Below are positions 1 to 38,786 of a DNA stretch of 38,786 nt, piece by piece. The stretch lies in NCBI GenBank assembly GCA_030656575.1, contig JAUSPO010000056.1:1-38786 (forward strand), written 5' to 3'. The DNA comes from Bacillota bacterium. GTDB taxonomy: Bacteria; Bacillota; Dethiobacteria; DTU022; UBA8154. The position numbers and the translations under genes were made by a program. Under the pieces are notes generated by a model. The model was not told where the DNA came from. It searched no databases and worked only from the letters and a program-made list of their open reading frames with translations. Every line of letters starts with the position of its first letter. The first letter of the stretch is position 1.

Positions 1-154
1 AAGGATACTAAACATAACGAGTAGCACATTTTTATATTTTGTAACAACTTATTTAATATACCATTCTATAAGTATAATTAGATTCCTGCTAAATTTTTTG
101 AAATTGAAAATAAAATAAAAAGATCCGTTCCATAGGAAACTAAAATGCTCTTTG

Positions 155-2308
155 TCATATCTTCTTTTCCGTTTTTAAGGAGAGGGATATTCTTTTTTTC
201 TTAGCATCCACAGCTAGAACCCGGGCATTTACCACATCGCCGACCCTGACAACATCCAGGGGATGCTTAACATAGCGATCGGAAAGCTCTGATATATGGG
301 CCAGCCCATCCTGGTGTACGCCAACATCAATGAAAGCCCCAAAATCCACAACGTTGCGGACAATCCCCTGAAGTTCCATTCCTTCTTTTAAATCTTCCAG
401 GTTGAGAATTCCCTTTTTAAAGACTGGTTTGGGAAGATCTTCCCGGGGATCACGGCCCGGCTTCTTAAACTCATCCAGTATATCTACGAGAGTGAGTTCT
501 CCTACCTGAAGAACTGCAGCTAGTTCTTTGATATCAACAGGCGGGATGGCATCGGGTCTGCCCAGTTTGTCTGGAGTAATGCCCACAGCTGCCATTATTT
601 TTTCGGCAGTATCATATGATTCCGGATGGACTGCGCTGCGGTCAAAATAGTGTTCGGCCTCGGGGATCCGCAGAAAACCGGCGCACTGTTTAAATGCCGT
701 TGGGCCAAGCTTTGGGACTTTTTTCAGCTCTTTACGGCTTTTAAAGCTACCGTTTTCCCTGCGATATGCAGCAATATTGTTGGCAACAGTTTTGTTTATG
801 CCGGCAACACGTTCCAGTAGAGCAGGAGACGATGTGTTTAAATTAACCCCTACCTGGTTTACGCAGGATTCGACAACTCCACTTAGTGTTTCAGCCAGTG
901 TTTTTTGATTCACATCGTGCTGGTACTGACCCACTCCGATAGAACGAGGGTCTATTTTGACAAGCTCAGCCAGAGGATCCTGGACACGGCGAGCGATTGA
1001 AACGGCGCTTCGTTCAGCCACATCAAGCTCCGGAAACTCCTCCCGTCCCAGCTTTGAAGCGGAGTAAACACTTGCACCGGCCTCGTTAACCACTGCATAT
1101 TCTATTTCTTTTCCATAGTCAGAGAGGGCTTCTACAACGAATTCTTCAGTTTCACGCCCCCCGGTACCGTTTCCGATCACGATAGCATTAAGGCTGTGCT
1201 TTTCCATCAATTCTATAACAACCTTGGCAGCCTTTTCTTTATCACTGCGCGGCGGAGTCGGGTATATTATAGCTACCTCCAATAAATTCCCCGTTTCATC
1301 CACACATGCAATTTTACAGCCTGTACGAAGCCCGGGATCAATTGCCAAAATACGTTTTCCTTTAATGGGAGGAACCATTAAAAGGCCCTTAAGATTCTCT
1401 TTAAAAATGATCTGGGCCTGTTCTTCCGCCTTTTGCGTAAGATCGTTTCGCATCTCCCTTTCCAGGGAAGGAAATAAGAGGCGTTTCCAGCTATCCTGCA
1501 CAGCATCCTCCAGATGAATAATTACATTGGAATTAAAACCGTTTTTAATATAATACTTTTTAATAATATACAGGGCTTCCTCTTCAGGGATCTCGATTTT
1601 TACTGAAAGATATTCTTCTTTTTCCCCCCGGTTAATGGCTAAAACCCTGTGAGGCTGAATTTTCTTTAACGGCTCCTGAAAATTGTAATACATATCATAG
1701 CTGCTCTCCGTTTTCTTCTTAGAACGTGTTGCCATGATGCCCTCTTCATAGAGAAATGATCTCAGAGCCTGTCTTACCCGGGGGTTATCAGAAACAGTTT
1801 CGGCGATAATATCGCTCGCCCCTTCCAGGGCATCCTCAACAGATAAGACCCCTTTTTCTTCATCGAGGAAAAGCCCTGCCTCTTCCAACGGATCTTGAAT
1901 CCCTTCCATGATAAGAAGCGCCAAAGGCTCCAGGCCTTTTTCCCTGGCCATAGAAGCACGGGTACGCTTTTTAGGCCTGTAGGGACGATAGATATCATCC
2001 AGTTCAGTAACGTTAACAGCCTTTCCAACGGCAACTTCCAGTTCCGGAGTAAGAACTCCCTGCTCTGAGAGGAGCCTGTGAATATCTTCCCGGCGTTTTT
2101 CCAGGTTTCGATAAAGAGCCAGCTTTTCCGTTAAAAGACGCAGCTCCTCATCAGTCATCCCTCCGGATATTTCTTTACGGTAACGGGCAATAAAAGGGAT
2201 CGTGTTGCCTTCGTCCAGCAGCGCAACAACCTTGCTTATAGATGATAAATCCAGCTTGAGTTCCACGGCAATATTTTTAAGAATTTTTTCCTCTTTGTGA
2301 TAGACCAT
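155..2308 (-). CDS. tex: Tex family S1 RNA-binding transcription accessory protein
   Basis: A 717-residue protein of normal Tex length. Seen: an N-terminal helical region, a YqgF/RNase H-like fold around residue 325 (ILAIDPGLRTGCK), a helix-hairpin-helix region (SFKSRKELKKVPKLGPTAFK) and a C-terminal S1 domain over roughly the last 75 residues (GIVRNVVDFGAFIDVGVHQDG). Tex proteins bind nucleic acid in the cytoplasm and are thought to affect transcription or RNA turnover; the exact role in Clostridia is not settled. The start codon has a GGAGG ribosome binding site eight bases upstream. A TATAAT-like -10 lies at 2346-2351, but no good -35 is seen. It stands alone, bounded on its upstream side by a MITE-like repeat. 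The 154 bases between its stop and the left edge are AT-rich and show no gene. Confidence 0.95.
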   Translation of the reverse strand: MVYHKEEKILKNIAVELKLDLSSISKVVALLDEGNTIPFIARYRKEISGGMTDEELRLLTEKLALYRNLEKRREDIHRLLSEQGVLTPELEVAVGKAVNVTELDDIYRPYRPKKRTRASMAREKGLEPLALLIMEGIQDPLEEAGLFLDEEKGVLSVEDALEGASDIIAETVSDNPRVRQALRSFLYEEGIMATRSKKKTESSYDMYYNFQEPLKKIQPHRVLAINRGEKEEYLSVKIEIPEEEALYIIKKYYIKNGFNSNVIIHLEDAVQDSWKRLLFPSLEREMRNDLTQKAEEQAQIIFKENLKGLLMVPPIKGKRILAIDPGLRTGCKIACVDETGNLLEVAIIYPTPPRSDKEKAAKVVIELMEKHSLNAIVIGNGTGGRETEEFVVEALSDYGKEIEYAVVNEAGASVYSASKLGREEFPELDVAERSAVSIARRVQDPLAELVKIDPRSIGVGQYQHDVNQKTLAETLSGVVESCVNQVGVNLNTSSPALLERVAGINKTVANNIAAYRRENGSFKSRKELKKVPKLGPTAFKQCAGFLRIPEAEHYFDRSAVHPESYDTAEKIMAAVGITPDKLGRPDAIPPVDIKELAAVLQVGELTLVDILDEFKKPGRDPREDLPKPVFKKGILNLEDLKEGMELQGIVRNVVDFGAFIDVGVHQDGLAHISELSDRYVKHPLDVVRVGDVVNARVLAVDAKKKRISLSLKTEKKI

Positions 2309-2395
2309 TTTTAACCTCCAGCATTAGTAGAGTAAGTTCCTGTATATTATATGCTTTTTCTAACAAGGAAAAAAGAATCTTTTATGGAAATATAA

Positions 2396-2627
2396 ATATT
2401 ACTATAGCGAAGATTGTTTATTTTGCACCATCGCTACGCCACGGGGACGGTTCCATCGTCTTCCCACTAGCTGAGGTAAGGGGACACACACCATTTTTCA
2501 AGTGGTATGGGGACACACCCCTGCGGGGAATGTCCCCTATGAATGTCCCCAAGTCTCCGCTGCGCTGCGGTGACGCTCGAACCGTCCCCATGGCACCGCT
2601 CATTGCTAATTCTCACTGTAGTAATAT
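2396..2627. repeat. MITE-like repeat, copy 1
   Basis: The ends are imperfect inverted repeats: ATATTACTATAGCGA at the left and the complement of ATATTACTACAGTGA at the right. Just inside are GCACCATCGCTA, CCACGGGGACGGTTCCATCG and, near the right end, GAACCGTCCCCATGGCACCG. The same blocks in the same order occur at 16132-16264, but this copy has about 100 extra central bases rich in GGGGACA and TGTCCCC repeats. No ORF in it looks real. It fills most of the gap between tex and the DUF4321 gene. I infer a non-autonomous mobile element; no transposase is present. Confidence 0.65.
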
Positions 2628-2656
2628 GGTAAAAAACATAAACGGAGGACTTTATA

Positions 2657-2905
2657 ATGGCAAAGGTTCCTAAAAGTATGGGAATGTTAATTATTCTGCT
2701 GATCATCGGAAGTGTATTCGGGACATTTATAGGAGGTATGTTGAAAGATTTTTTACCTTTTTTAAGTTACAGTCAGTCTATCGGCCTGAATCCCACAACA
2801 TTGGATTTGGCGGCAATTGTCGTAACTCTGGGCATGACGCTCAAATTAAACATTGCCACAATCATAGGTTTCTTTATCGCCCTTTTCATATATTCCAGGC
2901 TTTAG
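2657..2905 (+). CDS. DUF4321 domain small membrane protein
   Basis: An 82-residue protein with two strongly hydrophobic segments, about residues 7-27 and 58-80, separated by a short loop (GGMLKDFLPFLSYSQSIGLNP). Length, topology and sequence fit the DUF4321 family found in Clostridia, whose function is unknown. The start ATG has an upstream GGAGG (2644-2648). It is one of the few plus-strand genes in the window, sits directly beside the MITE-like repeat and ends before a hairpin at 2930-2967. No partner gene is adjacent. The family assignment is from recognition of the sequence and is fairly firm; the role is open. Confidence 0.8.
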   Translation: MAKVPKSMGMLIILLIIGSVFGTFIGGMLKDFLPFLSYSQSIGLNPTTLDLAAIVVTLGMTLKLNIATIIGFFIALFIYSRL

Positions 2906-2929
2906 AAACATAATTCCTATCAAGTAAAA

Positions 2930-2967
2930 CTGGAGAGCCAGGGGATGTTTCCCTTAAAACTCTCCAG
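2930..2967. terminator. Hairpin between convergent genes
   Basis: An 8-bp perfect stem, CTGGAGAG paired with CTCTCCAG, encloses a 22-base loop in which GGGGA and TTCCC can pair further. On the plus strand it is followed by CACTTTTAAG, a short T stretch. It lies between the ends of the DUF4321 gene and the minus-strand ArsC-like gene, so it may serve both. Confidence 0.55.
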
Positions 2968-2991
2968 CACTTTTAAGTATTATTATAGGTA

Positions 2992-3339
2992 CTAGGTTAA
3001 CATTTCTTCCATATCTTCAGGCTTAAAACCCACAACAAGGCGCTTCCCGTCAGCAAACAGGGGTCTGCGCATGATTTTAGGGTTGTTAGATAACATCTCA
3101 GCAATTTCCTGTTCAGATAATTCCTCTGCATCCTTCTGAAGATCTTTATAATTCTTGCTTTTTTTGTTCACCAGGTATGAAACGGGGAAATCACCCAGAC
3201 TGGCAAGCTTAAAAAGTTCTTCAACATCAGGCGGATTTTTTACAATATCCCGGTAGTTAAATTCCACGTCCTTTTCTGAAAGCCACGCTTTCGCTTTTTT
3301 ACACGTGACTCACGCTGGAAAACAATAAAAATCTGGCAA
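2992..3339 (-). CDS. ArsC/Spx-like thioredoxin-fold selenoprotein (UGA = Sec10)
   Basis: Reading through one in-frame UGA (3310-3312) gives a 115-residue protein beginning MPDFYCFPA-U-VTCKKAKAWL and continuing through FNYRDIV and IMRRPLFADGKRLVVGF to the end. Length and sequence match the ArsC/Spx-like arsenate reductase family, in which the active site is CxxC; here it is UxxC, with Sec replacing the nucleophilic Cys. The only available start upstream is a TTG at 3339, nine bases after AAGGGG and directly after a stop codon in frame. Without Sec decoding, the gene would start at an internal GTG (3267) and lose the catalytic loop, β1 and α1. A hairpin 17 nt after the UGA fits a bacterial SECIS element. 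It is the last gene of an oxidative-stress operon behind superoxide reductase and high-molecular-weight rubredoxin, so a thiol or peroxide redox role is as likely as arsenate reduction. Substrate unknown. Confidence 0.85.
3278..3292 (-). promoter_or_regulatory. Candidate bacterial SECIS hairpin (ArsC-like gene)
   Basis: The mRNA sequence GAAAGC-GUG-GCUUUC folds into a perfect 6-bp stem with a three-base loop starting with G. It begins 17 nt after the UGA and the loop starts at +24, within the window expected for SelB-dependent SECIS elements (loop roughly 16-37 nt downstream, G in the apical loop). Confidence 0.65.
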
Positions 3340-3379
3340 ATCTCACTGCCCCTTTCACTGATGTACTGCTTTTGTTTCT

Positions 3380-4066
3380 TTAATCCTCTTTCTCAAACTC
3401 GTCTTTTCCAACACCACATACGGGACACGTCCAGTCATCAGGCAGATCTTCAAAGGATGTGTTAGGGGGAATATCGTTTTCCGGATCGCCGACTTCAGGG
3501 TCATAAACATATCCACAGGCGGAACATACATATCTATCCATTTTATTTCTCCTTTCTTTCGCATCCGGTGCAAATGAGGCTGCATTCTGAGGGGCACTTC
3601 CTCTTTTCATCTGCTGATAGTAAGCATATGTCATGGGAATACCTTCATTTAAAACCTCCGCACCGGTTAATTCACAGAGAAAAAGATCATGGGTCGAGGC
3701 TTCCATTTCATCAATAACTGCTGCCTCAAGATAAGCTAAAGAAAACTCTGCAATATAGGGCAGTCCACCGCCTGTAAGCATATAATTTACCCCGGCAAAC
3801 TTATCAATATCCCTTCCACTTTTAAAACCAAACCTTCCAATAAGGGATAGGGGAACTTCCTGACTAAGCACAGAGACGGCCAGTCTTTTACTGCTTTTTA
3901 TGAATTCATTTGTCAGGTTTTTTTTATTTATGCTTACTACCAGGGATGCAGGATCACTGGAAATTTGGATCACAGAATTTGCAACCTGGCCATTAAAAGC
4001 ATTATCCTTCATTGAAGTGACGATATATAGCCCATAGCTTAATTTATGCAGCGCCTTACTATTCAA
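3380..4066 (-). CDS. hrb: High-molecular-weight rubredoxin (flavin reductase domain + rubredoxin)
   Basis: A 228-residue two-domain protein. Residues 1 to about 165 resemble the FMN-binding flavin reductase family ([21 protein letters not shown]). The last 55 residues are a rubredoxin with both Cys pairs, [10 protein letters not shown] and [11 protein letters not shown]. This architecture is the high-molecular-weight rubredoxin of acetogens and clostridia, which passes electrons from NADH to flavodiiron proteins in O2 or NO detoxification, and possibly to superoxide reductase. The start is TTG at 4066, seven bases after GGAGG. It lies 38 bases downstream of desulfoferrodoxin in the same operon, which supports the oxidative-stress role. 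No flavodiiron protein gene is in the window. Confidence 0.92.
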
Positions 4067-4104
4067 ATAGATTCCTCCCCGAGACCACTTAAACCATACA
4101 TATA

Positions 4105-4479
4105 TTATGCACTCCAGAGTCCATGAAGATTACAATACGCTCTCACTGCAGCATTTTCTCCCACATCATTAAAGTCCCACTGCGGCTTCTCGCCGGGCTT
4201 TAGAAACTTCCTCTGGCTTTTAAGATCATCAATAACCTCTACCCACTCGATATAGTGCTTCTCCTCCATGGGGTGTTCGGCACTACCAACCTTTACTGTT
4301 ACTTTGGTCCCCTCTTTTTCGGCAACTGGCACATGCTTTTCTTTGGATGCATCAACAGTATTTTCTTTCATGAGTACCATTGGCTTATTGCAGCAGACCA
4401 GCTCCCCTTTTCCCGTGTGGAGAACTTCAACAATATTTCCGCATACTTCGCACTTGTAAATTTCTTTTAGTCCAGTCAT
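4105..4479 (-). CDS. dfx: Desulfoferrodoxin (superoxide reductase)
   Basis: A 124-residue protein of typical length for two-iron superoxide reductase. The N-terminal desulforedoxin-like domain has the Cys ligands (YKCEVCGNI and VCCNKP). The C-terminal domain has the catalytic iron ligands: His in KHVPV, two His in [15 protein letters not shown], and Cys and His in AYCNLHGLW. It reduces superoxide to hydrogen peroxide in the cytoplasm without releasing O2, with rubredoxin as electron donor. The gene for a rubredoxin-containing protein follows at once. Start ATG with GGAG nine bases upstream. Confidence 0.95.
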
Positions 4480-4496
4480 TCTCTCAAACTCCTCTC

Positions 4497-4784
4497 CTAT
4501 GTATTATAAAAGAGAAAATAGAAGACGACGCCATGAAATACCACCAATAACCTCATCCCCCATTTAAAATGAAAATGCTTTGTCTTATGCCGAAAGAATA
4601 TCATTCCCAAATACGTTCCTACTGCTCCACCGGCAAAAGCCAGGATAAAGAAGATCTTTTCAGGTATCCTCCAATGATGACGGACTGCTCTTTTTTTATC
4701 AAGGCTGATCAGGTAGAGGCAAAAGATATTCAAGGCGGCAAATAAGAATGATATTACTATGTTTAGTTGTGATATGTAACTCAT
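4497..4784 (-). CDS. DUF1294 family membrane protein
   Basis: A 95-residue protein with about three hydrophobic segments; family features are SLDKKRAVRHHWRIPE, GGAVGTYLGMIFFRHKTKH and a hydrophobic tail. DUF1294 proteins are small membrane proteins of unknown function. I chose the ATG at 4784 because it overlaps the MFS stop codon by one base (TGATG), implying translational coupling; a longer ORF begins at 4820 inside the MFS gene but is less likely. It lies 17 bases upstream of desulfoferrodoxin, in the same operon. Confidence 0.85.
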   Translation of the reverse strand: MSYISQLNIVISFLFAALNIFCLYLISLDKKRAVRHHWRIPEKIFFILAFAGGAVGTYLGMIFFRHKTKHFHFKWGMRLLVVFHGVVFYFLFYNT

Positions 4785-5986
4785 CAAAATTCTCCAAGCT
4801 CTTCTGTTTTGCTTCTCCATAAAAAATAAATAACCATAGCAATTACTATGGGAATAATAGTGAGGTTGAACAATACTTTATAACCGTATGCTGTAGCTAC
4901 GAACCCCCAAAACAAAGAACCGGAAGCCGCACCCATATCTACGGCAGTCCAGTATGTAGCGTTAGCTGCCCCTTTTTTCTCCGGCGGTACGATTCGTATA
5001 CATAGAGCCAACATGGTCGGTTGGATAAAACCAAAGCCAATACCATAGAGCATTCCTCCAAAAATTAAGTGGTACAGCGTGGAAGCATGGGCTAAAACAG
5101 GCATGGCTGCAGCCGTGGCAATAGTTCCAATCATAACACCAAGATTGTAGCCTTTCAAGCCTCTCCTGTCCACAATTATGCCCGAAAGGGGCCGGCAGAC
5201 AAGAGTGGTTAAAGCCATTGCCGAAAAGAAAAACCCTACCGTCGTCAAACCCTGCTGGGTGGCATAAAGAGGGAGAAAGGAAATAAGTGAACTGTAAGAA
5301 AAAATTACGAAAAGTATAACTGCGGCAGGACGAAGGGCCGATTTTTCCATAAAAACAAACCGGGAAACCGTTGACTGCTTTTCAATTTTAGGGTATCTAA
5401 TAAACAATGCCAAAAGCAGCGAGATCAGGGTTAAAAGGGAACAAGCCACAAAAAGTTCTCTGAAAGAATAATTGTTAATTATCCAAAGGGCAAAAACTGG
5501 GGAAAAAGCCATGGAAACACTCATGGCTATGCTATAATAGCCCATACCTTCCCCAATTCTTTCCCGGGGAATAATATCCGTAGCCACCGTAGCTGAGGCC
5601 GTATTGCCTATTCCCCAACCCAGACCCTGTATCAAACGCAATAGAATCAATACCACTACAGGAACCATCCAGATATAGATTACCATAGGTATTAAGAATA
5701 GACCGAGGCCGCAGATAAAAATTATTTTACGTCCATATTTATCCAGGGCCCAACCGGTTATGGGCCTGGCAATAATAGAAGCCACGGTCAGAGAGGTCAA
5801 TGCCAGTCCGGCAATTTTAGTTGTTCCACCAAATGACTGGATATAGATAGATAAAGTAGGTTGAAGGCCGTGAAAAGCAAGAAAAATAGCAAGTGTGGAT
5901 AAACTAATTAAAATAAAGTTAAAAGTCCATAAAGGGGAGTTTGCCTGTTTAATGCTGCGAAATGTTTTTTCAAGAATATTTTCCAT
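4784..5986 (-). CDS. MFS transporter
   Basis: A 400-residue protein with about twelve hydrophobic segments. The first loop has a major-facilitator signature, RPITGWALDKYGRK, repeated in weaker form in the second half (RPLSGIIVDRRG). It is probably a drug or metabolite exporter of the inner membrane; the substrate cannot be read from the sequence. GGGAG stands just before the ATG. It is the first gene of the run MFS-DUF1294-dfx-hrb-ArsC-like. Its upstream gap (5987-6221) is shared with divergent speD; it is AT-rich and I see no convincing promoter pair in it. Confidence 0.9.
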   Translation of the reverse strand: MENILEKTFRSIKQANSPLWTFNFILISLSTLAIFLAFHGLQPTLSIYIQSFGGTTKIAGLALTSLTVASIIARPITGWALDKYGRKIIFICGLGLFLIPMVIYIWMVPVVVLILLRLIQGLGWGIGNTASATVATDIIPRERIGEGMGYYSIAMSVSMAFSPVFALWIINNYSFRELFVACSLLTLISLLLALFIRYPKIEKQSTVSRFVFMEKSALRPAAVILFVIFSYSSLISFLPLYATQQGLTTVGFFFSAMALTTLVCRPLSGIIVDRRGLKGYNLGVMIGTIATAAAMPVLAHASTLYHLIFGGMLYGIGFGFIQPTMLALCIRIVPPEKKGAANATYWTAVDMGAASGSLFWGFVATAYGYKVLFNLTIIPIVIAMVIYFLWRSKTEELGEF

Positions 5987-6221
5987 TTATCTCCCTTGAT
6001 TCCTTAATATATTTTGTTTAGAATAGATGTTGTAAAGCCTTTATTTACTTATATTTATCTACCGTAAATTCCTTCTGGAAATGTATTATTAAAAATTAAA
6101 AATATTAGTTTGACTTTTTTAATGAATTTCTTGTCTTTCTTGTCTTTTTAAAAGGGATAAGCACAGTTTTAATCGAAATAATAAATTATAATTACTTTGG
6201 TAATAAAAGGTGATGCTGTTA

Positions 6222-7034
6222 ATGAAAATTCTTCCGGTAAACAAAAAGCTTAAACTTTACGGTTTTAATAACCTCACAAAAACTCTGAGCTTTAATTTTT
6301 ATGACATTTGTTATGCCTTAAACCAGGAGCAGCACAAAGAATATATTGAATATATTGATGAAGAATATAATTCGGACAGACTAACAAAAATCCTCACTGA
6401 CGTAGTTGAAATTATCGGTGCTAACATTTTGAACATCGCCAATCAGGACTATTACCCCCAGGGGGCCAGTGTCACAATGCTTGTAGCGGAGAACGAAATC
6501 GAATGTGCAGAACATGTAAAAATCCTTGAAAACGAAACTCCGGGGCCTTCTTCAAGAGCTATTGTCGGACACGTCGATAAGAGTCATATTGCTGTTCATA
6601 CCTACCCGGAGAATCATCCTGATAAAGGGATCAGCACCTTCAGGGCAGATATTGACGTTTCTACCTGTGGAAAAATATCGCCTCTTAGGGCCTTAAATTA
6701 CCTGATTACAAGCTTTGAGCCGGATATAGCAATGATGGACTACCGGGTAAGGGGGTTCACCCGGGATGTTAACGGGAAAAAATATTTCATAGACCACAAA
6801 ATTAATTCCATTCAAAGTTTTATCGATGATGAAACAAAGGATTCATACCAGATGATCGATGTTAACGTCTATCAGGAAAATATATTCCATACAAAAATGC
6901 TTTTAAAAGAATTTGATCTGGACCACTACCTGTTTGGTGTGGCAAAAAAAGAACTGCTTAAAAAAGATAAGCAGAAAATTAAAAGAAGAATCAAAAAAGA
7001 GATGCTGGAGATGTTTTACGGCAGAAATATCTAA
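6222..7034 (+). CDS. speD: S-adenosylmethionine decarboxylase proenzyme
   Basis: A 270-residue protein very close to the Escherichia coli-type SpeD across its length ([44 protein letters not shown]). The proenzyme cleaves itself at [14 protein letters not shown], Lys120-Ser121, turning the serine into the pyruvoyl group used for decarboxylation of S-adenosylmethionine, the aminopropyl donor for spermidine. The ATG at 6222 follows AAAGGTG at good spacing; a GTG at 6210 is an alternative. A TATAAT at 6187-6192 could be a -10, but the -35 is poor. No spermidine synthase gene is next to it. Confidence 0.95.
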
Positions 7035-7069
7035 TAATCTGCCTTTCTGGAAGATTCCTTCCTCAGGGA

Positions 7070-7153
7070 TCAGGAAATAACAAATGGCCCACCATTTTGA
7101 TAAAATTGGACTTTTTCATCATCTAATTCTACTCCGAGTCCAGGTCCCTCTGT
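7070..7153 (-). pseudogene. C-terminal scrap of an enolase-superfamily dehydratase
   Basis: About 27 codons, TEGPGLGVELDDEKVQFYQ and a short tail before a UGA, resemble the extreme C-terminus of mandelate racemase/sugar-acid dehydratase proteins (a PGLGVELDE-type ending). A stop codon precedes it directly and no body of the gene is present. Called from one short motif only. Confidence 0.45.
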
Positions 7154-7157
7154 TCAG

Positions 7158-7247
7158 GGCCCCAAAAGCCGTTTACAGGAAATCGGGGTCGAGGTAAAGG
7201 AAGCGGCTCGAACAATATCAGAAAAATTCGGCTATAGAGAAAGTTAA
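7158..7247 (+). pseudogene. C-terminal scrap of an unidentified protein
   Basis: The reading frame ending RLQEIGVEVKEAARTISEKF and then GYRES-stop looks like a natural amphipathic C-terminal helix, but no gene body or start precedes it. It resembles the ends of some flavodoxin/NADPH-dependent FMN reductase proteins; this is weak. It abuts the opposite-strand dehydratase scrap, so the junction near 7155 is probably a deletion scar. Nothing else is seen in 7035-7304 apart from the hairpin. Confidence 0.3.
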
Positions 7248-7275
7248 CCACCTTCCATAAAAGAAAGGTGGTTAA
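7244..7275. terminator. Strong hairpin downstream of lepB
   Basis: A perfect 11-bp stem, TTAACCACCTT and AAGGTGGTTAA, with a 10-base loop. On the minus strand it lies 30 bases past the lepB stop and is followed by CTTTCTCT; on the plus strand it closes the gene scrap. Probably terminates lepB transcription. Confidence 0.6.
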
Positions 7276-7304
7276 TTGGATTGTTATATGAAGGGGATTA
7301 TCCC

Positions 7305-7871
7305 TCAAAACTTAAACTTATATTTTCCAATAACATGACTGATTGGAATACATCCGATGCTTCTGCTGTCACGGCTGTCATTCCTGTTGTCACCCATAAC
7401 AAATATGTGACCCTCAGGAACAACTACTTTGTCAAGAATCCAGTATTCTGCCGGTTCCTTCAGATACGGCTCTTCCAAAATCTCACCATTCTTAATGACG
7501 TTACCGTCCTGAAACTCTAAAACATCTCCGGTTTTCCCGATAACCCGCTTTATCCAGTAGTAATCCACTTCAATTCCAAATACCTGACGGGTAATTATAT
7601 TATTATTTATATTTTGAAATAAATCATCAACAAAAGCACGGGGCCTGTGGACACGACTATCAATCACAACAATATCACCATATTCAGGCTCCAAATTAAA
7701 AGTATGGGGAAGCTTACTAATAAAGACCCTGTCTTCATCGTTTAAGGTGGACTCCATAGAACTACCGGCAACATAAGTAGGCTGGAAAACAAAGAGGCTA
7801 ATCAGCACCGCAACGACCATTGCGATGAGTATATTTGCTATCCAACATGATAGTTCCTTTAAAACTTTCAT
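7305..7871 (-). CDS. lepB: Signal peptidase I
   Basis: A 188-residue type I signal peptidase of the short Gram-positive kind. One N-terminal membrane anchor (about residues 11-29) is followed by the catalytic serine in AGSSMESTL (Ser38), the GDIVVID segment, the catalytic lysine in YYWIKRVIGKTGD and the conserved FVMGDNRNDSRDSR box. It cleaves signal peptides from exported proteins at the outer face of the membrane. I chose ATG at 7871, ten bases after GAGGGG, over the in-frame GTG at 7889, which has no binding site. It lies 40 bases downstream of the DUF3048 gene, probably in one transcript. Confidence 0.93.
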   Translation of the reverse strand: MKVLKELSCWIANILIAMVVAVLISLFVFQPTYVAGSSMESTLNDEDRVFISKLPHTFNLEPEYGDIVVIDSRVHRPRAFVDDLFQNINNNIITRQVFGIEVDYYWIKRVIGKTGDVLEFQDGNVIKNGEILEEPYLKEPAEYWILDKVVVPEGHIFVMGDNRNDSRDSRSIGCIPISHVIGKYKFKF

Positions 7872-7911
7872 CGTGCAGCATCCCCTCACAATCTAAATAC
7901 CACCATTTTCT

Positions 7912-9273
7912 CTACTTCCTGACAACCTGGATCCAGGTGGTCCCGTAAACTGGTTCCACAGGCTCTCCCCCCATGAAAAGGAAAATAGTTTCACGCCCGG
8001 ACTTTTCCCAGGTAATATCATATTTTTTCCCACTCTCATAGAGAAGTCCCTTTCCCGCACCGTCAAGGTAAATATCAACTAAGCCTTCGGGGCCGGGTAC
8101 ATTTTTGTGGGTCGTATCCCTGATGATGACCCGGTCGGCATAGTACTGTTCCCCTGTTTCCCTGTCAGTGTGAGGTTCATCATTAATAAATCGGTAGTAT
8201 ACATCTTTTTCCTCGTTGTATTCATAACGTACTCTGTTTAACGTAGCATAGTTTATTTCAATTAAATCTGCCTCTACAAAGCTTCCTGTGAATTCAGTTT
8301 TAAATCTGTATTCTTTTTCCGAAGCCAGGGGTAATTTTCCGACAGCGCGGTAAAGGTTATTAATGTTGGAATAGAGATTATGAGGCGCTCTGCGGGAAGC
8401 ATCCCGCCAGAAATGGCCATAATCACCGATTTCCCTTATACCCAACCCCCTGATCATCTCTGCAGTTCTAACGGAATAACCGCTGTGGGCAACAATTCCG
8501 CCGTATTCCAGGGATTGAACGGCAAAATATGGCCTTAAACTGCGGATAGGCCCGATAGTAAAATTTTCTTCATGCAGGGTTTTAAAGACGACCAAATAGC
8601 GCGTCGATACTCCCTCTACAAAAAATTCGTAAACGATATCTGCATATTGCAATCCCGAGTGTGGTCTGGCTAAATAATTGTTATCGAAGACTACCGTAAT
8701 AGCAGGGTATAATTCCTTCACTTTTACAGTTTCATTTCTTTTCGCCTCAGCCTCAGCCTCGGCATCCGCTGCTTCCTGGGCCAGCCTTTTAGCAAGGAGA
8801 GCTGCGGTGTAAAATGATTCCAGATCCGTGTTTATATCCCTGTCAGCAGCATAGTAAGCTCCCGGGTTAACCGTAAAGCTTCCTCCAATTCCCAGCTCAT
8901 GATGCTGAAAATGAACTGAAGAACCGGCGAAGAGGAGCCTCACAAAACTTTTTTCATCTTCGTAGATATCCACAGCGTACTGCCAACCTGTTCTTTTTTC
9001 TTGTTTCTTATCCCTGGTATATGTAAGTCCCTTTATCATCTCGAACACCTCAATGACCTGTTCCATGTTTTCCAGGACAGCATCTTCTCCACTCATGCCA
9101 TCTCTGATAGAAAGCATAAAAATTCCATCAGCATCATACAGGCCGGCAAGCTCACTAAAAGTTTTCACCGCCCTCTTATTCCCAATATGTATTATCATGA
9201 CCACTACAAAAGCGATAAGCACAACAGAACTGATGATCATTATTTTTTTGTTCTTCAATATTTTGTTAAGCAT
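7912..9273 (-). CDS. DUF3048 (YerB-like) membrane-anchored protein
   Basis: A protein of about 453 residues. One N-terminal membrane segment (IMIISSVVLIAFVVVMII) is followed by an extracytoplasmic part of about 180 residues with no recognised domain, an Ala/Glu-rich linker (AADAEAEAEAKRN), and then the DUF3048 domain (ARPHSGLQYADIVYEFFVEG, IGPIRSLRPYF, RRAPHNLYSN). YerB-like proteins are lipoprotein or membrane-anchored proteins of unknown function. The ATG at 9273 and a TTG at 9282 are both possible; neither has a strong ribosome binding site. Its neighbour is signal peptidase I. Confidence 0.85.
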   Translation of the reverse strand: MLNKILKNKKIMIISSVVLIAFVVVMIIHIGNKRAVKTFSELAGLYDADGIFMLSIRDGMSGEDAVLENMEQVIEVFEMIKGLTYTRDKKQEKRTGWQYAVDIYEDEKSFVRLLFAGSSVHFQHHELGIGGSFTVNPGAYYAADRDINTDLESFYTAALLAKRLAQEAADAEAEAEAKRNETVKVKELYPAITVVFDNNYLARPHSGLQYADIVYEFFVEGVSTRYLVVFKTLHEENFTIGPIRSLRPYFAVQSLEYGGIVAHSGYSVRTAEMIRGLGIREIGDYGHFWRDASRRAPHNLYSNINNLYRAVGKLPLASEKEYRFKTEFTGSFVEADLIEINYATLNRVRYEYNEEKDVYYRFINDEPHTDRETGEQYYADRVIIRDTTHKNVPGPEGLVDIYLDGAGKGLLYESGKKYDITWEKSGRETIFLFMGGEPVEPVYGTTWIQVVRK

Positions 9274-9382
9274 GGGCAACAACTCGCTTCACTATATAAT
9301 TATTCCTTATTATAACATTGAAAAGGTGCCGCAAAATAACTACCTAACAAAAAAACCCGCATATATAAACCAGGAAACATGC

Positions 9383-10354
9383 TCATATTTCATTGTTATC
9401 ACACACTTTGTAGACTAATTGTGGTTTTTCCATGAGCACTCGTGTATCCGGAGGTACGGATTCGGTAAGCCAGACATTTCCACCAATAACGGATCTTGCC
9501 CCGATGACTGTATCGCCGCCGAGAATAGTGGCTCCGGAATAGATAATAACGTCATCTTCGATAGTTGGGTGGCGTTTCTTCTCCCGAAGCTGTTCACACG
9601 CATCTTTGGAAAGGGACAAGGCCCCAAGGGTAACTCCCTGATAAATCCGAACATTTTTTCCAATTGTTGTGGTTTCACCTATCACAACACCAGTTCCATG
9701 ATCGATTACAAATCTTTCATCAATATGTGCTCCCGGGTGTATGTCTATTCCTGTTTTGCTGTGAGCATATTCACTCATGATACGTGGAAGCATTGGAACT
9801 CCCAATTCATAGATTACATGAGCTGTTCTATACACAGTGATGGCAAAGATCCCGGGATAGCTGAAAATAATCTCATCATGACTCCTGGCAGCAGGGTCAC
9901 CTTCAAAAGCCGCCTGAACATCCAATGCTAACAATCTTCGAATCGAAGGGATGCTTTCCAGCACTTTCAGGGAAATCTCCAACCCATTCTCGTTACATTC
10001 CTGACAGGTCATGTTATTACGATTGCAGTCGTGACGAATACCGCTGGTGACTTGTTCTGACAACATGCTAAAAAGCTGGATCACACATTGTCCAATGTTG
10101 AAACTCAGGTTTACCGGGTCAAGCTTCTCACGACTGAAATACCCTGGAAAAATAATTTCTAGAAATTTGTCGATAATTTTAATGACGGCGTCTTTGGATG
10201 GTATGGGTTCGAAATCCACATGGTTACAGCTATTTTTGTCACCGCAGCTTTCAATAATCGTTTGCGCAATTTGCGGAAGTCTGCTACGATATCCCGCCAA
10301 AACATCTATTTCAATCCTGCAAGAAGCATCCGTTGTTTGATCCCAATCTACCAT
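9383..10354 (-). CDS. cysE: Serine O-acetyltransferase
   Basis: A 323-residue serine acetyltransferase of the long EpsC/CysE type, first step of cysteine synthesis (L-serine + acetyl-CoA to O-acetylserine). An N-terminal helical domain holds the typical DVQAAFEGDPAARSHDEI segment, followed by the left-handed beta-helix with hexapeptide repeats (DIHPGAHIDERFVIDHGTGVVIGET) and a C-terminal tail. The N-terminal third has unusual Cys pairs (MTCQECNENG). The ATG at 10354 has AAGGAGG five bases upstream; the ORF is open further but begins in a repeat. No cysK is adjacent. Confidence 0.92.
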   Translation of the reverse strand: MVDWDQTTDASCRIEIDVLAGYRSRLPQIAQTIIESCGDKNSCNHVDFEPIPSKDAVIKIIDKFLEIIFPGYFSREKLDPVNLSFNIGQCVIQLFSMLSEQVTSGIRHDCNRNNMTCQECNENGLEISLKVLESIPSIRRLLALDVQAAFEGDPAARSHDEIIFSYPGIFAITVYRTAHVIYELGVPMLPRIMSEYAHSKTGIDIHPGAHIDERFVIDHGTGVVIGETTTIGKNVRIYQGVTLGALSLSKDACEQLREKKRHPTIEDDVIIYSGATILGGDTVIGARSVIGGNVWLTESVPPDTRVLMEKPQLVYKVCDNNEI

Positions 10355-10399
10355 AATAACCTCCTTGTACAATAAAAGTTGTCTATCTTGAAGAAGCAT

Positions 10400-10466
10400 G
10401 GGGACGGTTCTTCTGCTTCCTACTGATGCTTGTATGAGTTGCAAAAGGAAGCAGGAGAACCGTCCC
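10400..10466. repeat. GGGGACGGTTC hairpin repeat
   Basis: GGGACGGTTCTTCTGCTTCC (ending at 10420) pairs with GGAAGCAGGAGAACCGTCCC (10447-10466) with one G-T wobble, making a 20-bp stem and a 26-base loop. A related half-copy is at 22925-22953, and the GGGGACGGTTC core also occurs inside the MITE-like element at 2396-2627. It separates sbcC from cysE and could also stop transcription, though it lacks a T tract. Confidence 0.65.
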
Positions 10467-10484
10467 TGTGCTTCCCTGTGCTTC

Positions 10485-13400
10485 TTAAACTTTTTCGATT
10501 CTTACTTTGCTTCCTTCGCCCTGGTAAGAGGGCGGCTCCACAATGAGCCTGCGGGCAATCCTGCTTCTCAGTTCGGGTACATGAGAGATCAGTCCGATAA
10601 CCCTTTCCTTACTGCTGAGCCGTTCAAGTGAGTCAATCACCGTATCAAGCAGCTCGTTGTCCAAAGTGCCGAATCCTTCGTCCAGGAAGAAGAATTCCAA
10701 GGGGCTCTGTCCTTTCAGCTGTATCTGCTCGGAGAGGGCTAAGGCCAGGGACAACGATGTGAGGAAAGTTTCCCCACCCGACAGAGATGTGACCATCCTG
10801 TGGGCCCCACCGTTAGAATTATCCCTGATAATAAACCCTGCTTCCGAGTCCAACTCCAGGGCAAACTTATATTTTGTCATCAGCCCAAGGGTTTCGGATG
10901 CTTTTGCTGCAACATAGCGAAGCCGTGCCTCGGCAATGTAATCTATAAAACTGTTATCCTTTCCCTTTTCGGCTCTGAGCAGCTTTTGAATCTGTTCAAA
11001 CAGTCCATGCTTATGATTCAGCTCGCTGAAGCTTTTACTGAGCATCACCCACTGATCATGCTTTTGCCTGATTTTTTCATGGGTATTCTTTGCCACGTCA
11101 TACCGGGAGACGCACGTTTCCCGGTATGACGTGGTTCTCTGAAAGTCACTGTTAACCTGGTTCCATTCCTCTTCTTTAATAGTACGGGAGTCCAATTTTT
11201 TTAGCACCAGTGCCTTTTCAGTCCGTAGTTCCCTTTCAGCCTCGTCGTATGCGTGTATCTTTTCGTTCAAAGACTTTTGCGCTTCTTTGGGGAGCATTGA
11301 ATTTTCCACTTCATCGCTATTAGCAAAGCCCTTCTCCAGAACTGCGGAGTTTAGCTGTTCCTGCTCACTTTCAAGGCTGTCAGTGTAGATATTCTTTGTA
11401 TTTTCCAATGTTGTTTTTTGTGAGATCAACTTATTATGCTGCGTTTCCAGGTTTTTTAACCTCTCCTGATACTGCTTTTCCAGGCTCACATATTCCTCGA
11501 GTTTTTGTTCAATACCCTTAATTTTCTCCTCAATATTCTCATCATCTTCGGCCAGTGCCCTGAGCCTGAGTTTTTTTTCATCTTTTTGCGTGATGTAATG
11601 ACTAAATTCAGCTTCACCCTGCATCTTCTTGTTATTCAGTTCCCGCACTTCTTCTTTTAGCTGTTCAATGAAAGCCCTTTTTTTGCCGAGAAGATCCTGC
11701 ATCTGTTCCATTTCTTTTTGAAGTCCGTTTATTTTACGGTCATTCTCAGCAAGGCGTTTTAACTCTTTCGCCGCGCTTTCAATTTTTAATTTGTCCAGGA
11801 AATGCCGGTATTTCTTCAGCGTATCATTATATACGATGCTTGCTTCCTTTAACTCAATTTCAATCTGCGCTCTGTTTTCCCGGTTTAACTTCAATTCAGC
11901 CAGGATGCCATTTTCCTCCACCTTGTATGAGGACAACTGTTCGCTTATCTTCAGGTGATCGCTTTTCAGCTCTTCCAACTTCTCTTCCCACTCGTCAAAC
12001 GCCCTGAGCTTTTCATCAGCGGCGGCGATCATCCCCTCCAGCTCAAGGGTAAATTGATCTAAATTCAATGCCCTAAAGGCTTCAGGAAGATTTCTAGCGG
12101 CATCATTATATTCTGCCCTTTTTCCTTCCAGTTCCTCTGATAATTGACTGATCTGGCTTTCTATGTTTTTCAGCTGTTCGAATGTGATCAGATAGTTACT
12201 TTCAGCTGTTTTTAATGCTTTCTCCGCTGCCTGCAGTTCTCTCTCAGCCTCTGCAGCCTGCTGTTCCAGTAAAGCAGGCTCAGTTCCTTCAGCATGCACC
12301 ACCGGACTGGGATGATCCTTCGAACCGCAGACCGGACAGGGGTCCCCCTCACGCAAATTTTTGGCCAACATATATGCTGTATCATTTTCCAAAGCCTTCA
12401 CTGCAGATTCCTTTGCCAAGCGGCACTGCCCGTAAAATCCCTCAGCCTTTTGCCGTTCAATTTCCTTAAGCCCCAGTTTTTCGCTGGTTTGTCCTGCTGC
12501 GCCCTGCATGCTCAGCATTTTAACCTGATTGCTCTCCAGCTCAGAGTGTTTCATCTTTAAAACGCCTGAGGCGGCCTTAAGTTTATGGACCTCTTCCCTG
12601 TATTTCATGGCCGTTTTCCGGTCTTCGGGCTTTGATGCTTCATGCTTTTGTTTTTGTAGATCTAGATCATCTAAAGCCTGCTTATACTTATGTATCGCAT
12701 CTGTTACTCTACGCAGTTTCTCTTCCTGACCGGTAATGGCGTTATTCAATGACTCAAATTTTTTGTTGCAGTCGTTCACAGTCCTGACTGTAGTCTCTAC
12801 TTCACTTTCAAGCTTTACACATTCCTGAACCCTATTCCTGTGCTCCGGGTCAGTTTTTAAGGTTTCCAATTCCTCTTTCAGCAACTTTATTTTTTCTTCT
12901 GCAGCTTCAAACTCACTGGTTTCCCTGAGCACTGCTTCATTCCTGACAGCAATATCCTCTTTCAGCTTCGCCCCTGACTCAGCAAGTTCACCGATTTTTA
13001 TCTCCAGATTTTCAATCTCCGTTTTGATCTCCAGGGCATCAGAAAGTCTCGTCTTCAATGCCACAAGCTTTGGCCTTTCCAAGTCGGACTCTTGCTTAAG
13101 CCGATCATATTTATTCCGGGTCTCATTCAAATCGGCTTCAGCAGACGGCAGCTTCGCGCAGGCCTCATCCAGTTCCTTTACCGTCTCCAAAAGCTTCCCT
13201 GCCAGCCGCTTTGTCTTGGCTATCATCTCCCCTAATCCGTCTGCCTTCACCGCTTTTTCAAGCTGTATTCGTTTTTGGTTTACATCTTCTTGAAATAAAA
13301 GGTGCTGCCTCTCTTTTTTCTGGATCTGCTCAAGGCTCTCTACCAACATCCAGACTTCTTTTGCTTCATTAAACCTGGCCTCCAACTGCTTCAGTTCTTT

Positions 13401-14111
13401 TTCTGCCTGATTTCTTGCCTGGACAGCAGCCTCCAACTCCTTTTCCACTTCTGCAAGGGCTTTGTCGGAAGCATCATCCAGCACGGATAAAGCTCCCCCC
13501 ACCTTGTCAATGCGGCTTTTGAGAAAAGACATCTTTCTGGACAGCTTATCACTGAGCTGTTTTCCATATTCCTCAAGGTAAAAAATCCTCTCCAGCATAT
13601 CACGCTTTTTAGCATTGTCCAGCATCAGAAATTCCTGAAAACTGTTCTGGGGCAGGACAACAGCCCGGGTAAAGTCATCATGACTCAACCCCAACAGTTC
13701 TTCGATGCTGCTGCTCACCTCAGTAGCCTTGTCGCAAACAGGAATCTCACCTACTGCGGTGACTTCAATTAACCTGGCAATTTTAGGCTCACAGGAATTA
13801 TCCGAACCCTTCTTACGCTGGTAGGTTCTCTCCACTCTGTATGTCTTCCTGATCTTATCTTTCAGCAGTTCAAAGGTAAAAGATACTCTTGCAGTCTTCT
13901 GGTGTAAGTTAATGATCCCCTGGGTGCCCCTCTCAGCTCTCTTTACCTTCCCGTAGAGGACAAAAGTGATGGCATCCAGCACGGTTGATTTGCCGCTCCC
14001 GGTAGGACCAAAAATACCGAACAGTCCCGTTTCACTCAAGGCGTCAAAATCAATCTTCTGAAGATCCCGGTAGCTCTGCAGCCCTTCTATCTCAAGAAGC
14101 TTTGGTCTCAT
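10485..14111 (-). CDS. sbcC: Exonuclease subunit SbcC
   Basis: About 1208 residues, the size of long SbcC/Rad50-like ATPases. N-terminal Walker A is GPTGSGKST, followed by very long Glu/Lys-rich coiled coils interrupted midway by the zinc hook DPCPVCGSKDHPSP. The C-terminal ATPase half has the ABC signature TSLSGGETFLTSLSLALAL and Walker B PLEFFFLDEGFGTLD. With SbcD it forms a nuclease that opens hairpins and processes DNA ends. The ATG at 14111 follows GGGGGTG; the gene overlaps the end of sbcD by 20 bases, so the two are coupled. Confidence 0.96.
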   Translation of the reverse strand: MRPKLLEIEGLQSYRDLQKIDFDALSETGLFGIFGPTGSGKSTVLDAITFVLYGKVKRAERGTQGIINLHQKTARVSFTFELLKDKIRKTYRVERTYQRKKGSDNSCEPKIARLIEVTAVGEIPVCDKATEVSSSIEELLGLSHDDFTRAVVLPQNSFQEFLMLDNAKKRDMLERIFYLEEYGKQLSDKLSRKMSFLKSRIDKVGGALSVLDDASDKALAEVEKELEAAVQARNQAEKELKQLEARFNEAKEVWMLVESLEQIQKKERQHLLFQEDVNQKRIQLEKAVKADGLGEMIAKTKRLAGKLLETVKELDEACAKLPSAEADLNETRNKYDRLKQESDLERPKLVALKTRLSDALEIKTEIENLEIKIGELAESGAKLKEDIAVRNEAVLRETSEFEAAEEKIKLLKEELETLKTDPEHRNRVQECVKLESEVETTVRTVNDCNKKFESLNNAITGQEEKLRRVTDAIHKYKQALDDLDLQKQKHEASKPEDRKTAMKYREEVHKLKAASGVLKMKHSELESNQVKMLSMQGAAGQTSEKLGLKEIERQKAEGFYGQCRLAKESAVKALENDTAYMLAKNLREGDPCPVCGSKDHPSPVVHAEGTEPALLEQQAAEAERELQAAEKALKTAESNYLITFEQLKNIESQISQLSEELEGKRAEYNDAARNLPEAFRALNLDQFTLELEGMIAAADEKLRAFDEWEEKLEELKSDHLKISEQLSSYKVEENGILAELKLNRENRAQIEIELKEASIVYNDTLKKYRHFLDKLKIESAAKELKRLAENDRKINGLQKEMEQMQDLLGKKRAFIEQLKEEVRELNNKKMQGEAEFSHYITQKDEKKLRLRALAEDDENIEEKIKGIEQKLEEYVSLEKQYQERLKNLETQHNKLISQKTTLENTKNIYTDSLESEQEQLNSAVLEKGFANSDEVENSMLPKEAQKSLNEKIHAYDEAERELRTEKALVLKKLDSRTIKEEEWNQVNSDFQRTTSYRETCVSRYDVAKNTHEKIRQKHDQWVMLSKSFSELNHKHGLFEQIQKLLRAEKGKDNSFIDYIAEARLRYVAAKASETLGLMTKYKFALELDSEAGFIIRDNSNGGAHRMVTSLSGGETFLTSLSLALALSEQIQLKGQSPLEFFFLDEGFGTLDNELLDTVIDSLERLSSKERVIGLISHVPELRSRIARRLIVEPPSYQGEGSKVRIEKV

Positions 14112-15363
14112 CAACAGCACCCCCGTCTATCAAGGAAGCCGGTTCCTCATCTGCCTCATTTAATACCTCGATGAATGCCCCCATCACTTCCTCTGATATT
14201 TCCTGCCCCAACCTGTGTTTGTAATAGTCTTTAAACAGATCGTCAATCTTTCTGCCTTCCCTGCTCCCGGGACTTAGAATTTCCGTAACCTGACCTCTCA
14301 GCCTGGGCCGGATGTTAATGATGCCCGGATGCAGCGTCCTGAGACGTTTCTGTTCTTCTGCTGTAAAAATCCGGTCAGTAACGATCTCCAAGTCAATCCA
14401 GGCGTCCTTGTCCCTGCCCTCTTCGCACCACTGTAAGGCCTGTCCAATGCCTTCTTCCGCAGCCCATCTCCTGAGAGGTTTCCCGCAATCAAGATATACT
14501 GCATTTACATCAGCCTTTTCCGCCGGGACAGCATCAATAATGTATACTGCCTTGCTGTAATCTGCCTCTGAGAAACTGTACGCCAGGGGTGAGCCGGAAT
14601 AATATGCAGGGCAGGGCGCGTTCCTAACCTGCTGAGGCCGGTGCAGATGCCCCAGGGCAATAAAGTGGGCATTGGAAGGCAGCACCCCCGGGTCTACCGT
14701 CAGCGCTCCGCCAACCTGCAGGGTCCTTTCAGAATCTGACTCCCTGCCTCCCAGCAAAAATAGATGCCCGATGGCTAAATTTACGGTGTCATCTCTGAAT
14801 TTCCGGCTCAGAGACGCAAAGATACTGCCGATTTTTTCGGAATAGGCTCTTTGAAGAGCCCCTTCATCTGCCTGCAGGGAGAGCATTTCCTCAAGGCGCG
14901 ATTCTGAAGGGAACGGAAGTGTAATGATTACAGCATGATACTCACAGCCGGGAAGCACAAGTTCCAGCCAACCAGGCCCGGAATCGGCAATTCTAATCTC
15001 CCCGCTGCTCATTCTAGATGTACCGGCATCACTTCTGGGATAACCGAGAAGAATCACACCGTTTTTGTATGCGAGTGGGCTCGCCGCACAAAGGCGTTCC
15101 GGATTGTCATGGTTTCCCGCAATAACGAGAACCGCTCTCTTTCCCCTGCCGCTTAACCTGTCAATGGCATCATAAAAAAGTTCCTCTGCTGCAGCAGAGG
15201 GGTTGTATGTATCGTAAATATCGCCAGCAACCAGGACCAGGTCAATGCTCTGCTCTTCCACAATTTTGCAGAGGCAGTCAATAAACTCCCGCTGCTCTTC
15301 GATACGGCTGATCTGTTCAAGGGGCTTGCCCAGGTGCCAGTCGGATGTATGCAGTATGCGCAT
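14092..15363 (-). CDS. sbcD: Exonuclease subunit SbcD
   Basis: About 423 residues. The metallophosphoesterase core is clear: MRILHTSDWHLGK, LVLVAGDIYDTYNPS, VIAGNHDNPERL and FIALGHLHRPQ, which supply the Asp, His and Asn metal ligands. It is the Mre11-like nuclease partner of SbcC. ATG at 15363 has AAGGAGG seven bases upstream. The gene begins only 13 bases after the toxin gene at 15377-15655, with no room for a promoter, so it is probably read from the toxin-antitoxin promoter. Confidence 0.95.
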   Translation of the reverse strand: MRILHTSDWHLGKPLEQISRIEEQREFIDCLCKIVEEQSIDLVLVAGDIYDTYNPSAAAEELFYDAIDRLSGRGKRAVLVIAGNHDNPERLCAASPLAYKNGVILLGYPRSDAGTSRMSSGEIRIADSGPGWLELVLPGCEYHAVIITLPFPSESRLEEMLSLQADEGALQRAYSEKIGSIFASLSRKFRDDTVNLAIGHLFLLGGRESDSERTLQVGGALTVDPGVLPSNAHFIALGHLHRPQQVRNAPCPAYYSGSPLAYSFSEADYSKAVYIIDAVPAEKADVNAVYLDCGKPLRRWAAEEGIGQALQWCEEGRDKDAWIDLEIVTDRIFTAEEQKRLRTLHPGIINIRPRLRGQVTEILSPGSREGRKIDDLFKDYYKHRLGQEISEEVMGAFIEVLNEADEEPASLIDGGAVDETKAS

Positions 15364-15376
15364 TGGGACCTCCTTA

Positions 15377-15655
15377 CTATTTAGGCGGCAAAACATCCTC
15401 ATGTTTTCCGATGATATAAAACGTGTTTATTTGGTCATTATTGGACTCTTTAAGTTCAACAATAATTCTTATTGACATGTTTACTGATATTTCAAAGAAG
15501 TTATCTGTCCCTTGAATTCTTTTAAAACGTAAAGAAAAGTGGGTAAGGTCTTTAATAAAAAACTCCATAGCTTTCGCTGCTTGTTTTTGGGTTTTTTTGT
15601 CAAGCATTTTAATCTGCTTATCGAATTTGCGAGTAGATATGAAACGCCTATTCAT
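15377..15655 (-). CDS. RelE/ParE-type toxin
   Basis: A 92-residue basic protein beginning MNRRFISTRKFDKQIKMLDK, with FKRIQGTDNFFEISVNMSIR and FYIIGKHEDVLP, the usual layout of RelE/ParE-superfamily toxins (ribosome-dependent mRNA cleavage or gyrase inhibition; which one cannot be told). The ATG overlaps the antitoxin stop by eight bases (ATGAATAG), a normal arrangement for translational coupling. Length appears complete. Confidence 0.75.
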   Translation of the reverse strand: MNRRFISTRKFDKQIKMLDKKTQKQAAKAMEFFIKDLTHFSLRFKRIQGTDNFFEISVNMSIRIIVELKESNNDQINTFYIIGKHEDVLPPK

Positions 15656-15953
15656 TTTCCAACCCATTTAGAAACTCATCAATATTTGAAAATTCACGAA
15701 CTCTGCCGGCTTTAATATCATCTTCAGATTCAAGTATGTCATTTTGAGCTTTCTTCGTCCAAAAGTAGGCCTGGCTGGAAGGAATTAGCTTATATGGTTC
15801 AATAACAATTTTATTATCATCGATGTGAATATCTAATAAATCTCCTTCTTCGATGTTAAGTTTTTCTCTAATCTCTTTTGGAAGTGTGATTAGATTTCTT
15901 CTTTGGACAGAAACTTTGTAAGAAGTTTTTGATTTATTAACTGACGTTTCCAT
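15648..15953 (-). CDS. AbrB/MazE-type antitoxin
   Basis: A 101-residue protein. Residues of the N-terminal half form a SpoVT/AbrB-like DNA-binding fold (VSVQRRNLITLPKEIREKLN, then EEGDLLDIHIDDNKIVIEP). The acidic C-terminal tail (ESEDDIKAGRVREFSNIDEF) would bind the toxin. Start ATG at 15953 has GGAG nine bases upstream; the ORF is open further but the AbrB fold begins here. It probably represses its own promoter, where a palindrome overlaps the -10. Confidence 0.8.
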   Translation of the reverse strand: METSVNKSKTSYKVSVQRRNLITLPKEIREKLNIEEGDLLDIHIDDNKIVIEPYKLIPSSQAYFWTKKAQNDILESEDDIKAGRVREFSNIDEFLNGLENE

Positions 15954-15972
15954 GTTATACAACTCCATTTTG

Positions 15973-16016
15973 TAATGTTGTAATAACATTATATACGTAA
16001 AAACGTAAAAGCGCAA
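15973..16016 (-). promoter_or_regulatory. Promoter and operator of the toxin-antitoxin-sbcDC operon
   Basis: On the minus strand, TTGCGC (16016-16011) and TATAAT (15993-15988) are 17 bases apart. The inverted repeat TAATGTT-5-AACATTA (15973-15991) overlaps the -10, the expected place for antitoxin autorepression. TTTTACG is repeated twice in the spacer. It is the only promoter seen upstream of sbcDC. Confidence 0.65.
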
Positions 16017-16075
16017 TAATGACCTGACCCCAACTATTAAAAAGAACGGCACGCGAAGCTTGGGGGAAATAAAAC

Positions 16076-16112
16076 AACACAAGGATGCTCTTTGTGGAAA
16101 CAGCCTTGTGTT
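16076..16112. repeat. Short inverted repeat
   Basis: AACACAAGG and CCTTGTGTT form a 9-bp stem with a 19-base loop. It lies between the toxin-antitoxin promoter and the second MITE-like copy. No T tract follows on either strand, so a terminator function is uncertain. Confidence 0.35.
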
Positions 16113-16131
16113 AGTAGTGTTAATAAGAAAG

Positions 16132-16264
16132 TATTACTACAGCGAAAGATTACCTATTATGCACCATCGCTAAGCCACGGGGACAGTTCCATCGTCTTCC
16201 CTTACATTACTCCCGTCCCCATGGCACCGCTTACTTTTTGCCATTGCTAAGTTTCGCTGTAGTG
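16132..16264. repeat. MITE-like repeat, copy 2
   Basis: The left end TATTACTACAGCGAAA is matched at the right by the complement ending TTTCGCTGTAGTG. Inner blocks GCACCATCGCTA, GCCACGGGGAC, TTCCATCGTCTTCCC and CCGTCCCCATGGCACCGCT occur in the same order as in copy 1 (2396-2627), but this copy is about 100 bases shorter. It lies 18 bases past the aclA stop and may act as the operon's terminator. Confidence 0.65.
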
Positions 16265-16282
16265 GTCGAATCAATTCCTTAC

Positions 16283-18127
16283 CTACTCACTCAAAAACGA
16301 AATATCATCCCACGGATGCCGGTAGAGTCCCTGCTTGAGTCTCTTCTGGTCGAGGTGGTGACCGATAAGGCCGATGCTTCTGCCCATAACAAACAATGCG
16401 TTGAGAGCGCCCATACTGATATACTCATCCGCCTCTTCTTTGGACATCTCATTGCGAAGCAGGTCCGCAAAGCAGATACCGATGCACCCGTCAACGTTTA
16501 AGATCAGATTGTCCCTCTTAGTAGTGGTGATCTTCTCAACTTCCAGCGCATAATTAAGAATCGGGGTCTCTTTAAAGTTGTTTAGCGCGAATTCCTTGAG
16601 CAGTGATACGCGCATATCCGGGTTATGGGTCGACTTAATCAAATGGCCGATTCCCTGAATGTTAATGCCTTTTTTCTTCATGCCCGAAATAAACTGAGCG
16701 GGCGATATTCCAGCGTCATAGGCTTCGGAAAACATCTGTGCAGCGCCGTCAATAGCGCCGCCGAAACGGGGCCCGATCGTCAGCAGACCGGACACCAGGG
16801 ATGAAATAAGGTCTTTTCCTGCCCGTGAAGCAACGATGCAGTTATGAGCACCGGATACGGCAGGGCCGTGGTCTGCGGTAATAACAAGGCACATCTCAAT
16901 AAAATCGCTTGCATACTGGGGCATAAGCCTTTTAAACCAAAGCAGGCTTATGGTCCCTCCGATACCGAGGCCTTCCTGTACCACCTGAGAAATGGTCTTG
17001 CTGCCGTAAAGGCACTCTTCTCCCCTGTCATCGGAGATCGTACAGATAAAGTTCGTCGGTTTTCTAATCATATTTGACTGAAGCGCTGTTTTATAGTCAA
17101 CAGGCACGTTCGGGATTTGAGGTTCGGGCGCAGGGGTGATAACACCCTCTTTTACCAGATCGGTATACACTTTATTAATAAGACTGTCATAATCATCGAA
17201 AGAATCAGGAACAAAAGCGCCGGCATCCTTGAGAGCTTTGTTTTTCGCATCCGCAGTCTCCGTTTCACCATGCGCCTTTGCGCCGGCATGGCCGAACTGC
17301 ATTTCCGTTTTAAAGGCCTTGGAGCAGGTGCCGGTAACCCAGATGACCAGCGGCTTGGTGATCCTCTTCTCTCGCAGCGCCTCCACAATTTCGTATTCAT
17401 CGTTTCCACCAACTTCTCCTAGGGAAACGAGCATTTTAATAGCAGGGTTTTTCTCAAAGCGCAGCAGGTGTTCAACCAGTGTTGTTCCCGGGTAGCTGTC
17501 GCCTCCAATGGCAATCCCTTCATAGAGGCCGTCGGTGTTTCTGGATATGATATTATAGGTCTCATTGGAAAGGCCTCCAGAATTGGATACACAACCCACA
17601 GAGCCGGGACGGTGAAGCTTTGAGTCCAGGATATTTTCAAGAGTACCGCCCGTATTGCCGATCTTGAAAGCCCCGGCTGCAATACCACCGATCGTTGCTG
17701 GCCCAATCATAACCTTGTCAAGCTCTTTAGCCTTTGCAATAAGCTCCTTCACTTTTCTCTCCGGTATACCTTCCGCAATAATCGCCACGGTTTTGATCTG
17801 TGGTAATGCAAAAGCTTCTAATGTGGCCTCTGCAGCAGATCTGAAAGAAGCAAAGTTGATCATCACATCAACATCGGGACACTTCTCTGCCGCTGTTTTC
17901 AGTGATTTGTACACGGGAAGAAGTACTTCCCGGGGGCCGAAGAAAAACTTGACAAGGCCATCAGAACCGGTAGGATTAATTATTGCGCCAACAGAAGGAG
18001 TTTCTCTTTGCGATGCATAATCAAAATCAAGCATTCTCTGCACCGCATTTGTCTGCATATTGTAGATAAACGCCCGTGTGTTCCTATCAAAGAGTATATA
18101 GTCCGGTTTTTTAGCAGCTGTTTTCAT
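16283..18127 (-). CDS. aclA: ATP-citrate lyase large subunit (AclA)
   Basis: A 614-residue protein matching the large subunit of two-subunit ATP-citrate lyase. The N-terminal half is succinyl-CoA synthetase alpha-like, with the phospho-histidine segment FGHAGAKAHGETETADAKNK. The C-terminal half is the citrate synthase-like citryl-CoA lyase module (DHGPAVSGAHN, GPRFGGAIDGAAQMF) and ends KQGLYRHPWDDISF, as in animal and green-sulfur enzymes. It cleaves citrate with ATP and CoA to acetyl-CoA and oxaloacetate. Oddly, the conserved GIGHRVKS loop reads GIGHLIKS here, losing an Arg near the CoA/citryl site. The start has GGAGAG upstream and lies one base after aclB's stop. Last gene of acn-icd-aclB-aclA. 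Confidence 0.92.
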   Translation of the reverse strand: MKTAAKKPDYILFDRNTRAFIYNMQTNAVQRMLDFDYASQRETPSVGAIINPTGSDGLVKFFFGPREVLLPVYKSLKTAAEKCPDVDVMINFASFRSAAEATLEAFALPQIKTVAIIAEGIPERKVKELIAKAKELDKVMIGPATIGGIAAGAFKIGNTGGTLENILDSKLHRPGSVGCVSNSGGLSNETYNIISRNTDGLYEGIAIGGDSYPGTTLVEHLLRFEKNPAIKMLVSLGEVGGNDEYEIVEALREKRITKPLVIWVTGTCSKAFKTEMQFGHAGAKAHGETETADAKNKALKDAGAFVPDSFDDYDSLINKVYTDLVKEGVITPAPEPQIPNVPVDYKTALQSNMIRKPTNFICTISDDRGEECLYGSKTISQVVQEGLGIGGTISLLWFKRLMPQYASDFIEMCLVITADHGPAVSGAHNCIVASRAGKDLISSLVSGLLTIGPRFGGAIDGAAQMFSEAYDAGISPAQFISGMKKKGINIQGIGHLIKSTHNPDMRVSLLKEFALNNFKETPILNYALEVEKITTTKRDNLILNVDGCIGICFADLLRNEMSKEEADEYISMGALNALFVMGRSIGLIGHHLDQKRLKQGLYRHPWDDISFLSE

Positions 18128-18128
18128 A

Positions 18129-19406
18129 TTAATTACTCTCCTTAAGTGCTAATTTAACAATTCCTGTCATGTGAGCTTCCGGACCGTATACTTCAATGGG
18201 CACACCAAGCGACTGGCCCAGCTCTTTCATCTGTCTCAGACCTTCCTTGTAGTTGGGCCCGCCTCTGCGCACAAATATCTTCACCTTATGTTCAATTAAT
18301 TTCTGCTGATACTCCTTCAGAGCTCTGATGATCCCCTTAAAGGTGCTGGCAACATCGGTAAAGTTGGCAATAGCCCCACCGATGAGCAGGAATTTGCCCC
18401 GGGGGTCTTTCTCCCTTGTCATACAATCAAGAATGGTCTTTGCATACTTGAAGGTGAACTCCTCGTTTGGATCACCGGAGTATTCACCATAGTTGGCCAT
18501 CTCATCCATATAGCCCAGGTCAGTGATTGTATCTGCATAGATCACCGATGCGCCCCCGCCCGCAACCATTGTCCATACCCTTCCCTTTGGATTCAGTATG
18601 GTAAGCTTAAGAGACGAACCGGTCTTTGAGTCAAGCTCTTCAATGTACGCTTCTTCTTCTGTCAAAATCCTTCCGAATGGAGAAGGAAACTCTATATCTC
18701 CCCATTTCCCGCGGCATATAAATTCAGCAGTACTGTCAAGCATAGCTGCCAGGTCAAGTATGTAGATCTTATCATCCACAACAATTAGCGGGTTGATCTC
18801 AAGGTAGGTAAAATGACAATCGGCGTAAATCCTAAAGAGAGTCTCTATAAAGCCTGCAACAAGGCCTTTATGTTCTGCAGGCACTTGCTCCAAGAGATTC
18901 TTTTCAATCTCACCTGCGGAAGGAAAGCTGCCGATCGGTACCAGCATTTTCTCTGAATTTTCATTAACGTCACCCACATCGACACCACCCTGGTGCCAAA
19001 ATAGGATGTTATCACCTTCCCTTACAGAGGTGATCGCAACATAGAACTCATCATCTTCATCATGGGGAATGAAAGGCTCTACAATAAAATAATCAAGTAT
19101 GCCGGTAACATTGCTTACGGTAATCTCATTATTCATTCTTTCAGATAACCACTGGCGCGCTTCGTCCCAACTAGCATCAAGCAGGAGAAGATCGTTCTTT
19201 CCCCTTCTTTTAATAAGATGATCCGGTTTTACTACAACCCTTGTTGAAGCAAGCCACGGGTGATCCTTTGTTAAGGCATCGAAATCCGTTTCAGGTCCCA
19301 CCGAAATAATATGCTCTTCCACCACATAATTTCCGCCGTTATACTCTTTCAGGAGGCGGGACAACAATTTCTTGCCGTGTGCCTCTCTAATTGCTTTTTG
19401 TGCCAC
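18129..19406 (-). CDS. aclB: ATP-citrate lyase small subunit (AclB)
   Basis: A 425-residue ATP-grasp protein resembling succinyl-CoA synthetase beta and the N-terminal part of animal ATP-citrate lyase: AIREAHGKKLL, VVVKPDHLIKRRGKN, FTYLEINPLIVVDDKIYILDL, MVAGGGASVIYADTI and the citrate-binding region ending FVRRGGPNYKEGL. It supplies ATP binding and citrate phosphorylation for the complex with AclA. The start is GTG at 19406 with GGAG six bases upstream. It lies 21 bases after icd and one base before aclA, the aclB-aclA order also found in green sulfur bacteria. Confidence 0.92.
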   Translation of the reverse strand: MAQKAIREAHGKKLLSRLLKEYNGGNYVVEEHIISVGPETDFDALTKDHPWLASTRVVVKPDHLIKRRGKNDLLLLDASWDEARQWLSERMNNEITVSNVTGILDYFIVEPFIPHDEDDEFYVAITSVREGDNILFWHQGGVDVGDVNENSEKMLVPIGSFPSAGEIEKNLLEQVPAEHKGLVAGFIETLFRIYADCHFTYLEINPLIVVDDKIYILDLAAMLDSTAEFICRGKWGDIEFPSPFGRILTEEEAYIEELDSKTGSSLKLTILNPKGRVWTMVAGGGASVIYADTITDLGYMDEMANYGEYSGDPNEEFTFKYAKTILDCMTREKDPRGKFLLIGGAIANFTDVASTFKGIIRALKEYQQKLIEHKVKIFVRRGGPNYKEGLRQMKELGQSLGVPIEVYGPEAHMTGIVKLALKESN

Positions 19407-19427
19407 TGTTTTCTCCTTTACTATTCT

Positions 19428-20627
19428 TTATAGTTGTGAAGCGATTACATCAATAAATTCTTCAGTGCTGACAGGTCTTTTTGGTTTTGGCTCAGCGATC
19501 CGTGCCATGTCACCGGTCATAATACCATTCTCGATAGTCTTGATTGTAGACTCCTCAAGCCTCTTTGCAAACTCAACAACCTCAGGGGTGCCGTCAAGCT
19601 CACCGCGTTTTTTCAGGCCGCCTGTCCATGCAAAGATTAGTGCAGTTGAGTTAGTCGAAGTTTTTTCTCCGGACTGATGCTTGTAGTAGTGCTTCTGCAC
19701 TGTGCCATGAGCTGCTTCGTATTCAAAATAGCCGTGCGGTGAAACCAGCACCGACGTCATCATTGCCAGGCTGCCAAACGCTGAGGCAACCATATCGGAC
19801 ATCACATCGCCGTCATAGTTTTTGCATGCCCACAGAAAACCGCCCTTATCCTTCATCACCCGCGCGACCGCATCATCGATCAGCGTAAAGAAATAGGTGA
19901 GGTTTGCTTCTTTGAATTTATTCTTCCAGTTCAGCTCATATTCATGGGAAAAAATCTCCCTGAAACGGGCGTCATAGGTCTTGGAAATGGTATCCTTTAC
20001 AGAGAACCAGAGATCGATCTTCTGGTCATAGGCCAATGTAAAGCATGCCTGCGCGAAACTTAGAATTGACGCATCCAGATTGTGAATGCCCTGCAAAATA
20101 CCGGGCCCGTCAAAATCCTGCACGGTCATGCGACGTGTTTCTCCCCCATCAGCAGGGGTAAAGACTATCTCTGCTTTTCCCGGCCCGGGGATCGCCAGCT
20201 CTGCATTCTTATATACATCTCCATAAGCATGACGACCGATTATAATGGGCTTTTCCCATGTTTTTACCGCAGGCTTCACGTTCTTTACCAGTATAGGGCT
20301 GCGGAAAACGGTACCGTCAAGCATGGCCCGAATCGTTCCGTTGGGGCTCTTCCACATCTGCTTCAGGTTATATTCCTGTACCCGCCCTTTATCCGGGGTA
20401 ATGGTGGCGCACTTTACGCCAACCCCATACTTTTTTATGGCTTCAGCCGCATCATGGGTTATGCGGTCATCTGTCTGATCCCTTTTTGAAAGATGGAGAT
20501 CGTAATATTCCAGATCCATATCCAGAAAAGGAAACAACAGCTTATCCTTCACCATCTTCCACATGATACGCGTCATTTCGTCTCCGTCAATCTCCACAAT
20601 CCTATTCTTGACTTTGATTTTACTCAT
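19428..20627 (-). CDS. icd: Isocitrate dehydrogenase (eukaryotic-like type)
   Basis: A 399-residue enzyme of the group that includes animal cytosolic isocitrate dehydrogenase: [59 protein letters not shown] and [14 protein letters not shown]. It interconverts isocitrate and 2-oxoglutarate plus CO2. In NADP enzymes of this group an Arg-His pair binds the 2'-phosphate; here the first residue is Lys (QKHYY), so NADP use is likely but not certain. ATG with GGAG upstream. It sits between aconitase and ATP-citrate lyase, so it could run in the carboxylating direction. Confidence 0.93.
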
Positions 20628-20662
20628 ATAATTACTCCTATTTTATATTGTTAAAGGTTATC

Positions 20663-22633
20663 CTAATTTTGAGGCTGATTTCTGCTGATATAAGCCAGAC
20701 TTCCACCGGCCTTAATACGTATAATTTCTGAAGGAGTCATCGTATGCTGAACCGGTATTTCGATCCCCTTTGTAAGGTTTTTAATGATCAGCTCACTGCT
20801 GTCGAGGGCAGCTGCATCGATCTGAAGCTCATCGTTAAGATCAACCCTGTCATAATCATCTATGTTCTTGAAGGTCAAAGGTATTATACCGAAATTAATC
20901 AGATTAGCTAAATGAATCCTGGCAAAAGACTTTGCAATAACACCCTTAACACCGAGATAGGATGGACATAATGCCGCATGCTCCCGCGAGCTGCCCTGGC
21001 CGTAATTCTCCCCGGCAATCACAAAACCACCGTCTCTCTCTTTTGCCCTCTGGTAAAAATCAGGATCAGCAGGCTCGAAGACATGCTTTGCATACTCGGG
21101 AATATTTGAGCGCAGCCCGAGGTATATCCCGGCAGGCATAATAATATCTGTGGAGATGTTATCTTCCAGCTTGATTAAAACCGTACCTTTCACTTTTTGG
21201 GGAAGCTCACCGCGCAGCTCAATGGGCTTAATATTGGGACCACGGATAATTGTTACCTCTTTAGCCTCTTCACTATCCGGCGGCTCCAGAACCAGCCCTG
21301 TCTGCATCCGGAGCTTTTCCGGCATCGGCATCTCACGGAGCTCACCCATAGAACGGGGGTCGGTAATCACGCCTGTGAGGGCACAGCTTATAGCTGTCTC
21401 AACGCTTGACAGATAGATCTGCGCATCCGGAGTGCCGGAACGCCCTTTGAAGTTGCGGTTGAAAGTTCGTACACTGACAGCACCACTTTTTGGAGCCTGT
21501 CCCTGTCCGATACAGGGGCCGCAAGTGCATTCAAGGATACGCGCGCCTGCTGCAAGGAGATCAGCCAGGTATCCATGTTCTGCCAGGTCGTAAATCACCG
21601 ACATCGACCCCGGGGAAACAGTTAGTGAGATTTCTGGTTTGACCCGCTTCCCTTTCAACATATATGCTGCGGTCATGAGGTCTTTAAACGATGAGTTCGT
21701 GCAGGAACCGATACAGACCTGATCAACCTTTATGCCTGCCACATCGCTAACCGGCACCACATCGTCTGGACTGTGGGGTTTTGCAATAAGGGGTACCAGT
21801 TTGCTCATATTTATTTCTATGACTTCATCATACTCTGCATCTTCGTCTGCTTCGAGGGGTATCCATTGATCCTCCCGGTCAACAGAACGCAGGAAATCCA
21901 GAGTTACTTCATCAGAGGGGAAAATCGAGGTGGTTGCGCCAGTTTCGACACCCATATTGGTAATAGTTGCTCTTTCAGGAACGCTAAGGGTCTTTACGCC
22001 AGGACCAAAATATTCCAGTGCCTTGCCAACGCCACCTTTAACCCCGAGTATTCGCAGCACTTCAAGGATAACATCCTTAGCAGCAACCATGGGCTTTAAT
22101 CTGCCGGTAAGTTTAACCCCGATAATCTTCGGTGTTTTTAACAGAAAAGGCTCGCCGCCTATAGCCAGAGCTACATCCAGGCCGCCGGCACCAATGCCCA
22201 TGCAGCAGATACCACCGGATGTTGGGGTATGGCTATCCGACCCGAGCAGCGTCTTTCCCGGTCGCGCATAGCGTTCCAGATGAATCTGGTGACAAATGCC
22301 ATTGCCTGCCTTTGAGAGAATTAAGCCGTACTTCGCCGCCACACATTGTAAATAAACATGATCATCCGCATTCTTGTGGTCCATCTTCAAGGTGTTATGG
22401 TCAATGTAACTGACCGACAATTCCGTCTTTGCGCGGTTTATGCCAAGCACTTCCGCTTCCAGGTATGCAACCGTACCGGTGGCATCCTGCGTTAAAGTCT
22501 GGTCAATTGTGATACCGATTTCGTCCCCTGGTTGCAGGGAGCCTTGTACTATGTGCTGCGAAAGAATCATACCTATCACTGTTTTCAGAATTTTCGGATC
22601 AGCATCCTTAAGTATTTTATTTGAGTATTCCAT
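20663..22633 (-). CDS. acn: Aconitate hydratase
   Basis: A 656-residue aconitase. Two parts of the [4Fe-4S] Cys set are seen: CIGSCTNSSF and CTCGPCIGQGQAPKSG. Substrate-binding segments include LLGSDSHTPTSGGICCMGIG, and the C-terminal swivel domain has NYGQGSSREHAAL and SFARIHLANLINFGIIPL. It interconverts citrate and isocitrate. It is the first gene of acn-icd-aclB-aclA, starts with ATG after GGGAGGG and has a strong promoter about 110 bases upstream. A c-di-AMP riboswitch with a terminator lies further upstream on the same strand. Confidence 0.94.
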   Translation of the reverse strand: MEYSNKILKDADPKILKTVIGMILSQHIVQGSLQPGDEIGITIDQTLTQDATGTVAYLEAEVLGINRAKTELSVSYIDHNTLKMDHKNADDHVYLQCVAAKYGLILSKAGNGICHQIHLERYARPGKTLLGSDSHTPTSGGICCMGIGAGGLDVALAIGGEPFLLKTPKIIGVKLTGRLKPMVAAKDVILEVLRILGVKGGVGKALEYFGPGVKTLSVPERATITNMGVETGATTSIFPSDEVTLDFLRSVDREDQWIPLEADEDAEYDEVIEINMSKLVPLIAKPHSPDDVVPVSDVAGIKVDQVCIGSCTNSSFKDLMTAAYMLKGKRVKPEISLTVSPGSMSVIYDLAEHGYLADLLAAGARILECTCGPCIGQGQAPKSGAVSVRTFNRNFKGRSGTPDAQIYLSSVETAISCALTGVITDPRSMGELREMPMPEKLRMQTGLVLEPPDSEEAKEVTIIRGPNIKPIELRGELPQKVKGTVLIKLEDNISTDIIMPAGIYLGLRSNIPEYAKHVFEPADPDFYQRAKERDGGFVIAGENYGQGSSREHAALCPSYLGVKGVIAKSFARIHLANLINFGIIPLTFKNIDDYDRVDLNDELQIDAAALDSSELIIKNLTKGIEIPVQHTMTPSEIIRIKAGGSLAYISRNQPQN

Positions 22634-22741
22634 TCTATCCCTCCCTTATCAAGATGGTTATTGCATAGAGCCGCATGAGATGGGCTCTTATTAATTGCCG
22701 CACATGGATATGCAGACATATCCCCTATTTTAACTGAAGTA

Positions 22742-22771
22742 ATTATAGCAATTTTTTGTTATGAATGTCAA
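22742..22771 (-). promoter_or_regulatory. Sigma-A-type promoter of the acn-icd-aclBA operon
   Basis: On the minus strand, TTGACA (22771-22766) and TATAAT (22747-22742) are both perfect consensus hexamers with an 18-base spacer. The expected start site near 22735 would leave a leader of about 100 bases before the acn ATG. It lies downstream of the riboswitch terminator, so the operon can be transcribed independently of the riboswitch. Confidence 0.8.
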
Positions 22772-22924
22772 CAAAAAAATGAGTATTAGCTTCAAACAAT
22801 ACCGAATCGGCATTAGATTTAAGCTTTAGCAGTTCCTATTAGTTATCTTCTTTATAATTCAACGCCTGGCACTGCATACCTTAAACTCTCTCCTTTTTCA
22901 CGCCACTAGCAGGAGGTTCTCAAA

Positions 22925-22953
22925 GGAAGCATGGGGACGGTTCTCTTGCTTCC
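22925..22953. repeat. Half-copy of the GGGGACGGTTC repeat
   Basis: GGAAGCA and TGCTTCC flank ATGGGGACGGTTCTCT. It matches one arm of the hairpin at 10400-10466. It sits between the riboswitch terminator and the acn promoter. Confidence 0.55.
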
Positions 22954-22961
22954 GATGGCAC

Positions 22962-22991
22962 AAAAAAATCATGGGAAGGACCATGATTTTT
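22962..22991 (-). terminator. Intrinsic terminator after the riboswitch
   Basis: On the minus strand, AAAAATCATGG and CCATGATTTTT form an 11-bp stem with a 6-base loop, followed by a run of seven Ts. It starts 25 bases after the aptamer's closing stem, the usual place for the expression platform of a ydaO riboswitch, which normally switches transcription off when ligand is bound. Confidence 0.8.
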
Positions 22992-23015
22992 CATCAATTA
23001 GACCATCCCCTCCTG

Positions 23016-23147
23016 ACGCCTACGAGGTTAGCTGACGGGTTCGGGTCAGAAAGGATAACCCTACTTAAGCAAAAGCGTTTATTATACCGCTTATGCTTAA
23101 GATTCACCCCAAAAAAATGGTTCCCCCGCTCCAAATGAATTCGGCGT
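23016..23147 (-). promoter_or_regulatory. ydaO-type cyclic di-AMP riboswitch
   Basis: Read on the minus strand, the closing stem ACGCC (23147-23143) pairs with GGCGT (23020-23016). Inside are the family's hallmark stretches: GAGCGGGGGAACC, GGGGTGAATC, a variable stem CTTAAGCATAAGCG / CGCTTTTGCTTAAG, and near the 3' end CCCGTCAGCTAACCTCG. These match the ydaO/yuaA consensus as I know it, and the aptamer looks complete. Such riboswitches usually control potassium transporters, osmolyte uptake or cell wall hydrolases. Here the next gene downstream is acn, 380 bases away with its own promoter, and the 5' half overlaps the coding end of a broken toxin gene. Confidence 0.85.
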
Positions 23148-23273
23148 TACTTCAATTGTCCTGAGCTTGTCCTCCGCCTGGGTTCTGACCTGTGCTAAAA
23201 AGCGAGTGTGCTGCACGAGCATTTCTTCTGCTCTTTCCGAAAAAATGACATGATACCGTTTATCTGCGCTGCT
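23097..23273 (-). pseudogene. Truncated RelE/ParE-type toxin
   Basis: Residues 1 to about 40 (MSSADKRYHVIFSERAEEML, then VQHTRFLAQV) match the start of ParE/RelE-family toxins, normally about 95 residues. After LRTIEVTPNS the frame runs into the riboswitch aptamer and stops at 58 residues, so the C-terminal catalytic half is missing. The ATG overlaps the antitoxin's stop by 14 bases. Probably inactive. Confidence 0.7.
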
Positions 23274-23544
23274 CATCCGCAGCATCCTTAATTGCTTTTT
23301 TCATCAACTCTTCAACTTCGTCGATTGAAAAACCCTTTTTACCCGCTAATCTGTCCTCCTCGGCCGCAACAAGATGTTCCCGCAGCCTCAGCATACTTTC
23401 ACGCCTGGAAAATGTGGCGATATCCATAACCACTAGATCCCCCTCGCCGTTTTTCGTTAGAAAAACAGGCTCTTTAGTGGTTTTGCAGAGAACAGATATT
23501 TCGTTGTAGTTTTTACGTATTGCCGCAGACGGTTTAATATTCAC
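23260..23544 (-). CDS. Phd/YefM-type antitoxin
   Basis: A 94-residue protein with the Phd/YefM start (KPSAAIRKNYNEISVLC, KTTKEPVFLTKNGEGDLVVM) and a charged helical C-terminus with an extra Glu/Lys-rich tail. The GTG at 23544 follows AGGGG at nine bases; a TTG at 23553 is the alternative. Its partner toxin is truncated, so it is now an orphan antitoxin. It likely binds the palindromes just upstream. Confidence 0.78.
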   Translation of the reverse strand: MNIKPSAAIRKNYNEISVLCKTTKEPVFLTKNGEGDLVVMDIATFSRRESMLRLREHLVAAEEDRLAGKKGFSIDEVEELMKKAIKDAADEQRR

Positions 23545-23560
23545 AATCAGCAACCCCTAT

Positions 23561-23599
23561 AGTAGCATAATATTATGCTTATTATATGCTTATGCTACT
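23561..23599. promoter_or_regulatory. Operator palindromes of the Phd-type antitoxin
   Basis: AGTAGCATAA (23561-23570) and TTATGCTACT (23590-23599) form an inverted repeat with a 19-base spacer. Within it AGCATAATATTATGCT (23564-23579) is a perfect 16-base palindrome. This is the usual layout of antitoxin autoregulatory sites, directly upstream of the antitoxin start. Confidence 0.6.
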
Positions 23600-23645
23600 A
23601 CGATTATTCTCAGAAGTCAAGATTCCTTGCCTATCCAGGCTCCTT

Positions 23646-24491
23646 TTATTGAATCGTAAAAATATATCTGGCTAAATCAGAATCATGGGGGATAAATAAT
23701 GTTGTGCTCCCTCCGATTGTTTCCTTTAAAGTGTTCAGGGCTATCCAAAAACTATAGAAATCAGGATCCCTGTCATAAGCCATGTTATAGATTTGAGCCG
23801 CTTCCTGATCACCTTCGGCTTTTATTTCTTCCGCTTCTCTGTAAGCCCTTGCCAAAACCACAGCCACCCGCTTATCAGCTTCAGAGGTTATTTTTAAAGA
23901 TTCTTCATCCCCTTCAGACAGATATCTGGAAGCCATTCTTTCTCTTTCAGAAATCATACGATTAAAGACAGCCTGTTCGTTCTCCTGGGGAAGATCAGCC
24001 CGTTTAATCCTCACATCTATTAATTCCACACCAAACTCGTTCATTGACTTGTTCACATTTGTTGTGACGGTCTGCATGATGTTAGTTCTTTCCTTCCTGA
24101 TGATATCAGTAAAGGTATACTTTCCTAATTCTTCACGCAGGATAGAATAAATCATATCGTCCAACCTTGCCTGGGCAGCGCTTTCAGTCCGTAAAGATTG
24201 AAGGAATACTAAAGGATCAACAATTCTCCATTTAGCATAATTATCAACTCTCATTGTTTTTTTGTCACTGGTATAGATGTTGTATGGTGCTGAATCGTAG
24301 TCCAGTATTTGTTTGGAAAGCACAGTAGCTTTGTGAATAAACGGCATTTTGAAGTTTAATCCAGGTTCCGTTACCACTCTTACAGGTTTGCCAAACTCCG
24401 TGATCACAACCTGCTCCGTTGCATAGACTACAAATGTGGCGTTCGCTAAAAGGATTAAAAGTATAATTAGCACAGGTATTATTTTCTTCAT
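23646..24491 (-). CDS. hflC: SPFH/Band 7 protein HflC
   Basis: A 281-residue protein with an N-terminal membrane anchor (residues 4-24), then the Band 7 domain (VVITEFGKPVRVVTEPGLNFKM, YAKWRIVDPLVF) and HflC-type features (ELIDVRIKRADLP, MISERERMASRYLSEGDEE, ARAYREAEEIKAEGDQEAA). With HflK it forms a large membrane complex that regulates the FtsH protease in other bacteria. Its ATG overlaps the hflK stop by one base (TAATG). No ftsH is in the window. Confidence 0.92.
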   Translation of the reverse strand: MKKIIPVLIILLILLANATFVVYATEQVVITEFGKPVRVVTEPGLNFKMPFIHKATVLSKQILDYDSAPYNIYTSDKKTMRVDNYAKWRIVDPLVFLQSLRTESAAQARLDDMIYSILREELGKYTFTDIIRKERTNIMQTVTTNVNKSMNEFGVELIDVRIKRADLPQENEQAVFNRMISERERMASRYLSEGDEESLKITSEADKRVAVVLARAYREAEEIKAEGDQEAAQIYNMAYDRDPDFYSFWIALNTLKETIGGSTTLFIPHDSDLARYIFTIQ

Positions 24492-25456
24492 TACATGCCA
24501 CCCCCAATTTGTAAGAGTTTCAAGGCGTCTCCGTCTTTTGTGATATAAATACTATGAACATTAGGCAGCGTTTCCCTAATCATTTCAAAATAGAGTCTTG
24601 TCTTGGTGGTAGCTTTGCTTTTAGTGTATTCCTCCAGTATGGCTGCAAATCTGGCTACATCCCCTATAGCCCCTTCGGTTCTCTGTTCTTTATAGGCACT
24701 GGCAGATTGTATCATTTGTTCAGCCTCACCATTTGCTCTGGGGATTACGGTATTTTCATGTCTCAGCGCTTGATTGATCTTTGTTTCCTTTTCTTCCTTA
24801 GCGTCAACTACTGCTTTAAATGCCGGCTGCACTTCATGAGGAACAGCAACATCCTGTAATTGAATAGACTGAACTAAAATTCCCAAACCATATCCATTAA
24901 TAATTTGCTGCAGAACATCCTTCGCTGCTGCCTGAATTTCGGCTTTTCCATCTGTAAGAACCATATCAATTGGATCTTCGCCAACAACAAGCCTCATCGC
25001 AGCTTCGGCCGCTTTATCCAAAGTAGAAATGGGGTTTTGTGTATTTAGCAAGTAAGCAGATGCATCAGCAATTCTGTATTGAACAGTAAAATCAACAAAA
25101 GCTATGTTCTCGTCCCCCGTAAGCATTCTTTGCTGGTCAGGTATAGTCCTGTATTGAGCAGGCCTGTCCTGCTGCCCTGCCTGGGTAGTTGCATAGCCTA
25201 TCTCCCGCCGCAAAACCTGTCTTGTGGGAATTACATTTACCGTTTGGATTAACGGTATTTTAAAATGTATTCCCGGGCTTGTCTCATCAGTTATTTTCCC
25301 CAAAGTCCACACAACCCCCACAGAGTCTGCTTCAACAGTATAAAAAACTGAACTTATAAATATGAGAGCTAAGATGATGATCGATATTACGAAATACCTG
25401 CGGAGATTTTTTTCACTTCCTGCTGCTTCTGTAATTAGTTCTTTAATGGTGCTCAT
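24491..25456 (-). CDS. hflK: SPFH/Band 7 protein HflK
   Basis: A 321-residue protein: short cytoplasmic N-terminus, membrane segment around residues 22-42, then Band 7 domain (VEADSVGVVWTLGKITDETS, PGIHFKIPLIQTVN, FVDFTVQYRIADA) and the HflK-type end (QLQDVAVPHEVQPAFKAVVD, TKTRLYFEMIRETLPN). It lacks the Gly-rich N-terminus of E. coli HflK, as is common in Firmicutes. Partner of HflC, with which it is translationally coupled. The ATG is preceded by GGAGGAGAG-type purines. Confidence 0.92.
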   Translation of the reverse strand: MSTIKELITEAAGSEKNLRRYFVISIIILALIFISSVFYTVEADSVGVVWTLGKITDETSPGIHFKIPLIQTVNVIPTRQVLRREIGYATTQAGQQDRPAQYRTIPDQQRMLTGDENIAFVDFTVQYRIADASAYLLNTQNPISTLDKAAEAAMRLVVGEDPIDMVLTDGKAEIQAAAKDVLQQIINGYGLGILVQSIQLQDVAVPHEVQPAFKAVVDAKEEKETKINQALRHENTVIPRANGEAEQMIQSASAYKEQRTEGAIGDVARFAAILEEYTKSKATTKTRLYFEMIRETLPNVHSIYITKDGDALKLLQIGGGM

Positions 25457-25562
25457 ATTATTACTCTCCTCCTCTTTATGAAAATTTTAGAATGCTCTTT
25501 AATATTTAGAGCACAATTTCCTGCTTGATGCCATACATATATCAGGTTGGCACCTATTCGCG

Positions 25563-25612
25563 CATCTCCCTGTATATGTATACTTTTCGACAAATCTCAG
25601 AGTGATTCCTCT
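25563..25612. repeat. Direct repeat, left copy
   Basis: The stretch CTGTATATGTATAC, then CGACAAATCT and GATTCCTCTTTA, resembles 26268-26322 (CTGCATATCTATAC, CGACCAACCT, GATTCCTCTTTA) with a few mismatches and a small length difference. The two copies bracket the altronate dehydratase remnant. Confidence 0.4.
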
Positions 25613-26233
25613 TTAACAATAATTGCATAGTCTGCTGATAGCAATCTCATTCATTCCCAGCATCTCTGCTTTTGTCTGCTTACCATTAGCTATATCTATA
25701 ACCATCTCTAAAAGTTCTTCTCCCAGTTGTTCTACAGTCTTTCCACCTGAAATAGAATCACTTGTATCAAAGTCCATATTGTCAAACATATTTTCAAAAG
25801 TTCTCTTATTCCCTGTAATTTTAATAACTGGTGCAATTGGATTCCCCACCGGCGTCCCCCGTCCTGTGGTATTATCTTCTGTTCTTCCCCGTTCCGCTAA
25901 AATATGTTCTGCGCCAACAAATTCTGTTGTTTCACTTAAGATCGAAGTCCCGCCCAAATCCACTAATCTGTCGCTTAGGTTACCTACTACAGGATTAGCA
26001 GACAGCCCGGATGTGGGGTCCGAGCCTCCACATTCCGTTCCTAAAATAAGCTCAGATATGTCACATTCTTCTCTCTGGCACAAAGCTGCTTCCCTGACAA
26101 GTTGTTCTGCTATTTTTACAGCTTTTTCCACAGTCTTAATTGTACCCCCTCAACTCGCTGTTGCTTTGGCCATAATTGGTTCCGTAGCTGTTGCCACAGA
26201 ATCAGAAGGCTTAATTAATACAGCATTAACCAT
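25613..26233 (-). pseudogene. Collapsed altronate/galactarate dehydratase (UxaA family)
   Basis: Three separate parts of a protein of about 500 residues are joined in one frame. First is the N-terminal SAF-like start (MVNAVLIKPSDSVATATEPI). An in-frame UGA follows at 26150-26152. Next is a middle part (EECDISELILGTECGGSDPT, GLSANPVVGNLSDRLVDLGG), and last the C-terminal part (NTTGRGTPVGNPIAPVIKIT to the end). The SAF remainder plus the front of the second domain, and about 90 residues before TTGRGTP, are missing compared with family members such as Bacillus UxaA. The enzyme dehydrates sugar acids such as altronate; this copy cannot be functional as such. Confidence 0.8.
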
Positions 26234-26267
26234 GATTTTCTGCCTCCTTGTTAGATTAGCTCTCCTT

Positions 26268-26322
26268 CCTGCATATCTATACGAATAATATTCGACCAAC
26301 CTGCCTGAGATTCCTCTTTAGG
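26268..26322. repeat. Direct repeat, right copy
   Basis: Matches the copy at 25563-25612 in its main blocks. It also contains CGAATAATATTCG, a 13-base palindrome that could be an activator site for the sigma-54-like promoter just downstream. Confidence 0.4.
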
Positions 26323-26331
26323 GAGATTTTA

Positions 26332-26348
26332 TTGGTTTTTTACTTGCA
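26332..26348 (+). promoter_or_regulatory. Possible sigma-54 promoter upstream of the AOR remnant
   Basis: TTGG-TTTTTTAC-TTGCA has the invariant GG (26334-26335) and GC (26346-26347) ten bases apart, as in -24/-12 promoters. It lies about 55 bases before the AOR start. The -24 box lacks the usual CAC, so this is tentative. Confidence 0.4.
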
Positions 26349-26401
26349 GACAACCTCTATAAATAATATGATTGATGTACAGAGAAAGGGGTAATTTTTT
26401 G

Positions 26402-26956
26402 ATGAGATTTGGCTATGCAGGAGAAATACTTAAGGTGGATTTAACAAATGGCTATGCCAAGGAAAGCCTGATTCTTTGCGATTTCAGATGGCCTATGACC
26501 TGGGCTGTTTATCCAGGGGGACATGTGGGTGATCCTACTCTGGAAAGCCGGATCTTCTCCGCCATTTCCGGCAAAGAGACAGACGAAGCCGGGCTGAACC
26601 ATATCGGAGAAAGAATCTTTAATCTGCAAAGGGCAATATTGCTGCGGCAGGGGTGGCAGGGACGCCAGGATGACCGGCTATTGGATCATTTCTATCAAGA
26701 ACCTTTAAAGGAAGGCGATATCCATTTTACCACCAAATGTGAAGTAATGGGACCGAATGGGGAGTTTACCTCCCTAATAGGGAAGGCCCTCGATGAAGAG
26801 GCGGTAGAGAAGATGAAAAGCGAGTACTATGAACTGCGCGGCTGGGACGCAGTCAGCGGGCTGCTCACACGAACCGGACTCCAGGCCCTTGGGCTTGAAG
26901 ATGTGGCCTCTGATCTCGCTGGCCGGGGATTATTAAATAGTAAGGATGCATACTAA
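26402..26956 (+). pseudogene. Internally deleted aldehyde:ferredoxin oxidoreductase
   Basis: The first 18 or so residues (MRFGYAGEILKVDLTNG) are the classic N-terminus of tungsten aldehyde:ferredoxin oxidoreductases. From LILCDFRWPMTW onward the sequence is the C-terminal domain (GDPTLESRIFSAISGKETDE, GERIFNLQRAILLRQG, ELRGWDAVSGLLTRTGL). About 400 middle residues, including the tungstopterin and [4Fe-4S] parts, are gone, yet the frame is kept for 184 residues with no stop. AAGGGG precedes the ATG. The family oxidises aldehydes to acids with ferredoxin. This product could not bind the usual cofactors. Confidence 0.82.
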
Positions 26957-27019
26957 CCTAAGGCTTCCACCAGGACGATAGGGCAAAGATAGTGAGCAAG
27001 CCTAGCCCCCTTGGCGGAG

Positions 27020-27067
27020 TTCTCCCGGGAAAGAGGATGTGAATCCACCCCCTCTTTCCCGGGAGAA
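27020..27067. repeat. Perfect 17-bp inverted repeat
   Basis: TTCTCCCGGGAAAGAGG and CCTCTTTCCCGGGAGAA are separated by 14 bases. On the plus strand As, not Ts, follow; on the minus strand the T tract precedes it, so it is not a normal terminator in either direction. It lies between the AOR remnant and menG. The rest of 26957-27165 shows only the menG ribosome binding site. Confidence 0.6.
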
Positions 27068-27165
27068 AAAAAGTTGGTTATAAAACTTTTTTTGGAAATA
27101 ATATACATAAAGGGTAGCAGAACACACTCGTTAAAGATTCTTCATTCAAGGAGGATATAAAAAGA

Positions 27166-27876
27166 TTGTCTATCTCAAAAGAAGAACAGATACATGAAGT
27201 TTTTGAATCCATTTCTGAAAGATACGACATGATGAATTCGGTAATCAGTTTTTGCCAACATAAAGTTTGGCGAAGAGATGTAATTAGAAGGATGGAATTA
27301 AGAAAAGGGACAAAAGCAATAGATCTCTGCTGCGGTACGGGACAGTGGACGCTTTCCCTGGCGCGCGAAATAAGTCCGGGAGAGGTCTATGGTGTTGACT
27401 TCAGCGAAAATATGCTTGAGAAAGCCAGAGAGAAAGAATCGAAGTTTAATATTAAGAACGTCAGGTTCCTGTATGGAAATGTCAAAGAACTGCCTTTTGA
27501 AGACAACTATTTTCATTATGCAACAATCTGTTTCGGGCTGCGCAATGTTTCAAACTATATGGAAACGTTAAAGGAAAGCTGGCGGGTTTTAAAACCTGAA
27601 GGGAAACTGATCTGTCTGGAAACATCAAGGCCTTCTTTACCTGTCTTCAAACAGTTTTATTATTTATACATGCGCTATATCGTACCTTTTCTCGGCGGAA
27701 TATTTACCGGAAGGTCTAAGGAATACCTGTGGCTGCAGGAATCCACATGGAATTTTCCCGATAAAAAGACACTGGCAGAGCAATTCAGGGAATCCGGCTT
27801 TGAAAATATTGTTATTAAGCAATACCTGGGAGGAGTAGTGGCAATGCACATGGGGATAAAACAGAAGGAATCATAA
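27166..27876 (+). CDS. menG: Demethylmenaquinone methyltransferase (MenG/UbiE)
   Basis: A 236-residue SAM-dependent methyltransferase with the UbiE signatures VFESISERYDMMNSVISF and WRVLKPEGKLICLETSRP, and the SAM-binding loop AIDLCCGTGQWTLSLA. It methylates demethylmenaquinone in the last step of menaquinone synthesis. The start is TTG with GGAGG eleven bases upstream. It faces the CPBP-menA-polyprenyl synthase genes, whose 3' end is 33 bases away. The opposing genes make the later steps of the same pathway, which supports MenG rather than UbiE proper. Confidence 0.9.
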   Translation: MSISKEEQIHEVFESISERYDMMNSVISFCQHKVWRRDVIRRMELRKGTKAIDLCCGTGQWTLSLAREISPGEVYGVDFSENMLEKAREKESKFNIKNVRFLYGNVKELPFEDNYFHYATICFGLRNVSNYMETLKESWRVLKPEGKLICLETSRPSLPVFKQFYYLYMRYIVPFLGGIFTGRSKEYLWLQESTWNFPDKKTLAEQFRESGFENIVIKQYLGGVVAMHMGIKQKES

Positions 27877-27909
27877 TACATGAAATGAAAATATCCAACC
27901 AATACTATC

Positions 27910-28533
27910 TCAAACCACAGGAAAAAGTACGAAAATAAGCAAACCCCAGATAGCATGGGAAATCACAGGAGAGAGAAGGTTTTTTTGGGTATGATAGAGA
28001 AAACCCCAGAAAAGCCCTGCTATAAAAGAAGCCAGAATCAGACTGACATTTAAAGTCCATATATGGACGGAGGAATAAATGATCGCAGTGAGCAGAAGTC
28101 CTCTCCATGGTCCCAGACGATTGATCAGGTACTTTTGAAGATAACCCCGCCAGTAAATCTCCTCTGCAGGACCGGTGATTATCAGAAGCAAAAAAACAAT
28201 TAAACCTAAAGAGGTCCCCTCTCGAAAAGCATACACCCCCTGAATCTCACCCGCAGTAAAGGGAATTATTTCTTCAAGGAACCACCTGCCCAGCACGAAG
28301 ATCCAATAAAGCAGCACTGCTGAAACAACGCCAATAAATACCTGGGAAAGACGTAACTCAAAGGGTTTTTCTCTCTCCATGCTCATACGAGCCAGGGAAA
28401 TAAAGGCAAGCATTGACGCAGAAATGGCTATCTTTAGCCAAAAGTTGCCCCATTCCAGTACAAAACTAAAGTACCAGAAGATAAAAGCCATAATTACAGT
28501 TATCAGAACAATAAATCCCTCTTTCTCTTTCAC
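27910..28533 (-). CDS. CPBP family intramembrane metalloprotease
   Basis: A 207-residue integral membrane protein with six or more hydrophobic segments. The CPBP (Abi/Rce1-like) motifs are present: EEIYWRG (EExxxR), YSSVHIW and a final SHAIWG. These proteins are membrane-embedded proteases or transporters with various roles such as prenyl-protein processing or self-immunity; the target is unknown. It starts 18 bases after the prenyltransferase stop, so it is the last gene of a prenyl-chain operon. Confidence 0.85.
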   Translation of the reverse strand: MKEKEGFIVLITVIMAFIFWYFSFVLEWGNFWLKIAISASMLAFISLARMSMEREKPFELRLSQVFIGVVSAVLLYWIFVLGRWFLEEIIPFTAGEIQGVYAFREGTSLGLIVFLLLIITGPAEEIYWRGYLQKYLINRLGPWRGLLLTAIIYSSVHIWTLNVSLILASFIAGLFWGFLYHTQKNLLSPVISHAIWGLLIFVLFPVV

Positions 28534-28551
28534 GTCAGCATCTCACCTCTT

Positions 28552-29544
28552 TCAAGATAGGGGGAAAAAGTGCTCTGTAATCAGCGAGAGGATGAAAAGC
28601 ACTCCAAACATCGTTGAAAGACGGGCTGTCTTCGGATCGGCATCTACCGGGATTTCGGGTTGATTCTTGAAATCAGACATGAGCTGCAAAGTGGAGGGCA
28701 GCGAGAGGAAAACTGCTAAAACCCACCAGGAAAGATAACCCAGGATGATTCCGAAGCCGATTAACATGTAGACGCCATAGACCAGCCAGGCAAAAAGTTT
28801 TATGGCTCTTACCCGGCCCAACCAGATAGTAACTGTCATAATTTTCATCTCAGAATCGTAGTGCATATCCTTCAGGTTATTCGCCAAGAGCACCAGCGCT
28901 ACCCAGATCCCCAGGGGCAAAGATATGCAGAGGACCACTGCCGCCCCTTCCCATACACCGGTCTGCACATAATAGGATCCCACGGTCATCAAAGGCCCCC
29001 ACATGAGGAAGACAGAAATTTCTCCGAGTCCCCGATATTTATATTTCACCGGCCCGGCAGTATAGAAAACACTGGCAAAGCATCCTGCAATGGTCATGGC
29101 GATAATGGGCCACCCCCGGAGTCCTGCAAGGTAGATACAGATAAGTGCAGCGATGCTGTAAAGAATAAGAGAAAATATAATGATCTCTTTAGGAGAAAAG
29201 ACCTTACCAAGTATGGGGTGGGTTCGATAAAGAGTCGTGGGCGCTCCGGGCCTATCTGCCCCGTAAAGAGTATCAAAATAATCATTTAAAATATTTGTCG
29301 CCCCGTGAATGGCCACCATGCCAACCAGGACAAGAAAAGCCAAACCGGGGTAAAAGACCCCCTGCAGTAAAAGCCCCATCATACTCCCCACTGTTACCGA
29401 AACTGCCGTCATGGGAAATGACCAGGGACGAAAGGCCAAAAATAATTCCCTGATTCCCCTTTTTCTCTCGGAAATTCTTACTTCTTGAAAAGAAGCCTCT
29501 AATGCTTCCACAACAACTTCTCCAGATAACGACGCTTTCCTCAA
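28552..29544 (-). CDS. menA: UbiA-type prenyltransferase, probable MenA
   Basis: About 330 residues with eight or nine membrane segments. The first Asp-rich motif is NILNDYFDTLYGADRPGA and the second is less canonical, LLANNLKDMHYDSEMK. It probably joins a polyprenyl chain to 1,4-dihydroxy-2-naphthoate in menaquinone synthesis. I chose TTG at 29544, eight bases after AAAGGAGGA. The longer frame runs back inside the polyprenyl synthase gene. A charged N-terminal extension of about 35 residues precedes the UbiA domain. Confidence 0.85.
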   Translation of the reverse strand: MRKASLSGEVVVEALEASFQEVRISERKRGIRELFLAFRPWSFPMTAVSVTVGSMMGLLLQGVFYPGLAFLVLVGMVAIHGATNILNDYFDTLYGADRPGAPTTLYRTHPILGKVFSPKEIIIFSLILYSIAALICIYLAGLRGWPIIAMTIAGCFASVFYTAGPVKYKYRGLGEISVFLMWGPLMTVGSYYVQTGVWEGAAVVLCISLPLGIWVALVLLANNLKDMHYDSEMKIMTVTIWLGRVRAIKLFAWLVYGVYMLIGFGIILGYLSWWVLAVFLSLPSTLQLMSDFKNQPEIPVDADPKTARLSTMFGVLFILSLITEHFFPLS

Positions 29545-29570
29545 AAGACCTTCCTCCTTTAAAGCAGTAA

Positions 29571-30542
29571 TTACAACCCCCGGTCCAAAATGATACGGGA
29601 TATTACTTTTAAACCATCCCTTACTTCTTTTGAAGGTATTCGTTCCAGACATTTAAAAGCTTTGGAAATATAATCTTCTGCTAATTTTAAACTATAAGAC
29701 AATCCTCCCTTAAGCTTTATTTCTTGAAGAGTTGAAAGCAGTTCATCTTCACCAAGTTTTCTATCATTTATCCAGGAGATGATCTCGTTTTTTCTTTTTG
29801 ATAATTGCAATGTATGTATCAAAGGCAATGTAATTACCCCGTTTTTAAGATCACTGCAAATATCTTTACCGATACTTGATTTCTTTTCAATAGAAAAATC
29901 AAGAACATCGTCAATGATTTGAAAGGCCATGCCTAAATTTAAGCCAAATTGGAAAAATGTTTTTTTCAGCTCTTCAGCTGCATCGGATGTCAAACAACCC
30001 GCCAAGCAGCAGGAAGCCATGAAAACTGCAGTTTTTAATTCTATTCTTTCCAGATACTCCTCTTCTGTTATCTCCGTGTTGAAAGAATCAAGCTGCTGGC
30101 CTATTTCTCCCGCAGATGTTTTCTCCACAACATTTGCGATAAGATCAATGATCTCCAGGCTTCCATTAGCCGTTAGAATAGTAAACGCTTTGGAAAAAAT
30201 ATAATCCCCGATAAGAACGGACATATGATTTCCCCATATTGAGTTCAGAGTTGGTACACCCCGCCTCAAATTTGCATTATCTAAAACATCATCATGCATT
30301 AAAGTAGCGGTATGGATAAGCTCAAGGCTTGCAGCAATAGGAATTAAATTTTCTAGATTATTCCAGTGCAAACGGGCTGAGATTAAAAAGAGCGCCGGCC
30401 GCAGCTTTTTACCCTTCATCTTAATTAAAGTTGAGTTTACAAGCGCAAATTTTTGCGGATTTTGTTTTATAATTTTGATAATGAATTCATCAATTTGTTC
30501 CAGCTCAGGAACGATATCCAACAAAGCATCTTTTGTTTTCAT
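29571..30542 (-). CDS. Polyprenyl diphosphate synthase (heptaprenyl-type)
   Basis: A 323-residue trans-prenyltransferase. First Asp-rich motif LMHDDVLDNANLRRG, second FQIIDDVLDFS, with GKKLRPALFLISARL near the N-terminus. It extends isoprenoid diphosphates to make the menaquinone side chain; the chain length is not readable here. The ATG has GGGAGGG upstream. It is the first gene of the polyprenyl synthase-menA-CPBP run and lies 62 bases after the hydrogenase-like gene at 30605-31261, so it could be read from the large upstream operon too. Confidence 0.92.
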   Translation of the reverse strand: MKTKDALLDIVPELEQIDEFIIKIIKQNPQKFALVNSTLIKMKGKKLRPALFLISARLHWNNLENLIPIAASLELIHTATLMHDDVLDNANLRRGVPTLNSIWGNHMSVLIGDYIFSKAFTILTANGSLEIIDLIANVVEKTSAGEIGQQLDSFNTEITEEEYLERIELKTAVFMASCCLAGCLTSDAAEELKKTFFQFGLNLGMAFQIIDDVLDFSIEKKSSIGKDICSDLKNGVITLPLIHTLQLSKRKNEIISWINDRKLGEDELLSTLQEIKLKGGLSYSLKLAEDYISKAFKCLERIPSKEVRDGLKVISRIILDRGL

Positions 30543-30604
30543 AATTCACCCTCCCGGTGCCAGACCTTTAACTTTTATTATAACTTATTTGTGCTTGCGG
30601 TTCT

Positions 30605-31261
30605 CTATTTAATGGTATTGGAAAGATTGAATAGGTTATTTTCGTCCAATAACCTTACAGGATAGACGGTGGGGTAGGTTTTGTCAAAAGCTGGTATGGC
30701 AAGACCGAATATGTTTGGTAAAATACAGGTTGGACAGAGCGAGACACATTTTTGATCACATTTTAAGCAGCTTTCTTTGGCGAGATGAGGATAGTAAACA
30801 ACCTGACGCTCAACCCCTCTCCCGATAAAACCCAGGGCACCCTCTCCCTTGACCTCCTGACAATAACGGACACAGAGGCCACAGAGGATACAAAAAGTCA
30901 GCTCTTTGGCAAACTTTCCACTGTCCGCACCATACTCCGCAGCCAGTTTTTCAACTTCTCCTTTGGGTGATGAAGCCAAGAGAAGTTCCAGAATAATTAC
31001 GCGGATTTTTTGGATACGGGGAGTAGCGGTATTTACCACCAGACCTTCCTCGGCAGGATAAACACAGGAAGCCACAACCTTTGTCCTTCCGCCTTTAACA
31101 ATTTCCACACTGCAGAGGCGGCAGGCACCGTACGGGGAAAGTTCGTGATGTTCACAAAGAGTTGGAATGCTTATACCTTCCTTCCGGGCAACCTGTAAAA
31201 GTGTGGCCCCTTCCTCTGCCTGTATTTCTTTCCCGTCAATGATCATATGCAAAGTTTTCAT
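30605..31261 (-). CDS. HoxU/NuoG-N-like iron-sulfur protein
   Basis: A 218-residue protein like the N-terminal part of NuoG or [FeFe]-hydrogenase HydA, or HoxU. A [2Fe-2S] plant-type domain (PTLCEHHELSPYGACRLCSV, ASCVYP) is followed by a [4Fe-4S] domain (FCILCGLCVRYCQ) and a final Cys set (SCLKCDQKCVSLCPTCILPN). There is no H-cluster or NuoG catalytic-like domain, and it is full length for a HoxU-like subunit. It probably carries electrons between NuoF and the Hdr/Flx module. It begins one base after nuoF's stop and is the last gene of that run. Confidence 0.82.
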   Translation of the reverse strand: MKTLHMIIDGKEIQAEEGATLLQVARKEGISIPTLCEHHELSPYGACRLCSVEIVKGGRTKVVASCVYPAEEGLVVNTATPRIQKIRVIILELLLASSPKGEVEKLAAEYGADSGKFAKELTFCILCGLCVRYCQEVKGEGALGFIGRGVERQVVYYPHLAKESCLKCDQKCVSLCPTCILPNIFGLAIPAFDKTYPTVYPVRLLDENNLFNLSNTIK

Positions 31262-31262
31262 A

Positions 31263-33182
31263 TTAATTCTCCCCCCGGCAAATTTCCCTGTTTAAAGGAA
31301 CCGCTGGAACAGGCTCCCCGGAAAGTTTTCTGACAGCATGGAACTTTTCCGGGCAGACATCAGCGCAAATCCCACATTTGATGCACTTATCCTGTAAGAT
31401 AACATGGATTTGCCTGCGATCACCATCGATGGCTTCTGACGGGCAGTTTTTCAGACAGGCGCCGCAGCCTCTGCATTTTTCCGGGTCAATAAAATAGGTA
31501 ATCAGTCCCTGGCAAACCTTTGTGGGACAACGTTTTTCCAGGATATGGGCCAGGTATTCTTCCCTGAAGTATTTAATGGCAGTAAGAACGGGATTTGCAG
31601 CAGTCTGCCCCAATGCACAAAGGGAAGCATCAGAGATGACATCCGCCAGTTCCTCCAGCACGGATAGATCCCCTTCATTTCCCTCCCCCCGTGAGATTCT
31701 TTGCAGTATTGCAAGCAGTTGTTTTATCCCTTCCCTGCAGGGCACACATTTCCCACAGGATTCTTCAGCAAGAAAATCGAGGAAATACCGGGCCACATCC
31801 ACCATGCAGGTCTCCTCATCCATGACGATCATACCCCCTGAGCCCATCATGGCGCCGACCTTGCTGAACTCATCAAAATCTATGGGCATATCAAGAAACT
31901 GCTGGGGGATACAGCCCCCTGAAGGGCCTCCGATTTGCACAGCCTTGAATTCTTTGCCACCGGGGATTCCCCCTCCGATGTCATAAACAATCTCTCTTAT
32001 CGTCGTTCCCATGGGAACTTCAACTAATCCCGTATTATTGACATTACCTACCAGGGAAAATATTTTTGTTCCCTTGCTGTTTTCCGTACCGATGGAGCTG
32101 TACCAATCTGCCCCCCTATTGATAACCAGCGGTATATTGGCCAGGGTTTCCACATTGTTAAGATTGCTGGGCCTTCCCCATATTCCGCTGACAGCGGTAC
32201 GGGTGTATTTGGGTCTGGGTTGACCTACCCTGCCCTCAATAGCCGCCATCAACGCGCTGGATTCTCCCGAAACAAATGCACCGGCACCGCGGTGAACAGT
32301 AACGGAAAAGTGAAAAGAAGAACCCAAAATGTTTTTTCCCAGCAGTCCGTACTCCTGTGCCTGACTAATGGCGTGCAGAGTGTTCTCCGTAGCAAGGGGG
32401 TACTCCTGCCGGATATAGATAAAACCTTCAGAGGCCCCGATGGCATACGCGTTGATAATCAACCCTTCCAGCACGCGGTGAGGGTTGCCCTCCATAATTG
32501 ATCTGTCCATGTAAGCCCCGGGATCACCTTCGTCACAGTTCACCACAGCATACTTGATCTCACCAGGGGCCTGACGTGTGGTTTCCCATTTTATTCCTGC
32601 AGGAAACCCACCACCCCCTCTTCCACGGACATTGGCTTTTTTTACCTCTTCGATGACTTCCTGAGGTGTCATCTCTTCTAAGACCTTTGCCAGCGCCTCA
32701 TACCCGCCAATGGCGATATAATCGTTGATTTCTTTGGGATCAATAAAGCGGTTGCTCCCGAAAACCAGTTGTGACTGGTGTTTATAAAAAGGAATCTCTG
32801 CTTCTTTGGCGATTCTTTCCCCCGAGTTGAGATCCTGAAATAATAGCCGAGTTATTATTTCTTTTTTTATTAGGGTGCTGGAGACAATCTCCGCAACATC
32901 CTCAACTCTAACCCGCAGGTAGCATATTTCCTGAGGAAATAGTAGAACAACGACCCCATTTTCACAAAAACCATGACAACCACTGTTTTTTAGCTCTACT
33001 TCAGCAAAAAGATTATGTCGATCGATCTCTTCCTTGAATAGTTCAAATACTTTTTTGCTCCCGTAAGCCAGACACCCGGTTCCACCACAGACCACAACCC
33101 TGGATTTTACCACATTCCTTTTTGCCAGAAGTGTCTCTTTCAATTTACTTAAATCTTTAGGAGCTTTAATTTTTCTCACCAT
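31263..33182 (-). CDS. NuoF/HydB-type NADH-binding flavoprotein
   Basis: A 639-residue protein of HydB layout. N-terminal thioredoxin-like [2Fe-2S] domain (VVVCGGTGCLAYGSKKVFEL), then NuoF core with the FMN/NADH site (ANVRGRGGGGFPAGIKWE, VVNCDEGDPGAYMDR) and the [4Fe-4S] motif ESCGKCVPCREG. Two C-terminal ferredoxin [4Fe-4S] motifs follow (CRGCGACLKNCP, CIKCGICADVCP). This is the form found in electron-bifurcating hydrogenases and related NADH complexes. ATG at 33182 has GGAGGAG seven bases upstream. No hydrogenase catalytic subunit is present nearby, so electrons probably go to or from the Flx/Hdr proteins. Confidence 0.92.
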   Translation of the reverse strand: MVRKIKAPKDLSKLKETLLAKRNVVKSRVVVCGGTGCLAYGSKKVFELFKEEIDRHNLFAEVELKNSGCHGFCENGVVVLLFPQEICYLRVRVEDVAEIVSSTLIKKEIITRLLFQDLNSGERIAKEAEIPFYKHQSQLVFGSNRFIDPKEINDYIAIGGYEALAKVLEEMTPQEVIEEVKKANVRGRGGGGFPAGIKWETTRQAPGEIKYAVVNCDEGDPGAYMDRSIMEGNPHRVLEGLIINAYAIGASEGFIYIRQEYPLATENTLHAISQAQEYGLLGKNILGSSFHFSVTVHRGAGAFVSGESSALMAAIEGRVGQPRPKYTRTAVSGIWGRPSNLNNVETLANIPLVINRGADWYSSIGTENSKGTKIFSLVGNVNNTGLVEVPMGTTIREIVYDIGGGIPGGKEFKAVQIGGPSGGCIPQQFLDMPIDFDEFSKVGAMMGSGGMIVMDEETCMVDVARYFLDFLAEESCGKCVPCREGIKQLLAILQRISRGEGNEGDLSVLEELADVISDASLCALGQTAANPVLTAIKYFREEYLAHILEKRCPTKVCQGLITYFIDPEKCRGCGACLKNCPSEAIDGDRRQIHVILQDKCIKCGICADVCPEKFHAVRKLSGEPVPAVPLNREICRGEN

Positions 33183-33204
33183 AACCGTTCTCCTCCTGTT
33201 TCTC

Positions 33205-33699
33205 CTATAAGCATTCGCTGAATAGTTTCTCCAGTTGGGAAGTTGTTGGATTACTATGATATTCACTGTTTATCAGCAAAACAGGACCCAGTGCGCAACA
33301 GCCCAGGCAGCCCACTGTTTCAAGGGAAAAGCGCAGATCATCCGTGGTTTCTCCGGGCTTTATGCGCAGCAGTTGTATCACTCTATTGATTAGAACAGGA
33401 GCCTTGCGTACATGACAGGCAGTACCCGTGCATACTTTAATTAGATTTCTACCCCGGGGAATAAGGCTGAAGACTTTATAAAATGTTGCAATTTCATATA
33501 ATCTGGGCAAAGGTACATGCAGTTCATCTTGTAACCGGAGCATCGCTTCTTTGGGAAGCCAGTTAAATTCATTCTGGATCTCCAGGAGGATCTGGATTAG
33601 GTAACTTTCCTCGCCACCATATTTTAAACAAATTTCTGTGATTTTCCCAAAGGTATCCATTCCACCATTTTTGACAGATGCAAAATTAGCTGTTGCCAC
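33205..33699 (-). CDS. NuoE/HydC-type [2Fe-2S] subunit
   Basis: A 164-residue thioredoxin-like ferredoxin. Cluster ligands are in KVCTGTACHVRKAP and GCLGCCALGP. The N-terminal helical part (GEESYLIQILLEIQNEFNWL, PKEAMLRLQDELHVPL) is typical. It works next to NuoF in NADH oxidation or reduction. Start is GTG at 33699 with GGGGGAAG upstream. It is 22 bases before nuoF, in the same operon. Confidence 0.92.
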   Translation of the reverse strand: MATANFASVKNGGMDTFGKITEICLKYGGEESYLIQILLEIQNEFNWLPKEAMLRLQDELHVPLPRLYEIATFYKVFSLIPRGRNLIKVCTGTACHVRKAPVLINRVIQLLRIKPGETTDDLRFSLETVGCLGCCALGPVLLINSEYHSNPTTSQLEKLFSECL

Positions 33700-33726
33700 G
33701 TTTTCTTCCCCCTTAGATACTCCTTA

Positions 33727-34566
33727 TCAAAGCTCCGCCGGCATACAGTCCAGCTGAGACATAGTAAATACGGGACCATCCAGGCAAATATAGACACTTC
33801 CCATGTTACAACGGCCGCATTTGCCAATTCCACATTTCATTCTTTTCTCCAGTGTCGTAATGATTTGTTCATGATCATACTGCATTTTATCCAGGCTTTG
33901 CATGACCAGTTTAATCATGATCGGAGGTCCGCAAACGACTACGATTTTTCCAACAGGAACAGGACTTAGCTCTTCCAGGTAAGCCGGAACAAAACCTACG
34001 TGCCCTTTCCAGCCTTCATCCCCACGATCCACTGTAACATCTACGTTGATCCCTCCCTGGGGCCACCGGGAAAATAGATCTTCCTTAAAACAAAGATCCT
34101 CAGGCGTTCTTGATCCGTATACCAACTGCAAATCACCATAATCCTGACGACTGTGCACACAAAAATTAATCAGGGAACGCACGGGCGCCAACCCGATTCC
34201 ACCGGCAATAAAAAGAATATCCTTACCCTTTAGCATTTCCAGAGGAAAACCGTTTCCGTAGGGGCCCCTGATTCCAATAACCTGGCCCTCATCCACTTCG
34301 TGCAAAGCATCGGTCAACACGCCGGTTTTCTTAATACTGAATTCCAAGTGCTCTTCCCCCTGGGATGTGACGGAAAACATCGCTTCTCCCACATTAAACA
34401 GAGAAAGCATGGCCAGTTGTCCTGGTGCAGGGGAAAAAGGTTTTCCCTCATCTGTCGTGATATAAAAGGTCTTTATATCGGGAGTTTCATCAACAATTTT
34501 GATGATCTTTCCTTTTTGGGGAACAAGGGGATCAAGCAGTCTGGCACTTTTACCCTTCACGGACAT
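33727..34566 (-). CDS. FlxA-like FAD/NAD(P)-binding oxidoreductase
   Basis: A 279-residue ferredoxin reductase-like protein: FAD site region PAPGQLAMLSLFNVGE, NAD-binding ILFIAGGIGLAPVRSLI, VVVCGPPIMIKLV, and a C-terminal [2Fe-2S] Cys set (KRMKCGIGKCGRCNMGSVYIC). It resembles FlxA of Flx-Hdr complexes, anaerobic sulfite reductase subunit B and PyrK. It starts within the end of flxB (17-base overlap), with AGGAGG upstream. In Flx-Hdr systems it oxidises NADH and passes electrons to HdrA through FlxD/MvhD. Confidence 0.85.
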   Translation of the reverse strand: MSVKGKSARLLDPLVPQKGKIIKIVDETPDIKTFYITTDEGKPFSPAPGQLAMLSLFNVGEAMFSVTSQGEEHLEFSIKKTGVLTDALHEVDEGQVIGIRGPYGNGFPLEMLKGKDILFIAGGIGLAPVRSLINFCVHSRQDYGDLQLVYGSRTPEDLCFKEDLFSRWPQGGINVDVTVDRGDEGWKGHVGFVPAYLEELSPVPVGKIVVVCGPPIMIKLVMQSLDKMQYDHEQIITTLEKRMKCGIGKCGRCNMGSVYICLDGPVFTMSQLDCMPAEL

Positions 34567-35602
34567 CTGCCTTTGCCTCCTTTATCTTTTCGGCTACATA
34601 TGTAATATCAAGATGGACCGGGCATTTTGCCAGACAGCGTCCGCAACCCGTGCACAGCAGTTCGCCATATCTCTCCCTGTAATAGGAGAGTTTGTGCAGG
34701 AAACGATTGCGAAAGCGTTCCCTTTTTGTGGGCCGGGGATTGTGGCCTCCGGCCATCATGGTATAATCTGAAAACATGCACGAATCCCAGCAACGGTATT
34801 TAAAGCCCTCTTCGCCCACGTTTTTTCCCTGCAGATCAAAACAATAACAAGTTGGACAGAGATAAGTGCATACGCCGCATCCAAGGCATCGCATGGAAAG
34901 ATCAGCCCATATTGAATGGTCAAACATTTTAGGCAGTTTTTCTTTAACTCCCCGTTCATCCAGATGCAAATTGCAATTTTCGAGGGGTGCAGGTTTCTTT
35001 TGGAGGTCGCTTAAAAAATCTTCGTGCTTTTTTAAGATTTCCTCCCCCTTCGGTGTCCTGGCTTCGATGCCAAAATCCCTTCCCGGGTCATACATCATCT
35101 TATCGCTGCCTCTTACACCCTGGTCCAGTTCAATGAGCACCAGATCTGCACCTTCCCCTCCCCTGGGATCTACTCCTAAGGAGGTGCAAAAACAGGTGGA
35201 CAAGGGCTGACTGCATTGGAGAACGATGATCACCGTGTTCTTTCTTCTCGACTGGTAAGCGGAATCAATGTAGTCATCTGTCAGAAAAATTTTATCCAGC
35301 AGTAAAATGCTATGTAAATCACAGTTGCGTATACCTAAAAGCACTCTCGGACTATCATCAGCATCTATTTCCTCTATCTCACCATTTACACCGGAAACTT
35401 GATACTTATAGAGTACTTCCACCTGCGGAAGAAATAAATTTTTGGGAGGTATTAAGCTATTTTTTTGCCACTCTATTTCCATCCCCGCAGACCATGGTTG
35501 AAATGAGACCGTTTCTTCATTTTTTACAGGTGCAATGACAGGCATCTCTTTAGCCAGAGCTTCTATAAACTGAGTCATTAACATACTGCTTATGGTTTTC
35601 AT
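34550..35602 (-). CDS. FlxB-like 4Fe-4S dicluster protein
   Basis: A 350-residue protein resembling anaerobic sulfite reductase subunit A and FlxB. The N-terminal part has VLLGIRNCDLHSILLLDKIF and LQCSQPLSTCFCTSLG. The C-terminal third holds two [4Fe-4S] motifs, CLGCGVCTYLCPTCYCFD and CTGCGRCLAKCPVHLD. Probably an electron-transfer subunit between FlxA and the other Flx/Hdr proteins. ATG preceded by GGGTGGGA. Adjacent genes on both sides belong to the same set. Confidence 0.82.
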   Translation of the reverse strand: MKTISSMLMTQFIEALAKEMPVIAPVKNEETVSFQPWSAGMEIEWQKNSLIPPKNLFLPQVEVLYKYQVSGVNGEIEEIDADDSPRVLLGIRNCDLHSILLLDKIFLTDDYIDSAYQSRRKNTVIIVLQCSQPLSTCFCTSLGVDPRGGEGADLVLIELDQGVRGSDKMMYDPGRDFGIEARTPKGEEILKKHEDFLSDLQKKPAPLENCNLHLDERGVKEKLPKMFDHSIWADLSMRCLGCGVCTYLCPTCYCFDLQGKNVGEEGFKYRCWDSCMFSDYTMMAGGHNPRPTKRERFRNRFLHKLSYYRERYGELLCTGCGRCLAKCPVHLDITYVAEKIKEAKADVREG

Positions 35603-35620
35603 ATTCCCACCCTTTCACAC

Positions 35621-36493
35621 TTATTGAAAGTCATCGGGATCATCGGTATGGTACTGGCAAAGAGGATGAGTTTGTGAAAAGTCTACACCTGCATCTTGTT
35701 CACCAAATAATTCATTTATATCCTTGATAAGCTTTTTGTTAAGCTCCATCACAGACACCCCCGTGGGGCAAACACGTGCACATTCTCCGCATTCGATACA
35801 CCTTCCGGCCACATGAATAGCCCTGGTAAGGAGGTAGCTGGCGTTTTCTGCCGGATCTTTTCCATGCCAGTCGACCCGGTGCTGATCCAGGTAGCAGCTG
35901 AGACAACTGCAGGCGGGGCAAACATTACGACAGGCATAACAGCGTATGCAGCGTGCAAATTCCCGGCTCCAATAGAGATACCTTTCATCGATATTCAGGT
36001 TTTCAATCTCTTCCGTTTTTTTGAAGCGATCCATGTTCACAGACTTTACTTCTTCGCCAATAAGAATATCGTACAAAACCGGGTTGGGATGGGTACAGCT
36101 TTGACATTTCCCGCCCGGTGACAGCAGGCTATCATCACCTTTGGAAAAAAAGCGTAGTGAGTCTTTCATCCCCTGGCAGGGGATACCGATCAGCACGAGT
36201 TTTTCCCTTTGGAGCTGATGATCCTGGATTAGACGGACAATTCCCCGGGAATCACACCCTTTTACCACAAGGGCGGTTTTTCCATCTTCGTGGGAAAAGT
36301 TCACCAGGTATTTTGACAGGTTCGTAATGCAGTAATCATCCCAGATCAACCGTTCCACCTGCCCGGGTTCAGTGATAAATACAGGAGTTGAATGAAAGGG
36401 AAGCCGACCTTTTTCAAAGCCGATAAATTGTTTAACTTCCCCTTCCTCCAGCATCTTTTTAGCATAGTCTCGGATTTGTTCACTGATCTTCAT
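35621..36493 (-). CDS. FlxC-like iron-sulfur protein
   Basis: A 290-residue protein with a FrhB/FdhB-like N-terminal half (VVKGCDSRGIVRLIQDHQL, VLIGIPCQGMKD), a Cys pair (GKCQSCTHPNP), and two C-terminal [4Fe-4S] motifs (CIRCYACRNVCPACSC, CIECGECARVCP). It fits the FlxC role in Flx-Hdr clusters. Its ATG overlaps the mvhD stop by four bases (ATGA). The ending DAGVDFSQTHPLCQYHTDDP is not something I recognise. Confidence 0.8.
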   Translation of the reverse strand: MKISEQIRDYAKKMLEEGEVKQFIGFEKGRLPFHSTPVFITEPGQVERLIWDDYCITNLSKYLVNFSHEDGKTALVVKGCDSRGIVRLIQDHQLQREKLVLIGIPCQGMKDSLRFFSKGDDSLLSPGGKCQSCTHPNPVLYDILIGEEVKSVNMDRFKKTEEIENLNIDERYLYWSREFARCIRCYACRNVCPACSCLSCYLDQHRVDWHGKDPAENASYLLTRAIHVAGRCIECGECARVCPTGVSVMELNKKLIKDINELFGEQDAGVDFSQTHPLCQYHTDDPDDFQ

Positions 36494-36939
36494 AAGGCAT
36501 CCCTGTACTTTCTATTAGGCCCAAGGGCTTTAATTGCCGCTGCCAGTTCAGAAATAGTGTCAGCAAACTTCTGTCCTTCTGAGCTGGAAACCCATTTTAC
36601 CAGAAATCGCTGCGGTTCAATTCCTGCAAATTCCAGGAGTCTTTTTATGAGCATAAAGCGCCGCCTGGTCCGATAATTGCCACTAACATAGTGGCAGTCG
36701 CCGGGGTGTCACCCCGCCACCATAACTGCGTCTGCTCCTTTTTGGAAAGCTTTTAAAATAAATTGAGGATTAACCCTGCCCGAACAGGGAACCCGGATGA
36801 TGCGCACAGAAGGAGCATACTGGATCCTGTTTAGGCCGGCCAGATCGGCCCCTGCATAAGCACACCAATTACAGCAGAAGGCAATGATTTTGGGTTCCCA
36901 GGACTCAGCCGCACGAACTGCATTCATCTCTACTGACAT
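36490..36939 (-). CDS. mvhD: MvhD/FlxD selenoprotein (UGA = Sec77)
   Basis: Reading through one UGA (36709-36711) gives a 149-residue MvhD-family protein. Before it: [20 protein letters not shown] and [13 protein letters not shown]. At the [21 protein letters not shown], where other MvhD proteins have a Cys in GCHxGDCHY. After it: [19 protein letters not shown] to the end, overlapping flxC. MvhD carries a [2Fe-2S] cluster and passes electrons to HdrA. Sec at this position is known in methanogen homologues. The ATG overlaps the end of hdrA by ten bases. Without Sec decoding, the product would lose almost half of its length. A strong hairpin follows the UGA. Confidence 0.92.
36678..36696 (-). 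promoter_or_regulatory. Candidate bacterial SECIS hairpin (mvhD)
   Basis: UGCCACUA-UGU-UAGUGGCA forms a perfect 8-bp stem with a three-base loop with G in second place. It starts 12 nt after the UGA and its loop begins at +21. The UGA itself lies in GGGGU-GAC-ACCCC (36703-36715), a second local hairpin. Confidence 0.7.
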
Positions 36940-38786
36940 ACTGCCTCCACCTCCGCAAGCAACTGTTCATTTGTAAATCCTTTCAAGTTGATGGATCCGG
37001 AACGACAAGCGGCCACACATGTCCCGCATCCCTGGCAGAGCGCTTCGTTGACTGCAGCAACCTCTCGCTGGAAAGAAACGCCAGCCATACTTGCTGAAAC
37101 GCTTATAAAATCAATGGCTTTATAAGGACAGAGTGACAAGCAGATCCCGCAGCCTGAGCAAATAGCTTCGTCCACCAGAGCGGTGATGGGATCCAGTTCC
37201 CTTTCATCGGCAGAAAATAAGCCGCAAACCTTTACTGCCGCACTGCCAGCCTGAGCGACAGAATCGGGAATATCCCTTGGACCCTGGCAGGTCCCTGCCA
37301 GGTAAACACCTGCCGTATGAGTCTCCACCGGCCTCAGTTTCGGGTGGGCTTCTTCAAAAAAGCCGTCTTTATCGCTCCCGATTCCCACTAAACCTGCCAC
37401 AATATTAGCATCAAAACCAGGCACCATCGCAGTGGCAAGGACAACCAGATCTGCTTCAATCTCCACTTGCTTGCTGATAAGGGTGTCTTCACCGCGAACA
37501 ATCATGCTGTTATTTTTTGAAAAAATCCTTGAAACCCGCCCCCTCAGGTATACTGCGCCATCATTTACGGAACGGCGATAAAACTCTTCATAAGCTTTGC
37601 CGGGGGTACGAATATCCATGTAAAAAACATATGCTTGGGCATCGTCGATCTTTTCCAGGACCTGGTGAGCATGCTTCGCTGTATACATACAGCAAACTCT
37701 TGAACAGTAGCTCTTACCCTTCGCATCATCCCGGGAGCCAGCGCATTGAATAAAAACAACGCTTTTAGGTTCTTTACCATCTGAGGGTCTGATGATTTTT
37801 CCCCCTGTAGGCCCGGAAGCACTGGAGAGTCTCTCAAAATGGAGGCCGGAGATGACATCAGGAAGTGTGCCATAACCATACTCCGCAAAAGAATTTTCAT
37901 TTCCAAAAAGATCGAACCCTGTCGCCACGATGATAGCACCAAATTCTTCATCCACAACCTGATCCTGCTGCAAATAATCAATAGCCTTTGCCTGGCAGAC
38001 TTCACTGCAGACCCCGCACCTGCCGTCCCTGTTAAACCACCTGCAGTGCTGGCGGTCGATAACAGGCTTGCTGGGAACCGCCTGGGGAAAACGGATATAG
38101 ATGGACTTGCGGGCACTCAACCCCTGGTCATATTCGTTAATCACCATGTTAGGACATTTTTCCCAGCAGACGCCGCATCCTGTACAAAGCTCGTGATCAA
38201 CAGACTTTGCCTTTTGGCGGATCTTCACATTAAAATTCCCCACATAACCTTTTACTTCTTCAACCTCGCTGTAAGTCATCAGTGTAATGTTAGGGTGCTG
38301 CGACGCAGCAACCATCTTGGGCGTACTGATTCACCCGGAGCAGTCCAGGGTAGGAAATGTTTTGTCCAGCATGGCCATTTTCCCGCCGATGGTGTTATCC
38401 TTTTCCACCAGCACCACCGGATAACCGGCATCGGCAATATCGATGGCGGCCTGCATGCCGGTAATACCTCCCCCGATTACCAGGGCTTTTTTCTTAATTA
38501 AAACTGTGGGACGCTGCAGGGGAACATTTTTGGAGACTTTCGCAACCATCATACGTACAATGTCGATGGCTTTGGCCGTAGCCAGATCTTTTTCTTTATT
38601 GTGCACCCAGGAACACTGTTCCCTGATGTTGGCCATCTCCAGTAAAAATGGATTCAGCCCGGCTCGTTCCAGGGTTCGCTGAAAAGTAGACTCGTGCAGG
38701 CGTGGTGAGCAGGAAGCCACCACTATTCTGTTAAGCTGGTACTCTTTAATCGCGTTGACAACCATCTCCTGACCCGGGTCGGAACA
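36930..38786 (-). CDS. hdrA: HdrA selenoprotein, N-terminus beyond window (UGA = Sec)
   Basis: 618 residues visible; the start lies past the right edge. The frame is open from 38786 apart from one UGA at 38331-38333. Seen in order: [20 protein letters not shown], the FAD-binding [20 protein letters not shown], then [19 protein letters not shown] where HdrA normally has a Cys in DCxxC, then [37 protein letters not shown], and C-terminal [12 protein letters not shown] and [11 protein letters not shown]. HdrA is the bifurcating flavin subunit. Sec in HdrA is known from methanogens. An automatic call would split it into an N-terminal part and a shorter protein starting at MVAASQHPN. Next gene is mvhD; hdrBC may lie upstream, outside the window. 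Confidence 0.93.
38294..38313 (-). promoter_or_regulatory. Candidate bacterial SECIS hairpin (hdrA)
   Basis: GG-U-UGCUGC-GUC-GCAGCA-CC: a 6-bp stem with GUC loop, extended by two G-C pairs across one bulged U. It starts 17 nt after the UGA and the loop begins at +27. A bulged U and a G at the start of the loop are features of the E. coli fdhF SECIS. Confidence 0.72.

Follow-up and report, generated by a model that had tools for sequence, protein, structure and literature searches.

The window (the whole 38,786-nt stretch of DNA that was analysed) carries on its reverse strand a gene for a small selenocysteine (Sec)-containing protein of the ArsC/Spx fold (Table 1). With UGA translated as Sec, the frame reads LPDFYCFPAUVTCKKAKAWLSEKDVEF...MLT, contains a single in-frame UGA and ends at a TAG stop codon. 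The initial annotation had placed this UGA in place of the first Cys of a CxxC motif, and translation of the 115-residue product (UGA at codon 10) and 54 homologs with UGA at the same place agree with it. The TTG start codon (3337–3339) proposed there is preceded, 9 nt upstream, by the probable ribosome binding site GAAAGGGG, and orthologs start with ATG, GTG or TTG at the same codon. Pfam ArsC matches residues 5–113 (E = 1.8e-20). Translation table 11 yields only a 91-codon GTG ORF (2992–3267), the truncated product that had been expected of standard annotation; standard ORF calling cuts such proteins down to a fragment lacking the active site. Genes for desulfoferrodoxin, a flavin reductase-rubredoxin fusion and the Sec protein follow one another in this order on one strand, with gaps of approximately 40 bp. 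The sole Rfam match in the window is a c-di-AMP (ydaO/yuaA) riboswitch at 23003–23156 on the reverse strand (106 bits).

Table 1. Features of the selenoprotein locus, in coordinates of the window.
Feature	Position	Strand	Evidence
Sec-containing ArsC/Spx-fold protein gene, 115 aa, TTG start, UGA at codon 10	2992..3339	-	translation, Pfam, orthologs, AF2 model
UGA codon, selenocysteine 10, aligned with Spx Cys10	3310..3312	-	TGA in 54 distinct homologs, TGC in L099
Cys13, invariant, partner of Sec10	3301..3303	-	
Cys6	3322..3324	-	invariant in 54/54 Sec proteins, not in Spx
SECIS-type hairpin GAAAGC-GUG-GCUUUC, 17 nt after UGA	3278..3292	-	stem conservation, codon shuffles
Probable ribosome binding site GAAAGGGG	3349..3356	-	sequence
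Flavin reductase-rubredoxin fusion, 40 bp upstream	3380..4066	-	Pfam Flavin_Reduct 1.4e-30, Rubredoxin 1.7e-23
Desulfoferrodoxin (superoxide reductase), 38 bp upstream of fusion	4105..4479	-	TIGR00320 1.2e-56, over cut-off

Relatives were collected by scanning genome contigs. The scan with the single protein gave no matches; an alignment-based scan gave 335 relatives, of which 80 were kept. With duplicates removed, the set comprises 54 TGA genes and 20 TGC/TGT genes. All 54 distinct TGA genes have the UGA at exactly codon 10, with homology to the window protein (approximately 36–61% identity) running unbroken on both sides of it, as had been noted from the window sequence. Among 71 genomes of the same order, 22 others contain an ortholog (47–61% identity), and in each the match spans exactly one TGA, always at codon 10. 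The contig scan added Sec genes from Syntrophomonadaceae, Pelotomaculum, other Desulfotomaculaceae and Dethiobacter, as well as from MAGs labelled Atribacteria and Sumerlaeota; the majority of the relatives are metagenome-assembled genomes, and the Sec members occur mostly in anaerobic Bacillota. Cys is encoded at codon 10 in one ortholog inside the Sec clade (L099, TGC) and in 19 outer homologs, including homologs from Bacilli and Clostridia. L123 (6001–6339) has UGA at the same codon within an otherwise Cys-type ArsC-related clade, which may represent a separate Cys/Sec change, and the number of such changes is only rough because the tree has few columns. Two isolated cases have interrupted frames: the ortholog in a low-completeness genome (L047) is frameshifted in an A-run and one copy in L051 is interrupted by TAA. 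Both may be due to decay or assembly errors.

Insertion of Sec requires dedicated machinery, and selB (391 bits), tRNA-Sec (selC, 72.7 bits) and selD (375 bits, with an in-frame TGA of its own) were identified in the source genome. The selA gene is split over the ends of contigs C169 and C146 with a small gap between them. A second, weaker SelA-like protein (C98:30643-31848, L023; 269 bits against a cut-off of 267.9), whose match runs across a TAG, is probably a paralog beside another ORF.

The hairpin GAAAGC-GUG-GCUUUC lies exactly where the initial annotation had placed it, 17 nt downstream of the UGA, and its GUG loop contains the G expected of a bacterial SECIS element. The full 6-bp stem is kept in 43 of the 54 Sec genes and missing from the other 11, whereas none of the 20 Cys homologs has it; in L099, with TGC, three of the six pairs are left. 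As a control, codons were shuffled 1000 times within each gene, retaining protein and codon usage, which gave full stems in a mean of 2.6 genes and a maximum of 8. Codon choice within the hairpin is nearly frozen (numbered from the UGA, Ala8 is GCG and Leu10 is CTT, each in 49/54 genes), whereas flanking codons are free (codon 3 is TGT in 28 and TGC in 26; codon 5 is AAA in 34 and AAG in 19), so that the synonymous constraint is restricted to hairpin codons. The shuffles leave relatedness in; we consider this contrast, seen inside single genes, the stronger argument. A paired change was also seen in four sequences of alignment A2, where C is replaced by T in the codon after CTT and the partner G is A; the control by pair counts is limited in that three of the six stem pairs are invariant. 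In isolation the 45-nt RNA of the window folds preferentially into a longer helix (-10.6 kcal/mol) rather than the short hairpin, therefore the case for the hairpin is one of conservation and not of minimum-energy fold. Single-sequence folding (z-scores -2.2 to +0.9) is a weak test here and the synonymous constraint is decisive. The reverse strand of the hairpin fits a terminator-like pattern; conservation across relatives nevertheless appears better explained by a SECIS-type hairpin. In five homologs (L097, L110, L113, L123 and L130) the standard stem is absent. The first four have a possible GCCAN-GGC-NUGGC hairpin near the same place, read by eye and partly forced by the protein sequence, which single-sequence folding missed for L110 and L097.

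Could the UGA be a real stop in a pseudogene, or a sequencing error, with the downstream GTG ORF as a product or debris? Default annotation does report only those 91 codons, and the two interrupted relatives, one frameshifted and one with TAA, would fit gene decay. Against this, the same UGA is found in 54 distinct genes with the active site conserved upstream of it, selABCD are present, and the hairpin is constrained in Sec genes and missing in Cys homologs. We regard this explanation as extremely improbable and in practice refuted by the conservation of the UGA across relatives, and set frameshift readings low. The initial annotation had named two observations that would count against a selenoprotein, namely a genome lacking selABCD and close relatives with an early frameshift instead of a U/C column. 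All four genes are present, and codon 10 is a column of U (54 genes) or Cys (L099 and the outer homologs). Four independent lines of evidence thus agree (conservation, sel machinery, SECIS hairpin and U/C column) and confirm computationally that the UGA at codon 10 is read as Sec, as had been proposed.

To place the protein within its superfamily, we compared it with solved structures and family models. The AlphaFold (AF2) model has a pLDDT of 92.7 and TM-scores of 0.90–0.91 against Spx structures and 0.90 against the ArsC-related protein 3gkx from B. fragilis. The best match for a profile of 23 members among solved structures was Spx 3l78 (97.8 bits); the same profile gave 92 bits for B. subtilis Spx, gapless over 1–112, and 34 bits for plasmid ArsC. 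Sec10 and Cys13 align with Spx Cys10 and Cys13. U10 and C13 are invariant, and R92 is found in 52/52 members that have a residue letter there. The window protein scores 97.3 bits with TIGR01617 (Spx/MgsR; cut-off 75.05), for which L097 falls just short at 74.9 bits, and 48 bits with the arsenate reductase model TIGR00014 (cut-off 106). It is below cut-off for the Spx models NF002459, NF009885 and NF009210 (90, 75 and 74 bits against 123, 152 and 159) and for NF041106 (36.9 bits against 85), for which L099, L123, L112 and L097 reach 22–35 bits. No match to NF041106 was found in 299 genomes of the phylum in a search run without a positive control. The ArsC/Spx-like label first given to the protein therefore stands for the fold and can be refined: the protein is closer to Spx/MgsR than to arsenate reductase, with TIGR01617 passed and TIGR00014 failed.

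The gene neighbourhood points to oxidative defence. In L056 a Fur/PerR-type regulator and superoxide reductase precede the Sec gene, with a divergent rubrerythrin, and L055 has a Fur/PerR-type regulator and rubrerythrin nearby. In L103 a Fur-type regulator lies further upstream, followed by the flavin reductase-rubredoxin fusion, a Sec-peroxiredoxin and the Sec gene. A Sec-peroxiredoxin is encoded directly upstream in 15 of the 24 same-order genomes that have the Sec gene (G002–G006, G008, G010, G011, G021, G022, G030, G032, G041, G048 and G050). By this computational evidence, the context of the Sec gene is anaerobic oxidative defence. The Syntrophomonas-type homologs (L102, L112, L114–L118) have another neighbourhood, several with an MBL-fold gene and carA. 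Their neighbours are not oxidative-stress genes, and six of them (L102, L112, L114, L115, L116 and L118) are beside AmmeMemoRadiSam-like genes.

Each of the 35 peroxiredoxins that were found has a single TGA. The usual resolving-Cys motif of peroxiredoxins is GEVCPxxW, and the 23 aligned sequences all lack this C-terminal Cys, having mostly GEPTPAGW or GEVMPSGW. Because the usual resolving Cys is absent, the Sec-peroxiredoxin needs an outside reductant, for which the adjacent Sec/Cys thioredoxin-fold protein would be a natural candidate. AhpC/TSA peroxiredoxins of this kind, with the motif DFTFVU-PTE and an invariant Cys ten residues before the Sec, were seen in most of L030–L046, L090, L103, L109 and L154–L161, often upstream of the Sec gene. 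The genome of the window gave no Sec-peroxiredoxin match at E<=1e-30, and the partner there must therefore differ.

We conclude that the gene encodes a genuine selenoprotein. For its function, the reading we favour, and think reasonably probable, is a selenol-thiol oxidoreductase by which strict anaerobes recycle oxidised partners as a defence against oxidative stress. Ribosomes equipped with SelB and tRNA-Sec read the codon-10 UGA as Sec under the direction of the hairpin that closely follows it, and the protein made is a one-domain ArsC/Spx-fold (thioredoxin-like) protein with a C6-x3-U10-x2-C13 active site. For the catalytic cycle we infer that Sec10 would attack the oxidised partner, the mixed selenosulfide would be resolved by Cys13 (perhaps Cys6), and a cellular thiol or a rubredoxin/thioredoxin system would re-reduce the protein. 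In many relatives this partner is likely to be the Sec-peroxiredoxin encoded directly upstream. The protein probably contributes to the survival of oxygen-sensitive bacteria under oxidative stress.

A redox switch, in which an Spx-like protein binds RNA polymerase alpha and alters transcription on oxidation of Sec10-Cys13, seems unlikely. It would fit the nearest solved relatives being Spx (a gapless alignment at 97.8 bits, compared with 34 bits for plasmid ArsC), the superposition of Sec10/Cys13 on Spx Cys10/Cys13, the conserved R92, and the finding of no other Spx in the source genome. The alpha-CTD of this genome also retains the SYNCLK stretch that, we assume, holds Y263 in B. subtilis. 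The contact of Spx to the RNA polymerase alpha-CTD is G52 (PMC2801614), and this position is T, E, S or K in most of the 54 Sec proteins; R60, required for activation, is conserved in only 16 of them, the Spx C-terminal tail is missing, and among tested members TIGR01617 is the only Spx model whose cut-off was reached. The related proposal that Sec replaces the sensor Cys10 of an Spx-type regulator, giving a faster oxidant sensor tied to superoxide/peroxide defence genes, strikes us as quite unlikely. The fold would also suit a selenium-containing arsenate reductase, Sec forms of ArsC occur in metagenomes, and R92-P93 aligns with R94-P95 of plasmid ArsC, which we take to be catalytic. We nevertheless set this reading low, as improbable, because the TIGR00014 score is less than half its cut-off, position 105, presumably that of the third catalytic Arg (R107), is Phe in 51/54 Sec proteins, and no arsenic genes were found next to this locus, either in the window or in the relatives inspected.

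The favoured oxidoreductase belongs to a type of selenoprotein that is not new, since UxxC forms are already catalogued. As the initial annotation stated, ArsC-like selenoproteins feature in metagenomic surveys: the 2008 GOS survey lists "Arsenate reductase 2" (cd03032, UxxC, 42 sequences; PMC2398784). Of the 119 prokaryotic selenoprotein families in an inventory from 2026, one is ArsC UxxS (TIGR00014) and another is an arsenate reductase-like UxxC family (NF041106). What appears to be new is the Bacillota subfamily and its operon context. In the available literature we did not find the recurring oxidative-stress context described, although Haft and Tolstoy 2025 may mention it. ArsC-like UxxC selenoproteins have thus been listed since 2008 without, as far as we found, a function or setting. 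The subfamily described here supplies a setting, through repeated linkage in strict anaerobes to a Fur/PerR-type regulator, to superoxide reductase and, in the largest number of cases, to a Sec-peroxiredoxin, and this linkage opens a direct test of two selenoproteins acting in series.

Spx of B. subtilis and S. mutans (TIGR01617/NF002459) shares with the window protein the fold, core length, redox residues 10/13 and R92-P93. The window protein differs in having Sec for Cys10 and the extra invariant Cys6, which was missing from the Spx sequences compared, and its subfamily lacks G52, varies at R60, has no C-terminal tail and occurs in another gene context. The arsenate reductase-like UxxC selenoprotein (NF041106; GOS "Arsenate reductase 2", cd03032, which we take to be the Spx subfamily of ArsC) has the ArsC superfamily and UxxC in common with it, but the window protein and the other tested members are far under the NF041106 cut-off. 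The UxxS selenoprotein arsenate reductase of the Sargasso Sea/GOS data (TIGR00014) likewise has the ArsC fold and Sec at the catalytic position, whereas the window protein is UxxC and far under the TIGR00014 cut-off. A precedent for the arrangement, two selenoproteins in tandem with one reducing the other, is that of Clostridium oremlandii, where a selenoprotein glutaredoxin reduces a selenoprotein MsrA (Kim 2011, as cited in PMC4333827 and PMC9312934); the glutaredoxin belongs to another protein family, and the Spx-like protein would have the Sec-peroxiredoxin as its putative partner.
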